Below, piece after piece: positions 1-64,000 of a stretch of DNA of 64,000 nucleotides. Positions within the stretch are counted from its first letter, which is position 1. Each line of letters begins with the position of its first letter. Under the pieces are notes generated by a model. That model had not been told where the DNA came from and did no database searches. It saw only the letters and a program-made list of their open reading frames with translations. This DNA comes from Methanofervidicoccus sp. A16. GTDB taxonomy: Archaea > AGJL01 > Methanococci > Methanococcales > Methanococcaceae. Where the stretch lies: the NCBI RefSeq assembly GCF_003351865.1, contig NZ_CP022242.1:248001-312000 (forward strand), written 5' to 3'. The translations under genes were made by a program, and so were the position numbers.

Positions 1-684
1 TATTATATCTCCCTCTTTAAGAATTCCACTGGCTGGAAAGTCTTCAAACACCTTCGTAATAGTTATGGATGTTGTTATATTAGATATATAGGGAGTTATT
101 AGAAGTACAAGGAGGAATATCATTATATTTACCATAGGTCCTGCAGATGCTATAGCACCCCTTATCTTCTTACTAACATTTTTAAATTCCTCTCCTATTT
201 CCACAAAGGCTCCAAGAGGGATACCTAGAAACAGTATCAATCCTGTACTTTTTATCTTTAAGTTAAAGGATCTGGCTACAATACCGTGAGCTAATTCATG
301 AAGTGTTATACCCAATATAAGTGCTATAATTCCTGGAATCCATGGGATAACGTCCCCAAATAGTAGTATGATCGGTTTTGAACTCTCCTTAGGTATTGAA
401 CCAGTGAACAATCCCACTGTAGAATTTATAAATGTGTAAAATGTGAGGATACTAACTATTACGCTAATAGGGATCAGTAAGAATCCTATCCTCTGCCAAA
501 ATCTGTACTTACCTATTTTATCTATAATCTTTAGACCCCAGGATGTCCTCAATATCCCAAAGATCCCATAATATGTCTTCAAACCTTTCTCATCTTCCCT
601 TCTGTAGTAGTAAAAATTTAAAATTATCCAGAGTGTTAGAAATATTAAAATTAAAGTTGTAGACGATATCATAGTTTTCACCAT
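1..684 (-). CDS. Site-2 protease family (M50) membrane metalloprotease, partial
   Basis: Intramembrane zinc metalloprotease of the S2P/M50 family, cut by the window edge at its C-terminal side (228 codons visible). The start is ATG at 684, read rightward to left. The N-terminus has hydrophobic segments, followed by the zinc motif HELAHG about 115 residues in (HExxH). After a second membrane segment the chain enters what looks like a PDZ domain beginning near ASGILKEGDII. Such proteases cleave membrane-anchored regulators or signal-peptide remnants; the substrate cannot be told from here. It is divergent from the helicase gene across an AT-rich gap of about 300 bp. Confidence 0.88.
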   Translation of the reverse strand, partial: MVKTMISSTTLILIFLTLWIILNFYYYRREDEKGLKTYYGIFGILRTSWGLKIIDKIGKYRFWQRIGFLLIPISVIVSILTFYTFINSTVGLFTGSIPKESSKPIILLFGDVIPWIPGIIALILGITLHELAHGIVARSFNLKIKSTGLILFLGIPLGAFVEIGEEFKNVSKKIRGAIASAGPMVNIMIFLLVLLITPYISNITTSITITKVFEDFPASGILKEGDII

Positions 685-983
685 TTATTACAGAAAATAA
701 TACTTCTTTTTAATTTTTTAAATAATTTAAATAATAGTTGTTATAATATAAATCACTTCTTAATTAACTTATAATTTTTATAATAATGTTTTTGTATCTT
801 ATCATATCATTTTACTAAACTCTAAATAGTGAAAAGAAGAGAATTTATAGGTTATAATAATATATTCCTCTACTTCGAAGACGCAGAATAAATATTAACT
901 ATTTTGTTATTAAAATCCTTATCTCAATTTTTAATAAATTAAAGAGATTGTATAAAATAACCATTCTCTTTTTGGTGGTTTAG

Positions 984-3002
984 ATGGATAACTCGCTGGA
1001 AGATTTTAGAACCTTCTATAGGTTGAAATTCCCCTATGAGAAAATACGGCCTCAGCAGATAAAGATGATGGAAAAGATATTTCACTCTATAAAAAATAAA
1101 AATCATCTCATAGTGGAGGCTCCAACAGGTGTTGGAAAAACCCTCTCTTATCTCATTCCTGCCATATACTTTGCAGAGAGAGGTAAGAGGATCATTATAC
1201 TTACAGAAACTATAGATCAACAGGAGAGGATACTAGAGGAGTTAAACGCCCTAAAACCTAACTTAAAAATATCCTTTATAATGGGAAAGAACAACTTCAT
1301 CTGTAAGGTCAAAGGTAGTAAGGCAGATGGGCTTTTCTGTAAGTTAAATAGGAGATGTTTTCATCGGCCAAATAGAAGAACCCAGTGTATATGTGGTACA
1401 AAGAAAAAGCCTGTAAAGATAGGTGAAGAGATAAGATACTACTGTCCCTTCTGCATCTGTGATTACCAAAAATCTAAGATAGAGTGCTTAGAAGGAGATA
1501 TCTTAGTTATGAACAACAGTATATTCTATCATATAAAGGAGGAGATCGATGCAAACAGAAAAACTGAGGTTATCATCTGTGATGAGGCTCATAAACTTGA
1601 GAAAAGTATTAGAAACTCTGCCACAATAGAGGTAGATCCAGAGGTGGCACTTCGTAGATTAAGGGCCATGGCCTATTATTTTGCTCCTAAGATGCTGGAA
1701 AAGTACCTTACCAGACTTAAAGAGAAGTATCCAATGTTAGATGGAGATAATATAGAAAATTACGAGAGGGATTTTTGGAATATAGTCCATAACTATGTAT
1801 CGAGATATGTAGATATTGAAGAGTGTAAAGATGCTCTCCTTTATTACGGGGAGGAGATAATAGGTACTTCTAAGGGAAATATAGTGGCACTGGGAACTCT
1901 ACTAGATGGCTACTATCAGATCCGTAGTATAAAGGATAAGATCCTTTCCTTTGAGGAAAATAAGGAATTAGAGAGAGAAGAGTTAAGATTTAAGATTGAT
2001 AACAGGGCTCTTGTATACTTAGAGTACCACTATGTATCCCAGAAGAAGTTGCCAGATATGTCCCTGACAGATTTTCTAGATAGAATAAAGAACTTGGAAT
2101 CTATAGATAATAACTTCGTCATATATAGAAGTGGGAAGAGTCTGTTATGTGTACCTGTACTTGTCTCCTCCTACCTTAAAAGACTATACGGCGATGCAAC
2201 GGTGATACACTGCTCTGCCACCATAGGTAATTTAAAGATACATGGGCTTAAAACTGGAGTGGAATCTTTCGATCCATTGGTCTTAGATAGTCCCTTTCCA
2301 AAGGAGAGGAGAAAGATAATCGCTTTAACTGATGGAGTAAATATGAAGTATGAGATAGACTGGAATCTAAAAAGAAAAAGAGCAAATGAAAATATATTTA
2401 AACTCCTAAGATCTGCAGAGGCCAATACCTTAGTACTCTTTAGAAGTTTCGAAGATCTTAAGAGTGCCTATAACTACCTATTAGAGAGAGCCTCAGAGTT
2501 AAAGGGAAATATATTCTGCTATCACCCAGATATGGATGGAAAGGATGCTAAAAAACTAAAGGAACGTTTTGAGAGAGAGGGGGGAGTACTCCTGGCAACT
2601 GGTAGATTTGCAGAGGGGGTGGATATCCCGGGAGAGGCCCTCACTATGGTAATAATAGACAGTCTACCCTTTCCAGTACCTACTCCACTACTCAACAGGG
2701 AACAGAGGTTGATAAAGGAGAAACTGTTAAGAAGAGGTGTGGATCCCAAAACTGCCCATTGGAGGTCCTTCTTAATGACATCCTTTCATACAATGTCCAG
2801 CACAGTTATACAGATGATAGGAAGGCTTATTAGGACTGAGAAGGATTACGGCATTGTTGTTATCCAGGACAGGAGGTTTTGCCAGTGGGTGGGAGAGGAG
2901 ATGAGAAAGAGAGGATACCTAAAAGATAAATATATATCAATGAGTTTAAAGAATGCTCTCGAATACATTCCTAAATTTTTAGGTAGATTTAGAAATAATT
3001 AG
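984..3002 (+). CDS. XPD/Rad3-like ATP-dependent DNA helicase with FeS-domain cysteines
   Basis: Superfamily 2 helicase of the XPD/DinG group, 672 residues, probably 5'-3' DNA unwinding in repair or replication restart. Walker A APTGVGKT lies at residues 46-53, the DEAH box is in IICDEAHKLE, and motif VI is QMIGRLIRT near residue 610. Between motifs I and II there is a cysteine cluster (FICKV, FCKLNRRC, CICG, CPFCIC) that fits a 4Fe-4S domain, a hallmark of this family. The start is supported by GGTGGT upstream. It is a single gene, followed by a separate thioredoxin/CcdA pair. Confidence 0.9.
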   Translation: MDNSLEDFRTFYRLKFPYEKIRPQQIKMMEKIFHSIKNKNHLIVEAPTGVGKTLSYLIPAIYFAERGKRIIILTETIDQQERILEELNALKPNLKISFIMGKNNFICKVKGSKADGLFCKLNRRCFHRPNRRTQCICGTKKKPVKIGEEIRYYCPFCICDYQKSKIECLEGDILVMNNSIFYHIKEEIDANRKTEVIICDEAHKLEKSIRNSATIEVDPEVALRRLRAMAYYFAPKMLEKYLTRLKEKYPMLDGDNIENYERDFWNIVHNYVSRYVDIEECKDALLYYGEEIIGTSKGNIVALGTLLDGYYQIRSIKDKILSFEENKELEREELRFKIDNRALVYLEYHYVSQKKLPDMSLTDFLDRIKNLESIDNNFVIYRSGKSLLCVPVLVSSYLKRLYGDATVIHCSATIGNLKIHGLKTGVESFDPLVLDSPFPKERRKIIALTDGVNMKYEIDWNLKRKRANENIFKLLRSAEANTLVLFRSFEDLKSAYNYLLERASELKGNIFCYHPDMDGKDAKKLKERFEREGGVLLATGRFAEGVDIPGEALTMVIIDSLPFPVPTPLLNREQRLIKEKLLRRGVDPKTAHWRSFLMTSFHTMSSTVIQMIGRLIRTEKDYGIVVIQDRRFCQWVGEEMRKRGYLKDKYISMSLKNALEYIPKFLGRFRNN

Positions 3003-3092
3003 AAAAATAATAATATTAGAAAAGAAAAAATAATGATTATAATAAAAATAAAATAAAGTAAAAATTTTCTAATATCTAATTTATGGGATAAT

Positions 3093-3464
3093 ATGAGAGT
3101 GTATCTACTTTTAATATTACTATCTTTGATAACAATATTCTCAGGTTGTATAGAAGATGAAAATAATGGGGATGATCAAAAATTAACAAATGATCTAAAT
3201 CCTGAAGGAAAAACTGTAGTAATAGTATTTTACGCTGACTGGTGTAAGTACTGTAAGGCCCTTGAACCTACGTTAAACCAGTTGGAGAAGGAAGGTATAG
3301 AAATTATAAGGATAAACGTTGATGAACATCCAGAGTTGGCACAAAAATTTGGAGTCAGAGGGCTACCTACTGTTATCTACATTAAAAATGGTTTTGAAGT
3401 TGGAAGAACTGTCGGCTACGATCCAAAAGAGGTAGTAAATAAGGCCAGGGAACTTTATGAATAA
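3093..3464 (+). CDS. Thioredoxin-fold lipoprotein (copy 1)
   Basis: Secreted, lipid-anchored thioredoxin-like protein of 123 residues. The N-terminus is a hydrophobic signal ending in a lipobox-like LITIFSGC, so Cys19 is the likely anchor. The redox motif WCKYC and the cis-proline loop RGLPTVIY are intact. It probably reduces or exchanges disulfides outside the membrane, receiving electrons from the CcdA protein encoded 27 bp downstream. It is a close paralogue of the gene at 25673-26044, with a matching upstream AT-rich leader, so the two-gene unit is duplicated in this window. Confidence 0.87.
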   Translation: MRVYLLLILLSLITIFSGCIEDENNGDDQKLTNDLNPEGKTVVIVFYADWCKYCKALEPTLNQLEKEGIEIIRINVDEHPELAQKFGVRGLPTVIYIKNGFEVGRTVGYDPKEVVNKARELYE

Positions 3465-3491
3465 TTTTTTAACATATTTTCGGGAAGTAGT

Positions 3492-4142
3492 ATGGACCTA
3501 CTGATAATATTTATTTCAGGAGTATTTACAGCATTAGGGCCCTGTGTATTGACTGTACTACCTGTAGTATTTACCTATACCTTTGGGATTTCAGAGTCTA
3601 AAAAAGAGGCATTTATCATATCTTTATTTTTTGTTTTAGGGTTTTCTATAGTTTTTAGTATATTAGGCGCTATTTCATCAGTTTTTGGCATGCTTTTAGG
3701 AATTTACAAGTTAAAATATATTGCAGGAGTCTTAGCAGTAGTTTTAGGTCTATTGATTATGTTCAAAAAGGGTTTTTCATTTAGGTTGAAGGGAAACTTT
3801 TTTAGCAGATTTATATCTAAAATGAATAATAAGAACATTTCCTTTAAGTATAAGTTAGTTACCTCTTTTATTCTCGGAGTATCTTACGGTGTTGGGGCCA
3901 ACGTATGTGCAGATCCTATTTTAGCAGGGATATTAACCTATGTATCTACAAAATCAGATGTAATTTTTGGAGTTTTGGCTTTATTTGTGTATTCAATAGG
4001 TTATGGACTTCCAATAATTCTTTTAAGTGTTATGGGTGTTGAGGGTAAGGAGGTATTTAAGAGATTTACCAACTCTGATTTTGTTAATTTTGTCTCAGGT
4101 CTTATATTAGTTGTGTTGGGACTCTTTATTATTCTCAAGTAG
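3492..4142 (+). CDS. ccdA: CcdA-family transmembrane electron-transfer protein (copy 1)
   Basis: Polytopic membrane protein (216 residues, about six helices) of the CcdA/DsbD-beta family, which carries reducing equivalents from cytoplasmic thioredoxin across the membrane. The two expected cysteines are visible: one in LGPCVLTVLP near residue 18, and one in GANVCADPIL near residue 138. It follows the thioredoxin lipoprotein gene and probably forms an operon with it. It is nearly identical in layout to the pair at 25.7-26.7 kb. The partner and final substrate are not shown; cytochrome c maturation is unlikely to be the role in this type of methanogen, so periplasmic-side disulfide reduction is the better guess. 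Confidence 0.88.
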   Translation: MDLLIIFISGVFTALGPCVLTVLPVVFTYTFGISESKKEAFIISLFFVLGFSIVFSILGAISSVFGMLLGIYKLKYIAGVLAVVLGLLIMFKKGFSFRLKGNFFSRFISKMNNKNISFKYKLVTSFILGVSYGVGANVCADPILAGILTYVSTKSDVIFGVLALFVYSIGYGLPIILLSVMGVEGKEVFKRFTNSDFVNFVSGLILVVLGLFIILK

Positions 4143-4212
4143 GATCTAATATTTTTAAAATTTATTATTTTAATAATTAATAATTTAATAAAAAATTTAA
4201 AATATTGAAAAG

Positions 4213-5955
4213 TTAAGGTTTTGCCCAATTAGGTACCGTCCCCCACTCGATACCGAAGACTGCTGGTACAAAAATATAGCAGAAGAGGGTAATTAAAAAG
4301 ATGCTTATCATATTCAATATAAAACCATTCCTTACCATCTGTGGCATTGTAACATAACCTGTACCAAAGACTATGGCGTTTGGTGGTGTTGCAACTGGGA
4401 GCATAAATGCAAAACTTGCTGCAATAGCGGTAGATATCATAAATATCCGTGGATCCTCACCTATTGCAAGGGCAAAACTGGCCATTATTGGCATCATTAA
4501 GGTTGTTATGGCTATATTTGACGTCATCTCTGTAAGGAAGATAGTTAGGGTAACTACGATAAATAGAATCACAATCGGAGGCATTCCCTCTAAGAACATA
4601 AGTTGATCAGCCATCCAGTTGGCCAGCCCACTTTTCACAAATGCCTTACTAAGGGCTATACCTCCTCCAAAGAGTAGAAGTATTCCCCAGGGTATCTCTT
4701 TCGCACTATCCCAGTCAAGGGCAAATTCACCTTTACGAAAGTTTACAGGAATCAGGAAGAGGGAGATTGCAGAGATCATGGCTATTACTGTGTCATTTAC
4801 AAAGGGTAGAAATGTCTTTATTCCAGGTATTACAATGTCTCCTATTGTCTTTGGTGAACTGTTGATCCATGCTAGAGCTGTAAGTATGAAAACTAAAAGG
4901 ACTATTTTTTCACCTTTACTCCATGGTCCCAATTTTTCCAACTCCTCCTCAATTATTCTTTTACCTCCAGGTATTTTCTTCATCTCAGGAGGGTTAGTCA
5001 GGTATACAAGTACAAACCATGAGATAAAGAGGAAAGTCCATGAAATAGGAACCCCTATTGCAAGCCAGTGAGTGAAGGTTATCGGAGGGGCATCGGGAAA
5101 CAGGATAGGTAAGGTACCAACTAATATGGCATTTGGTGGTGTACCTATTATGGTTGAAACTCCCCCAATTGTCGCTGCATAGGCAATTCCAAGCATCAAC
5201 GCTACACCAAATCTGGAGTTGTTAGATTCAACTCCCATCTTTGATATATGAAGGAGTATAGCGAGGGCTATAGGCATCATCATCATTGTAGTTGCAGTGT
5301 TAGATATCCACATACTGAGGAACGCTGTAGCCACCATGAAACCAAGAACAATTTTTCGAGAACTTGTACCGATCATCTTGATTATCATAAGGGCCAGTCT
5401 CCTATGAAGTCCCCATTTCATCATTGCAGCGGCTATCATGAAACCTCCCATGAAGAGAAAAATTATCGGAGATGCATAACTTGGTGCAACCTCTTTGATC
5501 TCACTGACTCCAAGTATAGGGAGAATTACTAAAGGTAGCAGGGCAGTTGCAGGTAGAGGTATTGCCTCCCCTATCCACCATATTACCATTAATAGGGCTA
5601 AAGCTGCTACACACTTCATTTCAGTAGCTTTCTTATAGATCTTTTCGTAACTCTTAAGATCTTTCTCCCTTAACCACTCTATGAATGCTAACTTATCGAT
5701 TATTTTTCCATCCTTTACCATCCCAAGTTTTGAGGCTTCCTGAAGCAGTTTATCATCTAATTCCACGAGATCGATAGCTGTATTAAGGAATGTATTTGGT
5801 GTGGGAATTAAGAGGAGGACTGTAAACACAAGTAATCCAAGAATAAGAGATATTTTCTGTCTTTTTGAATACTTTTTACTCTCTCTATCTGAAGAGGGCC
5901 CAGTGGGAGTATTTGAAGTAGATTCTATATCTTTTTGTTCTTTTTCATCTCTCAT
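4213..5955 (-). CDS. SLC13/DASS-family sodium:anion symporter
   Basis: Membrane transporter of the divalent anion:Na+ symporter family, about 580 residues with 11-13 hydrophobic segments. The family signatures are visible as two related SNT-type loops: SMWISNTATTMMMMPIA and TEMTSNIAITTLMMPI, each followed by a helix rich in small residues. Likely substrates are dicarboxylates, sulfate or phosphate; the sequence does not decide. I chose ATG 5955 because AGAAGGGGG precedes it at good spacing; the frame stays open to 6045 but the extra residues look non-coding. The charged N-terminal extension up to about residue 40 is unusual but common in archaeal homologues. It is convergent with ccdA. Confidence 0.9.
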   Translation of the reverse strand: MRDEKEQKDIESTSNTPTGPSSDRESKKYSKRQKISLILGLLVFTVLLLIPTPNTFLNTAIDLVELDDKLLQEASKLGMVKDGKIIDKLAFIEWLREKDLKSYEKIYKKATEMKCVAALALLMVIWWIGEAIPLPATALLPLVILPILGVSEIKEVAPSYASPIIFLFMGGFMIAAAMMKWGLHRRLALMIIKMIGTSSRKIVLGFMVATAFLSMWISNTATTMMMMPIALAILLHISKMGVESNNSRFGVALMLGIAYAATIGGVSTIIGTPPNAILVGTLPILFPDAPPITFTHWLAIGVPISWTFLFISWFVLVYLTNPPEMKKIPGGKRIIEEELEKLGPWSKGEKIVLLVFILTALAWINSSPKTIGDIVIPGIKTFLPFVNDTVIAMISAISLFLIPVNFRKGEFALDWDSAKEIPWGILLLFGGGIALSKAFVKSGLANWMADQLMFLEGMPPIVILFIVVTLTIFLTEMTSNIAITTLMMPIMASFALAIGEDPRIFMISTAIAASFAFMLPVATPPNAIVFGTGYVTMPQMVRNGFILNMISIFLITLFCYIFVPAVFGIEWGTVPNWAKP

Positions 5956-6787
5956 GGTATTATACCCCCTTCTCATCTTAAAGTAGATTTGAAAAAGATT
6001 TGTAGGTATTAATAAAAGGCTATCTCCAAAATGTTTTCTAGACATATTAATTTGAAGTTTTATTAATGAATCTAGATCAAAAGTTTTAAAGGAAAGGCAA
6101 AAAATTATCTTTAATGAATTAAGTAGTGCGAAAGTAATTAATTTAATCCTATTTTCATCAAAAACTTCCCTAGGTAAAAGATTTAATAATTATTTAGTAT
6201 AAAGGATAGAGAGTATAAAAAAGGTTGTTATAAGAAAATTCTTTAAACCTCTCTAGATATTATTAAGATATGTTTATATCATTAAATATTATTAAAGATT
6301 ATATTAATTTGTTTCTTAGTCTCTATTAAAGGATGTTAGAAAAATAATAAAATATTTATTATCTATCGAAGATAATCAATGAAAAAATAAATATAGAACT
6401 ATTAATATAAAACTATTAGAGTGTTTCTGAGTACTAAAAAATGAGAAGGGAGTTTTCTATCGGTATATGAAGTATTCAACTGTTAAATCCTATTAGAGAG
6501 GATTATTTTTTTCAATTTTAGGAGTAGATAGGGGATTTTTTATTTTTAAATTTTTTATTTTGAAACATTTTTTCTTTATTTTTTGTTTTATTATATCCAT
6601 AATAATTTTAATTATTACTATCATTTTAATTATATTAGGCAAATTTAAGAAAGAGAAATCACTAGGATACCTCCATCAAAAAAAAGATAGTATTTCTGAT
6701 TGGATATTACATGAAAATTTAAATTAATATAATGAATCTAAAATAATTTTATACCATTATCTTTTGACAGTTCCACTTGGAGGTACT
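5956..6787. other. AT-rich intergenic region without recognisable gene
   Basis: About 830 bp between two divergent genes. I see no RNA-like GC island and no convincing short ORF. Two stretches (near 6162 and 6672) read TTTTCATCAAAAA or CCTCCATCAAAAA, and may be weak relatives of the inverted end of the dispersed repeat described at 20.2, 36.6 and 48.2 kb. Confidence 0.4.
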
Positions 6788-7171
6788 ATGGAGATACAAT
6801 ACGACAGTATAAAGTTAGATTTTTGGGCTTTTCTACGAGAGGCCTATAAAAAAAATATAAAGTTAGATCTAGGACATTTTATTATATTGATAAAGTTGTT
6901 AGAGATAAACAGGGAATATAACAACCTCATTAAAAAATATGGTAAAAAAGATGCGAGAAAAATACTGGAAGATAAGGGAGTATTTTCCAAGAATTCAGAG
7001 TATGTATCAGGAGAGTATCTAAAAAAATACATATCTCGTAATAGTAGAGGAGCGGTGTATTCGAGAATTAAGGACCTACAGTCCTTAGGGTTTGAGATAA
7101 AAACTAAACCTGGGGCCTTAGGGGGATACAAATTACTAAAAACTCCTAAGTGGTTCAAGGTGTTAGATTAG
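6788..7171 (+). CDS. Small winged-helix-like DNA-binding protein, function unknown
   Basis: Protein of 127 residues. The C-terminal half ([19 protein letters not shown] followed by a glycine-rich turn GALGGYKLL) resembles a winged helix-turn-helix with its wing, so a transcriptional regulator is plausible. I do not recognise the family with certainty. The start is ATG 6788, which has GGAGG five bases upstream; a TTG at 6764 in frame is less likely. Its stop overlaps the stop of the convergent MnhE-like gene by a few bases, so the two transcripts would be antisense at their ends. Confidence 0.68.
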
Positions 7172-7476
7172 TTCTTATCGAAGATCTTTTTTATATAGGG
7201 CTCAAAGGGTACAATATCTTCCCTCTTTATAGGAACAATTGTGGCAACCTTCAATATTCTTTTCTCGGGATTCAGTCCTATAGTTAATGTCCCTGGAGTG
7301 AGGGTTATACTACATGCTAAGAGTACCTGTCCTATTAAACTGTTTATCTCAGTTTCTATTTCTACAACTTGGGGGTCTATATCACCATTTATACTCCTCT
7401 TTACTACATCCAACCAAGCCTCACTTAGAGCCTTCGCCAGTATAAACAGATACTCTAAGACATCGAGGAGTAACAT
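7168..7476 (-). CDS. ehbA: MnhE-like subunit, probable EhbA of energy-converting hydrogenase B
   Basis: Protein of about 102 residues with an amphipathic N-terminal segment and the MnhE/MrpE core [17 protein letters not shown]. In methanogens the first subunit of the Ehb membrane-bound hydrogenase belongs to this family, and in Methanococcales ehb genes are scattered around the genome, so an isolated ehbA fits. A subunit of another Mrp-type antiporter is the alternative, but no other Mrp gene is nearby. ATG 7476 is preferred (GGTG upstream); GTG 7485 and TTG 7488 are in frame. It is convergent with the winged-helix gene, with a 4-bp overlap. Confidence 0.65.
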
Positions 7477-7530
7477 GATACACACCAAAGAATTTTATAA
7501 TAAAAAATAATTATAATTATCAATAATTAC

Positions 7531-7546
7531 AAATAACTATATATAT
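7531..7546 (+). promoter_or_regulatory. Archaeal promoter (BRE/TATA) for prefoldin alpha
   Basis: AAATAAC followed by TATATATAT, about 40 bp before the GTG start of the prefoldin alpha gene. This is the usual spacing for an archaeal TATA box with a short leader. It is assigned by eye, without transcript data. Confidence 0.5.
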
Positions 7547-7583
7547 CTTATGCTTAATATAGTTATTAAAAAAAGGTGATACT

Positions 7584-8012
7584 GTGAAAAATGAGGAGAT
7601 ACAGAAACAACTTTACCAGATCGAGATCTATAAACAGCAGATAAATAGATTACAGGAGGAGTTAGGGAAAATAGAACTTATAAAGTTGGAAATTTTAAAA
7701 TCTATAGAGTCTATGGAGGGGTTAAAACAGTCCAAAGAGGTACTCATACCTCTCGGTGGTGGAGTATTTACCAAAGCGACAGTCCACGACAGTGAAAAAA
7801 TTATCGCCAACGTAGGTGCTGATGTCTTTGTTGAGAAACCTATTGATGAGACTATAAAAGATTTTAAAGAGTCAGTTGAGGAGTTAAACACTGCAGAGAA
7901 TAAGATTAGAGAACAGATATCAAAAACATTAGCAGCCATAGAAAAACTTCAAAAAGAGTTAGAAAGTAAGATCAGTGTAATGGAAAAGGGACAAACTCCA
8001 GAGAGTAGTTAA
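7584..8012 (+). CDS. pfdA: Prefoldin alpha subunit
   Basis: Cytoplasmic chaperone subunit of 142 residues. Prefoldin alpha and beta form a hexameric jellyfish-shaped complex that passes unfolded proteins to the thermosome. N- and C-terminal coiled coils flank a central beta-hairpin region with the typical VLIPLGGGVFTKATV and ANVGADVFVEK segments. The start is GTG 7584 with AAAGGTGAT upstream. Prefoldin beta is encoded far away at 55.2 kb. It is convergent with mtrH, 22 bp apart. Confidence 0.92.
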   Translation: MKNEEIQKQLYQIEIYKQQINRLQEELGKIELIKLEILKSIESMEGLKQSKEVLIPLGGGVFTKATVHDSEKIIANVGADVFVEKPIDETIKDFKESVEELNTAENKIREQISKTLAAIEKLQKELESKISVMEKGQTPESS

Positions 8013-8033
8013 TAACTTAAATCTTTCTCTTTT

Positions 8034-8993
8034 TTATAATAGTTTATTAAATGGATGTGCCTCTACTGGGTTTATACCCATCTCTTTTGCAGCCTCTGCA
8101 ATTACCGCATCTGTCATTGCTATTGCTGGGAATGTTAACTGAGCGTTGTCAATAGGTCCATAGAGGACAAAGTCACCTACAGCCATGGTCTGGATAATGT
8201 TAGCCCCTATATCACATACATGGTGCACATCCTTTGCGAGTTGGGTGTGTCCAGATTCTCTTAACTTCTTTCTAAACTCTCTCAACCAATCCCATGCAGA
8301 GGGTATGTTGTGAATACCACTTCCTACTGGTAATCCTAACTTCGCCTTAACTGCAAAGGAGGCCCTTACAGCAGGACCTGCTCCATTACCTAGAGGTGTA
8401 ACTGCAACGTCTATTAATGGATACTTTATACCTGCCTTCTCTGCCAACTCCAACATTCCAGTGTCTGCTGTTTTACCTCCATTTAACAGTACATTCAGTT
8501 TACCCTCAACAGATGGATCCATAGGATCGAAACATAAAACAATTGAGGCCTCTATATCGCTCTCTACCAAGTTCTGAAACTCTTCCTCTTCAATGGATAC
8601 GTTGATAGAGTTATAGATACACTGATCTGCATATCCTGCCTCTGTTGCCCTCCTTGCAGCAGCCATTCTTGCCTCTCCAGATGTAGAGTCTAACAACATT
8701 GGACCATCCCATACTTCAGCAACAAAATCAATATACTTTACCAATGCCTCTGGGTTCCCTCCAAATACCTGGACAAGGGCTGGGTTTCCAGTAATATCTT
8801 CCATTTCAGCCTGTTTATTTATTAAATCCTCTGCAGCAGCTTTGTCGAATATACCTTTTCTCTCATCCTCTACGATTTTATGTCTCGCATAGAATATGGT
8901 ACCTGACAATCCTGTTGGATACTCTCCTGGCTGACCACCGAATTTCCTTCCTGCAATCTCAATTACCATCTGTTCCCTGTCAAACTTGAACAT
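8034..8993 (-). CDS. mtrH: Tetrahydromethanopterin S-methyltransferase subunit H
   Basis: Peripheral cytoplasmic subunit (319 residues) of the Mtr complex. It binds methyl-tetrahydromethanopterin and transfers the methyl group to the cobamide carried by MtrA. The sequence opens with MFKFDREQMVIEIAGRKFGG and has the TIM-barrel-like methyltransferase fold with segments LLDSTSGEARM and GLPVGSGIHNIPSAW. It is the last gene of the mtr operon, after mtrG, with an AGGTGGC ribosome binding site. It is full length and shows nothing odd. Confidence 0.97.
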   Translation of the reverse strand: MFKFDREQMVIEIAGRKFGGQPGEYPTGLSGTIFYARHKIVEDERKGIFDKAAAEDLINKQAEMEDITGNPALVQVFGGNPEALVKYIDFVAEVWDGPMLLDSTSGEARMAAARRATEAGYADQCIYNSINVSIEEEEFQNLVESDIEASIVLCFDPMDPSVEGKLNVLLNGGKTADTGMLELAEKAGIKYPLIDVAVTPLGNGAGPAVRASFAVKAKLGLPVGSGIHNIPSAWDWLREFRKKLRESGHTQLAKDVHHVCDIGANIIQTMAVGDFVLYGPIDNAQLTFPAIAMTDAVIAEAAKEMGINPVEAHPFNKLL

Positions 8994-9008
8994 GGTGCCA
9001 CCTCTCTT

Positions 9009-9245
9009 TTATCTCATATTCATAAATAGTAATATATTTGGTAACAATTTTCCTATCAATATTGTAATAATAAGACCAATTATAAACCCATATACAATTC
9101 CTATATCTCTACCAGCCTTTTTACCTAACCTCTGCATTATTTCGGCATTTGTATTGTCCACCATTTCATCGATTTTATCTAACTTCTCCTGTAACTCCTT
9201 ATACTCCTTAGAGGGAGTTATTACTGAAGGTGGAGTCTCTACCAT
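9009..9245 (-). CDS. mtrG: Tetrahydromethanopterin S-methyltransferase subunit G
   Basis: Small subunit (78 residues) of the Mtr complex, with a cytoplasmic helical N-terminal half (YKELQEKLDKIDEMVDN) and one C-terminal membrane helix (IGIVYGFIIGLIITILIG). GGGTGATTAG precedes the start. It sits between mtrA and mtrH, as in other methanogens, and is probably a structural anchor in the stalk of the complex. Confidence 0.95.
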   Translation of the reverse strand: MVETPPSVITPSKEYKELQEKLDKIDEMVDNTNAEIMQRLGKKAGRDIGIVYGFIIGLIITILIGKLLPNILLFMNMR

Positions 9246-9249
9246 CTAA

Positions 9250-9975
9250 TCACCCTAAAAGTATTTTTAAAACTACGGGTATTCCAACTAATACTATAGC
9301 CAGTATAGAGCCCAAGATAATACCTAAAAGGGATCCTGCCTGAACCCCAGAACCTAATCCTAAATCTCTCGTCATCAATCCAACCTTATACTCTAATGAG
9401 TCCATAAGTTTTTTTGTAAATTCCAAATCTGGTTTAGCAACTGTTGGTAATCCACCCTCTTTTTTCTTTATATCTATCTCTTCAGGGTCTTCCTCTGTAG
9501 CTCCAGGGTCCTTAGAGATGCACTCCTTTATAGCCTGGGTTATCTTGTCAATATCTTCAACATCTATTAGATCCACCACTTCAACGATCTGTCTCTGGAA
9601 TCTTTCAACAGCATCCTTTCCAACGTTTTCTAAGAAAGGTATTGCTCCTTTTGCCCCTATGATACCTCCATCGTCTCCAATACCATTCTCATATAGAGCT
9701 TTGAAACACTGTCCTGTAATATGTCCCTGTACCTCTGAACCACAGAGTATCATAAACCTTATGTTTGGATTTGAAATATAGTTTGCTATTACCTTCTCAA
9801 TTCCCAGGTTTTCAGTATGGCATGGACCTGCAATGGCAGCCCCAGCCTCAATGGCAGCCTGTTCCAAACCATGAGATCCTAATGTAACAACTCCGACACA
9901 ACTCTCTGGATTTCCCACCACATACTCCCCACTAACAATGGGCCATCCTGGAGCTGGTTCTCTCTTCTCTGGCAT
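9250..9975 (-). CDS. mtrA: Tetrahydromethanopterin S-methyltransferase subunit A (corrinoid protein)
   Basis: Cobamide-binding subunit, 241 residues, with a C-terminal membrane anchor ([20 protein letters not shown]). Its prosthetic group is 5-hydroxybenzimidazolyl cobamide; the axial histidine is His85 in EVQGHITGQ, matching His84 of better studied homologues. The methyl group is accepted from MtrH and passed to coenzyme M, coupled to Na+ export through MtrE. The linker between the corrinoid domain and the anchor contains an acidic stretch ([17 protein letters not shown]). The operon order here places an MtrF-like gene immediately before it. Confidence 0.97.
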
Positions 9976-9987
9976 TATCCCACCTCT

Positions 9988-10320
9988 TTATAGCAATGAA
10001 AATATCAACAGTGAAAGAAACAGCCCAATGGCTATACCTTGGATCTTTCCGTTATAGTATCCTGTATTAAATTTTGATATAAGTGCAGCATCGTTTATCT
10101 TTTCATATATTATCTTTGTCCTAGCTTCTAACAGTGCTAACTCTGGTGAGTAAGGTTTTATAGTAGTTGTATCTTCCTCCTCCTTTTCCTTTCCACCCTC
10201 TAAATCCAAGATCATAGGTTCCTCATCAAGTGCTCCAGGATTTTCAAAGGTAATATCCATTCTGTTATAAAGAGATATTAATTCAATATTATCCATCAAA
10301 AATTTAAGTATATCTACCAT
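9988..10320 (-). CDS. mtrF: MtrF-like subunit with extended N-terminus
   Basis: Protein of 110 residues lying between mtrB and mtrA. The C-terminal 45 residues end in one membrane helix, with [18 protein letters not shown] resembling the membrane end of MtrF. The N-terminal half is longer than in the roughly 68-residue MtrF I know, and includes an acidic linker ([12 protein letters not shown]). In Methanothermobacter mtrF follows mtrA, whereas here the order is B-F-A-G. ATG 10320 is favoured by GGGGGTG upstream; TTG 10335 is in frame. The subunit's role in the complex is not well defined. The call rests on position and tail similarity. Confidence 0.72.
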
Positions 10321-10345
10321 CTGCAGCACCCCCAACAGTTAAAGA

Positions 10346-10669
10346 TTATTGAAGTAGATTGGGATATAAACTAACTAGCAATACTATAATCAGCAGGGCT
10401 ACCCCCATAGTTATCCAGAAACCGAAAAATACTCCCTGGAAAATACCTCCTATACTGTATACACCCTCTCTACCAGGATAGGACTTCAAGGGAGGATTTC
10501 GTGGATCTAAGGAGTTCTCAAAGGCCTTTGCTAACTTCTCTAACTTCTCTATTTCACTCCTAACAGGGTTTAAATCTACCATTACAATATCTTCTCTTGT
10601 TTCTGCAATCAGCCCCGAATCCACATCCATTACTATTCCCAACTCGGGACATACCTTTACTATATCCAT
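10346..10669 (-). CDS. mtrB: Tetrahydromethanopterin S-methyltransferase subunit B
   Basis: Small subunit (107 residues) with a hydrophilic N-terminal domain ([19 protein letters not shown]) and a C-terminal membrane helix ([19 protein letters not shown]). It belongs to the stalk of the Mtr complex with MtrA, F and G. It is located directly after mtrC with nine bases between stop and start, indicating cotranscription. Confidence 0.95.
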
Positions 10670-10678
10670 GAAATCACC

Positions 10679-11491
10679 TTACATCTCTCTCTTAGGTAAC
10701 TCTGGAGTATAGTATACAGCACAAGCATCCTTTAATGACTGTTTTATGAACTCTCTGTATACTACAGCCCAAAGTACTAAGGAGGCTATAGTAGATATTA
10801 CATCCAACTTAGCAATAGAGAACATAAACCATGTTAAAAATCCACAGGCTACGGCCAAAGTTAATGTCCTTTTATGGCTTTCGTTAGGTCCTAAACATGC
10901 GTTAAATGGATGGAGTATAGCCATACCTGCTGCAATAAATGCCAAGGCCATAACTCCATTATTTATAGATCCTGGGATGATGATATTTGGAAGAAATCCA
11001 CCTGCATAGGCTGTACAGAACCCCATAATTGAGAGAGCCCCCATAAGGGACAACTTGGTCATACTCTCAACCATGATAGGGATCTTCATACCTATAGGTT
11101 TTACAGTTAACCTACCTACTATATATCCTAGGACTATAGATATCACTGTCACAACTATTGGAATGATGTACAGTATCTCATTACCAACATTCAACTCCTT
11201 TACCAGCGTATTTACGAGATATATACCTGATACTGAGGATATTATACCCATTCCTAAACTTAGCATACCTATAGATGGTACCCCTGTCCCCAGTCCATAG
11301 GCTGCAACCTTTCTTGTGGTATTTGCACCTGCAACAGTAGCTGCAGAGGCTAGTAGACCTCCCAATATCATAGATACCTGTGGGAAAAACTGTGAAATAT
11401 ACATTCCCAAGATTGCAAGTACAGTACCTACTATTATAATCTGATTTTCAGGGTAGAGTTCTGCAGCGTGTCCTCCACCACCATGACTCAT
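10679..11491 (-). CDS. mtrC: Tetrahydromethanopterin S-methyltransferase subunit C
   Basis: Integral membrane subunit (270 residues, about seven to eight helices) of the Mtr membrane core, with MtrD and MtrE. The N-terminus carries a short histidine-rich stretch, [10 protein letters not shown]. Small-residue-rich helices such as [16 protein letters not shown] are typical of this subunit. MtrCDE together form the Na+ translocating part. Transcribed from the promoter before mtrE. Confidence 0.96.
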
Positions 11492-11550
11492 AACAACACC
11501 TCAACTCAATATTGAAATTATTATAATAATTAATAATTTTAATTAATTTT

Positions 11551-12258
11551 TTAATTAATTCCTAACGCCATTAAAACTACTATAATTCCAGTTAGTAGGG
11601 ACGCTATAAAGGATGCAATAATACCATTTGGTATTTTCTTGAACTTGGGGTCGTGGAACCCTTCTATAGTACCTCCTATATTATAGGATGCCAGTACTGC
11701 ATTCATGAAGAAAAATCCTACTGCTGTAATTCCAGCAACTTCTGGAGAGAAACCTAACTGTATAAGTGCCGCATATGCAAGTGCTCCTCCTAAACCTCCT
11801 AAGGCTGCTCCAATTAATCCACTAATGAAACATACTGTAGGAACTGCATGTCCTGTAGTACCTGGGGTGATGTAAGACTTTTGATAGTCCCCTGTAATTG
11901 GATCTTTTTCACACTTATCTGCCGCTGGAACTACCCCTATACCAAAGACGTAGATCAACTGTCCCATTAGCATAGTTAAACCTAACATGATCATAGAACC
12001 AACTGCACCTGAGAGTAAGATAATTGCCCAGTGTATAGGATTGAATATATTAACTCCACTCTGGGCAGCTATTGTTGCAGCAGCCATTAAACCAGTGAAT
12101 CCAGCCCCTGCTGCCAACTGGGTAGTACCTGTACCTATCCCTGTAGATGTAGCCATAGCTGCAGGAGCTCCACCTACTGGAACAAAGTGAACACTTGCGT
12201 TAATTATAGCACCTGCCAAAGTGATCTCAACAAAAGGGATTAGTAAGGTTATATCCAT
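11551..12258 (-). CDS. mtrD: Tetrahydromethanopterin S-methyltransferase subunit D
   Basis: Integral membrane subunit (235 residues, about six helices, very rich in Gly and Ala) of the Mtr complex. Recognised from the conserved start [17 protein letters not shown] and the central loop [20 protein letters not shown]. It lies between mtrE and mtrC. It contributes to the membrane channel together with MtrC and MtrE. Confidence 0.96.
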
Positions 12259-12273
12259 CCTATCACCACTTCT

Positions 12274-13188
12274 TTATCTATCGGTGTATGGTCCATACTT
12301 TTTCCTTGCATAAACTTCCACTAATCTGTTTAAACATGCTGCAATTGCCACTATAATTATACCTACTATAATAGCAATTAGTGATTTAGATACTAGATCT
12401 CCTCCGAGAGGATTTCCAATAACCTCCCCAACTATACCTCTCCAACCGTCGAGGAATACTATTAAACCAAATGTAAGGCCAGTTAAAGGACCTCCTAACT
12501 TGGAACAGAAGTAGGAAGAATCCATACCGTTCCTAATACCTACCTCTGCCTTGATGTCAATATCCCCCTGGTTTGCAACAGGGACTCCTCCACCAAATGG
12601 ATACTTCTGATACTCCCTTTCTGCACCGTAGTGGACGTCTCCAGTTGATGAACCTATAGCACCTACTGTAATACCGAAGATCAGTGCTACTAACGGCAGT
12701 GGAAATGGATTGCCCAACATGGTAGTTGCTAAATAGGCCGCTAGTAACATACAGAACACTGCAATAAATCCATGTCCAACTATAGGCCCTAAATGTGTTA
12801 TAACAACATCTAAGTATACAGGCTGACCAAAGTTTTTAGACTGACCTACTATTCTCCCAAAGTATGCACTAACAGCATATGCTCCATGTACAAAGGCTGC
12901 AATACCTGCCCCAATAACTAATGCCAAAATTACATTTATTCCAATATTCATAAGTGCCCATGCAACAGTACCTGCTACAGCGACATAGAGACCATAAGAT
13001 ACAGGCTCTCCAGATATAGCCTTGTTAAAGTACCTATGAATATTACCCATTTGTGGTGCTAACTGTACCTGTGAGTTTGGGTTTGACTGAGAACCTACAT
13101 CAGACTCTAAATCTTCTGCACATCCTGCTACAGTAGCTGCAGCACTTGAAAGTGCTAAAGCTCCAAGGATTAATAGTGTTGAATCCAT
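12274..13188 (-). CDS. mtrE: Tetrahydromethanopterin S-methyltransferase subunit E
   Basis: First gene of the mtr operon: a membrane subunit of 304 residues thought to be the main Na+ translocating subunit, driven by methyl transfer from MtrA. Conserved segments are GCAEDLESDVGSQSNPNSQV near the N-terminus and GDVHYGAEREYQKYPFGGG in the middle; the acidic residues of the first are candidates for ion coordination. ATG 13188 has GGGGTGAAACT upstream; the open frame to 13215 is not used in my call. Confidence 0.96.
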   Translation of the reverse strand: MDSTLLILGALALSSAAATVAGCAEDLESDVGSQSNPNSQVQLAPQMGNIHRYFNKAISGEPVSYGLYVAVAGTVAWALMNIGINVILALVIGAGIAAFVHGAYAVSAYFGRIVGQSKNFGQPVYLDVVITHLGPIVGHGFIAVFCMLLAAYLATTMLGNPFPLPLVALIFGITVGAIGSSTGDVHYGAEREYQKYPFGGGVPVANQGDIDIKAEVGIRNGMDSSYFCSKLGGPLTGLTFGLIVFLDGWRGIVGEVIGNPLGGDLVSKSLIAIIVGIIIVAIAACLNRLVEVYARKKYGPYTDR

Positions 13189-13239
13189 AGTTTCACCCCG
13201 ATCCATTAAAAACAAATTATTTCTTTATTATTATACTAG

Positions 13240-13258
13240 TATATATATTATTTTCGGT
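13240..13258 (-). promoter_or_regulatory. Promoter (BRE + TATA) of the mtr operon
   Basis: On the minus strand, ACCGAAAA (BRE) is followed by TATATATA. The box is about 50 bp before the mtrE start codon, predicting a transcript start near 13214 and a leader of about 25 nt. The mtr operon can therefore be transcribed independently of mcr, although readthrough from mcrA is possible. Confidence 0.6.
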
Positions 13259-13339
13259 TTAATTTTATAAAATAAGGCTAAATAAGGATTTTTTAAAGAA
13301 TAATTTAATTATAATAAAGAATTCTTTAAATAAAATATT

Positions 13340-13371
13340 TTAAAATTAAAAAATAATAAAAAAAGATTTAA
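13340..13371 (-). terminator. T-rich terminator after mcrA
   Basis: Directly after the mcrA stop the minus strand has T-rich runs (TCTTTTTTTATTATTTTTTA), the usual intrinsic termination signal for archaeal RNA polymerase. It separates the mcr and mtr transcription units. Confidence 0.5.
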
Positions 13372-15030
13372 TTAGTGTGCTGGAATAATAGGATCTCTCT
13401 CTCCTGCTGGCTCAAACTCCCTCAGTGCTCCTCTTGCAAACTCTTTTCTTGGATGAGCGAAGTCGAATATCAGTAGTGGATCTGCAAAGGCTATCTTGAT
13501 CAGTGGGTTAAGAGCAAAGGCATCTCCTCTTGCAGAATGTGCTGCCTGAACTATACCAGCGTACTCTCCCTGGTGTCCTACGTTCATTGCGTAGTTTGGA
13601 TAGTTTGGACCTCTCAACTCCAATGGAGAGGATTCATCGTTTCTAATGGACAAGGAGTTTGCAGCACCACACTGATCCTGTAGGTCGTATCCGTAGAACC
13701 CTAATCTACTGTGGTACTCCTTGTGTAGTATCTGACTTAAGTACCAGCCGTTAACTCCAGCATTTGAGTTTCCAGTTGCCATACATACTGAGATACCAGA
13801 TGCTGCCGCTGTAACTGCAGCCCTCTGGGAACCTCCAAAGTGGTCCTCTAAGAGGGCTGGGTACTCGTCGTACTGCTCCAATGCATAGAGAGTGACCTCT
13901 GTTGCAATGTCTTCAATAACATCCATACTTGGTTTTACTCCGTTTATTCCATACTTCTTCTCTACGTAGTCGTATCCGTAGTAGGAGAAGTCATCTAATA
14001 TGTCATCTGTATATGCTGCTGTAGCGTACTGGGTGAATCCAACCCCTCCAGACATGTAGGAACCTAGCCATATTTGGTCGTAGAGCATAGCCCCTGCTCC
14101 TACAACCTCTAAAGCCTGCTCTACTGGATCCTCACTTACTCTGGAGGTCTGTACAATATCTGCCAATATACCAAATGGTATTCCTCCTGGCTCATTTGGA
14201 CCTCTTGCCCTTCTTGCAGGTAGTGCTGTACCCATTACGATAACGTCTGCGTGTTTTGCAGCGTAGGAGAAGTCTGCAATTGCTGCCTCTCCAGCACAGA
14301 GTTTGTATGCAGTAATGAAGGACATTCCTATCTGCATTGCACTCCATCTTGCTATTGTACCTCCATCACACACTCTACCTACCAAGGTAGGTACCCTGGA
14401 TACCTGGTAGGTTTTTTTACCTATTGCTGCCTTCAACTGTTCTGCTTGCTCCTCTGGGAATAACTTGTTTATATCTATTAAGAACTTCTTATCGATCTCA
14501 TCTGCTAACTCGTCATCTCCAGTAAATATCCTAGCGTAGGAGTCCCATACTAATGCAGGGTCTACCTCAACCATGTGCTCCTGAACAACTGCCCCCCCTG
14601 GTAGTGCGTGGTTGATTACCTCCATGTACTCGTTTATAGTCTCTGGAGTTACCTCTACTCCCAATCTCTTCTCAAGTACTGCATGTGCAGTGTCCATACC
14701 TACAATAACAGTCCTCCTTATATCGTCCCACATCTGCTGCATAGCGGCGTTGTTCATGAAGTGTAAGTCGTCCCCCTCTACTATGTAATCTGTACCTGAG
14801 AGTTTGTAAGGCATTAACTTTCTCTGTCCTAGTGGAACTCCAATATCTGGGTTGTAGAATGGAATACCTCCTCTCTTTTCTAAGTATTCCTTTGCATGTT
14901 CTACGAACTCCCTCTTTCTCTTTGACTGCTTCCATCCTCCATAGATGTAGAACTTAGTATACTTCTCCTTTGGATCTTCCTCAAACTTCTCCTTTAATGC
15001 TTTGAGGAATAATCTCTTTTCTGCCTCCAT
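13372..15030 (-). CDS. mcrA: Methyl-coenzyme M reductase alpha subunit
   Basis: Catalytic subunit (552 residues) of the F430 enzyme that makes methane from methyl-CoM and coenzyme B. The nickel ligand glutamine is in [11 protein letters not shown] (residue 150). Candidates for modified residues, placed by motif spacing against Methanothermobacter, are His260 (AAKHADV), Arg274 (PARRARG), Gln402 (FGGSQRA), Gly447 (LGFYGYD, thioglycine) and Cys454 (DQCGAA). ATG 15030 gives the usual N-terminus [10 protein letters not shown]; in-frame starts lie at 15033 and 15039. The presence of mcrC in the operon marks it as isoenzyme I type. Confidence 0.98.
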
Positions 15031-15068
15031 CATATTCACCTCAAAAAATTTTTAATAATAGTTATATT

Positions 15069-15851
15069 TTATAATTCTTTAAATACTTCATCTGTAGGCA
15101 TGTACCCTCCTAAGGTTCTGGCTCTGTGTATTCTCTTAACTACAGTAATAAGTTCTGTATCTTCTCTCATTGGGATATTATCTTTTCTGTATATTGTTGT
15201 TATCTCTGCCAACTTCTCAGGTGGTAGAGGCTCTCCAACATCTACTGGCTCATCTAGAGGCTTCCCAACCTGGTCCTTTACATAGAGTACATGCCCTGTT
15301 TTCTCGTCATATACGTACCTCTGTAGTGCGTCGAACATCAACCCATTTTCATCTAATCTCAGGGAGTGTCCATGTACTGTAGCCCCTCTTATACCACAGA
15401 CTGCTGGATCGTAGAATGCAGTATCTATACAGAAGTTCTTTGCAATCTCCTCTAAGTTACTCTCTCTCATCTCTATAACCTGTCTTCCTGAGAGAGTACC
15501 TGTATCTACTCCTCTGAATCTCCACATGTAGGTTCTTGCCCTATCGTATGGTTGTGCTGGAGCGTTGTACATGGAATCTGTAAACTGGATGTATCTTATT
15601 CTATGTCCTTCCTTAGCACCACTTATAGGTTCAACGAGATCTCTGACGTAGTCTTCAGGAAGATCCATCTCTTCTAATGGTGGATGGACAGTCTTGTAGT
15701 CCTCTCCTGGCTGTCTGTGTCCCATGATCTTTACAACGTCGTCATCTGGGATTTCTCTCAACTTCTCCAACTGGATATCTGGGTTCATATGGTTTCTTCT
15801 GTTCTGAGCAATTCTTGTTTTACCTGGATAGAATTGAGGTGTGTATGCCAT
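15069..15851 (-). CDS. mcrG: Methyl-coenzyme M reductase gamma subunit
   Basis: Third structural subunit (260 residues) of the hexameric reductase. The N-terminus MAYTPQFYPGKTRIAQNRRN and the internal AVCGIRGATVHGHSLRLDE match the family closely. It helps form the two F430 sites and the substrate channel. It lies between mcrC and mcrA, four bases after mcrC. Confidence 0.98.
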   Translation of the reverse strand: MAYTPQFYPGKTRIAQNRRNHMNPDIQLEKLREIPDDDVVKIMGHRQPGEDYKTVHPPLEEMDLPEDYVRDLVEPISGAKEGHRIRYIQFTDSMYNAPAQPYDRARTYMWRFRGVDTGTLSGRQVIEMRESNLEEIAKNFCIDTAFYDPAVCGIRGATVHGHSLRLDENGLMFDALQRYVYDEKTGHVLYVKDQVGKPLDEPVDVGEPLPPEKLAEITTIYRKDNIPMREDTELITVVKRIHRARTLGGYMPTDEVFKEL

Positions 15852-15855
15852 AAGA

Positions 15856-16470
15856 TCACCTCTTATTTTTTATATTTTTAAGATTGTCTTTAATCTTTTT
15901 GATAATTTCATCGATCTTGGATTGAGGAGGAGATTCTCCTCTCACAATACCAGATACTATATCTACTATAGTACCTTTAGTTACAGGTTCAAGGGGCATG
16001 ACGTCCCTTGTTTTTATTCCCACCTTCGCGAAATCCTCCATATCTACAGGAGTTTGGCAGACCACTATCGTTGGTATCTCCACGTATCTCAAGAAAAGTC
16101 TTGCTTTGTATACAATATGACTTTTAACATTCCCAAAGTGTATTATACAGAGTTTATGTCTGTTAACCTGCTCTGCCTCCTCTGGTTTTATACCAAATGT
16201 AGACCCTAAACTACCATGGGGGGCGTCATGGGGAATACCACTACCAGCATTTAGAACCAAGACACTAGTTTGAATACCAGCCTCTCTTATCCCATAGGTT
16301 ATCTCACACACTGGCTTTGTAATGTGTCGTCTCCCTGGAGACATGGCTACAACGACTACATCGTTTCTTAGGGCCTCTGCAAAGGTTCCTCTCTGGGCTA
16401 AGCCCCCTCCTTCCCCCAGTCCCATCACTGCCCTACAGTCTATTATCTGTTCCCTTCTCCCCACAGGCAT
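15856..16470 (-). CDS. mcrC: McrC, MCR operon protein C (activation factor component)
   Basis: Protein of 204 residues encoded between mcrD and mcrG. McrC homologues have been found in the ATP-dependent complex that reductively activates MCR, so a maturation or activation role is likely rather than catalysis. The sequence has a glycine-rich segment [15 protein letters not shown] and conserved [20 protein letters not shown]. It is cytoplasmic with no membrane segments. Confidence 0.95.
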
Positions 16471-16484
16471 AGAATCACATCCTA

Positions 16485-16979
16485 TTATTCTTTAGAAGAT
16501 GTCTCTTCATCTTTCTCCTTAGGTATTATCTTCACTGCACTGTCAAATTTACTCCTTGGATCTGTCAATCCGATAAGGGATCTGTCCATCATATTCACTA
16601 CTCTTTCACCGTACTTTATATAATCTGTCACTGTTGCCTTATCTCTAGTAAATTTACCTACCTTTATATTGTATCCAAAGGGAAAGAGGGATTTGCAGAT
16701 CTCTTCGATCTTCTCTATTTCACTGTCATCTTTTAAGGTAATCCAAAACCGCCCTGCCATCACTGTAAGTTCCACTGGAACCCCATGTACGTTGATCACC
16801 TTTCTCTCAGAGTGATTCACTGGAGTGCCCCTTGCAGGACCGTAGTATACAGTTTTTGGTAGAGGTTGGCCATGAATAATGACCCTCTCTACCGTATCTA
16901 GAGAATATATCTCGTTAAGGAACTTTTCAGTGGTTGTTGCTTTTAAATATCTGTGGGGAAATACCTCAACCTCTATCAT
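16485..16979 (-). CDS. mcrD: McrD, MCR operon protein D
   Basis: Protein of 164 residues encoded right after mcrB. McrD binds MCR or its apo form and is thought to act in assembly or F430 loading. Recognised by [20 protein letters not shown] and [16 protein letters not shown]. The C-terminus is a short charged tail ([10 protein letters not shown]). Same transcription unit as the other mcr genes. Confidence 0.95.
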
Positions 16980-16996
16980 AACTCCAACCTGTTAAT

Positions 16997-18331
16997 TTAT
17001 TGGAACATGTCTTTTATCTCAAGAGCCCCTTCAATAACATACTTCAGAGGCTCTCTGAATTCGTCTATAGCACCGTATACAGTTCCAACAAGTGCTGAAG
17101 TCCTCTCTGGAGAGAACATCTGAGTACCTGCATCTACACACATCGCAGCACATACTGGTGGGATAGCGAACCCCTTACTGTGCCTTGTAACTATGTGGTT
17201 TCCAGTGAATATACCAGGACCTCCTCCACCGTAGATGGAGTGGGAGAAGAAACTAAATCCTACTGCAGTACCCTCTGCTCTACCGAAGTCAACACCTGGA
17301 AGACCTGTCTCATACTCTAGTATATCGTTGTAGTAGAGGATAGTTGATGCGACGTTCTGAGCAGCCCTTGCAGCACCACAGTTTACAATAACTGCTGCAA
17401 CTAATCCTGCTGCAGCGTAGGCGTTCCACTTGGCAATATCTAATGGTTTATACAATGTATATCCAGACTCTAAAGTTTTATCTTCAGCTATTACTTTGTC
17501 CTCTAAAGCCCTTTCAACTATAGAGGCTACAACTGTACCTACTGTACCTTTTCTGTTTGCCTTAACTAAGTCGATAACTAAGTTATCAGCGTTTAATCCC
17601 TGGTATGCAAGACCTAACAGATGTAGCCTCTCAAAGGATCCTATGGCATCTCCCATCTCAAACATTGCAGTTTGTTCCATAATAGATGCCAGTGCAACTG
17701 CATTCATAATGTTCTTCTTTGTTGTTGCTACGTAGTGGTTTACCATAATGTTTCTTAGTGCATAACCTAAACCTTCCATGTTAGAAGGAGCGCCTAACAA
17801 TGAGGCAATGTTACCTCCCATATAGTCCATTACTTGTGGGTACCTACCTATAATCGCAGCATGGACTAGAGGTGCATCGAACATATCGATGTTAAAGGTT
17901 TTGATTATAGCCTCTTTTAAAGCCATTGCAGTATTTAACATAGATACAGAGTACTCTGCTGCTATCTCTAATCTTCTAGATGGTAACTGTACAACTGCCT
18001 GCTTTCCACCGTTAATTGCCTTAATAGAGGTATCATCCTCAGGAGATACTCTTAAGATCTTTTCTACCTCTTCTAAAATAGTTTCAGCATTTTCTACAAT
18101 TGGTAAGTCTAAAGTTCTTCCAGGTATTTTACAACCTTTTCCTCCAAGAGTTCCAGTTTTTAGACTGTTCTCAATTCCTGCTAAGTTGACTGCTACAGTT
18201 CTCTTAATATCCTTTACTAACTTCTTTATAACTGGGTTGTGTAGCGGACTAATTGCCTCTACTGGTACGTTCTCCTCTACAAGATTTCCTTTAGCATCGT
18301 ATAAGCATATTGTATCGTTGTACTTTTTCAT
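16997..18331 (-). CDS. mcrB: Methyl-coenzyme M reductase beta subunit
   Basis: First gene of the mcr operon, 444 residues. The beta subunit forms part of the active site around F430 and coenzyme B. Signature segments are [35 protein letters not shown] and the C-terminal [23 protein letters not shown] 18331 is preferred because GTGGTTGAT lies just upstream; the ORF can begin at GTG 18340. Confidence 0.97.
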
Positions 18332-18385
18332 ATCAACCACTCTTTACTTTTTATTAGCCATCATTACCTTTTATCGGTTAATACA

Positions 18386-18436
18386 ATATTTATAAATTTT
18401 CTATTAAAACTAAATCGAAAAGTATATATATTCTTT
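18386..18436 (-). promoter_or_regulatory. Candidate promoter region of the mcr operon
   Basis: Two TATA-like boxes lie on the minus strand before mcrB: TATATATA at 18423-18430 with a purine-rich AAAAGAA upstream, and TTTATAAATA near 18387-18397. They would give leaders of roughly 65 or 35 nt. I cannot choose between them from sequence. The region is shared with the divergent mmp10 gene. Confidence 0.4.
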
Positions 18437-18565
18437 TAAAACCCTAAGATTGTATATTAATATATCTGAATGGAATATTTATTTTATTAAATTTCATATA
18501 TGATTATTTTTATTATTAAATATTTATTATTGTATCATATTAAATGTTTAATATGGGTTATAAAA

Positions 18566-19879
18566 ATGTCAAATGATATCATGAACTTTGATCTTAGCAA
18601 CTTTCAGAGTTTATGGGATACAGAGGAAAAAGAGGATGTACTTAAGGATAAATCTCAACTTTTGGTAGATTTAAAAGGAGAACCTGGTAAAAACTGTGGA
18701 GGTTTCTGTAGATTCTGTTATTTTAGGAAATTAGATAGGGATAATATAACACCTTTTGGATGCAAAAACTGCACATATCAAATAGGCTGTGATTACTGTA
18801 CATACTCTGTAAGAGAGATTAATGGAGATTTTCTCCCACTACCACTGGTTATACAACAGGTTCAAAGTGCCCTCTTCTTTCAGAGGTATAAGAAGGTGAA
18901 TATTACTGGTGGGGGAGATATAAGTTTCTATCCAGATCTAATACCTCTCTGTGAGTATATCGGTAATATGGGTTTAAAGATACACTTAGGATACACCTCT
19001 GGAAAGGGTTTTAAAGATTTAGACACTGCAAAAGTTCTTGTAGATGCTGGGGTGGACGAAGTTACATTCTCAGTATTCTCCACAGATCCAGGGATAAGAA
19101 AAGAGTGGTTAAATGATAGAAACGCCGAGATATCTTTAAAATGTCTCCAGTACTTCTGTGAAAACTGTGAGGTACACTGTGCAGTAATAGTTATTCCAGG
19201 GGTCAACGACGGAGAGGTTTTAAAAAAGACGTTGTCGGATTTGGTAGATTGGGGAGCAAGGGGAGTTATATTGATGAGGTTTGCAAACACCACTGAACAG
19301 GGTCTTATACTAAAAAACGCTCCAATTATAGAGGGCATAACCCCCCATACTATTGAGGAATTTAAAAATATTGTGAAAGAGGCCCATGAAAACTTTGGAG
19401 ACAATATCAGAATCACTGGAACACCCCTCTACGATCCCTTAACAAAGGCACCCTTTGCAATAACCTATCATGAGCATATACTTGAAAGATTGAGGGATAA
19501 GGTAGAGGCTGAGGCTACTATAATCACTGGAAGGATAGCCTATAATTTTCTTAGAAAAGTATTTCAAGATACGCCAGTTAATGTTGTCAAGGTAAATAAG
19601 GATATTGCAGATCTTATTACAGCAGAGGACTTAAAAACAGTAGACCCTAAGGAGTTGAAAGACACAGTATTTATTCCACCTCTAGCCTTTGTCCATGACA
19701 GGATAGCAGAGGAGATACTAAACAGAGATGGAGGAGATCGGATGGTACTTAGAGGTGTGGATAAGTTAACCTTAGATGGAGAGATAAGTGGTACCTTGAC
19801 AGAGGAGGAGGTTTTGGAGTTTGAGAGAAGGGCTTTTACTGAGTTAATAGAAAAGATAAACTTTTTTGGGAAAAGGTAG
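18566..19879 (+). CDS. mmp10: Methanogenesis marker 10, radical SAM McrA-arginine methyltransferase
   Basis: Radical SAM enzyme (437 residues) of the Mmp10 family, which C-methylates an active-site arginine of McrA. The CX3CX2C motif is in [12 protein letters not shown], followed by more cysteines (GCKNC, GCDYC) typical of the family. The SAM-binding GGGD is in [13 protein letters not shown]-terminal domain follows the barrel. I chose ATG 18566; the 22 hydrophobic residues that the longer frame would add look spurious. It is divergent from mcrB, a neighbourhood consistent with its substrate being McrA. Confidence 0.93.
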
Positions 19880-20012
19880 TCTTTTTGCTGACTCTGCTAT
19901 TTTTGCTCTGATGTAATTATCCTTTATTGAATGTCTGTTTAGCTGGAATGGTAAGAAATTCTGCTTTTACTAATAATAGTAATAAATATTTTATTTCTAG
20001 TCTAGATGCTGA

Positions 20013-20166
20013 TAAAATACTATTATCTGTTTTATACTTCCACAATAATATCTCTTCTCTGTTGAGGAGGTAAAAAACATGTTTTTTACTTTCAACAAAC
20101 TATATACTTTATATCTGAGTTATTACTAATAAGTTGGTACTACCGTCTGTCTTATATTTCCTACTT
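20013..20166 (-). pseudogene. Decayed fragment of a beta-propeller repeat gene
   Basis: About 150 bp that align by eye with the repeat units of the propeller gene at 21352-22794, in the same orientation. For example, ATCTGTTTTATACTTCCACA is followed by a degraded copy of the AGAGGTAGACATG segment. A second unit begins near 20093. Small indels and many substitutions destroy any frame. It lies beyond the phosphatase gene, so a longer or second propeller gene once extended here. Confidence 0.7.
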
Positions 20167-20181
20167 TAAAATATTAATTTT

Positions 20182-20641
20182 ACCCTAATTTCCATCAAAA
20201 AAATTCTGATAATAATAGTTATAAAATAAAAGTATAAGAAGAAGGTATTAAAATCAGAATAAGAGATAATCTCCTGGGACGCTCTAAGGTACTATGGAAG
20301 TGGAGTAGATCCTTCTTAACAGATTGCTATTATTAATTTTATTAAAAGTATTATATTTTAATATTTTCTCAGTCTTTTTATTATTTAAATCATTATTTTG
20401 ATGGGAATTGAGGTTAAAATAAAAACTTCTATTATCCCATTTTCATTATTCTTTAATCACTACTGATGGGAACTAAGGTAGTAATCCTACTTATTTATCC
20501 GGTGTTCAATATAGAAAGAAAAGGTTATTTTATTTTTTTACATCTATCAGAATTTTATTCATTTTATTATTCCTCTTAAGACTTTTATTTTTATTATAAT
20601 AATTATTATTCCTCTAATCCCAGTCTTGATGGGAATCAAGG
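20182..20641. repeat. Composite AT-rich dispersed repeat, copy A
   Basis: Begins with ACCCTAATTTCCATCAAAA at 20182 and contains its inverse TTTTGATGGGAATTGAGGT at 20396-20414, giving a roughly 230-bp element with inverted ends. Two more inverse ends follow (GATGGGAACTAAGGT at 20465 and CTTGATGGGAATCAAGG at 20625). The interior (AAGAAGGTATTAAAATCAG, GTGGAGTAGATCCTTC, TTGCTATTATTAA) recurs at 36.66-36.81 kb, and the 20.46-20.64 kb half recurs at 36.83-36.96 kb. No transposase is encoded, so it resembles a miniature non-autonomous element. Confidence 0.75.
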
Positions 20642-20653
20642 TTTATAAACTAA

Positions 20654-21355
20654 CTATTCCAAACTTACAACGATTACAGTGATGTTATCTTCACTTCTTT
20701 CAAGTGCCAACTTAACAAGTTTTCTACAGGCCTCTTCAGGTTCGTAGGATCTTACGATCTCTGCAATTTCTCTGTCATCTACGTAATCATGGAGGCCATC
20801 ACTACAGAGTAATAATGTTCCCTTTAGTTTTATTCTGTAGATATCTGGCTCGATATTTTCTTCAATACCTAAGGCTCTTGTAAGTACGTTTTTCATTGGG
20901 TGTTTCTTGGCATCTTCTTCATCTATGATGTTTGTGTTGAGGAGTTCCTGGATGTAGTTGTGATCCTTCGTATGCCATACGTTGTCATCATCTATGATGT
21001 AGGCTCTACTATCTCCAATATTTGCTATGACGCACTCTCCATTTTTATTTAGTAAGCAGGCTACAAGTGTACTTCCCATCTTTGCTCCAACTATATCACT
21101 GTAGGCTAAGATCTCTCTGTTGGCATTTTCAAATGCTTTTTTAAGTAGATCTTCCGGTTTGCCCTGGGATCTCTTGATGGTTTCCTTTAACTCCATTATG
21201 GCTATCCTACTTGCTTTTTCTCCATAGGCATGTCCTCCCATCCCATCTGCCACTGCGAAGACGTAGTATTTACCTATTTTTTCTGCCAGGTAAGCATCTT
21301 CGTTTTTCTCCCTTTTTCCCTTCACTGAAAGGGCTGAGAATTTTATTTTATTCAT
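20654..21355 (-). CDS. PP2C-family serine/threonine protein phosphatase
   Basis: Metal-dependent phosphatase of 233 residues in the PP2C/Stp1 class. All core motifs are present: KNEDAY (Asp20), VADGMGGHAYG (Asp37), IGDSRAY, LLCSDGLHDYV and the terminal DNITVIV. These supply the aspartates of the two-metal site. It should reverse the phosphorylation made by the kinase two genes upstream. Its ATG overlaps the stop of the propeller gene by four bases (ATGA), so translation is probably coupled. PP2C enzymes are uncommon in methanogens, so acquisition from bacteria is possible but unproven here. Confidence 0.93.
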   Translation of the reverse strand: MNKIKFSALSVKGKREKNEDAYLAEKIGKYYVFAVADGMGGHAYGEKASRIAIMELKETIKRSQGKPEDLLKKAFENANREILAYSDIVGAKMGSTLVACLLNKNGECVIANIGDSRAYIIDDDNVWHTKDHNYIQELLNTNIIDEEDAKKHPMKNVLTRALGIEENIEPDIYRIKLKGTLLLCSDGLHDYVDDREIAEIVRSYEPEEACRKLVKLALERSEDNITVIVVSLE

Positions 21356-22794
21356 TTCTCTTCCCCAATGAGTTTTTTCAACTCTTCGATTATCTCTCTT
21401 TTTTCTTTTTCAAGTTGTTTTTTTCTTCTCTTTCTGTATTTATAGTATTTATTTCCGAAGTAGAGGGACATAAGAAAGATTACAGCTCCTGAGGTATAGA
21501 GATAGTAGTTGTTTACATAGGGAGCAAAATCTTCTTCATTAGGTATTCCATCCTGGTCTATATCTAGGGCAAGGGATTTTGCTTTTAAAGTAAGTTCTCC
21601 TGCTTTAGAATAATCTCCTCTTTTAAATGCCTCCTCAGCCTGGTGTAATATATCTTCGGCTTCTTTAACATTGTATTTGGTCTTTATCTGAGAGATTATT
21701 AATTTAACGTCATCTAATATTTTTTCTATCGTTTGAACTGAGACAAAGAAATAAATATCTCCACCTCCAGCAACAATATACTCCCCATCTGGAGTTATAG
21801 AGACTGAGTAAACACTACCATCTGTTTCATATTTCCACAGTAACTTCCCCTCTCTGTTGAAGAGATAGACATGTTTATCCCAACTCCCAGCAACAATATA
21901 CTCCCCATCTGGAGTTATGGAGACTGATTTAACATAATCATCTGTTTTATACTTCCATAACAACTCCCCCTCTCTGTTGAAGAGGTAGACATGATCATCC
22001 TCACTCCCGGCAACAATATACTCCCCATCTGGAGTTATGGAGACTGAGATAACACTATCATCTGTTTTATACTTCCACAGTAACTTCCCTTTTTTATTGA
22101 AGAAATAAATATTATTTCCTATTAACGACCCCTTCCCACCTCCAGCAACAATATACTCCCCATCTGGAGTTATAGAGACTGATTTAACCCAACCATATAT
22201 TCCATCCTTCCACAGTAACTTCCCTTTTTTATTGAAGAAATAAATATTATTTCCTATTAACGACCCCTTCCCACCTCCAGCAACAATATACTCCCCATCT
22301 GGAGTTATAGAGACTGAGTAAACACTACCATCTGTTTCATATTTCCACAGTAACTTCCCAAATCTGTTGAAGAGATAGACATGATCATCCCCACTCCCAG
22401 CAACAATATACTCCCCATCTGGAGTTATAGAGACTGAGTAAACCCAATCATCTGTTTTGTACTTCCATAACAACTCCCCCTCTCTGTTGAAGAGATAGAC
22501 ATGATCATCCCCACTCCCAGCAACAATATACTCCCCATCTGGAGTTATAGAGACTGAGTAAACACTACCATCTGTTTCATATTTCCACAGTAACTTCCCA
22601 AATCTGTTGAAGAGGTAGACATGACCATACCCACCTCCAGCAACAATATACTCCCCATCTGGAGTTATGGAGACTGATTCAACAACTCCATCTGTTTCAT
22701 ATTTCCATAACAAAACATACTCTTCCCCCCATACTACGTTCAACATACATAAACTTAAAAACACCGCTAGTCCAAATATTTTCACTCTCTTCAT
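21352..22794 (-). CDS. Exported eight-repeat beta-propeller protein with one membrane helix (putative sensor)
   Basis: A protein of about 480 residues. A signal peptide (FGLAVFLSLCMLNVVWG) is followed by eight repeats of about 40 residues with the core SVSITPDGEYIVAG and ends in LLWKYETDG, typical of PQQ/WD-like propeller blades. Next come a helical segment, a calcium-loop-like DIDQDGIPNEEDF, one membrane helix near residue 445 and a basic cytoplasmic tail ending in IEELKKLIGE. The propeller would be outside the cell. It is placed between kinase and phosphatase genes. Start uncertain: ATG 22794 (signal peptide standard) or GTG 22803, which would overlap the kinase stop. Confidence 0.85.
   Translation of the reverse strand: MKRVKIFGLAVFLSLCMLNVVWGEEYVLLWKYETDGVVESVSITPDGEYIVAGGGYGHVYLFNRFGKLLWKYETDGSVYSVSITPDGEYIVAGSGDDHVYLFNREGELLWKYKTDDWVYSVSITPDGEYIVAGSGDDHVYLFNRFGKLLWKYETDGSVYSVSITPDGEYIVAGGGKGSLIGNNIYFFNKKGKLLWKDGIYGWVKSVSITPDGEYIVAGGGKGSLIGNNIYFFNKKGKLLWKYKTDDSVISVSITPDGEYIVAGSEDDHVYLFNREGELLWKYKTDDYVKSVSITPDGEYIVAGSWDKHVYLFNREGKLLWKYETDGSVYSVSITPDGEYIVAGGGDIYFFVSVQTIEKILDDVKLIISQIKTKYNVKEAEDILHQAEEAFKRGDYSKAGELTLKAKSLALDIDQDGIPNEEDFAPYVNNYYLYTSGAVIFLMSLYFGNKYYKYRKRRKKQLEKEKREIIEELKKLIGEEK
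22072..22317 (-). repeat. 111-bp exact tandem duplication inside the propeller gene
   Basis: Bases 22072-22182 and 22207-22317 are identical over 111 bp. They encode propeller repeats 4 and 5 with the unusual loop KGSLIGNN. The other repeats are also nearly identical at the DNA level. This points to recent copying of whole blades by recombination. Confidence 0.85.
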
Positions 22795-22799
22795 CCTTC

Positions 22800-25271
22800 T
22801 CACTCTACCAACTTCAAAAATTTCTCAATTTCTTCAACTATAGATTCTCCTTTAATTCCCTCCCTTACCATATAATCGATCTGTCCTATTAAACACCTAC
22901 AATCCCTCTTAAGTTTCTCATCCCTTATCTTACCTTCCGCAAACTTCAACTCCTTCAAACAGGACACTAAATCCCCCTCCTTTGCATGGTAGAAGGCTAA
23001 GTACAGGGACTTCTCAACTAACGTTCTGTAATCCTTCGTCAGGTGCAGACTGATACCGTACCTCTTCTTCATAAACTCATAAACCCCCTCCCTGAACTCC
23101 CTTACACTTGGCCTCTTCTCAGGATCCTTGGAGAGACATCTCATAATTAAATCGTCCAGCCCCTCTGCATCCCTGTTGTACTTTGAGGGAGGTTCTGGTA
23201 TATAATTTCTTACCTTCTCCTCTATCTCGGAGTTAGTTTTCCCATCAAATGGGTTAAACCCTGTTAGCATGACGTAAAGGAGGAGTCCCAGTTGATATAC
23301 ATCTGTTTTTTCACTTACCTTCCCTTCCAGTTGTTCTGGAGCGGAGTACATCGGTGTAAATCCTCTAATACTCCTGGACTTCGTAACTGCAACTGCCAAC
23401 CCAAAGTCTGTTATCTTAGCCTCGTAGAACCTCCCGATCCTCTTAAGTAGAATATTCTGTGGTTTTATATCTCCATGTATAACAAGTTGGGAGTGGGCGT
23501 ATTCAATACCCCTGGCAACGTCGTTTATGATCCTACATGCATCCTCGATATCCATCCTCCCCTCCTTGAGACTCCCTCCATCAACGTACTCCAAGACCAT
23601 ATGAGGGAATGGAGTCAACCTTGGCTCTATCAACCTGACGATATTCCTGTGGTTAAGTTTTCTCCAATTTTCAAGTTCGTTGAAGAATACCTTCTCAGCC
23701 TCCCTTGTAAGTTCCTCAGGTATCTTCAATGCAACTATACTTCCATCATCCCTCCTCTTAGCCTTATAAACCCTGGCAAAACCACCAGAACCGATATACT
23801 CGAGGGACTCGTACTCCTCCCTAAGTTTCTCAAGGCGCTCATCCCTTATGAAACCACCCCCTCTCTCAACTTCAATCTTAATACCCCTCCTAACATCCTC
23901 AACTTTATATATCTCAGGTTTCACCTCTCCAACATCCACAAGTAACCTCCTTATCTGTGTTATGTTCCTATCACAGGCATTTCTCAGATCCTGGATATAG
24001 GGTATCTTAGAGGTTACCTTTAGAGACACAGCCTCATCTTCAACCTCGTTTAAATACTGCCATACCTCCCTATACCTCTCCCTTGCATCGTAGTACTCAC
24101 CTGACTTGAACAACTCTTCTGTCTTCTCCATCATCCTCTCGGCATTTCTTATCTTCACAGCGATTATTCTCTCGGAGCACTCCTGTATCAACTCTTTAAC
24201 CCTATCTTTATCTCTAACATCCAGGGATCTTAAATACTCCAGTGCAGAGTAGAGTTTCCTCTCAGCCTCAGGATCCTCGATATCTACATCTATAAGATAC
24301 TCCCCTTTACCAAGTTTCACATGTTCAATACTCTCCTCCACACTTTCCAGCCCCTCCCTTATCTTATCCCTTTCAAAATTCCTCTTTTCAGCGATATCAA
24401 GTGCAGATTTGAATAACCTCTTAGCCTCCATATAACTCTCCAATGCACTGTCGTAGTTCTTAGATGAGAAAAACTTATTACCCTTCTCAACGTACTCGTT
24501 TGCCTTGGAAACAAGTTTGAGCATCTCCCTGTTATCTATGGCTATCTTTGCGTTCTCTATGTTCTGTCTTATCCTCTCCTGGGCAAACTCTATATCCCTA
24601 ACTAGATCCTCATCTTTCCTCTCCCTTGCAGCCTCCTTAGCCCTCTCATACTCCTCAAGTGATCTCCTCCACAGTTCAATAGATTCCTCAAATTTATCCT
24701 GTGTGAAACTTCTCTCAGCATCTAAGGCAAAATCCTTCGCCCTCTGGAGTAGATAATCTGGAGTTGGTTTAGCAGCGAGTTTAGCCTTCTCTATAAGTTC
24801 TTCAGCCTCATTGAATCTACCCTTTTTGAGTAGATTGAGTGCCTCCTCCTTCAACTCCTTAGCCTCCTTAGGATTTGAGCCAGGGAGTTCTCTACTTATA
24901 AGTCTTTCAACATCTTCTATTTTCATAAAAATTCTATTTTCTATTTCCAATATCTTTTCAAGTTCTGGGATGAGATCCTCGGCGTTATCTAAATCTCCAC
25001 TTCTGATTCTATCGTAGATACTGTTAGCAACATTCCTTGCCTTTCCATGGATCTTTATCTTTGCTTCCAAATTTTTAATCCTCTCAACGATATTCCTTTC
25101 TTTTAAAGCCAGATTTTTAGCCTCTTTCAGTAATTTCAATGCTCTTTTGAAGTTATCTTTTTTAATCTCCCTTATAGCCTTTCTGATAATATCTTTTGAT
25201 GCATTATAGTAACTATCGTCTTTTATTAATTCTTTCAATTCAAGCATCACCTCTCTGATCTCCTCCAGCAT
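22800..25271 (-). CDS. Hanks-type serine/threonine protein kinase with long helical N-terminal region
   Basis: Predicted cytoplasmic kinase, 823 residues. Residues 1-450 are helical hairpins resembling TPR-like repeats (for example FKRALKLLKEAKNLALKERN and FNEAEELIEKAKLA). The kinase domain spans about 488-735: glycine loop IGSGGFARV 493-501, Lys516 in VALKIP, catalytic HGDIKPQN with Asp601, DFG at 622-624 and APE at 644-646. HGD replaces the common HRD, so activation-loop control may differ. No membrane helix is seen. It is first in a tight three-gene unit with the propeller and PP2C genes. A GGTGATTAACG leader precedes the ATG. Confidence 0.93.
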   Translation of the reverse strand: MLEEIREVMLELKELIKDDSYYNASKDIIRKAIREIKKDNFKRALKLLKEAKNLALKERNIVERIKNLEAKIKIHGKARNVANSIYDRIRSGDLDNAEDLIPELEKILEIENRIFMKIEDVERLISRELPGSNPKEAKELKEEALNLLKKGRFNEAEELIEKAKLAAKPTPDYLLQRAKDFALDAERSFTQDKFEESIELWRRSLEEYERAKEAARERKDEDLVRDIEFAQERIRQNIENAKIAIDNREMLKLVSKANEYVEKGNKFFSSKNYDSALESYMEAKRLFKSALDIAEKRNFERDKIREGLESVEESIEHVKLGKGEYLIDVDIEDPEAERKLYSALEYLRSLDVRDKDRVKELIQECSERIIAVKIRNAERMMEKTEELFKSGEYYDARERYREVWQYLNEVEDEAVSLKVTSKIPYIQDLRNACDRNITQIRRLLVDVGEVKPEIYKVEDVRRGIKIEVERGGGFIRDERLEKLREEYESLEYIGSGGFARVYKAKRRDDGSIVALKIPEELTREAEKVFFNELENWRKLNHRNIVRLIEPRLTPFPHMVLEYVDGGSLKEGRMDIEDACRIINDVARGIEYAHSQLVIHGDIKPQNILLKRIGRFYEAKITDFGLAVAVTKSRSIRGFTPMYSAPEQLEGKVSEKTDVYQLGLLLYVMLTGFNPFDGKTNSEIEEKVRNYIPEPPSKYNRDAEGLDDLIMRCLSKDPEKRPSVREFREGVYEFMKKRYGISLHLTKDYRTLVEKSLYLAFYHAKEGDLVSCLKELKFAEGKIRDEKLKRDCRCLIGQIDYMVREGIKGESIVEEIEKFLKLVE

Positions 25272-25279
25272 CGTTAATC

Positions 25280-25490
25280 ACCTACAAGTTTTCTCAACTC
25301 TTTTTTTCCTTTTCAAAAATTTCCTTCTTTATTTTCTCTTACTGATCCAATAATTGATCCAGAAATGGATGATTTTTAAAATTAGATAGATAATTATTAG
25401 ATTATATTATTATAATTATTTTCCAATCCCAACCTAAGATTTGGATCCATATCATCTGGATAAGTATGAAACCGATTATTATATAGAGAT
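25280..25490 (-). pseudogene. Decayed C-terminal end of a TPR membrane protein gene
   Basis: This stretch aligns with the 3' part of the TPR gene at 26790-28289 in the same orientation: CATCTGGATAAGTATGA against CATCTGGATGAATATAA, then TTTCAAAAATTTCC and a final ELRKLVGD-stop next to the ELKKLIGE tail of the intact gene. Frame breaks occur in the two-helix membrane region. The relic stop lies eleven bases before the kinase start, and its tail provides the GGTGAT of the kinase ribosome binding site. Confidence 0.75.
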
Positions 25491-25672
25491 TTCTGTATGA
25501 TAGTTTTATGTTTTTACTTTTAATGAGGTAAAGGATGGTAGTTATTCAGACAGATCCTAAAATTATCAAAAAAATAAAAATAATGATTACAATAAAAATA
25601 AATAAGTAAAAAAATAAAATAAAAAATTACAAAAAAATAAAATCTCCTAAGTACCTACATTATAGTGATAAT

Positions 25673-26044
25673 ATGAAGACATATCTACTTTTAATATTAC
25701 TATCCATCACAACAATACTTTCAGGTTGTATAGATTTTGGAAATAGTGAATACAATGAAGTATTAATAAAGGATCTAAATCTTGAAGGAAAAACTGCAAT
25801 AGTGGTATTTCACGCTGACTGGTGCAAATACTGTAAGGATCTTGAACCTACACTGAACCAGTTGGAGAAGGAGGGTGTAGAGGTTATAAGGATAGACGTT
25901 GATGAACGTCGAGAGTTGGCAGAAAAATTGGGAATTAGAGGGCTACCTACTGTTATCTACGTCAAGGACGGTGTTGTAGTTGGAAGAACTATCGGCTACG
26001 ATCCAGAGGGAATAGTAAATAAGGCCAGGGAACTTTATCAGTAA
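25673..26044 (+). CDS. Thioredoxin-fold lipoprotein (copy 2)
   Basis: Paralogue of the gene at 3093-3464, 123 residues, same design: hydrophobic signal with lipobox ILSGC, active site WCKYC, and cis-proline loop RGLPTVIYV. Differences are scattered and mostly conservative, with the lowest similarity just after the lipid anchor. It is followed 14 bp later by a second ccdA. It lies beside the kinase/TPR accessory cassette, divergent from it. Confidence 0.87.
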   Translation: MKTYLLLILLSITTILSGCIDFGNSEYNEVLIKDLNLEGKTAIVVFHADWCKYCKDLEPTLNQLEKEGVEVIRIDVDERRELAEKLGIRGLPTVIYVKDGVVVGRTIGYDPEGIVNKARELYQ

Positions 26045-26058
26045 TCTTAGGAGATGTT

Positions 26059-26709
26059 ATGGATCTACTGTTAATATTTATTTCAGGGGTATTTACTGCA
26101 TTGGGTCCCTGTGTATTGACTGTACTACCTGTGGTATTTTCCTATACCTTTGGGATCTCGGAATCTAAAATAGAGGCATTTATTGTATCTTTGTTTTTTG
26201 TTTTGGGATTCTCCATAGTTTTTAGTTTATTGGGGGCTATTTCATCTGTTTTTGGCATATTTTTAGGAATTTACAGGTTAAAGTACGTTGCAGGTATTTT
26301 GGCGATAGTTTTAGGTTTATTGATTATGTTTAAAAAGGGTTTTTCATTTAGATTGAAGGGAAATTTTTTTAACAGGATTATAACTAAAATTAACAATAAA
26401 AATATCTCCCTTAAGTATAAAGTGCTTACCTCTTTTATCTTTGGATTGTCTTACGGTGTTGGAGCCAATGTATGTGCAGATCCTATTTTAGCGGGAATAT
26501 TAACCTACGTATCTACAAAATCAGATGTTATTTTTGGAGTTTTGGCTTTATTTATATATTCAATAGGTTATGGACTTCCAATAATTCTCCTAAGTGTTAT
26601 AGGTTTTGAAGGTAAAGAGGTATTTAAGAAATTTGTAAACTCTCATCTTGTTAGTTTTATCTCAGGTTTTATACTGATTGTGTTGGGACTTTTTGTTATT
26701 TTTAGGTAA
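26059..26709 (+). CDS. ccdA: CcdA-family transmembrane electron-transfer protein (copy 2)
   Basis: Second CcdA-type protein (216 residues, six helices), with the cysteines of LGPCVLTVLP and GANVCADPIL conserved. Length and order match copy 1 exactly and most residues are the same, so the duplication is of the whole two-gene unit. It likely passes electrons to the adjacent thioredoxin lipoprotein. AGGAG precedes the start. It is convergent with the TPR gene. Confidence 0.88.
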   Translation: MDLLLIFISGVFTALGPCVLTVLPVVFSYTFGISESKIEAFIVSLFFVLGFSIVFSLLGAISSVFGIFLGIYRLKYVAGILAIVLGLLIMFKKGFSFRLKGNFFNRIITKINNKNISLKYKVLTSFIFGLSYGVGANVCADPILAGILTYVSTKSDVIFGVLALFIYSIGYGLPIILLSVIGFEGKEVFKKFVNSHLVSFISGFILIVLGLFVIFR

Positions 26710-26789
26710 TTGGAGTTAAAAAATACTTCTGAGTTTCCTGGGATCTATGGGCTTTAGGTTTTTCTGTCCCTATTAAAGTATTTGTCTTC

Positions 26790-28289
26790 CTAATCGTCCT
26801 CATCGTCGTATTCACCTATAAGTTTTTTCAACTCTTTAATTATATATCTCTTCTCCATTTCAAAAATTTCCCTCTCTATTTTTTTCTTATTGGTCCAATA
26901 CTTAATCCAGAAATAGGTGGTTTTTATAATGATGTAAATAATTATTAGGTTAATTGTTGTAATTAGTATCCAATTCCAACCAAAGATTAGGATCCATGCT
27001 ATCTGGATGAATATAAGAGTTATTATTATATAAAGTATATAATTTTTCTTATCTGCTTTACCAAAGCATATTATGGATTCTAAAAATTTTCCTAACTTAT
27101 AGAGAGCAACTCCTTTATTATTCCAAGCATCTACATCTTTTGGATCTATTGCCAATGCTCTATCGTAACACTCTATAGCTTCTTCGTATCTTCCTAAATC
27201 ATAGAGAGCATTTCCTTTATTATACCAAGCATAAGCATATTTTGGATCTATCTCCAACGCCTTATCATAGTATTTTATTGCTTCTTCGTATCTTCCTAAA
27301 TCATAGAGAGCATTTCCTTTATCATTCCAAGCATCTACATCTTTTGGATCTATCTCTAACGCCTTATCATAACACTCTATAGCTTCTTCGTATCTTCCTA
27401 AATCATAGAGAGCATTTCCTTTATTATACCAAGCATAAGCATATTTTGGATCTATCTCCAACGCCTTATTATAGCATTCTATTGCTTCTTCGTATCTTCC
27501 TAACTTACGGAGAGCATTTCCTTTATTATACCAAGCATGAACATACTTCGGATCTATCTCCAACGCCTTATCATAGTATTTTATTGCTTCTTCGTATCTT
27601 CCTAAATTAGAGAGAGCTAGTCCTTTATTATTCCAAGCATATACATTATTTGGATCTATCTCCAACGCCTTATCATAACACTCTATTGCTTCTTCGTATC
27701 TTCCTAAATCAGAGAGAGCAACTCCTTTATTATTCCAAGCATAAGCATACTTCGGATCTATCTCCAACGCCTTATCATAGTATTTTATTGCTTCTTCGTA
27801 TCTTCCTAAATTAGAGAGAGCAACTCCTTTACCATTCCAAGCATCTACATATTTTGGATCTATCTCCAACGCCTTATCATAGTATTTTATTGCTTCTTCG
27901 TATCTTCCTAAATTAGAGAGAGCAACTCCTTTACCATTCCAAGCATCTACATATTTTGGATCTATCTCCAACGCCTTATCATAGTATTTTATTGCTTCTT
28001 CGTATCTTCCTAAATTAGAGAGAGCATTTCCTTTATTATTCCAAGCATGAACATATTTTGGATCTATCTCTAACGCCTTATTATAACAATTTATAGCTTC
28101 TTCGTATCTTCCTAAATCAGAGAGAGCATTTCCTTTATTTTTCCAAGCATCTATATAATTTGGATCTATCTCCAACGCCTTATTATAACAATTTATAGCT
28201 TCTTCGTATTTCCCCTGATCATATAGAGTATTTCCCTTCTCGAACCATTCTTCTGCAGTCATACCATCAATTTTCTTCTTAGAAAACAT
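26790..28289 (-). CDS. Twelve-TPR protein with C-terminal membrane hairpin
   Basis: Protein of 499 residues. Twelve 34-residue tetratricopeptide repeats (consensus AWNNKGNALSNLGRYEEAI then YYDKALEIDPKY) run from about residue 10 to 415. Then two close membrane helices (IIITLIFIQIAWILIF and NLIIIYIIIKTTYFWI) and a charged tail with IIKELKKLIGE. There is no signal peptide, so the TPR arm is probably cytoplasmic, a scaffold at the membrane. Repeats 3-5 are near identical in DNA, with a 102-bp period. The tail motif matches that of the propeller protein, linking it to the kinase cassette. Confidence 0.88.
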   Translation of the reverse strand: MFSKKKIDGMTAEEWFEKGNTLYDQGKYEEAINCYNKALEIDPNYIDAWKNKGNALSDLGRYEEAINCYNKALEIDPKYVHAWNNKGNALSNLGRYEEAIKYYDKALEIDPKYVDAWNGKGVALSNLGRYEEAIKYYDKALEIDPKYVDAWNGKGVALSNLGRYEEAIKYYDKALEIDPKYAYAWNNKGVALSDLGRYEEAIECYDKALEIDPNNVYAWNNKGLALSNLGRYEEAIKYYDKALEIDPKYVHAWYNKGNALRKLGRYEEAIECYNKALEIDPKYAYAWYNKGNALYDLGRYEEAIECYDKALEIDPKDVDAWNDKGNALYDLGRYEEAIKYYDKALEIDPKYAYAWYNKGNALYDLGRYEEAIECYDRALAIDPKDVDAWNNKGVALYKLGKFLESIICFGKADKKNYILYIIITLIFIQIAWILIFGWNWILITTINLIIIYIIIKTTYFWIKYWTNKKKIEREIFEMEKRYIIKELKKLIGEYDDEDD

Positions 28290-28531
28290 AATTCTAACAC
28301 CTTAACCCATATCACTTCAATTACCTACTTTATCTTTCTTTATACATTCCCAAAGTTGTCAATAATATCCATCTATCGACATCTATCAATTATCTAAATT
28401 GTTATAATTTTACTTAATATTTTTATAATTATAATTATTAAAACTATTTTTATAATCCGAGTTTTCATCAAAAGTGATAATTAAAAATAGCAATTATGAA
28501 CATAACCTTTTAAATATAAAATCTCAACCCT

Positions 28532-29761
28532 TTAAGAACTGTGGTTTTTATTATTTTTCAACAAAACAAACACCCTATCATTCTCCCTGGCAACGCCCCT
28601 GATCTTAACTCCAACCCTCTCCCCCTTCTTAGCGATCTTTACAGGTTTATGATCGATCTCCATAGATTCAACCTTCTCCTCTATACACCCTGTCTTATTT
28701 CCCATTATAAGTATGGTATCCCCAACCCTCAAATCTCCAGTTAATTTAATCTCCACCACCCCTATCCTCTTGTAGAAGTTCGTTACAACTCCCACCTCAA
28801 CCTTCCTGTATGGAGAGGCATTTCCCTCTATCTCGTACTGGAAGTCATGTTTATCTACCTTATCTCTGAAGTAGAAACCAGTATCAAATCCCCTGTTGTA
28901 GGATTTAAGGAGTTCCTTTTTAAAGTAAGGGAGTTTCTCGTAGTAGGTGCCATCCAATACAGCATCAATAGCCTCCCTATAAACCTTCACAGTTCTCATT
29001 ACATAGTCGGCGTTCTTACTCCTACCCTCTATCTTAAAACTATCCAACACCTCCATAAGTTCTGGGATATGTTCTATCATACAGAGATCCTTAGGAGACA
29101 GTAGATACTTCCCCTCACAGATCAACTCATGGGTACCGTCGTGGTGCTCATTTATCAACTTCCATCTCCTTCTACATGGTTGGAGACAGTCCCCACAGTT
29201 TGCATTCCTGTTGAATAAATAGGCACTTAGGAAGCACCTACCACTTATAGCCACACAGAGCGCCCCATGGACAAAACCCTCCAACTCTAAATCTACACCC
29301 TCCTCCTTCAACTTCTCCCTTATCTCCCTTATCTGGTTCAAAGTCAATTCCCTGGATAGTATAACCCTCTTTGCAAACTTGGAGTAGAACTTTGCAGTTA
29401 GGGAGTTTGTAATATTTGTCTGGACACTTGCATGTACCCTTAAGCCGTAATCTCTTGCAAGTGTCATAGTCCCTATATCACTTACTATAACTGCATCCAC
29501 CTCAGATTCCACTGCAAAGTCTAAAACCTCCTCCAACTTCTTCAGATCCTTCTCGTATATTACAGTGTTTAAACAGAGGTAGATCTTCCTGTTGTTATCA
29601 TGTGCTATCTTAACGCCCTCCTTCAACTCCTCCCTTGTAAAGTTCTTGGCGGTTATCCTCATGTTGAACTCCTTCAATCCACAGTATATCCCATCTGCCC
29701 CGTAATCAACTGCAGTCTTAAGACATGTTAGATCCCTTGCAGGAGCAAGTAATTCCACCAT
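28532..29761 (-). CDS. U32 family peptidase-like protein
   Basis: A U32 (collagenase-like) family protein of 409 residues, in a family that includes enzymes of RNA and ubiquinone hydroxylation as well as putative peptidases. Typical segments: ELLAPARDLTCLKTAVDYGAD at the N-terminus, and HGALCVAISGRCFLSAYL followed by NCGDCLQPCRR, whose cysteines likely bind an FeS cluster. The C-terminal beta domain (KTGCIEEKVESMEIDHKP) matches the family. The exact substrate in methanogens is unknown. ATG 29761 follows GGAGGTGATAGAG. The first 44 bases overlap the end of the upstream ATPase gene. Confidence 0.86.
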   Translation of the reverse strand: MVELLAPARDLTCLKTAVDYGADGIYCGLKEFNMRITAKNFTREELKEGVKIAHDNNRKIYLCLNTVIYEKDLKKLEEVLDFAVESEVDAVIVSDIGTMTLARDYGLRVHASVQTNITNSLTAKFYSKFAKRVILSRELTLNQIREIREKLKEEGVDLELEGFVHGALCVAISGRCFLSAYLFNRNANCGDCLQPCRRRWKLINEHHDGTHELICEGKYLLSPKDLCMIEHIPELMEVLDSFKIEGRSKNADYVMRTVKVYREAIDAVLDGTYYEKLPYFKKELLKSYNRGFDTGFYFRDKVDKHDFQYEIEGNASPYRKVEVGVVTNFYKRIGVVEIKLTGDLRVGDTILIMGNKTGCIEEKVESMEIDHKPVKIAKKGERVGVKIRGVARENDRVFVLLKNNKNHSS

Positions 29762-31106
29762 CTCTATCACCTCCTATCCTCCTCAACTCCCTACTTAACT
29801 CCAAGTAGTACTTACTTAACTCCTCCCTGAAGTAATCCAGATCTAAATACTTCGCCTCGTGATCCTCCAGATAGATAGCCCTATCTGCCAATGCAGTTAG
29901 TAGATCTAAACTACTGGTGGTGATGATAAAGGCAGAGGTTAGTTTCTCCCTCTCCCTCATCATAATCTCCGAGAGGGATTTCACCCCCTCGAACCACTTA
30001 GACAGCAAACCACTTACAAGGAGATTTACTGCAGAGTTATCCTCGTCTATAAGGATAAGATCTACACCGTTAGTCATAGCCCGTTGGATCCTGTAGGCCA
30101 TAGTCATAGATGTTGAAGCCCTCCCTACAACCCTCTCTGGAGTACCCTTCAACCCCTTAGGTAGTTTCTCGAAGAATAGACTGATATCACAACCTTGCAT
30201 ATCCATAGAGCCTCCTGTAACCTTAGTTAAATTCTTAGTAGTTATTATATACTCCCTCCCATCACCTAGGAGGTGATCGTCCTGGCCACTCTCTATACCC
30301 TCAAGTAGTGTAGTCTTCCCCTGGGCATTTCTTCCAGTAATAACAAATACCTCCCTCTTCTTAATACCCAACCCTGTTATCACCCTTCCATCGTACAACT
30401 CCACCTCTACAGGGTTCAACTCCTTAGGAGTTATAAAAGGTACATTCACCCCCTCCTTAGGTCCCGCTATCCGAAAGTGTCTCCTAACAGGTGTATAACT
30501 CCTGGCAGGTTTGGAGTAATCCCCTATGAAAACTACAAGGCCCAGGTCATCCAACCTATCCCTTAGATCCTTCTGATTAACTATATTGATGTTCTCCCTC
30601 TCCAGTAGGGAGTAAGGTATTTTATCTATGTACTCCTCCAACTCCTGGGAGAGTTCGTCTATCTTTCTACCTATACTCCTTGGATCCCTCTCGGAGAATA
30701 CCATCCTTAAAAGTAGGTGTATTCTATCCCCCTCTATGTAGTTGTATCTATCTGCCCTCCAGAGGTTACTCCCTATGTTCATATCACAATTTACTACAGT
30801 GAGAGGCTCGTAGAGTTCCCTGTATCTCCTCCCAAGGTTTCCTGAAAGTGGAGGGAATTTTCCTCTTCTCATTTCTTCTTTGATACATTCTATTATTCTA
30901 GCGGTGCTTCCCTCTAAACCCTTAGGATTTAAGTTGATAAGATCTTCCCTTCTGAAAACAAAGGGTAAAACTACCTTTACCTTCCCATCTCCCTGAGCAC
31001 TGGTGTAGAAGAGTTTATTTTTATTAGAGGATGTTAAGACAGTTCTGTTTAAATTTGGAGTTTTTATGTTTTTTATTACTTCTCTTATAAATTCCCAGGT
31101 TTTCAT
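29718..31106 (-). CDS. ABC-class P-loop ATPase (PF09818-like), unknown function
   Basis: Protein of 462 residues related to the predicted ABC-class ATPase family. Walker A is GRNAQGKTTLLEG near residue 272, followed by LLGDGREYIIT; Walker B is in DLILIDEDNSAVN. An ABC-like signature region, GRASTSMTMAYRIQ, precedes it. There are no membrane segments, so it is not a transporter subunit. Function is unknown; the partner U32 gene immediately downstream suggests a shared pathway, perhaps nucleic acid related. ATG 31106 has GTGAT upstream; GTG 31115 is in frame. Confidence 0.78.
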   Translation of the reverse strand: MKTWEFIREVIKNIKTPNLNRTVLTSSNKNKLFYTSAQGDGKVKVVLPFVFRREDLINLNPKGLEGSTARIIECIKEEMRRGKFPPLSGNLGRRYRELYEPLTVVNCDMNIGSNLWRADRYNYIEGDRIHLLLRMVFSERDPRSIGRKIDELSQELEEYIDKIPYSLLERENINIVNQKDLRDRLDDLGLVVFIGDYSKPARSYTPVRRHFRIAGPKEGVNVPFITPKELNPVEVELYDGRVITGLGIKKREVFVITGRNAQGKTTLLEGIESGQDDHLLGDGREYIITTKNLTKVTGGSMDMQGCDISLFFEKLPKGLKGTPERVVGRASTSMTMAYRIQRAMTNGVDLILIDEDNSAVNLLVSGLLSKWFEGVKSLSEIMMREREKLTSAFIITTSSLDLLTALADRAIYLEDHEAKYLDLDYFREELSKYYLELSRELRRIGGDRDGGITCSCKGSNMS

Positions 31107-31329
31107 CTTTATCACAAATATATCGTAATAAAACTTCTACTAAAACAACAACCCTCGAGATCTTAAATAAAATATTGAGAATTATAAAAAAGAATAATTA
31201 TGGTAATAAACAAAACTTTTTAAATTAATTAATAACATTTTAAATTAACTACAACTATTGAGATTTCAATAATAAAAAATAATAATTAATAATTAATATT
31301 AAAACTAAAGAAATAAAAAATTAAGGAAT

Positions 31330-31405
31330 ATATACAGATGAAAAAACAAAATCTCAACTACACCGAGTACTGAAATGTAAGGCGGAATTTTTCTTTTTTC
31401 TTAAT
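31330..31405 (+). ncRNA. Possible small RNA (weak candidate)
   Basis: In a 550-bp AT-rich gap, a TATATAC box is followed about 25 bp later by a patch of higher GC (ACACCGAGTACTGAAATG, then GGCGG) and then a run of T (TTTTTCTTTTTTCTT). This is the layout of a short transcript with an archaeal terminator. It contains CTGA but no clear C box, so no class is assigned. Confidence 0.2.
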
Positions 31406-31569
31406 TATCTTTTTTATTAATCTTTTATTATATTATAATTTTTTTATAAAATATTAATATTTTATTTTAATTGAAATTTAAAAGATCATTATCTCCTGAT
31501 TAGTATGGATAGTTAAATATCGTCAAAAAAGTAGATCTCCTTATGATAAGAAATTTTTATTTTAAAATT

Positions 31570-31642
31570 CTTTATTATTTTTATAATTATTTTTATTATT
31601 CTTTAAATTAAAATTATCCTTTTGATAGGAATTAGGGTTATA
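31570..31642. repeat. Right end of the dispersed repeat, copy D
   Basis: TTTATTATTTTTATAATTAT then ATTATTCTTTAAA and CTTTTGATAGGAATTAGGGT match the right ends at 37125-37200 and 48440-48515. No matching left end is clear upstream. It ends 15 bp from the hypE stop codon. Confidence 0.6.
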
Positions 31643-31656
31643 TATTTATATTTTTA

Positions 31657-32664
31657 TCAACACACCCTCGGTATAGGATCCCCCATCGGCGTATCCACTA
31701 TCCTCCTACCAACTAAGGTTTCCATCACCACCATCTTATGATCTGATACTACTTCACCTATGATCTCGGCATTCCTTCCAAGAGGATGAGAACGTAATAT
31801 TTCTAACACCCTCTCCCCATCCTCCCTCTTAACTGCCATAACAACCTTTCCCTCGTTAGCCACCGTTAGAGGATCTATACCAAGGGCTTCAGAGAGTGAC
31901 TGCACCTCCTCACTTATAGGTATCCTATCCTCGTATATGTTTATCCCAAGACCACTCTTCTCCACCATCTCATTTAGGGCACTGGCGAGACCCCCCCTTG
32001 TTGGATCCTTCATGGCATGAACCTCAACACCACTGTCAAGTACCTTTTTTATAAGTCTATTTAGAGGTGCAACGTCTGATTTTAGATTACTCTTAAAGTC
32101 GAAGTTCTCCCTTGCCAGAAGTACCGCCATCCCATGTTCTCCGATATTACCTGAGACTATAATAACATCCCCCTCCTTCATACCACTGTCCCTTATAACC
32201 TTCCCCCTATCAGTTATCCCTATACCTGCGGTTGTTATTACTATGTCATCTACCTTGGATACCTTAGTATCTCCAGTGATCACAGGTACCTCTGCCTCCT
32301 TAGACGCCTCATTTATGGACTTCATTATCCTATCTAACTTATCGATGGGAAAACCCTCAGGTAATACCAAAGATAAAGAAAGGGCTATCGGCTCTCCTCC
32401 CATAACTGCTATGTCATTAACAGTACCACACACTGCCAACCTACCAATATCCCCCCCTGGAAAGAATATAGGTTTAACAGTATGTCCATCTATGGTAAAA
32501 ATAACCTCCTTATCTCCAATGGGTACAGTTCCTCCGTCGTCCAAATCCCTCAATCCTACTCCCCCTTCTACAGAGGTTAACTCTAAATTACCCAGTATCA
32601 CCCTCTCAATAAGTTCCTGCATTAACTTTCCTCCAGCGCCGTGCATCCTCGTTATCTTCATCAT
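31657..32664 (-). CDS. hypE: Hydrogenase maturation protein HypE
   Basis: HypE (335 residues) dehydrates the S-carbamoyl group on its C-terminal cysteine to make the cyanide ligand of NiFe hydrogenases. Family traits: HGAGGKLMQELI at the N-terminus, the ATP-binding VITGDTKV, MKDPTRGGLASALNEM, and the essential C-terminal end PRVC with Cys as last residue. No other hyp gene is near; in Methanococcales these genes are dispersed. Starts at ATG 32664 or 32661 are equally possible. It would serve the Eha, Ehb and other hydrogenases. Confidence 0.95.
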   Translation of the reverse strand: MMKITRMHGAGGKLMQELIERVILGNLELTSVEGGVGLRDLDDGGTVPIGDKEVIFTIDGHTVKPIFFPGGDIGRLAVCGTVNDIAVMGGEPIALSLSLVLPEGFPIDKLDRIMKSINEASKEAEVPVITGDTKVSKVDDIVITTAGIGITDRGKVIRDSGMKEGDVIIVSGNIGEHGMAVLLARENFDFKSNLKSDVAPLNRLIKKVLDSGVEVHAMKDPTRGGLASALNEMVEKSGLGINIYEDRIPISEEVQSLSEALGIDPLTVANEGKVVMAVKREDGERVLEILRSHPLGRNAEIIGEVVSDHKMVVMETLVGRRIVDTPMGDPIPRVC

Positions 32665-32729
32665 TATATCCCTAAAATAGTATATTTAAAATTTTTAATA
32701 AAAATAATTATAATAAAAAAATAAAAAAT

Positions 32730-32918
32730 TTATTCCAATACTTCCAATATCTTAGCCTTTATAAGCCCCTTAGATGCCCTTGGCTCTGCAATTACTCTTC
32801 CACAACCTATACATTTTACAACAGTTGCAGGGCATCCAAATATAACCTGCTCGTTGCCACACTCTGGACACTGGACCTTTAAAAACCTACTCCTTGGTTT
32901 TGGTATTAGATCCAACAT
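32730..32918 (-). CDS. rps27e: 30S ribosomal protein S27e
   Basis: Small zinc-ribbon protein of 62 residues. The zinc ligands form two CxxC pairs, VQCPECGN and VKCIGCGR. It is a component of the small ribosomal subunit. It follows L44e, with GINS and PCNA upstream, forming a translation/replication operon. Confidence 0.96.
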
Positions 32919-32936
32919 CTCACCTCCATCTAAAAA

Positions 32937-33218
32937 TTACTCTACCAATTCAAATATCCTCACTCTAAATCCACCACTACGTCTAGTGTGCATCTTTCCA
33001 CATTCTGAGCACTTGTACCTTAAGTCCAACTTTTTAACAGGTTTTGAACCACTTGGGAGAGGTCTTGGATATCCTCCATAACCTGAGGTAACCCTTCTGA
33101 ACTGTCTCTGACCCCAGGTTAATTCACTTGCCTTCCTCTTCTTAGCCAACTCTACTGTATGTACAGTGTGTTTTTTACAGTAAGGGCAGTACCTCTTTAT
33201 CCTTTTTTTCATCTTCAT
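32937..33218 (-). CDS. rpl44e: 50S ribosomal protein L44e
   Basis: Zinc-binding large-subunit protein of 93 residues that sits near the E site. Its ligands are RYCPYCKKH near the N-terminus and [10 protein letters not shown] near the C-terminus. ATG 33218 has AAGGTGAATTCT upstream. Its first 44 bases lie inside the end of the GINS gene, so the two are probably translationally linked. Confidence 0.96.
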
Positions 33219-33726
33219 AGAATTCACCTTTTATCCTTTTAACGATCCCGTACTTTTCCAATATCCTAGAAATTCTTCTATCTAAGGATATGATATCGTT
33301 CTCATCTAGGTTATATACTGTTTCTCCATCTGTGAATTCTGGAAAATTGGTTAAGACCCTTACAATGTCAATATACCTCTGAGTATTTATAGGTTTTGGT
33401 ATCTCTGATAGATCCTCTGATACCTCTACCTTAGCCTCCTCTACCTCCTTCCTTTGGATGCTGGAGATACCTTCAATATCCTCGATTATCTTCAATATTT
33501 CTTTCTCCTCCTCTAAGAGATTCTCCCTACTCCCATAAAATGCCTTGTACAGTCTTAACTTTCTTAACTCTTTGATATAGTACAGTATCCGCCTGTGCTC
33601 CCTTTCACTTTCGTACTTTTCATCTTCTATATATTTTCTAACATTCTCGTAAAAATTTTCAGGTAATTTTGTCAATTTGTCATTTTTCAACTCGTTAAAA
33701 AATACATTTACAATCTCTTTATACAT
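33175..33726 (-). CDS. GINS-family DNA replication protein (Gins51-type)
   Basis: Protein of 183 residues with a helical A-domain ([21 protein letters not shown]) and a short C-terminal B-domain ([20 protein letters not shown]), the order found in Gins51-type GINS. It bridges MCM helicase and the RecJ-like protein at the fork. The context PCNA-GINS-L44e-S27e agrees with the same cluster known in other Methanococcales, which supports the call. The C-terminus overlaps the L44e start. Confidence 0.85.
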
Positions 33727-33745
33727 AATTTCCCGATAAAAAAAT

Positions 33746-34492
33746 TTAGGACTCTATCCTTGGAGCCAGGAGGAAGAGAATCTTTCCATCTGCAATGTTA
33801 AACTCTATCTTTACAGGCATGTCAGTTCCTAAGTATATGTGGAGTATATCGTCTGAGGATGCTGCCTTTGTAATATCCTCCAAGTATGAGAGACTGAAGG
33901 TACTTCTTGCAGGTTCTGTGATCCTTATATCCAATACAGCCTCACTGTTTTCATCGAAGATCGTCTCACACTGATTTATATCTCCCTTTGAAAATACTAT
34001 AAATCTACCCTCTTCATCTGTCTGTAGAGTGACATGGTCATCAACTAACTCTGCATCCTTCAGGGCATCTTTGAATGCCCCCGCCTTTATAACTATCTCA
34101 TTTGGATAGTTCAGATCTGGTACTTTAACATTCGAGGTACTGACATCGTAGAGGGCGAGTGAGAACTTTCTCGTCGCATCGTTTTTAAGGATAATATTCA
34201 ACCTGTTTTTCTCCTCATCCAGTTCTAAAGCCAATTTTTCCTTCGATTTTGCTCTTTTCATGATCTTTTTCAACGCCTCAAGATTTACCCCTATTTCATG
34301 AGGATCTGCAATATACTCCTCAAAAGCCTCCCTTGGAACATTCACACTCACTAGCGCTACGTGAGATGGATCCATTGCACTTGCCCTTAGACCCCTTTCA
34401 TCTACCTCAAAGGAGATCTCATCTACTAAGTTACTCATGGCATCAATTATTTTTTTAAACTCCTTTGCATTACTAATCGTTGCTTTGAACAT
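33746..34492 (-). CDS. pcn: DNA polymerase sliding clamp (PCNA)
   Basis: Ring-forming replication clamp of 248 residues that encircles DNA and tethers polymerase, ligase and FEN1. Two-domain PCNA fold with [20 protein letters not shown] in domain 1, an interdomain connector near VPDLNYPNE, and the C-terminal [11 protein letters not shown] 34492 has AAAAGGTGAAATTG upstream. It is the first gene of the replication/ribosomal operon. Confidence 0.97.
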
Positions 34493-34732
34493 CAATTTCA
34501 CCTTTTGAATATTAAAAAATAATTTTTATTATTATTAATTTTTTTATTATTTACTTTTTAATTCCAATTTTTTTGGTCAAAAAAGAAAAAAGATAGTAAT
34601 AATAAGTTTTAATTTACTATAATCCGATTTTTAGTAGTATCTACGAATATAAAAGGTATATTTTCCTCTATTTAAAGTTTTCTATCTCAAAGCTGGAGGC
34701 TGTAAAATAACAATAGCCAATAAAATACTATA

Positions 34733-35470
34733 TTATATCCTAATTAACTCCCTGTAGGAGAGATAACAGAGTATTAAACCTGAAAGTAAGGCAGTTCCCA
34801 GTATCATCCACATAATTATAACTTGAATCTTCGCCGCATATAGAGGATCTACACCACTGAGTAACATACCTGTCATAGTCCCTGGTATAAATATAATGCC
34901 TACAGATTTAGTCATGTTCATCTTAGGTATAACGGCGGAGGTAATCGCCACCTTCATAAATGGTTTCAGTGCCTGAAACTCAGATGCACCTAAAGCTAGA
35001 TAACCCCAGAGTATATCTCTGTTGGATCTAATATGATCTATGATCTTATCCAGTGCCAAATGGATGGTATTCATGGAATTTCCAACAATCATGCCCATTA
35101 AGGGAATAATATACCTTGGTTCGTAGGGCACTATATAGGAAAACTTCCATACTATCAAGGTAAAGAAGGCAACTGTTAGAAGTGTTAAGAAGATATAAAA
35201 AAACATAAACCATTTATTACCTTTAATTTTAGTACTAATTTTACTGTTGACGATATAGGTTGCAGTAAGTATCATTACAAGTACTATGATGTAGGTAATT
35301 ATCATTCCCTCATATTCAAAAACATAGATAAGAACATAACCTAACAGTATAAGTTGAACAAGTGCCAGAAAGGCAGAATACAGTATCTCCTTCTCTAACC
35401 TGATCTCTTCTTTGATAGATAGGATTATAGCGATAAATATAAAGATGAAACCATAGATCAACTCCATCAT
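34733..35470 (-). CDS. FetB/UPF0014-like membrane permease
   Basis: Polytopic membrane protein of 245 residues (about seven helices) in the UPF0014 family; the E. coli member FetB is the permease of an iron-export ABC transporter with FetA. Conserved segments: PLMGMIVGNSMNTIHLALD and TKSVGIIFIPGTMTGMLLSG. The partner ATPase is not encoded next to it. Metal export is therefore only a suggestion. Confidence 0.82.
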   Translation of the reverse strand: MMELIYGFIFIFIAIILSIKEEIRLEKEILYSAFLALVQLILLGYVLIYVFEYEGMIITYIIVLVMILTATYIVNSKISTKIKGNKWFMFFYIFLTLLTVAFFTLIVWKFSYIVPYEPRYIIPLMGMIVGNSMNTIHLALDKIIDHIRSNRDILWGYLALGASEFQALKPFMKVAITSAVIPKMNMTKSVGIIFIPGTMTGMLLSGVDPLYAAKIQVIIMWMILGTALLSGLILCYLSYRELIRI

Positions 35471-35488
35471 AGAAATCCCCTAAGAGAT

Positions 35489-36346
35489 TTATACCTTACT
35501 GCACCTTATTAAAAACTCTGCGATCCTGTAATCTGCATCTACACCTAAGTACTGGAATCCCTTTAGACCTGGTACGGCGTTAGTTTCAATAACATAATAA
35601 CCCTCCTTCGAGGGAAGTATATCTACTCCCATTATATCCCCACCCATAGCCTGGGCACATCTAAGTGCCAAATCCTCCAGTTCTTCAGTGATTTCTACAG
35701 GCTTAATAGAACCTCCCATATATAGATTGGTAATGAAGTTTTTACTAACCCTACTATATCCACCAACTACCTCATCTTCGACTACCAGTATCCTAATATC
35801 CCTGTAGGCATCTCCGATTTTAAAGTCTATATACTCCTGTACTATCATTCCCTCCCATATTGCATTCTTGGTGTATTTTTTTAACTCCTCATCTGATGTT
35901 ATCTTTCTAACTGTAACTCCACACTTTGAAAAGGAGTTCTTCAGTACCACGGGATAGTCCAAATTTTCCCTCTCCATAAACCTTTTTGCATCTTCGTAAT
36001 CTCTTATTAGGGCGGTTTTTGGAGTATTTATTTTATTTTTAGAGAGTATTTTAATAGTTTTAAACTTATCTGATGAGTTATATAGGGTTTTTAAACTGTT
36101 TATAAAGGTATGCCCTTCACATTCCAAGGCATTTAACACCTGCCAGGAGTACATGGTTAATCTATCTAAGTAATTACCTATACTACATCTGGGATGTATT
36201 AAATCACACTCTATATTGAAATCTCTATCCACTATTAATCTATCATCTGCTAAGAGTTGTATCTCACATCTTACTCCTAGATCCTCTATAGCCCTCTTTA
36301 GGGCATAAGTTGTAGAACTTCCCTCTGGGCTTATTATGGTTATCAT
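35489..36346 (-). CDS. RimK-family ATP-grasp ligase
   Basis: ATP-grasp enzyme of 285 residues in the RimK/CofF/MptN group, which adds glutamate or other amino acids to cofactors or proteins. ATP-grasp landmarks: YPVVLKNSFSKCGVTVR (phosphate loop), MIVQEYIDFKIGDAYRDIRI and the metal site VDILPSKEGYYVIETNAVPG. In methanogens such enzymes glutamylate F420 or tetrahydromethanopterin, but this N-terminus does not match the CofF or MptN sequences I remember well enough to decide. It is preceded by a TATATAAA box close to the start, so the leader may be very short. Confidence 0.78.
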   Translation of the reverse strand: MITIISPEGSSTTYALKRAIEDLGVRCEIQLLADDRLIVDRDFNIECDLIHPRCSIGNYLDRLTMYSWQVLNALECEGHTFINSLKTLYNSSDKFKTIKILSKNKINTPKTALIRDYEDAKRFMERENLDYPVVLKNSFSKCGVTVRKITSDEELKKYTKNAIWEGMIVQEYIDFKIGDAYRDIRILVVEDEVVGGYSRVSKNFITNLYMGGSIKPVEITEELEDLALRCAQAMGGDIMGVDILPSKEGYYVIETNAVPGLKGFQYLGVDADYRIAEFLIRCSKV

Positions 36347-36575
36347 GGTTATACCAGGTTAGTTTTTATATACAAAAATTCAAAATAAATAACTCTAATA
36401 CTTACTAAGAAAAAAAGACTTAAGATAATTATTTTCTTTTTTGGATTATTTCTGAGTATTGGGAAACATGTGAAATTCCATTGGCCCTTATTTTTTGAGG
36501 CATATTGATCTTAAAACTCCTTGTATAATTTGTAGAAAAACACTGTTAATAGGAATTATTATTCTATTATAAAAT

Positions 36576-37200
36576 ACCTTAGTTCCTACCAAGTAGTGAT
36601 TAAAAGAACAATGAAAAAATGAAAAAATAATAATAATTGTTATAATAAAAATCATGATTAAAATAATCAATAAATTCTGATAAGAATAATTATAAAGTAA
36701 TAAAAAGAAGGTATTAAGATCAAAAATAAGAGATAGATAATCTCTCCTGGGATACTCTAAGATACTAAATGGAAGTGGAGTAGATACTTCCTAATAGGTT
36801 GCTATTATTAATGCCCTACTTTCCATCAAAAAGTGATAATTACTTGTTTATCCAGTATCCAAATTTTATTACATTTTATTATTATTCCTCATTAAGATTT
36901 TTATTATTTTTTATATTATTATTTTTATTATTCTTCTTACAATCTTGATGGGAACCAGGTTAATGTTAAATATCTTTAGGATCTTTCTGAACACTTAGGT
37001 AAGATAGGAGATCTTATTCTGAATCCCTATATTAAAAGATATTCAGAGGATCATTCACCTCCAATCTTCTTTTTAAAATGCTATATCTAGGATAATAGAA
37101 GTCTTCTGTTTTTTTTAAACCTTTTTTCTTTATTTTTATTATTTTTATAATTATTTTTATTATTCTTTAAACTATTCTTTTGATGGGAAGTAGGGTTTAT
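36576..37200. repeat. Composite dispersed repeat, copy B, with a nested element
   Basis: Left end ACCTTAGTTCCTACCAAGT at 36576 and right end CTTTTGATGGGAAGTAGGGT at 37177-37196. The outer parts (36576-36665 and 36975-37200) match copy C at 48202-48515 with few differences, but copy C lacks the middle 310 bp. That middle part resembles copy A, including its GTGGAGTAGAT core and an end CCCTACTTTCCATCAAAAA at 36814. This is best read as one element inserted into another. Confidence 0.75.
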
Positions 37201-37250
37201 AAGATTATAAAATATGTAAAAAATGATGATATTTTTGAAAAAAAAAGATT

Positions 37251-37442
37251 TTACTTATAAAATTGTTTAATAATTTTTATTAAATTCAAAAAATTATCAA
37301 TTTTTTCCCTACTAGTTCTATTATAGGTTGTAGCAGGGTTGATATGCCTGCTAAATAAAGAGAATTTAGGTCCTCTCTCTTTTATTATCTTTATGTTTAA
37401 AATGTTCCAAGAGGGACGGAGAATTGATTCATTTGATACCAA
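37251..37442 (-). CDS. Short ORF, possibly the tail of a tyrosine recombinase
   Basis: An open frame of 63 codons. The stretch SRHINPATTYNRTSREKI vaguely recalls the terminal box of archaeal tyrosine recombinases (H..I.TT..Y), but the catalytic R...HxxR part is absent. It could be the remnant of an integrase, or chance. It lies between a dispersed repeat and fsr. Codon use is like neighbouring genes. Confidence 0.25.
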   Translation of the reverse strand: MVSNESILRPSWNILNIKIIKERGPKFSLFSRHINPATTYNRTSREKIDNFLNLIKIIKQFYK

Positions 37443-37524
37443 TTTTAATCATAAATTTTATATTACTTATTATAAAACAAATTTTACTGTTTTGTCTAAT
37501 ATTTAATTAATATAGGTGAAAATC

Positions 37525-39399
37525 ATGTACCAGTGGAAACTAAGTGAAATAGTAGACAACGGTCTATGTGCTAAGTGTAGTACCTGTGCTATAGTGTGTC
37601 CAAATAATATAGTGATTTTTGAGGACGTTCCCAAGTTAAAAGAGGAATGTCTAAGGAAAGGGCATGGTATGTGCTACGAGGTATGTCCAAGGGTATCTTC
37701 TGGAGGTTATCAGATAAGGATCAGGGCAGGTTTTAAGGAGAGGGAGGAGTACTGCTATGGAAGGGGAGATATTGAGGGGCAGGATGGCGGGGTGGTTACT
37801 GCATTTTTAAAGTACCTCTTGGAGAATAATAAGATAGATGGGGCGATAGTTGTAGGTGATGAGTGCTGGAAACCTGTATCTATGATAGTACAGGATCCTA
37901 AGGATATAGAGAGATCTGCAAGATCTAAATATACGATCTCTACCCTTGATGCCCTTAGAACTGCAGGGGAGATAGGTATTGAGAGGGTTGCAGTTGTAGG
38001 TCTTCCATGTCAAATATCTGGTCTTAGAAAACTTCAGTACTTCCCGTATCTGGCTAAGTACAACGGTGAGATAGGTTGGGATGGGAGAATGGTGAATTTT
38101 CCAAGGATAGAGTACTTAATTGGACTGTTCTGTATGGGGAAGTTTGAAGAGGAGAGTATAGATAGGGTCCTTGAAAAGAATAACCTTAAAAGGGAAGATA
38201 TAGAGAAGTTCGATATTAAGAGGGGAACGTTTATAATGATTACTAAGGAGGGGGAGAGGTATACAGTTCCCCTGGAGGAACTAAATTACTGTGAAGGGTG
38301 TAGGATCTGTAGAGATTTCGACTCTGTAATGGCAGACGTCTCTGTGGGATCTGTGGGAAGTCCAGAGGGATACTCTACAGTGATAGTTAGGACTGAAAAG
38401 GGGGAGGATATTAAGGAGGCCATAGAGTTGAAGGAAGGAGTAGATATAGAGAGTATAGAGAGGATGAGAAAGTTGAAGATGAAAAAATTTAGAAGGGAGA
38501 TAGAGGAGAGGGGAAAAAAGGGGAAAAAGATATCCTACTACTGGATCACAGACTACGGAGGGGTAGGTAAGAGGGCAGATAATACCCACTTTATAAGGAT
38601 AAGGGGGAAACCTTGTGGTTGGTATTCCACAGAGGAGATAAGGGATATAGTGGAGATAACTGAAAAGTATGGAGGCAGGATAAAGATAACAGATAGGGGG
38701 GCATTTGAGATACACTCTATCCATCCAATGGATGTGGAGGATACAGTTTTAGAACTACATAGAAGGGGCTTTATTACAGGTTCCGAGGGACCTTTAGTTA
38801 GGGCTGTTCTTGGGTGTCCAGGTGGTGGGAACTGTAGTAGTGGACTGGTAGATACTAAGGAGTTGTGTACCTTGATAGATGAGAGGTTTAAGGAGTACCC
38901 TGCTCCTTATAAATTTAAGATCGCAATAAGTGGCTGTCCAAACAAGTGTGTTAGGCCACAGATCCACGATATTGGAATTGTTGGTGTTAAGTACCCTGAG
39001 ACCAATGAAAACTGTAATGGATGTGGAAGATGTGCTGATGTTTGTAAGGTTGATGCCATAGATGTTAGAGGGAAAACCTCCTACACCAACTACAACCTCT
39101 GTATAGGTTGTGGAAAGTGTATCAAGGCCTGTCCTAACGAGGGGAGGGAGGTAAAAGAGGAGGGGTATATGGTATATGTTGGAGGGAAATCTGGAAGAGA
39201 TATAGTATTTGGAGTGCCCCTTAGGTTGATGGATGTGGATGGGATAATTAATTTAATAGAGAGTGTATTGAAGGTATACTCCAAGTACGCCGAGAAACCT
39301 CAGAGGGAGAGATTATCTGCTGTTATGAGTAGGGTTGGAGTAGGGAGATTCTTAGAGGAAGTTAAGAGTGGTCTTAAAAATGAGAATAATAATCGATAA
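37525..39399 (+). CDS. fsr: F420-dependent sulfite reductase
   Basis: Fusion enzyme of 624 residues that reduces sulfite to sulfide with F420H2, allowing growth and detoxification. The N-terminal half has two ferredoxin-type Cys motifs (CAKCSTCAIVCP) and the FrhB-like F420H2 domain (IDGAIVVGDE, VGLPCQISGLRK). The C-terminal half is a dissimilatory-type sulfite reductase with the siroheme/4Fe-4S motif CPGGGNC and CPNKC, and an inserted ferredoxin (CNGCGRCADVCK, CIGCGKCIKACP). GGTGAAAATC precedes ATG 37525. It is a single gene after a long AT-rich gap. F420-linked Fsr is known from Methanocaldococcus jannaschii and relatives. Confidence 0.96.
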   Translation: MYQWKLSEIVDNGLCAKCSTCAIVCPNNIVIFEDVPKLKEECLRKGHGMCYEVCPRVSSGGYQIRIRAGFKEREEYCYGRGDIEGQDGGVVTAFLKYLLENNKIDGAIVVGDECWKPVSMIVQDPKDIERSARSKYTISTLDALRTAGEIGIERVAVVGLPCQISGLRKLQYFPYLAKYNGEIGWDGRMVNFPRIEYLIGLFCMGKFEEESIDRVLEKNNLKREDIEKFDIKRGTFIMITKEGERYTVPLEELNYCEGCRICRDFDSVMADVSVGSVGSPEGYSTVIVRTEKGEDIKEAIELKEGVDIESIERMRKLKMKKFRREIEERGKKGKKISYYWITDYGGVGKRADNTHFIRIRGKPCGWYSTEEIRDIVEITEKYGGRIKITDRGAFEIHSIHPMDVEDTVLELHRRGFITGSEGPLVRAVLGCPGGGNCSSGLVDTKELCTLIDERFKEYPAPYKFKIAISGCPNKCVRPQIHDIGIVGVKYPETNENCNGCGRCADVCKVDAIDVRGKTSYTNYNLCIGCGKCIKACPNEGREVKEEGYMVYVGGKSGRDIVFGVPLRLMDVDGIINLIESVLKVYSKYAEKPQRERLSAVMSRVGVGRFLEEVKSGLKNENNNR

Positions 39400-39735
39400 T
39401 TTAATAAGTGATGGGAGTGATAAAAAGAAAAGACTTTAAAAAATAGTAAAAAACCTCTATTCAATATACTTGGCCCAAAGGAGAATATTTGTTTTTTAGA
39501 GAAATTAACAGTCTTGGGGATTTTCTATTTTTTTATAGTTATTGTTTTTTGAGGTTTTTAATGGTGCATGTAGTGTAAATAATGGAATTAAAATTATTAT
39601 TGTAAAAATAAAAATCCGATCAAAAATATAAACATTATAAAAAAGATATAAAAATCTTCTCTTTGAACAACTTCTAAGTACTAAATATAATAATTTTTAA
39701 ACTTCGTAATGAAATTATAAAAAGTATAAAAATCC

Positions 39736-39846
39736 ACTATATTCACTATGGAATATAGTTATACAATATTTTTCTCCTTATCCACTATGGGATAAGGAAC
39801 TTAAAATAAGGAGTTTTGTTGCAATAGTATTCAACTATTGCAACAA
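39736..39846. terminator. Three consecutive perfect hairpins in the fsr/S10 convergent gap
   Basis: Hairpin 1: 9-bp stem 39736-39744/39751-39759, loop ACTATG. Hairpin 2: 9-bp stem 39775-39783/39790-39798, loop again ACTATG. Hairpin 3: 13-bp stem 39816-39828/39834-39846, loop ATTCA. On the minus strand hairpin 1 is followed by GGATTTTTATAC, so the array may end the S10/EF-1alpha transcript. The repeated loop suggests a specific function or origin. Confidence 0.6.
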
Positions 39847-39880
39847 CTGACCTGCCTATGACATTAATACTTATTCAAAA

Positions 39881-40189
39881 TTAGCCTCTTAGTTCAATCT
39901 CTATCTGAACAGAGTCAGGTATTCTTATTTTCATAATACGTTTCATAGTTCTCTCATCTGCTTCAATATCTATGAGTCTCTTGTGTATCTTCATAGTCCA
40001 TCTATCAAAGGTGGAAGAACCTTCTCCATCTGGAGATTTCCTTGTCACTACCTTCAACCTCTTCGTAGGTAATGGTATAGGTCCTGCTATATCTACACCT
40101 GTTTTTTCAGCGATCTCCTTTATTTGCCTACAGACGTCATCTAGTTCCCTGTGATCTGTACTGCTCAACTTTATTCTAGCCCTCTGCAT
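39881..40189 (-). CDS. rps10: 30S ribosomal protein S10
   Basis: Small-subunit protein of 102 residues, with the family segment [22 protein letters not shown] and terminal VQIEIELRG. It is the distal gene after EF-1alpha, as in other methanogens. It contributes to the head of the 30S subunit. Confidence 0.97.
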
Positions 40190-40234
40190 GCTCCCACTCC
40201 ATTAAAAAAATAATTAAAAAGTAAGAAGAAGGAA

Positions 40235-41521
40235 TTACTTGTTCTTAGGTTTAACATCTATACACATACCTGCTGCAACAGTCATACCCATATCTCTTAT
40301 TGCAAACCTACCAAGTTGTGGTATCTCTCTTACATTCTCAATTACCATAGGCTTTGTAGGTACAATCTTAACTATTGCAGCATCTCCTGTTTTTAGATAG
40401 TCTGGGTTCTCCTCTACAACCTCACCAGTTGCAGGGTTTAACTTCTTGAGGAGTTCTGTGAAGGTACAGGCTACCTGGGCTGTGTGTGCATGGAATACTG
40501 GTGTATATCCTGCTGTAATTACAGTTGGGTGCTGTAGGACTACTATCTGTGCTGTGAACTCTGAGGCTACTGTTGGTGGGTTGTCTGGGTGCCCTACTAC
40601 GTCTCCTCTCTTAATATCCTTCTTACTGACACCTCTTACGTTGAACCCTATGTTGTCTCCAGGCTCTGCTTGTGGTATTGGTTCATGGTGCATCTCTATA
40701 GACTTAACCTCTCCTGTAACTCCAGCAGGCTCAAATACTATCTTATCTCCTGGTCTCATAACTCCTGTTTCTACTCTTCCAACTGGAACTGTACCTACTC
40801 CAGTAATGGAGTATACATCCTGAATTGGGAGTCTTAATGGCTTGTCAACTGGTTTCTCTGGTGGGTTGAAGGAGTCTATAACCTCTACCAATGTAGGACC
40901 TTTGTACCATGGCATGTTTTCTGACTTCTTAACAACATTGTCTCCATGGTAGGCTGCTGTAGGTACGAAGTGGATGTTGTCTGGGTTGTATCCCAATATT
41001 CTCAACAACTGGTTAGAGAGCATCTCCTTCATCTTCCTGTACTCCTCTTCACTGTAGTTGACAGTGTCCATCTTGTTTATTGCAACTGCCAACTGATTTA
41101 CTCCAAGGGTTCTAATTAGGAACATGTGTTCTCTTGTCTGTGGCTGGAGTCCTGTTTTAGCGTCGTTTACATCAACTACCAGTATTGCAGCATCTGCCTG
41201 GGATGCTCCTGTAATCATGTTTTTAATGAAGTCCCTGTGTCCTGGACAGTCTACGATTGTTACCTCGTACTTCTTAGTTTCGAACTTCTTGTGAGCAACG
41301 TCTATGGTAACTCCTCTTTCCCTTTCCTCCTTCAACTTGTCCATTACATATGCGAACTCGAACCCTGCTTTACCCTTCTCTTCAGCCTCTCTTCTTAACC
41401 TCTCCAACTCCTGTGGGTCTATAGCTCCACTATCCAATAGTAATCTACCTACTGTTGTAGATTTACCTGCATCTACGTGTCCTATAAATGCTACATTTAG
41501 TACTGGCTTCTTCTTTGCCAT
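40235..41521 (-). CDS. tuf: Elongation factor 1-alpha (aEF1A)
   Basis: GTPase of 428 residues that brings aminoacyl-tRNA to the ribosome. G1 is [10 protein letters not shown]2 near [14 protein letters not shown]3 DCPGH and G4 NKMD. The C-terminus carries two beta-barrel domains ([19 protein letters not shown] start). It is preceded by its own TATA element, so it can be transcribed apart from EF-2. Confidence 0.98.
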
Positions 41522-41614
41522 ACTCTTACCTCATTCTATTTTTTTGTTTTAAATCTGATCAATAAAAGATTATAAAGATTTGGAAAAGATTGCTATACCT
41601 ATTATTATAAAGGG

Positions 41615-41631
41615 ATATATATATTTTGTGG
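41615..41631 (-). promoter_or_regulatory. Candidate promoter of EF-1alpha
   Basis: On the minus strand CCACAAAA is followed by ATATATATAT, 14 bp after the EF-2 stop codon and about 95 bp before the EF-1alpha start. It fits an archaeal BRE/TATA pair with a leader of about 70 nt. Confidence 0.45.
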
Positions 41632-41637
41632 TGATTA

Positions 41638-43821
41638 TTACTCTACCTTCAATCCTTTCCTCTCCCTTATCTCCCTTATAACCTTATCCTGTAATTCGTT
41701 AGGTACCTTTTCAAAACCTGCAAACTCCATACTCCAGAGACACCTACCCTGGGTAGCACCTCTAATTGCACCGGCAAATCCAAACATCTCTGCAACTGGT
41801 GCCTTCGCCTTTATAAGAGTCATGTCTCCTTCCTGTTCTATATCCAATATCTGACCCCTTCTGTTGCTTATCTCCCTCATTGCATCTCCCATGTAGTCCT
41901 GTGGTGTGTTGATGAATATCTTCTGCATAGGCTCCAAGAGTACAGGTTTTGCCTGCATCATTGCCTCCCTTATACCCCACCTTACAGCAGGTATTAACTG
42001 GGATGGACCTCTGTGTATAGCGTCCTCGTGGAATACTGCATCAACAAGTTTAACCTTCACTCCAAGACACTTCTCACCAGCCAAAGGACCACTTCTCATA
42101 GCCTCCTTGAAACCTTCAATTAGCAACTCCCTAGCTTCATCCAACTGGATAATACCCCTAGTCATGTTGATGAACATGTTTCCTCCGTATATGGACATTA
42201 CCCTCTTAGCCTCCTCCTTATCCATTCCAGCCTCTACCAGTACCTTCTCTACCTCAGGTGTTGTCCTCTTCTTGAAGTCCTCGTCTTTTATCTTACCCTC
42301 TTTGTATGCTTGGAGTACACCTTCCTCTAAAGGCTCTACTACGAAGTACAACTTGTTATGTTTGTTAGGAGACTTACTCTCTATTACTGGAGATTTACCA
42401 GTTACAGTTTCCCTGTATACAACTATAGGCTCTCCAACCTCTACCTCGATACCAGCATCCCTTCCTATCTTGGTTTTTGTTATGATCTCTATGTGGAGTT
42501 CTCCCATACCACTGATGAGGTGTTCCCCTGTCTCCTCGTTGATCTCCACTTTGACAGTGTTGTCCTCTCTTGCTATCTGCCTAAGAACCTCAATTAACTT
42601 TGGAAGATCCTTGGTATTCTTTGCCTCTATTGCTACTGTAATAACAGGTTCACTTACGTGGGTTATAGACTCGAATGGTGGATCTATGATACAATCAGGT
42701 TTACAGATAGTCTCTCCTGCACTAGCCTCCTTCAATCCAGATATTGCACAGATGTTCCCTGCTGAAACACTTTGAACCTGTATCCTCTCTGCACCCATGA
42801 ATATTGCAACCTGCTGAGCCCTTGCCTTCTGTTTTGTACCAACTAGGTATAACTCATCTCCCTGTTTTACCCTACCACTAAACAGTCTACAGGCAGCCAC
42901 TGCACCGGCGTGTTTATCCATTATAATCTTCGTTACAACACCTGCCAAAGGACCGTTAGGATCACAGTTTATCATTGCCTTACCTATCTCTGAGTTCAAG
43001 TCACCCTTCCAGATATTTGGAATCCTGTACTTCTGGGCAGTTGGTGGATCTGGTAGGTGTTTAATTACCATATCCAGGATTACCTCATGAAGTGGAGCCT
43101 TCTCAGCAAGTTCTCTCTGTCTATCCTCTTCACAGTACTTGATAATATCTTTGAAGGATACCCCTCTTTTCTTCATAAAAGGTACAGATATTGCCCAATT
43201 GTAGTAAGCAGAACCAAATGCTACACTACCGTCAGTTACATTTACGATCCATTTATCCTTAAACTCCTCAGGAGCCATCTTAAGTATCAACTTGTTGACG
43301 TCGTTGATGATCTTTGTAAACCTGTTCATCAACTCCTCAGGTGTTAACTTCAACTCGTTTATCAGTCTATCTACTTTGTTTATAAATAGAACAGGTTTTA
43401 CCTTCTCCTTAAGTGCCTGTCTTAGTACAGTCTCTGTCTGAGGCATTACTCCCTCTACAGCACATACAACGACGATAGTACCATCTATAGCCCTCATTGC
43501 CCTTGTAACGTCCCCTCCAAAGTCTACGTGTCCTGGAGTGTCTATTAAGTTAATAAGGTACTCCTTACCCTCGTACTCGTGGACCATGGAGACGTTTGCT
43601 GCGTAGATAGTAATACCCCTTGCAGCCTCCTCCTCGTCGAAGTCCAATGCCAACTGCTCTCCAGCAAGTTCCTTAGAGATCATCCCTGCTCCAGCAAGTA
43701 GGTTGTCAGATAGTGTAGTTTTACCATGATCTATGTGAGCACAAATACCAATATTTCTGATTCTATCATGCATCTCCATTAACTTTTTGACCTTTTCAAC
43801 CATCTTTGCTCTTCTTCCCAT
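41638..43821 (-). CDS. fusA: Elongation factor 2 (aEF2)
   Basis: GTPase of 727 residues that drives translocation. G1 [13 protein letters not shown]3 [10 protein letters not shown] and G4 NKVDR are present. The diphthamide histidine lies near the C-terminal region in the segment [15 protein letters not shown]. The ribosome binding site CTCCTGAAGGAGGAGATC includes a small inverted repeat. It follows S7 in the str-type operon. Confidence 0.98.
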
Positions 43822-43937
43822 GATCTCCTCCTTCAGGAGTTTTTAATATTTACTATTTTTACGATTAAAATATCATTTTTTATGAAGTACAGATTTATGT
43901 AACATTCATTAATAATATATAAAATATTATGATTAAA

Positions 43938-44504
43938 TTATCTAGCAGATTCTGCTACTCTTTCCTTCTCTTCCTTCTTTCTAACAGCATAACTCCTCTG
44001 TATATCTCCTCTTGCAGCGAATATTATCTCGTCAGCAAGACACTCAGCAAAGGATTTCTTATTTCTACGTGCAGCGTACTGTGCACCTAAGGCTATATTT
44101 CTCAGTGCTATATCTAACCTTCTAGAAGGTGAAACATCTACTGATTGTAGGAATGTAATACCTCCGTAGGATATTCTAGTTGTCTCCTCCCTTGGACCTG
44201 CATTTTCTAAGGCGTCAACTAGTACCTGTACTGGATTCTTCTTTGTTCTCTTCTCTATGATCTCAAAGGCCTCTTCTATTGTTTTTAGGGCCTTGTGTTT
44301 CTTACCTGTATTCTGCTCCCTTCTCATAAGGTTGTTGGCAAGTCTCTCTACAATATTCATCTTAACTTTGTCGAACATCTTCTTCGTGTTTCTTCCTGCA
44401 GTATGAGGTACAATTATAGGCCTTATATTTATATAACTTCTTAAACTTGGATCTCTAACAACAACTTCGGTGGTATCCCACCTGTTGAATATCTTGATCT
44501 CCAC
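43938..44504 (-). CDS. rps7: 30S ribosomal protein S7
   Basis: Small-subunit head protein of 188 residues, with the family end [19 protein letters not shown] and the core [17 protein letters not shown]. It is a key assembly protein binding 16S rRNA. It follows S12 in the operon and precedes EF-2 by an intergenic space holding a possible TATA box near 43914. Confidence 0.97.
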
Positions 44505-44536
44505 ACTATCACCTTTTAAATTTTATTACTTCTTAA

Positions 44537-44980
44537 TTATCTCTTAACCTTCTCCTGTCTTCCTCTAACAAGTTCCCTTAGAGAGTTCTTACCTACCATA
44601 ACAACTTTATACCTAACTCCTGGGATATCTCCCTTAGCCTGCCCCTTTGGACCTCCAATACCTTCAATAATTACCTCATCGTGTTCATCTATGAAGTTTA
44701 TAGCATGGTTTCCTGGGGCAAAGGCTGTAACTACTCTACCGTTCTTAATTAACTGTACTTTAACACACTTTCTAATAGCAGAGTTTGGCTGTTTTGCCTC
44801 CAGCCCTACCTTCTCAATTACGATACCCCTTGCCATAGGAGCCCCTTCAAGAGGATCGTACTTCTCCTTCAACTTTAGAACTCTTCTCACATACTTATAA
44901 TCGTGCCATCTACACTTTTTTCTCTTTAATACTAACTTTCTTCCAGCAAACTCTCCCCTTGGAGATTTACTTCCTGGCAT
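44537..44980 (-). CDS. rps12: 30S ribosomal protein S12
   Basis: Decoding-centre protein of 147 residues. The conserved loop is [16 protein letters not shown], and the archaeal segment [17 protein letters not shown] is clear. The start is [13 protein letters not shown]. It lies between the NusA-like gene and S7. Confidence 0.98.
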
Positions 44981-44994
44981 TCCACCACCTCCTT

Positions 44995-45543
44995 TTACTG
45001 ATTTTCCTCTTTTTTGGTTTTATCAGGTGTTTCTTCCTTTACTCTAGGTTTTTTCATTACATTCTTTGTAAATCTTCCTCTTCTAAACTTTCTATACCCT
45101 ACCTTTGGCCTTCTAAACCCTGAAATTACCCTTATATTCTTTGCGTCAGAAAGTCTACTCATTATAGTTATTGCTCTATTTATATTTTTTCCCCTTTCTC
45201 CTATAATAGCCCTTTTAAGTTTTGGGTCTACTCTGATATATACTACTAACTTGCCGTTCTGTTTCTTTATCCATACATCCTCCAATTTAAGAGGTTCAAA
45301 TATATTTCTAACGAACTTCTTTAAATCCTTTGAGTACTCTACAATATCCACCTTCTTGTTAAACTTCTCCATGGCAGTTTTAACATTCTCCCCTCCTCTT
45401 CCAATTGCTGCACCCATGTTACCCTCTTTGACAACGAAAACGATCCTCTCATCGTCAGACACACAGTCAATTACTTCCGCCCCTGTTAATTTTTCAAAGT
45501 AGTTGATCTTCATTATGTCATCTGTCGTCAGTCTAACTTTCAT
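44995..45543 (-). CDS. nusA: NusA-like KH-domain transcription factor
   Basis: Protein of 182 residues with two KH domains: [18 protein letters not shown] (residues about 45-62) and [18 protein letters not shown] (about 110-127). Archaeal NusA has only the RNA-binding part of bacterial NusA. The basic C-terminal tail is short. The gene is conserved between L30e and S12, supporting the call. Confidence 0.94.
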
Positions 45544-45560
45544 TAACTATCACCTTATCT

Positions 45561-45860
45561 CTAACTTTTAACCATGTTTAAAATATCCGAGTTTCCAGGA
45601 TCTAATATTACCATTACAGAAACAGGAAATGGTTTTCCACAGATGGCCCCCAACTCCAGAGAGTTCACATTGTGGATATAAACTGGAATATTGGATAATT
45701 TGGCGTAGTACTTGACATCCTCCATAATATCTTCTTTGCAGTTTTCTGCTATGATTACTAACTTACCTTCCCCATGTTTTATTGACTTTATACTCTCTCT
45801 TGAACCTAATATTACATTTCCAGTATCTACAGCAGTTCTTATAGCCTTGTTTATGTCCAT
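45561..45860 (-). CDS. rpl30e: 50S ribosomal protein L30e
   Basis: L7Ae-superfamily RNA-binding protein of 99 residues. Core: [20 protein letters not shown] and [19 protein letters not shown]. Placed right after RNA polymerase subunit A'' as in other archaea. Confidence 0.94.
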
Positions 45861-45985
45861 ACTCTATTACCTCCTCCCATCTTGATTGATATTTATAAAA
45901 GAGTTTTATAGATAAAAAACAGTAAGAACAAAAAAGATATAATAATGGGAAAAATAACCTGTATTCCTATTTCCCATTTAAATAT

Positions 45986-47170
45986 TTATACTTTTTGCCT
46001 CTCCTCCTTCTCCAGTTCCACCTTACCTTCCTCATACTCCCTATCTATATAAACATCTACACATCCAGTTCCAACGGACACAGGTTTTCCAACAATAATG
46101 TTTTCTATGACACCATTTAACTTATCCACCTCTCCCCGCTGGGCTGCAGTGTAGAGGTGTTTTACAGTCTCCTCGAATGCCGCCCTTGCAAGAACTGATG
46201 CCTTCTCTCCACTGATACCATGTCTACCTATAGGTTTCACCATACCGTCCACAGTCATAATGTCAGCAACCAACATAAGATGCCTGATATCCACTGTAAG
46301 ACCCTGCTGACTTAAGGTATCACTCATCTCGTTAATAATAGCATTCCTTGCAGCCTCTATACCTAGAACCTCCTGGATCTCGATTATATTATTTGTAATA
46401 GTCCTAGTTGTATCTACACCTTCCACTTTAAATACTTCCCTTAGGTTAGAACCTTGACTGTATAAAACGTACTCTCCTGTAGTATCGTCTCTCCTTATAA
46501 TTATCCTTGAGATATTTGGCACTCCCTTGAGATGTATAGATTTAACCTTAGGAATCCTCTTACTCAACGCCCTTAGAGAAGGAGATTTAATTATTAATCG
46601 GAGTATGTTTCCATCTACTTCTATCTTTAACTTCATCTTCTTTTTAATAGCGTTAACCACATCATCTACTGTAATATCCCTTTTAGCCATTTTTTCGCTG
46701 TTTAAAATTACATTTATACAGTTGTTAACTAAGTCGATGTTTATATCATCTGCTATATCCTCAACTGTTATACTCTCAATATTCCTGGCAACCTCTTCAG
46801 CCTTTTCCCTACTGTACCTGTATTCCTCAGTTAAATAGATAGTCATTATAGGAGTTGAAGGTTCCTTCCTAGCATCTACGATCTCAACCATCCTTGGAAG
46901 ACCTAAGGTAACGTTAAGTTCTGCAACCCCTGCGTAGTGGAAAGTTCTCATGGTCATCTGAGTACTTGGCTCCCCGATAGATTGGGCGGCTACAATACCT
47001 ACAGCCTCGTTAGGTTCTACAAGTGTCTTTTTATACGCCTCTACAGTTTCAGAAATTATCTCATCTACAATTTCCTCATCGGTAATATTTTCTTTAGTTA
47101 TCCTATTTATTAATTCCTTCTTTATTGAGGGAGGCAATATAGTTTTTTCTAGTTTTTTTTCTAAATCCAT
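45986..47170 (-). CDS. rpoA2: DNA-directed RNA polymerase subunit A''
   Basis: C-terminal part of the split largest subunit, 394 residues. The trigger-loop region is [27 protein letters not shown] (first half shown), with [18 protein letters not shown] after it. The N-terminus is [14 protein letters not shown] with GGTGAAAGAGG upstream. The A' gene usually precedes it, but here the upstream neighbour is the divergent uppP gene. It has a TATA-like box near 47247. Confidence 0.96.
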
Positions 47171-47376
47171 CCTCTTTCACCGTCTATTTTAGGATATTTT
47201 TCTGAAAAATAGTTATCAATCGTTGCTTCCTATCTTCATAATATTTAATATATAACATTTTCTGTTAAGAATCAAAAGAGTTTATTAAGATTTTTATAAT
47301 TAAAATAACTTTTTGTTAAGATTCATATTTTTTGGTTTTTTGGTTAACATTTTATAAACGTATCAAGGAGACATCT

Positions 47377-48147
47377 ATGGATATAATCCAGATAATGATT
47401 CTAAGTATAGTAGAGGGAGTTACAGAGTTCTTACCCATATCCTCCACAGGACATATGATAGTAGTATCCCATCTATTAGATATTCCCCAGAGTAGTGTCC
47501 ATATAAACTTTGAGATAACTATACAGTTATCGGCGATACTTGCAATATGCTACCAGTACTCCGAAAAACTTAGAAGGAGTTTAAACCTGTGGAAAAAGAT
47601 AATTGTATCCTTTATACCAACTGGTGTAGTAGGACTACTTTTTTATAAGGAGATAATAACACTATTCTCCGTTACCACCGTGGCCTTAAGTTTTATCTTT
47701 GGAGGCATAATATTCTTAATCATTGAGAGGTTCTACAGAGAAGATAAAAATACTACCAAGAGTTTAGAGGATATAACCTACAGACAGTCATTAATGATAG
47801 GTATTGCTCAGGTGTTCTCCTTTATCCCAGGTACTTCTCGCTCAGGTGCTACCATTATAGGAGGTTTGCTATCTAACTTAGATAGGAAAACTGCCACAGA
47901 ATTCTCCTTCCTATGTGCAATACCTGTAATATTGGCCGCTACACTCTTTAGCATATACAAAAATCTTGAAAAGTTAAATATTGGAGATATGTATGCCTTA
48001 ATACTGGGATTCGTAATTACCTTTTTTACAACCCTAATTACAGTTAGACTATTTTTGAAGTATGTGAAAAGATATACCTTTGTTCCCTTTGGAATATATA
48101 GAATAGTTTTTGGCCTAGTTTTATTTTTATTTTTCGGTGATATTTGA
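47377..48147 (+). CDS. uppP: Undecaprenyl-diphosphatase (UppP/BacA family)
   Basis: Membrane phosphatase of 256 residues that recycles a polyprenyl carrier; in archaea probably dolichyl or similar lipid for glycosylation. Signature motifs: EGVTEFLPISSTGHM at the N-terminus and PGTSRSGATIIGG in the middle. ATG 47377 with AAGGAG upstream is better than the longer ORF starting near 47332. About eight membrane helices. Confidence 0.92.
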   Translation: MDIIQIMILSIVEGVTEFLPISSTGHMIVVSHLLDIPQSSVHINFEITIQLSAILAICYQYSEKLRRSLNLWKKIIVSFIPTGVVGLLFYKEIITLFSVTTVALSFIFGGIIFLIIERFYREDKNTTKSLEDITYRQSLMIGIAQVFSFIPGTSRSGATIIGGLLSNLDRKTATEFSFLCAIPVILAATLFSIYKNLEKLNIGDMYALILGFVITFFTTLITVRLFLKYVKRYTFVPFGIYRIVFGLVLFLFFGDI

Positions 48148-48201
48148 TCTTTGAAATAATAAAATAATTATTATAATTTTTATTAAATAATGTTATTATT
48201 T

Positions 48202-48515
48202 ACCTTAGTTCCTACCAAGTGGTGATTAAAAGAATAATGAAAATAATAATAATCATTATTAATAAAAATCATGATTAAAATAAAACTATTAAACACTCTA
48301 GGATCTTTCTAATCACCTAGGTAAGATAGAAAACCTTACTCTGATATCCAATTATATTGGAAGGTATATAGAGGATCATTCCCCTCCAATCTTATTTTTA
48401 AAATATTTTATATCGGAGATAATAGAAGTTTTCTATTTTTTAAACATTTTTTTATTATTTTTATAATTGTTCTTATTATTTTTTTAACTATTCTTTTGAC
48501 GGGAACTAGGGTTAT
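48202..48515. repeat. Dispersed AT-rich repeat, copy C
   Basis: Left end ACCTTAGTTCCTACCAAGT and right end CTTTTGACGGGAACTAGGGT, which are imperfect inverted copies of each other. The interior has AGGATCTTTCTAATCAC, GAGGATCATTC and CCTCCAATCTT, also present at 36.98-37.10 kb. Uninterrupted form of the element, about 310 bp. It ends about 10 bp from the tyrA stop. Confidence 0.75.
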
Positions 48516-48521
48516 TATTTA

Positions 48522-49889
48522 TTAATTATGTTCCCTTACAACCTCCTTACATTGGAGATTTTTATCCCCATACCTCTCTCTTCCACCTATATTTTTGATA
48601 ACCTCTAAGAAACGCTCCTTTAATTTAGGTAATTCCTCCCTCTTATAACTGTAAATTCTAAATGTAATACTTTTAAATCCTCTCTCAATCCCCTCTCCCT
48701 GATAGACATCTAAAATATCAACATCAAACATTCCTCTCAAAAGTTTCAGTATAATTTTCTCATCTACATTCTCCTTAAAGAGCACAGATATATCATTAAA
48801 GTATCTCTTTAAGTTCTCTCTTTTCCACTCCTCTAACTCTTTCTCCTCCATTAAAGATATATTAGCAATATTTACCCTTATCTCTCTACCATTTTTACTT
48901 AAAACTACAGTATCGTCTACAATATCTTTTAAAGTTCCATAGTGAATATGTCCAGTATATATATGCTTTAACGCTACCTCCTTGCCTATGGATCTCTCTA
49001 ACTTTTCCATCTCCTCGATAATTGCCCCAACAGCCTTGTTTGAATACCTCATCCCCCTTATAGTCTCACTTCCAAAGTGCTTAGCAGCCTCCTTCATTAT
49101 ATTAACGAAAGATTCCCTATCCTTTTTGGCAACTATGTCTTTTATCTTAATACATTCCTTAATGAAGGTTTCATGGATGTGTTCTATCTGAGGGTTGTAC
49201 ATCTGGATATCTGCGTAGAGATAAGGATTCTGTCCTATAATCCTCCCTATAATGTTTATCATAAGTTCATATATTGGTGAGGCGTACTTTCTAGACTCTT
49301 TTATATTTACATTCAACTCCTTCAATGTTGTTCCAAGGGATATATAGGCGTAATGGGTTAAACCCTGAATAATGCCCATTATTCTATCATGTTCCTTAGG
49401 AGTCATTATAACTACTCTTGCCCCCTCTCTTTCTAAGAATTCCTTCACCTTCCTAAACCAAGGATTTGACATATATTTCTCAGAGGGTGTGAGTATTACA
49501 ACTTGCCTCTTCAAGGAGGGAGTGGAAGGTCCGAACATAGGGTGGGTAGGTATAACACATACACCTTCCTTTACACATTCCTCCATGGCTTTGGCTGGTA
49601 TCTCCTTTATAGATGTGATATCCATAAGAAGAGAACCTTCTCTAACATGGGGCGCAACCTCCCTTATTACCCTTTCAGTGACGTTTATAGGTACTGCTAC
49701 AACCACCACATCTCCTTTTTTTGCCGCCTCTATATTATCTGTTGTAAACATTACTCCCAACTCTTTCTCTACATTTTTACCTTTGTTTACATCCCTTCCA
49801 GTAACAACTATGTCAAATCCCCTACTCTTTAAGAATCTTGCAAACCACTTTCCCAGCCCATCAGTTCCACCGATTATTGAGACTATCAT
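48522..49889 (-). CDS. tyrA: Prephenate dehydrogenase
   Basis: NAD-dependent enzyme (455 residues) of tyrosine synthesis. The Rossmann start is IIGGTDGLGKWFARFL, and the catalytic part has THPMFGPSTPSLKRQVV and GIIQGLTHYAYISLG. A C-terminal extension of about 170 residues (from about 285) includes an ACT-like region (KSITFRIYSYKREELPKLKERF), probably for feedback control. It stands alone between two non-coding stretches. Confidence 0.93.
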   Translation of the reverse strand: MIVSIIGGTDGLGKWFARFLKSRGFDIVVTGRDVNKGKNVEKELGVMFTTDNIEAAKKGDVVVVAVPINVTERVIREVAPHVREGSLLMDITSIKEIPAKAMEECVKEGVCVIPTHPMFGPSTPSLKRQVVILTPSEKYMSNPWFRKVKEFLEREGARVVIMTPKEHDRIMGIIQGLTHYAYISLGTTLKELNVNIKESRKYASPIYELMINIIGRIIGQNPYLYADIQMYNPQIEHIHETFIKECIKIKDIVAKKDRESFVNIMKEAAKHFGSETIRGMRYSNKAVGAIIEEMEKLERSIGKEVALKHIYTGHIHYGTLKDIVDDTVVLSKNGREIRVNIANISLMEEKELEEWKRENLKRYFNDISVLFKENVDEKIILKLLRGMFDVDILDVYQGEGIERGFKSITFRIYSYKREELPKLKERFLEVIKNIGGRERYGDKNLQCKEVVREHN

Positions 49890-50424
49890 AGTTAACTCCT
49901 ATCTCATTTTATTGATAAAAAATACAATACTGATATTACATAACATTTTAATTTTTATCAATAAATAAAAAATTTTATAAAAAATATTTTTTGTGCTATT
50001 AAAATAACACTGTTGTTATTGCCTATAATGATAAATTCTACCTAACAATACAAAACTTATTAAATAAATATCTCTAAGTTTTTTAAACTCTATAAAAATT
50101 AAAAATAAAAAAATAAAAAAGTAGAGAACCCCCATATTTAGAGTTTTTAGAAAAGAATAATTTCTTATTGATCAGGGATGTATTCTGATTTTAGTAAGGA
50201 TTTCCGATAAAATTGTATATAAAATAGAGTTTAAGAATTAAATAATAATCTCTACAAAACACGTCTTAAACATCTTTTTTTAGAAATCAGTAGATTTTCT
50301 CCTTTCAGTATTCATCTCCAGAAAATAGTAACAACGTTAACAACGTTTTATTTTACATACTATACTATTTTTAACCATACTAAAAAATTAACAATGAATA
50401 TAAAAAAGAATATTATATGGTAAG
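49890..50424. other. AT-rich intergenic region
   Basis: About 530 bp upstream of tyrA. Nothing gene-like is seen. GTGCTATTAAAATAACAC near 49994 is a short palindrome that could lie in the tyrA regulatory zone. Confidence 0.35.
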
Positions 50425-50540
50425 ACAGTAGAAGAATGGCTCAATGAAGGGAAATGCCCTCTATAAGTTAGGAAGATACGAAGAAGCGTCTAAATATTAA
50501 TTTAGAATTTAGATAAAGCACTGGAGATAGATCCAAGGAT
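50425..50540 (+). pseudogene. Decayed first repeat of a TPR gene
   Basis: Reads like the start of the TPR gene at 28289: EEWLNEG then, after a one-base shift, NALYKLGRYEEAS and, after stops, KALEIDP. The intact gene has EEWFEKGNTLYDQGKYEEAI. It ends about a dozen bases before the 3' end of tRNA-Met. Frameshift and stops make it non-functional. Confidence 0.75.
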
Positions 50541-50551
50541 TGCTGTTTAAG

Positions 50552-50665
50552 TGGTGCCGAGGGAGGGATTTGAACCCTCGACCTCTCGGTTTCCCAGGAC
50601 CCAAGGAAAGACCTTGGGACTATCCGTATGAGCCGAGCGCTATAACCAGACTAAGCCACCTCGGC
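50552..50665 (-). tRNA. tRNA-Met (CAT), with 36-nt intron
   Basis: Acceptor GCCGAGG pairs with CCTCGGC, followed by A and an encoded CCA. The anticodon stem CTCGG/CCGAG carries CAT at 50630-50628. An intron of about 36 nt (50591-50626) sits after position 37, the standard archaeal place, and folds with CCCAAGG/CCTTGGG. The T arm is GAGGGTTCAAATCCCTC. Elongator Met is suggested by the intron and the GC-rich acceptor. Confidence 0.93.
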
Positions 50666-50700
50666 ACATCCTATACACATCCCTAAATATTCTAATCTTC

Positions 50701-50731
50701 TATATATAGTTTTCGGCGAAATGTTTATATA
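50701..50731. promoter_or_regulatory. Divergent promoters of tRNA-Met and tRNA-Leu
   Basis: Minus strand: BRE CCGAAA plus TATATATA at 50708-50701, 36 bp from the tRNA-Met start. Plus strand: CGAAATG plus TTTATATA at 50724-50731, 34 bp before tRNA-Leu. The two BREs meet in the palindrome TTTCGGCGAAA. Confidence 0.65.
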
Positions 50732-50764
50732 CTACTATTTAGTACTAGATAGTACCTATTTTAA

Positions 50765-50849
50765 GCGGGGGTTGCCGAGCCTGGCCAAAGGCGCTAGGTT
50801 GAGGGCCTAGTCCCGTAGGGGTTCAGGGGTTCAAATCCCCTCCCCCGCA
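50765..50849 (+). tRNA. tRNA-Leu (GAG)
   Basis: Class II tRNA of 85 nt. The acceptor GCGGGGG pairs with CCCCCGC and the discriminator is A; no CCA is encoded. The anticodon loop TTGAGGG gives GAG, a leucine anticodon. The variable arm is TCCCGTAGGGGTTC. Confidence 0.93.
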
Positions 50850-52103
50850 CTTTTTATATACTCTTTTTAGATATAGTGTTATTAAGATAAAGATGAGAAT
50901 AGAGGATATTAGAGTTCCATAAGCACCCCCTACAATACCTATTTTTTTAACGAATAGATAGTTTAAGATACCATTTAGTGTAATCCCAATTAAAAGAATA
51001 TAGAGAGGTATCTTTCCATAACCTAGACCTTGAAGTGCAGAGGCGCATACAGTATATGAACTCATAAAACCTGCTGAAATTGACAGTACCTTTAGAGAGA
51101 TAACAGCCCTCTCATCCTCTACTCCAAAGAAGATCCTCAAAATCTCTTCTGGAAAAAGAAACATAATTAGAAGTACTGGAGTTATCAAGGTTAGATTTAT
51201 AAGAAGTGCTTTTTTTATACTATTAAAATCTCGAGTCTTAGCTATCCTTGGTAGTAGAGGTATTCCCACTGCAGAGGCAAATAGAAAAACCCCACGGGAG
51301 AGTAGAGAGGCGTATCCATATATACCGTTATCCTGGGCTCCTAAGAGGGACATTATAACTACACTGTCTAAGTCGTTCAAAAGACGGTAGGATGCAGTCC
51401 CTAAGGCTATAGGTATGGAGTAGAAAATTACCTCTTTAATTAAATCTCTTTTTTCTCTAAGTGTATTAACAATATCTAACTTTTCTATTTCTATATACCT
51501 CCTTAACAGGTGAAATCCAAAGAAACCTCCTAAGATGTAGGAAAGGGATATAGAGAGTATAGCACCTAAGACACCTAGATATAGAGAGAATACTACTGCC
51601 AAAGGTATTTTAAACAGGTACTCCACTATCCAAGTTTCTGAGAGATCCTTTATCTTCAGAAGTCCCTGAAGTACTCCTCTACCCCAGGATATAAAGGAGG
51701 AAGATATCACTGTAAAACCTACTACTAAATAGAGTGTTGTACCTATATCTTCATATCCTCCACTTAGAATATACCTTAGAAGAAAGATGAATAAGGCTCC
51801 AAGGGTAGAAAGTACTACCATCACTAACAGTATAGAGAAGATCCAAGTGTAATCCTTTCCTGAATAACGGGAGATATATCTCGCCATAGAAGGAGGTATC
51901 CCTGAACAGAAAAGTATGATCACAGTATCCATTAGAGGTAGTAATCCCCTTAAGATACCAAAACCCTCTGTACCCAGAATAATTGCAGTTATAAAGTAAA
52001 ATAGATAGGCCATACCCTTGGAGTAGATGTTGGAAATTACCATATAGACACTGTCCCTAACAAGATGATCCCTTTTCAATTTTTTAAGAAGGTTTTTTAA
52101 CAT
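50823..52103 (-). CDS. Oligosaccharide flippase (MOP superfamily, Wzx-like)
   Basis: Membrane protein of 426 residues with about 12 helices in the polysaccharide biosynthesis/flippase group. It may export lipid-linked glycans for S-layer or archaellum glycosylation, which would fit the uppP gene 3.5 kb away. N-terminal MVISNIYSKGMAYLFYFIT and ILRGLLPLMD are typical. The last eight codons (CGGGDLNP) lie antisense to the 3' end of tRNA-Leu, which is odd; the natural C-terminus may be just before. Confidence 0.87.
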   Translation of the reverse strand: MLKNLLKKLKRDHLVRDSVYMVISNIYSKGMAYLFYFITAIILGTEGFGILRGLLPLMDTVIILFCSGIPPSMARYISRYSGKDYTWIFSILLVMVVLSTLGALFIFLLRYILSGGYEDIGTTLYLVVGFTVISSSFISWGRGVLQGLLKIKDLSETWIVEYLFKIPLAVVFSLYLGVLGAILSISLSYILGGFFGFHLLRRYIEIEKLDIVNTLREKRDLIKEVIFYSIPIALGTASYRLLNDLDSVVIMSLLGAQDNGIYGYASLLSRGVFLFASAVGIPLLPRIAKTRDFNSIKKALLINLTLITPVLLIMFLFPEEILRIFFGVEDERAVISLKVLSISAGFMSSYTVCASALQGLGYGKIPLYILLIGITLNGILNYLFVKKIGIVGGAYGTLISSILIFILITLYLKRVYKKCGGGDLNP

Positions 52104-52509
52104 AATTTCCCAAGAGTACTATATTATAAGAAATAATAATAAAAAAATTAAAAAAATAATAAAAAATCAAAAAAGTATAAAACATTAAGAAGAAAAGTTA
52201 ATTTTTTCTATCTTACACTAAGTATTAGGTAAATTTGATAATCCTACTTTTTTAGGCTTGCTATTTATTCTTTATTTATTTTTATAATTTTTATTATAAT
52301 TTAAAATCTTGAAAAACACTAAGTATTATTCTTTCCTCTGTCCTCATCTCAGCCAGTATCTCCTCTTCCTCAAGTTCCCTCTAAGAAATGTATAGCACTG
52401 GGATAATAACAGAGAATTCAAAACCCCAAAATATTAACGGATAATAAACCAGAGATACTGTTGAGTGAAGATAAGATTGTAGATCATCATTATAGAGATT
52501 GTAAGGAGA
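52104..52509. other. AT-rich gap with a possible decayed gene tail
   Basis: Between the flippase and guaAb. The minus strand has a 28-codon open stretch at 52294-52380 that reads RELEEEEILAEMRTEERII and ends in a normal stop. It is bounded upstream by TAG. It could be the residue of a lost charged protein. No other feature seen. Confidence 0.25.
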
Positions 52510-53442
52510 TTACTCAAACTCTATAGTTGCAGGAGGTTTATCTGTAATATCGAATACCACCCTTGCAACATTTGGAACCTCTGAAGTGATTCTCTTACTT
52601 ATCCTCTTTAGAAGACTAAAAGGTATCTCCGGAACACTTGCCGTCATAGCATCTAAGGACTCCACCATCCTAATAGCAACTATCCAGTTGTACTCCCTTA
52701 TATCTCCCTTAACCCCTGTAGCCTTACTGTCAAGTACCACTGCAAAGTACTGCCAGAGTTTTCTATTCAGCCCCTCCCTCTCCACCTCCTCCTCAACTAT
52801 GGCGTTTGCCTCCCTACATATCTCCAACTTCTCTGGGGTAACCTCCCCCAACACCCTTACAGCAAGACCTGGACCTGGGAAGGGCTGTCTATACACTATC
52901 TTATCTGGTAGGCCTAACTCCTTTGCAACTAACCTAACCTCATCTTTGTAGAGATCCCTAAGTGGTTCTACAACCTCTAAAACCATACCACTTGGTAGGG
53001 CTATGTTGTGGTGGGTTTTAATCTTCCCCTCACTCTCTATCCAATCAGGTGCTATGGTACCTTGGATTAGAACCTCCTCCCCGTTCTCTCTTGCAACCTC
53101 CTCAAATACCTCTATAAATAACTTACCTATGATCTTCCTCTTCTCCTCTGGATCCTTTACTCCTTTTAAGGCATTTAAAAAGAGATCCTTTTTATCTACA
53201 ATTTTAAGATTTATCTCTAAACCCTCCTTGAATATCTTGTATATCTCCTCTGCCTCCCCCTTCCTCATAAGTCCTGTATCTACAAATACAGCCAAAAGTC
53301 TATCTCCTATTGCCTTGGCAGTAAGTACCGCCGCTACAGAACTATCTACCCCTCCACTGAGGGCTATAATTGCCCTCTTATCTTTTAACTCTTCCTTCAA
53401 CTTGGAGACAGTCTCCTCTATAAACCTCTTTGCATCAAACAC
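52510..53442 (-). CDS. guaAb: GMP synthase (glutamine-hydrolysing) subunit B
   Basis: ATP pyrophosphatase subunit of GMP synthesis, 310 residues. The P-loop is [14 protein letters not shown], and the XMP/glutamine-channel elements [18 protein letters not shown] and the C-terminal [13 protein letters not shown] are conserved. In archaea the amidotransferase is a separate gene (not in this window). It lies 5 bp after pyrG in a nucleotide biosynthesis pair. Confidence 0.96.
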
Positions 53443-53446
53443 CTAA

Positions 53447-55099
<1,653 letters not shown>

Positions 55100-55208
55100 C
55101 TAGTTACCTCCAGGTATTTGTTAAAAAAGATTTTAAAAAAGAGACTAATCATTAATTAAAAGAATAAAAATAGTAATTATTATTTTTATTTTATATATTT
55201 ATAAACAT

Positions 55209-55559
55209 TTAGGAGACGTTAGGGTTCTCTTGTAATATTCTCTGAAGTGTCTGCTGTAATTCATTTAATCTTTCTTGCATCTTCTTCTCCTGTTTCTCTA
55301 AGGTTTTTACCCTTAACTCCAAGGTTTCTAACCTTTCCTTCAACTCCTTTTCAACCTCTTCCTTATTCCTCTTTACAAGAATAGTCCCAGCCATCTTATA
55401 GACCTCTTCTGATGGAGATTTTTCCATCTCTTCCAAGGCCTTTTTTATATCCTTTATTTGGGACTCTACCTGCTGTTTTTGTAAAACTACTATCTGTAAC
55501 TGTTGTTGTAGTTGTTGAAATTGTACAAGTTGATTTTGTACATTTGCTGGTAACTCCAT
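55209..55559 (-). CDS. pfdB: Prefoldin beta subunit
   Basis: Prefoldin beta (116 residues): two coiled coils, N-terminal [20 protein letters not shown], and the hairpin [17 protein letters not shown]. With PfdA (7.6 kb) it forms the hexamer. ATG 55559 follows AAAAAGGTGAAATTT. Last gene of the psmA-SBDS-L37Ae cluster. Confidence 0.95.
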
Positions 55560-55592
55560 AAATTTCACCTTTTTATTTTATTTGCTATTCAC

Positions 55593-55847
55593 TTATTGTT
55601 TTCTATTTATCAATTTATATATACTTTCCGCTACCCTTATCCACCTTATATAGGAGTACAGAGAGGCCTTCAATATACTTAGATCCTTGGCGTAAGTTTC
55701 CACCTTTAGTGTGTTTCCCTTAACTTCCATATTACTTCTAGACTTTATCTGTGTATCTAAATGTTCCAATAGAATGCTTCTATATATTATCCCTGCCTCC
55801 TCCTCGGAGTCAAAATCTATCTCTAAGGAAAAATAGCAATTTTTCAT
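55593..55847 (-). CDS. KEOPS complex subunit Pcc1-like
   Basis: Small protein of 84 residues, alpha-beta fold of the Pcc1 type: SLEIDFDSEEEAGIIYRSIL at the N-terminus and LKASLYSYIRWIRVAESIYK at the C-terminus. Pcc1 dimerises within KEOPS, which makes the t6A modification of tRNA. The position between Brix and prefoldin beta is typical in archaeal genomes. Confidence 0.85.
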   Translation of the reverse strand: MKNCYFSLEIDFDSEEEAGIIYRSILLEHLDTQIKSRSNMEVKGNTLKVETYAKDLSILKASLYSYIRWIRVAESIYKLINRKQ

Positions 55848-55858
55848 AATATCCCAAT

Positions 55859-56374
55859 CTATGTAGGATCCTCTATATCTAAAACTCTTAAGTCCTTTAC
55901 AATGATGAGAGGACCTATTTTTTTATCTTCTCTGTAAAATTGAATATAAAAGAGGGGCTCGTCACCTCTTGGATTCTCCTCAAAACACATCCTGAAAGAG
56001 GAGTTTTCAGAGATGATGTTAAAATCTTTAAAGAAGTTGTAGAAGAGATCCTTGTAAACTTTGGTGTCTCCATAAAACTCCATCTTTATCTTTTTCTCTT
56101 TATTTTCAACCTTTTTACTACATACTTCCCTCTGGAGTTTCACAGATATAAAAAGAAGTATTAACTTCTTCTCCTTTAAATCATAAAGTTTTAATTTCCC
56201 TGGATTACCCTTATACTCTTCTACTATAATAATCTTAGGATATCTACTGAATATTTCCCTTATTGGAGTTTTACCTCTTGTTAAAGATCTCCCTGCCAGT
56301 ACTCTAGCCAAGTCTTTTACAAAACTCCTAGTTCGCTGGGAGGGTTTCCTCGATGTAGTTATGACCACCTCCAT
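55859..56374 (-). CDS. Brix-domain ribosome biogenesis protein (Imp4-like)
   Basis: Archaeal Brix protein of 171 residues. The N-terminal VITTSRKPSQRTRSFVKDLA is the diagnostic Brix segment. It probably acts in rRNA processing. The C-terminal half is divergent (SENSSFRMCFEENPRGDEP). It sits next to rpoP and L37Ae. Confidence 0.88.
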   Translation of the reverse strand: MEVVITTSRKPSQRTRSFVKDLARVLAGRSLTRGKTPIREIFSRYPKIIIVEEYKGNPGKLKLYDLKEKKLILLFISVKLQREVCSKKVENKEKKIKMEFYGDTKVYKDLFYNFFKDFNIISENSSFRMCFEENPRGDEPLFYIQFYREDKKIGPLIIVKDLRVLDIEDPT

Positions 56375-56386
56375 CTCCCATCACGT

Positions 56387-56527
56387 CTATCTCGCAATAA
56401 CTTTTTTGACAACCTTCGGTCTAACCTTTATAAGGATCTTGTTACTACAGTAGGGACATTTAGCCTTTAGATTTAACTCACTAGATGGAACGATCTTACC
56501 GCAGTTCAGACATCTGTACTCTGTCAT
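56387..56527 (-). CDS. rpoP: DNA-directed RNA polymerase subunit P
   Basis: Short gene of 46 residues: a zinc ribbon with YRCLNCGKIV and AKCPYCSNKI and a basic tail (VRPKVVKKVIAR). Equivalent to eukaryotic Rpb12. Starts at ATG 56527. Found between L37Ae and the Brix gene, the normal archaeal order. Confidence 0.93.
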   Translation of the reverse strand: MTEYRCLNCGKIVPSSELNLKAKCPYCSNKILIKVRPKVVKKVIAR

Positions 56528-56553
56528 AGTATCCCTTTAAAAAGGATGAAGTA

Positions 56554-56844
56554 TTAAATCTCCCTACTTCTCTTTTCTATAACCCTTCTAATAGCCTTGG
56601 TTACGATCCTACCTGCACCAGTTTCTGGGGTGTAGGCTCCACCTGCCATCTTGGCACCACACTTCTTACATACCCATATTGAGGTACCTACTCTCTTCAA
56701 CTTTTGGAATCCGCAAACAGGACATTTATAACTTTTCTTCTGTTTTATCTCTACGTCTCTTACTCTTACTCTAATTTTTCTACCGTATCTTGGTCCAAAT
56801 CTCCCTGCTGGTCCTACCTTCTTTGTATGACTGAACCTTGCCAT
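56554..56844 (-). CDS. rpl37ae: 50S ribosomal protein L37Ae
   Basis: Zinc protein of 96 residues: SYKCPVCGFQKLKRVGTSIW and VCKKCGAKMAGGAYTP give the four-cysteine ribbon. ATG 56844 follows AAGGTGGGAGAT. Large-subunit component. Confidence 0.96.
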   Translation of the reverse strand: MARFSHTKKVGPAGRFGPRYGRKIRVRVRDVEIKQKKSYKCPVCGFQKLKRVGTSIWVCKKCGAKMAGGAYTPETGAGRIVTKAIRRVIEKRSREI

Positions 56845-56870
56845 ATCTCCCACCTTCTACTTTCTACTTT

Positions 56871-57572
56871 TTACAACTTTCTTAAAAGTTTTGTTTGAAC
56901 GTTACCCTTTGTAAGTTTGTTTAAATGAGAGTAGAACTCTCCCTCTATTCCACTGGGGATCTCTATTATAAATATAAGGGAGCCGTCCCCCTGCCACTCC
57001 TCCTCCTTTACAGTACCGAACTCACGGAGGGAGTAGTACACTGCGGAGGCATATTCAGGAGGAACTTTAACTGCTATCTCCCTTCTCTCAAACTTTATAG
57101 GTATTATCTTTTTAAGTTCTTTCATAATATGGGGGATTTGCTCCTCGGCAGACTTGTAGATGTCTATATTCACCCTCGCCTCCTCTAAAGCCTTCTCAAT
57201 TCTCTTTGGAGGATGAGGGGTGCCAGTTTGTGGATTTATCGTGTTTCTAGCAATTATAGAAATTATCTGTTTCTTCTTTTTTTCCTTAATCTCTCTTCTC
57301 TGTTGGGCAGTAAGTTGAACAGTACCTTTAGTTATGATCTTCCTAGCAATTTCGTATATATCTGTAGTTCCAAAAACCTTTTTTAGAAGTTCTTCCGAGG
57401 TTTTCTCCCCCTTATTGGCATCCCTATAAACAGCCTCAGAGGCAAGTACCTCCGACATATCTACAGATTGACCTTCTTTTAATTTAGCCGCCAGGTAAGG
57501 ATCTACCAGTATTTCAAACTTCTCCCCATGAGATTGAAACCTGGCAATAACCGCCTTATCCAACGATACCAT
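56871..57572 (-). CDS. Ribosome maturation protein SBDS/Sdo1
   Basis: Archaeal SBDS orthologue (233 residues) that helps release eIF6 from the 50S subunit. N-terminal [20 protein letters not shown], middle [17 protein letters not shown], and ferredoxin-like C-terminal domain ([16 protein letters not shown]). ATG 57572 chosen with GGGGATTAGT upstream. It lies downstream of psmA, as in most archaea. Confidence 0.94.
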
Positions 57573-57651
57573 ACTAATCCCCTTTTTATTTATATACCTT
57601 TCGATTAACAGTATTAACAATAAAATAAAAAATTTAATATAAAAATTCTAA

Positions 57652-58455
57652 TTATTCTATATTCTTATTCTCATCTCCTTTATCTTCCTTATCACTTTCC
57701 TCTTTCTCCTTTTCCTTCTCTTCAGCCTCAATAAGTTCTTTAGCCTTTTTCACAAGTTTTTCAATCTTTTCACAATCTATCTTTTCCATCATCTTAGTAT
57801 CTGCCCTGATTACTGCCATATCTACGTTCTTTGGATTCAACTCATCCTTAGAGACTTTATATAATGTATATATAGCTAACTCCATAGCCTCATCTACAGA
57901 TATGTCCTCTCTATACTTCTCCTCGAGGATATCCATTGCTAAAGATCTACCTGAACCTATTGCTGAAGCCTTATATTCTATCAGGGCTCCACTGGGATCT
58001 GTTTCAAACAACCTGGAACTGTGTCTATCTATACCTGCAATTAGTAGAGATACTCCGAAGGGCCTAACCCCTCCATGTTGTGTATAAACCTGCTTTATAT
58101 CACTGATCCTCTTAGCAAGAGCCTCAACTGTTATAGGCTCACCGTAGGTTACTCTATTTATCTGAGCCTCTAACCTAGCCCTGTCTATCAGTACCCTTGC
58201 ATCTGCCACAAGTCCAGAGGTTGCAGCCATTATATGATCATCTATCTGAAATATCTTCTCTACAGAACATACCTCTATTAACTTACTTGTAACCCTTCTA
58301 TCTACTGCCAGTATTACTCCATCCTTACATCTAATACCTATGGCAGTTGTACCTCGCCTAACAGCCTCTCTTGCATACTCTACCTGGTATAATCTACCTT
58401 CTGGACTGAATACTGTTATTGCTCTATCGTATCCTGCTGCTGGAACTAGTTGCAT
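57652..58455 (-). CDS. psmA: Proteasome alpha subunit
   Basis: Outer-ring subunit (267 residues) of the 20S proteasome. The N-terminal gate sequence YDRAITVFSPEGRLYQVEYA is invariant in the family, and the HbYX-docking lysine region follows. A C-terminal acidic, lysine-rich tail of about 35 residues (EEKEKEKEESDKEDKG) is longer than needed for the fold. The beta subunit is not in this window. Confidence 0.97.
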   Translation of the reverse strand: MQLVPAAGYDRAITVFSPEGRLYQVEYAREAVRRGTTAIGIRCKDGVILAVDRRVTSKLIEVCSVEKIFQIDDHIMAATSGLVADARVLIDRARLEAQINRVTYGEPITVEALAKRISDIKQVYTQHGGVRPFGVSLLIAGIDRHSSRLFETDPSGALIEYKASAIGSGRSLAMDILEEKYREDISVDEAMELAIYTLYKVSKDELNPKNVDMAVIRADTKMMEKIDCEKIEKLVKKAKELIEAEEKEKEKEESDKEDKGDENKNIE

Positions 58456-58511
58456 CCTTTCCCTCCATAATGATCTTTATTGATATAATTTAAAAAATAA
58501 TAAAAGTTAAT

Positions 58512-59102
58512 TTATTTATTTTTATTCTTTTCCATAATGAGTATATTACCCTCACTTAGTTTTTTAATTTCCTCTTCACTTAGTTTTTCCTCCTTTACCC
58601 CATCCCCAATTATAGCACTGTGGCCCAAGGGGTCCTCTATAACGAGGGTAACATTTTCCTTCCCTTTTTTAACATCTTCTATTTTCTTTAGAATCTCCTC
58701 TCCTCTCTTCTTTTCCTCATTATCTGCCCACTTCATAAGCATTTTTAGAGCATCTTCAAGACGATTTAAAACCCCCTCTACGTTAGATATATAGCCCTCA
58801 GATGCAGGTCCTGGTTTGACCTCAAATCCTAACTCAGGTATCTTTATATGACCTGTAGAGCTTCTAACAACCCTCTTGTTTAGGTCCTCCTCATTAGATA
58901 CCCTTAGAGTATATCTCTTAGGCTCTTTAACCTCTAGAGGTATAATATCGCTTTTTCTATATTTACATTTATCACATATCATCGTTGTTTCCATCACTCT
59001 ACCGAAGTAGGGAATATCCAACTGATTATTAAATATCTTAAATGTATTTTTTCCTCCGCATATGGGACAGTCCATTACATTAGTTGGTTTAATGTTTTCC
59101 AT
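58512..59102 (-). CDS. ZPR1-type zinc-finger protein
   Basis: Archaeal ZPR1-domain protein of 196 residues: one four-cysteine zinc finger (DCPICGGKNTF and ICDKCKYRKSD) followed by an A/B-type beta domain with GFEVKPGPASEGYISNVEG. Eukaryotic ZPR1 binds translation factor eEF1A; the archaeal role is less clear. ATG 59102 used; GTG 59111 in frame. It starts the cluster with psmA on the same strand. Confidence 0.9.
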   Translation of the reverse strand: MENIKPTNVMDCPICGGKNTFKIFNNQLDIPYFGRVMETTMICDKCKYRKSDIIPLEVKEPKRYTLRVSNEEDLNKRVVRSSTGHIKIPELGFEVKPGPASEGYISNVEGVLNRLEDALKMLMKWADNEEKKRGEEILKKIEDVKKGKENVTLVIEDPLGHSAIIGDGVKEEKLSEEEIKKLSEGNILIMEKNKNK

Positions 59103-59414
59103 ATTTCTCACACTTTTAAAAACTATTTAAAAAATTTTGAATAATTGATGAATGTTGATAGTGATAGTATTGGAGAATAACTTCTTATAATTATTATAAT
59201 GATTATAATTATTTTTTTATTAATCTTTATTTTTTAACGGAAATGATACAAATTTATAACTGTGTAAAAGAAGATAGGATTATTTAAAATTATTGATAGT
59301 TATAATTGTACTTTTAACATCAAAAATTATATATACTACCTTTCCTCTAGAATAAAATTATTCCTATGTAATATTGTATAAAAATGTCCCAGATATCTTT
59401 AAAGGGGAAAAGGA
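59103..59414. other. Divergent intergenic region between ZPR1 and the eha regulator
   Basis: 310 bp, AT-rich. It holds a TATATATA box at 59328-59335 on the plus strand, preceded by CAAAAAT, that could drive the regulator and eha genes with a leader of about 55 nt. No ORF seen. Confidence 0.45.
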
Positions 59415-60050
59415 ATGTATAAAAAACTAGACGTGATAGAGCGTGCTATCCTTCTAAACCCTAAATACATAAAGATATTTCGTAATAAGTTGAATATAAC
59501 CCAGTCTAAGTTGGCAGAGGAGAGTGGAGTTAGTCAATCCCATCTAAGTATGTTGGAAAAGGGGAAGAGAAAGGCAACTAAATCCCACGCCGCTGCAATA
59601 ACCTTAGGACTTTTAAAATGTAGCGACATCTGGGATAAGAAAGATCCTATAGACTATCTCTTAGACGTTCTCTCTCTAACAAAGTTGGAATCTACAATCG
59701 TAAAATTTGTGAAGGAAATAACTGAAGGCAACAGTTCCTATAAAAGATATATTGAGGGTTATCCTGTTTATATCGTAGATAGAGATTCCTTTGCAGACCA
59801 TTTAAAGAGAAATATTAAGGTAATATCTATAAAGGATGTGAAATTTTTCAGAGGTAGGATAGTGGTAGAGGGCCTATACTCTGACGATCAGGAGGTTACT
59901 ATATCCCTAGACTGCTCGGATATAAGGAGATTGGAAGATAAGATATCTAAAACTATTGGAAAAAAAGTGGTGATCCAGATATTTCCAAAGGAGGAAATGC
60001 CCCCTATATACTCTCTTAAAAAGGATGGGATGGTAATAAACTGTTGGTAG
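59415..60050 (+). CDS. Xre-type helix-turn-helix regulator preceding eha
   Basis: Protein of 211 residues. The N-terminal HTH is NKLNITQSKLAEESGVSQSHLSMLEKG (first 20 residues: the recognition helix is SQSHLSML). The central and C-terminal regions may sense a ligand (GRIVVEGLYSDDQEVT). Its stop abuts ehaA, so it probably controls or is coexpressed with the hydrogenase. SD AAAGGGG before ATG. Confidence 0.85.
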   Translation: MYKKLDVIERAILLNPKYIKIFRNKLNITQSKLAEESGVSQSHLSMLEKGKRKATKSHAAAITLGLLKCSDIWDKKDPIDYLLDVLSLTKLESTIVKFVKEITEGNSSYKRYIEGYPVYIVDRDSFADHLKRNIKVISIKDVKFFRGRIVVEGLYSDDQEVTISLDCSDIRRLEDKISKTIGKKVVIQIFPKEEMPPIYSLKKDGMVINCW

Positions 60051-60317
60051 GTGGTGGAGTTGATACTCTATTATATCCTCTCAGTTGTGATCTCCCTGGT
60101 TGTTGGGCTTGTTATAAAATTACCTTTAAAGATGGATACTAACTCTTTCAGGGGAAATCTCATTTTCCCTACTATATTCACTGCTTTAGGATTGATGGCA
60201 GTTGTTGATACATTATTTGGGTTAAATCTAGTTTTTAGTGTTTTAATCGGTATACTATCTTCCCTATTTTCCAAGTATGTAGATGTTATATTTCCAGGTG
60301 TAGATTATGGAGGTTAG
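60051..60317 (+). CDS. ehaA: Energy-converting hydrogenase A subunit A
   Basis: Small membrane subunit of 88 residues with about three helices ([35 protein letters not shown]). The start is uncertain among GTG 60051, GTG 60054 and TTG 60060, all after TAGGTG. The eha membrane module is thought to couple Na+ or H+ flow to ferredoxin reduction. Order matches eha operons in other Methanococcales. Confidence 0.85.
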
Positions 60318-60804
60318 TTGGGTTGAGTTGTTAAAACTGTTGATAGGTACTGTAGTATGTTGGGTAAACTTTGTACTGGTAGATACCTATTTTGGACTAC
60401 CTAAGAAGCCTGGAGTGTCGGGGGCAGAGGTATTTGGAAAAACCTTAGAGAAGTTGGGAGGTGACATCAACGGAGGGTACTTTATGGGAAATATCGTATG
60501 TTCTCCAGATGCCTCTGCAGGTACCTTGATGGCAAGTATATTCTACTATCTCATGGGGTTTAAGGGAGGTCTTATTGCGGCACTTCTAATATTCATAGGT
60601 AATAGGCTGTGTAACGATCCTGGTTATGCAGGTACCTTTGGGACCTTTAGTGCAACGGTAATTATACATCTACTCAGTGGTTTTATCGAGCCCAAGTACT
60701 TTATCGGGGGGATGGTAATCGCAATATTTACTATCCAGGGGTTCTACCATGTTGGAGCCTCGAAGGTTTTAGGATATATAGGAAGGAAGTTAGGGAGGAT
60801 ATAG
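60307..60804 (+). CDS. ehaB: Energy-converting hydrogenase A subunit B
   Basis: Membrane subunit of 165 residues with several helices; start overlaps ehaA by 11 bp. Internal [20 protein letters not shown] and [16 protein letters not shown] are distinctive. Its mechanistic role is not established. Confidence 0.87.
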
Positions 60805-61059
60805 ATGGATATCGTAATGTTAATGATAGGTGTTATATCATTTGTAGTTGGGATAAGGATATTTTTAACTAAGAACAAGGTACAAAGACTACTATATCTC
60901 TGTTGTTTAAATTTCGCCATATCTGCACTTATTGCACTCTATGTTGGGAGTCCAATGGGAGGTGTTGTGGCAGTAGTTTACTTCGTAGGATCTACCCTAT
61001 CCAGCAACGCTATAGCCCATACCATTGGAAAGATCCAGAGAATTGAAGGTAAGAGATGA
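60805..61059 (+). CDS. ehaC: Energy-converting hydrogenase A subunit C
   Basis: Small membrane subunit (84 residues, three helices), beginning MDIVMLMIGVISFVVGIRIF. It follows ehaB without a gap. Several such small Eha proteins resemble antiporter subunits; EhaC's precise function is unknown. Confidence 0.85.
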   Translation: MDIVMLMIGVISFVVGIRIFLTKNKVQRLLYLCCLNFAISALIALYVGSPMGGVVAVVYFVGSTLSSNAIAHTIGKIQRIEGKR

Positions 61060-61069
61060 TGGTGGTAAT

Positions 61070-61348
61070 GTGGAACTACTTCCTTTAGTGTCTATCTTCT
61101 GTATTGTTATGGGAGGTATCGGTGTTATTCTAAATACAGATTACTTAGATAAGGTAATTATGTTGGAATTTTTGACGGGGGGCTTAATTGGTCTTATAGT
61201 ATCCTTCTACTACTTAGATGTGGCAATTCTAACCTCTATAATGGAACCTGTTAGTACTATCATACTACTCTTAGGATCTCTTAAGTACATCTACATTCGA
61301 AGATCCAAGAGAAGGTACAGTTCAAAATTGCCAATACTTGTAAAGTAG
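61070..61348 (+). CDS. ehaD: Energy-converting hydrogenase A subunit D
   Basis: Membrane subunit of 92 residues. I start it at GTG 61070, preceded by GGTGGTAAT; the open frame extends upstream to 61025 inside ehaC but this is less likely. Helices: LLPLVSIFCIVMGGIGVIL and MEPVSTIILLLGSLKYIYI. Basic C-terminal tail. Confidence 0.82.
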   Translation: MELLPLVSIFCIVMGGIGVILNTDYLDKVIMLEFLTGGLIGLIVSFYYLDVAILTSIMEPVSTIILLLGSLKYIYIRRSKRRYSSKLPILVK

Positions 61349-61352
61349 GGAT

Positions 61353-61610
61353 ATGATGGACATAGTGTTATCAACTCTCTACTTAGGGTACTTCTTACTT
61401 ATATTTGGAACCCTCGGTGTTGTAGTAGGTCCAAATACCAAGGATCCCCTTGTTAGACTCTTAAATGTGGAGATACCTGCCGTTGGCGTAATGTTGATAT
61501 TCTTGGCGTATAATTTAACCTTGGCACTTATGACTTACATTACTATAAACGCCCTAATTGCTTTAGTGTTTATAAGGACTATAATTAGAAAGGAGGAGTT
61601 GGAGGCATAG
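61353..61610 (+). CDS. ehaE: Energy-converting hydrogenase A subunit E
   Basis: Membrane subunit (85 residues) related in size and hydropathy to MnhC/NuoK-like proteins: [20 protein letters not shown] and [20 protein letters not shown]. Four bases separate it from ehaD. Confidence 0.83.
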
Positions 61611-61612
61611 TT

Positions 61613-62080
61613 ATGGATATCGGGAGATTGTGGAATTATATCTCACGTCCAGAGGTTGTACCTAGGTTGTTTGCAATATTTTTATGTTTAATAATGATTG
61701 TGGAATTCTTCGTACCTACAACTTACAAGGAGGACCAGTTGTATCCAAAGTACCCTCCTCAGAGTCAGATATTTAAATCATCTCTTGCCCCTTACGACAG
61801 GGGAGGAGAACCTCTAAAGACACCTGCAGATATTAAAACCCAATACCCCCAGTTTGAGCCCCTAAGAGGTAGAATAACTGCCTATCTTACACCTCCTGCT
61901 ATATGGATCTCTGAGAAGACTCCTTACTTTGGAACAACTATAGTATCAACTCCAGGGGGAATATTGGACGAAATACTCTACTATACAAGGGGGTTGGATA
62001 CTATATTAGAATCCTTAACACTCCTCGTATCCTTTATGATCTTTAGTTGGGTATATCTTCATAGGGAGAGGGTGGAATAA
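61613..62080 (+). CDS. ehaF: Energy-converting hydrogenase A subunit F
   Basis: A 155-residue subunit with one N-terminal helix ([16 protein letters not shown]), a long extracytoplasmic loop ([20 protein letters not shown]) and a C-terminal helix. Loop length and position in the operon match ehaF. Stop and the ehaG start share a base (TAATG). Confidence 0.86.
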
Positions 62081-62778
62081 TGGATATCGTCCAAAATATG
62101 TTTAACTATTCTGTCTTTGCAGGTTTTGTAGTGGGGATGCTCTCCCTTATTGCTATAAGTTATCAAAGATCTGATATACACACTCTAATTTTAACTGATG
62201 TTGTAGAGTGTGCTATGTTGGTTATTATTGCTGCTGTTGGGACCGATCTTGCTGAGGCCCTTATTCTTCCTGGTTTAGTTGTAGGGTTAGCGGAATTTTT
62301 AGCAGTCTCTGAGATCTTGATACATAGGAACAAATTAAGGGAGAAGGAAAGAAGTAAAAAGATGTCAAAGTTATTTGAGGAGTTCTTAGTTGTAGAAGAA
62401 CCTGAAATAATTGGAAAAATAGATCACTCTAAGATGGAGGTGCTTTACAGTGCTTCGAAGTTTATAAGTCTCATACTAGTTATCTACGGAGCATTTTTAA
62501 CTGGATTTACAGGTGGAGCCGTGATGTCTGTTGGTTTGCTGTTCTATATCTTTTCCCAGGGGATAATTAATAGGGGGATATCTTCAGGGGATATAAGGAA
62601 TTTTTGGGAAACTATTTCAGGATTTTCAGGGGTTATGTGGGCATTCTGGATACTCTTTGGATTCATAGGTTTCTACCTCTTTCCAGATCACTATATAACT
62701 TTTCTTCTTATAGCAGGGGGTGCCTTAGCACTTAAGGTAGGTTCTAAACTTGGATTAATAGGAGATTTGAAATTTTAG
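62080..62778 (+). CDS. ehaG: Energy-converting hydrogenase A subunit G
   Basis: Membrane subunit of 232 residues with about five to six helices and a charged cytoplasmic loop (NKLREKERSKKMSKLFEEF). Likely part of the ion-translocating membrane arm. Confidence 0.86.
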   Translation: MDIVQNMFNYSVFAGFVVGMLSLIAISYQRSDIHTLILTDVVECAMLVIIAAVGTDLAEALILPGLVVGLAEFLAVSEILIHRNKLREKERSKKMSKLFEEFLVVEEPEIIGKIDHSKMEVLYSASKFISLILVIYGAFLTGFTGGAVMSVGLLFYIFSQGIINRGISSGDIRNFWETISGFSGVMWAFWILFGFIGFYLFPDHYITFLLIAGGALALKVGSKLGLIGDLKF

Positions 62779-62788
62779 GTGGTAATGT

Positions 62789-63451
62789 ATGCCCTTTAAT
62801 ATTACTTCTATATCAGGGGGTTTTTATGGATATATCCCCTTCGGAGATATTGTACTCTATATTACAGAGTTCTCTGCAATATCCTTTATAGTCGCCATGT
62901 TCTTTACCTTAGTAGTCTACCTTACAAAGCCTGAGAAACAGTTGGAGTCTCAAATAGGAGGTTTTGATAGACTTAACTATGTTTCTCTAGAGGAGTTGAA
63001 GGTAAGAAGATTGATGGCCATCATCTGTGGTATCTGTACTGCATTTGCCATGCTTACTGGAGATCTCTTCAACTATGCACTCTTCCTCGCTGTAATAGGT
63101 ATAGCCAACATAGGTATCGTCTCGGCCGTTAAAAAGGAGTGGGTATTAAATGCTGCTTACTACTACGGTATAATAGCCATGATATCTACCCTCCCCCTCT
63201 TTGGAGGTGCTGCCCTGATACTGGCTAAAACTGGAACTCTTTCAATACTGGAGTTGGCAAGGGAACACTACGATCTACTCTTCCAGAAGATGCTCTACGC
63301 AGTAGGTATGGTTGGAGAGACTGGAGTTGCCCCCTTCTACGCTGCAAAGGCCGAGATGTTCAGAGCACCTGGAGCACCCTATATCCTGATGATACATCTA
63401 TCCTCCTTACTTATAGTAATAAGAACTGCAGAGATACTACTAACCATTTAA
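62789..63451 (+). CDS. ehaH: Energy-converting hydrogenase A subunit H
   Basis: Membrane subunit of 220 residues, resembling a short proton-pumping (Mrp/NuoL-like) protein: TGDLFNYALFLAVIGIANIG and GMVGETGVAPFYAAKAEMFR, which contains conserved charged residues. A probable ion-channel subunit. Confidence 0.87.
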   Translation: MPFNITSISGGFYGYIPFGDIVLYITEFSAISFIVAMFFTLVVYLTKPEKQLESQIGGFDRLNYVSLEELKVRRLMAIICGICTAFAMLTGDLFNYALFLAVIGIANIGIVSAVKKEWVLNAAYYYGIIAMISTLPLFGGAALILAKTGTLSILELAREHYDLLFQKMLYAVGMVGETGVAPFYAAKAEMFRAPGAPYILMIHLSSLLIVIRTAEILLTI

Positions 63452-63462
63452 AAGGGGATCCT

Positions 63463-63669
63463 ATGACACCTGAGAGAAAGAGTGGAATATTATCCCTTAT
63501 AGTTGGGATCTTAGGGTTTCTCTATATAATACTCTATCCAAAGAATGTACTAGTTATTTACTTAGGTACTGCCTTATTTACTCCCTTCATCCTCTACGGT
63601 GTAGGGATGATGTTTATTCCCAAAACTAGGCGGAAAAAGGAGGGGCTCCTTCCATTTAGAGGGTGGTAA
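63463..63669 (+). CDS. ehaI: Energy-converting hydrogenase A subunit I
   Basis: Small two-helix membrane protein of 68 residues (GILSLIVGILGFLYIILYP, YLGTALFTPFILYGVGMMF) with a basic tail. Assigned from size and position between ehaH and ehaJ. Confidence 0.8.
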   Translation: MTPERKSGILSLIVGILGFLYIILYPKNVLVIYLGTALFTPFILYGVGMMFIPKTRRKKEGLLPFRGW

Positions 63670-63671
63670 TT

Positions 63672-64000
63672 ATGGAGTTATCCAATATAAAATATGTAAT
63701 AGATGCACTGGCCTACAGTTTATACGCCTTTTTAGTGGGAGGACTACTGTTGGGACTACATAGGAAGATAGTAGCCAGGATCCAGGGAAGACCCGGTCCC
63801 CCTATTATTCAGTATATCCTTCATACCCTTAAATTCTACTTTAAGGAAATAACCTTTCCTATAACTGCAGGAAATCCTCTATACGTCTTTATAGCCCTGA
63901 TGAGTATAATGGTATGGATGTCTGCACTCTACCTTGGAGTGGTGTTTAATACCTCTTTACTAATACTCATGGGTCTCTACGTCCTCCAGAAGATAGTGGA
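63672..64000 (+). CDS. ehaJ: Energy-converting hydrogenase A subunit J, partial
   Basis: The gene runs off the window end after about 109 codons. The visible part is the NuoH/HyfC-like membrane subunit: LLLGLHRKIVARIQGRPGPP is the conserved loop that links the hydrogenase module to the membrane arm. Small/large hydrogenase subunits and ferredoxins should follow downstream. Confidence 0.88.
   Translation, partial: MELSNIKYVIDALAYSLYAFLVGGLLLGLHRKIVARIQGRPGPPIIQYILHTLKFYFKEITFPITAGNPLYVFIALMSIMVWMSALYLGVVFNTSLLILMGLYVLQKIV

Follow-up and report, generated by a model that had tools for sequence, protein, structure and literature searches.

Makarova et al. (2024; PMC10936438) reported a Ser/Thr kinase (STK) and a phosphatase (STP) in archaeal 'main-clade' ESCRT loci, including those of Methanococcales. 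These kinase and PP2C pairs come with transmembrane (TM) or extracellular-type domains, the kinases have a PCI-like C-terminal domain, and phosphorylation was proposed as key to ESCRT systems. Among bacterial systems, M. tuberculosis PknD joins an extracellular six-bladed propeller, a TM helix and an inward-facing Hanks kinase in one polypeptide (PMC3322341). In Gram-positive PASTA kinase operons (PknB/PrkC with Stp1), the kinase adjoins a PP2C. We know of no archaeal transmembrane Ser/Thr kinase pathway that has been traced all the way from receptor to target.

We analyzed a 64,000-nucleotide window of the heat-loving methanogen Methanofervidicoccus sp. A16 (NZ_CP022242.1, positions 248,001 to 312,000), where a Ser/Thr kinase, a predicted surface propeller and a PP2C are encoded as separate proteins. 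Shared with the ESCRT-locus STK and STP (PMC10936438) are a related kinase, a C-terminal helical domain (PCI-like in that study), a paired PP2C, membrane association and occurrence in Methanococcales and Thermococcales. The window operon differs in lacking ESCRT genes; its kinase is soluble, without a TM segment of its own, and has N-terminal helical repeats rather than TM, IG or PEGA domains, with ectodomain and TM helix on separate proteins. The predicted extracellular propeller, TM helix and internal Hanks kinase also recall PknD, but here the propeller is a separate protein with eight WD40/PQQ-type blades. As in PASTA kinase/Stp1 operons, the kinase adjoins a PP2C (222.5 bits on the Stp1 model against a cut-off of 230), but the sensor is split off, and assignment as a PASTA kinase (PknB/Stk1) was rejected, with PASTA domains absent and a score far under the cut-off (NCBIfam NF033483, 175 bits against 450). 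The kind of system is known; the split layout and a shared tail are new. The original prediction that no such layout had been described in Methanococcales was too strong: kinase and PP2C with TM or extracellular-type domains had been described (PMC10936438), and the host carries an example (L007), while the soluble kinase with separate, tailed membrane proteins is new.

Three proteins of one operon

The operon runs on the minus strand from 25271 to 20654 in the order kinase, propeller, PP2C, and all of its features given below lie on that strand. The kinase stop codon TGA (22802-22800) overlaps a propeller start at GTG 22803 or, alternatively, lies 5 bp ahead of ATG 22794, and an ATGA at 21355-21352 is common to the propeller and PP2C genes. 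The coordinates, strand and overlaps of the original prediction were exact on re-check, and Pfam bore out its three domain identities. A scan for sigma-70-type promoters, a model that does not suit archaea, found no excess over shuffles.

The first gene (22800..25271) encodes a soluble protein with no TM segment along its 823 residues, and its motifs identify it as a Hanks-type (eukaryotic-like) Ser/Thr kinase. Pfam PF00069 (Pkinase), on which the kinase-domain fold assignment rests, matches residues 487-726 (E=1e-48, 166 bits against a cut-off of 31.7); with the alignment, the domain spans residues 479-735 (23067..23837). All catalytic residues are present, the motifs being GSGGFARVYKAKR, K516, E532, HGD 599-601, N606, DFG 622-624 and APE. 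HGD replaces HRD in both the window kinase and its ortholog, making them non-RD kinases with no Arg before the catalytic Asp. The motif had been taken as a hint of unusual control, a suggestion that we do not uphold: non-RD kinases are common in archaea, the ePKs of S. islandicus are all non-RD (PMC5682000), and paralogous kinases have HQD, HKD or HLD at the same motif.

Residues 1-475 (23847..25271) form a predicted TPR-like helical-repeat region and a candidate docking region. The AlphaFold2 (AF2) model is an all-helical repeat over residues 1-440 (pLDDT ~75-95), with weak matches to TPR superhelices in a fold search (best E 1.7e-3), and related helices were found only in other kinases of the split type and in TM proteins encoded next to kinases. 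The MIT domain (PF04212, ESCRT-III binding) reached 21.6 bits in the kinase N-terminus against a gathering threshold of 30 (E=2e-4). At the other end, a C-terminal helical domain (residues 736-823; 22803..23066) is matched by phmmer to kinases L007, L075 and L087 (E ~1e-6). Anti-phage kinase systems (PD-T4-6, MAD6, PglW) were considered and rejected, as matches were limited to the kinase domain and partner genes were absent.

The second gene (21352..22803; 483 aa from GTG 22803 or 480 aa from ATG 22794) encodes a predicted exported beta-propeller with WD40/PQQ-type repeats (Pfam E=7e-47); after the propeller come a helical stalk, a single TM helix and a tail. The AF2 model (pLDDT 86) has eight four-stranded blades (21739..22719), then a helical hairpin and a long helix through the TM segment and tail. 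Its closest full-length Foldseek matches are also eight-bladed propellers (6tjg, TM 0.88; 5nnz, TM 0.87). We judged the signal peptide and TM helix by hydropathy, the charge rule and a site in the ortholog. The putative signal peptide covers ~23 aa from ATG 22794 (22726..22794, hydropathy 2.04), and the ortholog has a putative cleavage site, ...FSMAHA|QEY (AHA|Q). The predicted TM helix YYLYTSGAVIFLMSLYFGNKYY (21442..21507) lies between an acidic DIDQDGIPNEED stretch and RKRRKKQ, with no K/R in the 20 residues before it and six in the seven after, a charge pattern that predicts an outside-to-inside anchor. The original prediction of eight repeats agrees with the 32 strands of the model, and its exported, anchored propeller is what hydropathy, the charge rule and the ortholog AHA|Q site also predict. 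The membrane-proximal stalk (21550..21738) is homologous to the N-terminal helices of the window kinase (E ~1e-5) and to the linker of fused propeller-kinases.

The third product (20654..21355; 233 aa, soluble) is, by its alignment, a PP2C phosphatase (PPM). PF00481 matches with 71 bits (E=1e-19), and the DGxGGH, GDSR, SDG and DN motifs, with their metal-binding Asp, are invariant in the PP2C alignment. Kinase and PP2C genes lie at most ~3.5 kb apart at 15 of the 21 PP2C places in Methanococcales; PP2C genes lacking a nearby kinase gene are those of L088, L091, L092, L093, L094 and L097 (genomes G000, G003, G013, G022, G009 and G028).

Conservation of the unit and the shared tail

Among 36 Methanococcales genomes, a full-length relative of the kinase was found only in the host genome (G000) and in Methanothermococcus sp. 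SCGC AD-155-C09 (G030), where the ortholog lies at L068:12198-14681. Gene order in G030 is the same (kinase, propeller, PP2C), with identities to the window of 74%, 69% and 76%, respectively. Across the three genes, dN is ~0.14-0.20 and dS ~0.7-1.3, and dN/dS is ~0.12-0.26 in each; all three are under purifying selection. The flanks differ between the species: the G030 orthologue of the window CcdA gene is on another contig, and the G030 triad is flanked by a DUF2400 gene, a fumarate-reductase-like fragment and a lyase. Since the triad is intact in a second species with changed flanks, it is a conserved, real unit, and its sequence features point to a functional-looking module. The ortholog triad, purifying selection and different flanks all uphold the original prediction of one three-gene unit, whose homologues proved adjacent and in the same order in G030. 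The kinase/propeller overlap is not kept in the ortholog, where ~430 bp of non-coding DNA separates the two genes. A kinase search across 84,980 species, a single-protein scan that detects close relatives only, returned one relative (L099).

The propeller ends in a 27-residue predicted cytoplasmic tail, RKRRKKQLEKEKREIIEELKKLIGEEK (21355..21435), with the motif EKRxIIxELKKLIGE, which is found on five otherwise different membrane proteins. A tail profile gave five matches at E<1e-12, three in the host genome and two in G030; beyond these carriers, the best match in the 36 genomes was no better than 0.004. The tail is therefore confined to two of the 36 genomes, both of which have this kinase. 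Its carriers differ in ectodomain and topology and include signal-peptide propellers, TPR proteins and one 2-TM propeller. Of the exported propellers, it is shared only by the two encoded in kinase operons: exported propeller-TM paralogues from genomes lacking this kinase (L147-L149, L153-L155) end 4-8 residues past the TM helix, and two in G030 (L150, L151) bear a different tail. The cytoplasmic tail proposed in the original prediction is in this sense a conserved, kinase-linked element, and paralogues without a kinase neighbour are without the motif. Both species with the triad are assigned to one genus, so the co-occurrence of tail and kinase offers few independent data points.

Ser and Thr are absent from the shared tails, which rules these out as substrates of a Ser/Thr kinase, and docking fits better; the simplest reading is that the tail serves as a docking element for the window kinase. 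We also considered and rejected the tail as a homologue of the first kinase helix: the window tail aligned best at residue 1 (shuffle p ~0.02), but the ortholog gave p 0.37. One tail carrier, a stand-alone propeller with two TM helices elsewhere in the host genome (L016:6322-7515; G000:C1:638321-639514), has no adjoining kinase gene.

Another carrier in the window, encoded at 26790..28289 on the minus strand, is a TPR protein whose C-terminal part has two TM helices and the same tail (REIFEMEKRYIIKELKKLIGE); it is likely a fourth member displaced from the operon. In G030, the gene immediately upstream of the ortholog kinase, which it overlaps by 4 bp, encodes a TPR protein with a pair of TM helices (L068:14678-15547), and the C-terminus of this protein matches the propeller tail. 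Directly upstream of the window kinase is a frameshifted relic of the C-terminus of such a TPR gene (25277..25488, minus strand), with tblastn matches at 25485-25300 (E=2e-11) and 25400-25281 (E=4e-8) and KELRKLVGD at 25303-25277. A lipoprotein thioredoxin and CcdA pair (25673-26709, plus strand) separates the operon from the intact TPR gene; a second thioredoxin-like stretch lies near 3246-3308.

Decayed propeller repeats with in-frame stops also lie 3' of the PP2C gene (20004..20159, minus strand; tblastn E=4e-6). With decayed neighbours to either side of the operon, this is a locus in flux. In G030, a full fumarate-reductase-like gene lies on one side of the four-gene operon (L068:6175-16236; G030:C115) and a 109-aa copy of that gene's C-terminus on the other, an arrangement that may be an insertion or recombination scar.

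Split, fused and ESCRT-locus relatives

Elsewhere in Methanococcales, cytosolic proteins (L006, L070, L071, L074, L096) join the same propeller repeats and stalk to a kinase domain, and L075 combines signal peptide, propeller, PEGA, TM helix and kinase in one protein. These fused propeller-kinases (L006, L074, L075 and others) have propeller repeats, a helical stalk and a related kinase domain in common with the window; they differ in being single polypeptides, mostly without signal peptide and TM helix, with kinase domains in another clade. The separation of sensor from kinase put forward in the original prediction is confirmed by the separate genes here and the fused counterparts in relatives.

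Other split pairs exist as well. The G014 pair starts with an exported DUF2341/PEGA protein that has a TM helix and a short tail ending KKKKEVMDELEDLLRR; the next gene encodes a soluble kinase. The N-terminus of this kinase matches window kinase residues 7-105 (E=5e-8), although its kinase domain belongs to another clade. In G035, the gene for a kinase that has window residues 170-453 in common overlaps a TPR-propeller gene. From these pairs, the split between sensor and kinase arose more than once in Methanococcales, with the N-terminal helices recurring among the split kinases. Another split layout is found in L075, L077, L080 and L081, where a short soluble kinase (~500 aa) is encoded directly downstream of a multi-TM protein that has helices related to the N-terminal ones of the window kinase.

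In its kinase and C-terminal domains, the window kinase is related to ESCRT-locus kinases, and across the kinase domain and a portion of the C-terminal domain it is 42% identical to the ESCRT kinase of Thermococcus peptonophilus. In a kinase tree, the window pair forms a separate long branch next to two clades, that of the ESCRT-locus kinases and that of the fused kinases; the length of this branch makes its exact position uncertain. A recent copy of either clade, including one of the host's own ESCRT-locus kinase, was rejected on this placement. The host does have a complete 'main-clade' ESCRT locus ~180 kb from the triad (L007:1959-11770; G000:C1:82000-101900), with genes for two partner proteins, two ESCRT-III-like proteins, Vps4, an exported DUF5122 propeller, a PEGA-TM-kinase and a TM-PP2C. 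In the window neighbourhood, we found no Vps4, ESCRT-III, arCOG09748 or arCOG08177 genes beside the triad.

A possible split receptor kinase

We consider the operon to be, with a probability of about one half, a split receptor kinase made up of the propeller, its tail, the soluble kinase, the PP2C and a second tailed membrane protein, the TPR protein. This reading fits the observations on the tail, the fused relatives and the predicted topology. The propeller would lie outside the cell, held by its single TM helix, and the short amphipathic tail would recruit or switch the soluble kinase via the kinase's N-terminal helical repeats. The recruited kinase would phosphorylate cytosolic targets, and the PP2C would strip the phosphates and reset the signal. 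The TPR protein, with two TM helices and both ends cytosolic, may recruit the same kinase from inside. The module may derive from, or share ancestry with, the kinase and PP2C pairs of ESCRT loci, in which one polypeptide usually carries both ectodomain and kinase. What the sequences show is which genes are present and conserved, the signals of membrane topology, a tail that is shared and occurs together with this kinase, the existence of fused counterparts and the family to which the kinase belongs; from these we infer the tail-kinase contact, the direction of signalling, the PP2C substrates and an external ligand. The same propeller is cytosolic in fused kinases, so an outside ligand is not assured, and the propeller may instead be an oligomerisation platform. 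The tailed L016 protein, with no kinase gene beside it, counts against a split receptor, as do the decayed flanks of the operon and the presence of the triad in no more than two species of one genus. More tentatively, one soluble kinase might serve several unrelated membrane proteins through one short tail, taking inputs from the propeller outside and the TPR protein inside. Cytokine receptors that share a JAK kinase provide an analogy for one kinase with several receptors.

The main rival would place the triad within the ESCRT machinery, as a regulator or a branch of it, with the tail-recruited kinase phosphorylating ESCRT-III or Vps4-system proteins and the propeller acting as an adaptor for cargo or membrane sites rather than as a ligand sensor. 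The kinase and C-terminal domains in common with ESCRT-locus kinases argue for it, as do the complete ESCRT locus in the host, with its own propeller, kinase and PP2C, and the role proposed for phosphorylation (PMC10936438). We nevertheless regard it as rather unlikely, given the ~180 kb to an ESCRT locus that has its own kinase and PP2C, the separate long branch outside the ESCRT-locus clade and an MIT match under the Pfam cut-off. Less probable still is co-transcription without direct contact, whereby a common exported surface protein of Methanococcales merely chances to lie in a kinase/PP2C operon. Exported propeller-TM proteins without kinase neighbours do exist, and the kinase/propeller overlap has not been kept; against this, the tail marks only the exported propellers of kinase operons, the triad stays together despite different flanks, and elsewhere in Methanococcales this propeller forms one protein with a kinase. 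Relics on both sides of the operon, homologous stalks in propeller and kinase and the existence of fused relatives could also point to a decaying fission product of an ancestral propeller-TM-kinase receptor with little function left. With three intact genes, complete catalytic residues and low dN/dS, this seems very improbable.

If the operon is a split receptor kinase, a four-part system with a short docking tail and natural fused and split versions would offer a tractable way to study how receptor kinases come apart and fuse again, and it would inform the role of kinases tied to archaeal ESCRT systems.

Related loci also occur on plasmids. A 49-kb plasmid of Thermococcus peptonophilus (NZ_CP014751.1, 11517-30470; L110) carries an ESCRT, kinase and PP2C locus, and its presence on a plasmid suggests mobility of such loci between hosts. 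This locus matches L007 gene by gene, in both partner proteins, both ESCRT-III-like proteins, Vps4 (66% identical), the kinase and the PP2C. On a plasmid of Halomicrobium mukohataei, one gene (L112:960-3851) encodes helical repeats, a kinase and a C-terminal PQQ-type propeller in one protein and adjoins a second kinase gene.

Follow-up and report, generated by a model that had tools for sequence, protein, structure and literature searches.

Introduction

Elements that use tRNA genes as targets are known in the Methanococcales, among them MVV1 and the integrated plasmids of the pT26-2 family, which one report places at tRNA-Ser genes and, once, at a tRNA-Leu gene (PMC6972569). Archaeal integrases in general are described as favouring the 3′ ends of tRNA genes, and in that account only 7 of 44 tRNA genes were never used (PMC8371274). 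The locus analysed here, a relic of a TPR-family gene, is like these elements in sitting at the 3′ end of a tRNA gene. It differs from them in that no integrase was found, no duplicated tRNA 3′ end and no recognised element genes, and its tRNA is tRNA-Met, which is not the reported target of the pT26-2 family.

The other close comparison is with the ordinary prokaryotic pseudogene of a multi-copy repeat family. The relic shares with such pseudogenes an intact paralogue, truncation, a frameshift, stop codons and, in a relative, a different set of lesions. We see no essential difference from this class; the position of the relic, beside a tRNA pair and at one end of an inversion, is incidental. 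It is a real but ordinary inherited gene remnant. No account of this particular relic was found in the available text of the literature searched by term.

The relic and its intact paralogue

The window, that is, the whole 64,000-nucleotide stretch that was analysed, corresponds to G000:C1:248001-312000 of a single-contig genome of 1,504,113 bp. G000 denotes the species of the window, a thermophilic methanogenic archaeon that may be a Methanofervidicoccus, and its nearest named relatives are filed as Methanothermococcus. The features discussed are collected in Table 1.

Table 1. Features at and around the tRNA-Met locus, in window coordinates.
Feature	Position	Strand	Remarks
TPR-family first-repeat relic, frameshifted, with stops	50400..50550	+	terminal stop codon 50548-50550
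tRNA-Met (CAU), intron-bearing	50552..50665	-	CCA 50552-50554 from the sequence; Rfam tRNA 50555-50665
tRNA-Leu (GAG), divergent partner of tRNA-Met	50765..50850	+	
AT-rich spacer with right-hand breakpoint of the ~144-kb inversion	49921..50399	not applicable	
Prephenate dehydrogenase gene (tyrA)	48522..49889	-	adjoins the relic only in G000; rad50 in 5/5 close relatives
Intact TPR protein, 499 aa, TPR array and C-terminal membrane/charged tail	26790..28289	-	tail by eye
Second TPR-family relic, remains of the C-terminal tail with stops	25296..25491	-	G000:C1:273296-273491; E 2.3e-6, 3.1e-5

The initial annotation had described a frameshifted first repeat of the TPR gene adjoining the 3′ end of tRNA-Met, and this description is confirmed. 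In a genome-wide search, the query 50400-50560 matches the intact TPR gene with E = 1.2e-10 (76% identity over query positions 48-137 and 71% over 4-137), and the weaker matches of the same query reach 90% over 41 bases. The Smith-Waterman score of the relic against the intact gene is 85; the best dinucleotide shuffle reaches 39, and none of 500 reaches 85. The separation of 22 kb given for the intact copy is also correct (about 22 kb), the two lying in opposite orientation. The relic begins about 25 bp ahead of the position first given for it (50425), and only 1 bp separates its final stop from the encoded CCA of the minus-strand tRNA-Met, an intron-bearing gene that was found by Rfam and missed by ARAGORN.

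Read across its frames, the relic covers the beginning of the TPR protein plus a single repeat, after which it is truncated. Its raw translations read GKTVEEWLNEG, KGNALYKLGRYEEASKY and NLDKALEIDPRIAV-stop, and because these peptides fall in changing frames the copy is both frameshifted and stop-bearing. A pseudogene is expected to combine significant similarity to an intact family member with disabling lesions; here the similarity is that given above, and the lesions are the frame changes, the stops and the truncation.

The relic in relatives

Thirty-one genomes, the window's own included, were searched with positions 50400-50700. The tRNA-Met is present in 30 of them, the exception being G006, which is 54% complete. 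Besides the window's own genome, only G001 matches the tRNA together with the whole relic (83% over query positions 3-291, tRNA included); its relic has the same end at tRNA-Met and carries lesions different from those of the window. The relic cores of G000 and G001 are identical at 103 of 125 aligned bases, with 14 gap positions in addition. The match of G004 starts at query position 123 and represents a shorter trace, which scores 40 against the G001 relic, a score that none of 500 shuffles reaches; compared directly with the window's relic it scores 24, which 42 of 500 shuffles reach and which is not significant. The relic is what is left of the 5′ part of a gene belonging to a TPR family with several copies; it is shared with G001 and more decayed in G004.

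The 60 bp beside the tRNA hold no significant trace of the relic in G005, G008 and G010, where the scores against G001 are reached by 22, 70 and 168 of 500 shuffles, respectively, nor in the outgroups G002, G003, G007, G009 and G011. In G005, G008 and G010, a gene that we take to be trmI, whose product is a GCD14-family tRNA methyltransferase by Pfam, extends up to the tRNA, a state that the trees containing outgroup rows interpret as loss of the relic. With the outgroup rows included, the flippase tree (96/94) and the tyrA tree (84/91) both place G000 outside the other five species, in the order G000 first, then (G001,G004) beside (G008,(G005,G010)). Both trees contain rows of odd base make-up; in the tyrA tree G001 covers 42% of the columns and there is one long row, and the G010 row of the flippase tree was taken from the named locus L099, which is the same DNA as G010:C11. 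Since G000 branches outside the other five in these rooted trees, the relic would predate all six species, and a single ancient relic, later erased in G005, G008 and G010, is the simplest reading of the sequences. The trmI tree, built with no outgroup, is compatible with this order and would also fit a relic that was gained in the ancestor shared by G000, G001 and G004 and never lost.

The identity of the relic between G000 and G001, 82% over 125 aligned sites, is to be compared with 62-77% at the third codon positions of three genes and with 87.5% (84 of 96 bases) in the tRNA-tRNA spacer, a value higher than that of the relic. Because the value of 82% falls between these two references, weak constraint on the relic or its late death is possible.

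According to the initial annotation, relatives with an intact TPR gene at this tRNA would have pointed to plain local decay. No intact or full-length TPR gene was found at this tRNA in any genome examined, yet local decay is indicated all the same, since the relic is shared and inherited. Two places where outgroups might carry the gene were considered and rejected. Downstream of trmI, tblastn (E up to 1e-15, identity >40%) found no TPR gene in the stretches fetched from G002, G003, G006, G007, G009 and G011, which extend from 1.3 kb (G002, where the contig ends) to about 8.6 kb past trmI, and the relic DNA itself gave only short or AT-rich matches to them. Beside the flippase gene of the named outgroup loci L101-L103, a search that accepted E values up to 1e-4 gave no match to TPR.

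Gene order around the tRNA pair

The tRNA-Met/tRNA-Leu pair occurs in all six species of the clade (G000, G001, G004, G005, G008 and G010) and in the outgroups G002, G003, G009 and G011; the stretch fetched from G007 contains no tRNA-Leu partner. In those same four outgroups, tRNA-Met points with its 3′ end towards a radical-SAM gene, the ortholog of the one at window positions 18500-19879, and tRNA-Leu lies nearby. G007 does not fit this order, no ortholog of the radical-SAM gene having been found in it, and in G006 the radical-SAM gene is followed by a tRNA-Ser, to which a 23-base match beside that gene belongs. Within the clade, what follows the radical-SAM gene is varied: a similar long gene is present in G004 and G010, a different gene in G008, and a phosphatase-propeller-kinase cluster in the window, while the G001 contig ends about 1 kb past the radical-SAM gene.

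Because tRNA-Met adjoins the radical-SAM gene in these four outgroups, a move of the tRNA pair in the six-species ancestor is most likely. The cut end of the relic coincides with the tRNA side of the new junction, so this move would have truncated the TPR gene, which would make the rearrangement that shifted tRNA-Met the probable date of the truncation.

A second change of order is confined to the species of the window. The trmI gene adjoins tRNA-Met in all five close relatives; in G000 it is found at 154290-155147, 143 kb from tRNA-Met. Similarly, tyrA stands head-to-head with a rad50-like gene in the five relatives and does not in G000, where the rad50-like gene occupies approximately 148335-151346 (rad50, pheT and nadM are names judged from the sequence, not by family search). 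If the G000 segment that runs from about 154.0-154.3 kb to 297.9-298.4 kb is turned round, trmI lies at the tRNA again, that is, the link between trmI and the relic is broken in G000 in the way that an inversion of about 144 kb would break it. All five relatives keep the old order, and the relic of G000 sits at one end of the inverted segment. We also observe that a pheT-nadM block (G000:C1:151693-154040) lies between rad50 and trmI in G000 and between bacA and rpoA2 in G005; since this block has moved as well, at least one further step must have occurred, and one inversion is not the whole change.

Search for an integrated element

The initial annotation had offered two possibilities, namely, that the TPR cassette was carried on a mobile segment or that the area collects debris. 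The debris half agrees with the relic shared with G001, the trace in G004 and the second relic at 25296-25491. The mobile half is disfavoured by the genes that lie between the two TPR copies, by the lack of a second tRNA 3′ end in the window and by the lack of Phage_integrase matches in the clade.

By Pfam name, the interval from 28.5 to 50 kb is mostly housekeeping (U32 peptidase, PCNA, S10, EF-1A, EF-2, S7, S12, an L7Ae-family protein, RNA polymerase and tyrA); one protein among those scanned there, 33175-33726, has no Pfam match. A mobile segment spanning 28-50 kb is therefore rejected, the interval holding mostly housekeeping genes. A direct repeat of the tRNA 3′ end, which was suggested as a check, was not found as an att copy in the window or in the genome. 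The best other match in the window to the last 49 nt of tRNA-Met is an exact run of 13 bp, which falls within tRNA-Leu, or 14 bp if one mismatch is allowed, and the four significant weak matches of tRNA-Met in the genome (E up to 0.001) are all genes for other tRNAs, namely, tRNA-Thr, tRNA-Arg, another tRNA-Met and tRNA-Cys.

The integrase gene sought in the wider chromosome was likewise not found: Phage_integrase (PF00589) has no match in the window's own complete genome or in any of the six clade genomes, of which G001 is 64% and G005 86% complete, and G001, G005, G008 and G010 are drafts split into 50 to 240 contigs. The same search finds the domain in 14 of 14 control genomes, M. jannaschii included, and in the other six of the 12 genomes of the genus, three of them above the family cut-off. 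Phage_integr_3 (PF16795) has no match in any of the 12 genomes and matches in 3 of the 14 controls. The recombinase search covered these two families. Without a second tRNA end, with the genome matches being other tRNA genes, and with neither of the two integrase domains matched in the clade, integration with att duplication is rejected.

A further observation concerns the tRNA itself. An encoded CCA and a changed T-arm are found on tRNA-Met in six of six clade genomes and in none of five other members of the genus; this count leaves aside G006, whose tRNA-Met was not located, no full tRNA match being present in its genome, and for G010 and G002 it relies on the tRNA flanks instead of alignment rows. 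Many genomes of the sister family share this T-stem and CCA, and for this reason the state seen in the clade may be ancestral.

Origin of the relic

We propose, with a probability of roughly 85%, that the relic is an inherited pseudogene fragment with no present function. By the time of the last ancestor shared by all six species, the TPR gene would already have been cut short, most probably through the rearrangement that would have taken the tRNA-Met/tRNA-Leu pair away from the radical-SAM gene and set it between trmI and a flippase gene. The relic would then have decayed without selection, to the point of being erased in G005, G008 and G010.

It is tempting, given the position of the relic at a tRNA 3′ end, to regard it instead as the scar of an element that entered the 3′ end of tRNA-Met in the clade ancestor together with the TPR gene, and of which everything but the relic was lost. 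Such a scar would accord with the breadth of archaeal integrase targets, most tRNA genes being used (PMC8371274), and the clade-wide CCA and changed T-arm look as if an attachment site had replaced the end of the tRNA. However, neither integrase family was detected in the clade, though four of the PF00589-negative genomes are drafts; the window lacks a second tRNA end; the pT26-2 family is reported at other tRNAs in this order (PMC6972569); and the T-stem and CCA, being shared with the sister family, may be ancestral. We consider this scar unlikely. It is quite unlikely that, in the clade ancestor, an unrecognised integrative element used tRNA-Met, replaced its T-arm, added the CCA and left the TPR stub, in a lineage that has since lost its tyrosine recombinases. 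A short functional gene with a single TPR, or a regulatory RNA, under weak selection is very unlikely: a recognisable repeat and the same end are kept in both copies, and their identity is slightly above that at third codon positions of neighbouring genes, but the frameshifts and stops differ between the two lineages, the sequence is nearly lost in G004 and leaves no significant trace in G005, G008 and G010, and the only Rfam match in the window, at gathering thresholds, is the tRNA.

The location of the relic at one end of the inversion, with the intact copy inverted relative to it, could also suggest that ectopic recombination between these two TPR copies, which lie at 28 kb and 50 kb of the window, caused the rearrangement, with the relic as a by-product. 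This is hardly credible, because the two breakpoints of the inversion are near genome positions 154 kb and 298 kb, whereas the intact TPR gene lies at 275-276 kb; no TPR copy was found near 154 kb by the genome-wide search with the relic; and the left breakpoint is joined to the window by AT-rich matches only. Moreover, relatives that lack the inversion carry the relic, so the relic is older. An inversion through TPR repeats is accordingly rejected as contradicted by the breakpoint positions.

The inherited pseudogene fragment that we favour is of little importance by itself. Its analysis removes a false lead, namely that a tRNA hosts a TPR island, and suggests two breaks around the tRNA-Met/tRNA-Leu pair in this lineage, the first when the pair came to be flanked by trmI and the flippase gene in the ancestor of the clade, the second through the inversion found only in G000.

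The TPR family

Starts like that of the relic head several proteins of the genus, including TPR arrays, TPR with a kinase-like domain, TPR with propeller-like and kinase-like domains, and TPR or propeller proteins with the same tail (Pfam assigned the domains in the window, whereas those in relatives were judged by eye). Copies with internal stops occur elsewhere in this family too, for example in G007 and G020, and the relic is unremarkable for that reason. In the window, the second relic and the intact TPR gene are about 1.3 kb apart, separated by two small genes. The family appears to be modular, the parts that are shuffled being a conserved TPR unit at the N terminus, TPR arrays, WD40-like propellers, a Ser/Thr kinase and a membrane/charged tail common to its members. 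Its members include those at window positions 20654-28289 and at loci L112-L118, L124, L080 and L082; the window itself has a PP2C-propeller-kinase cluster and a TPR-tail member.
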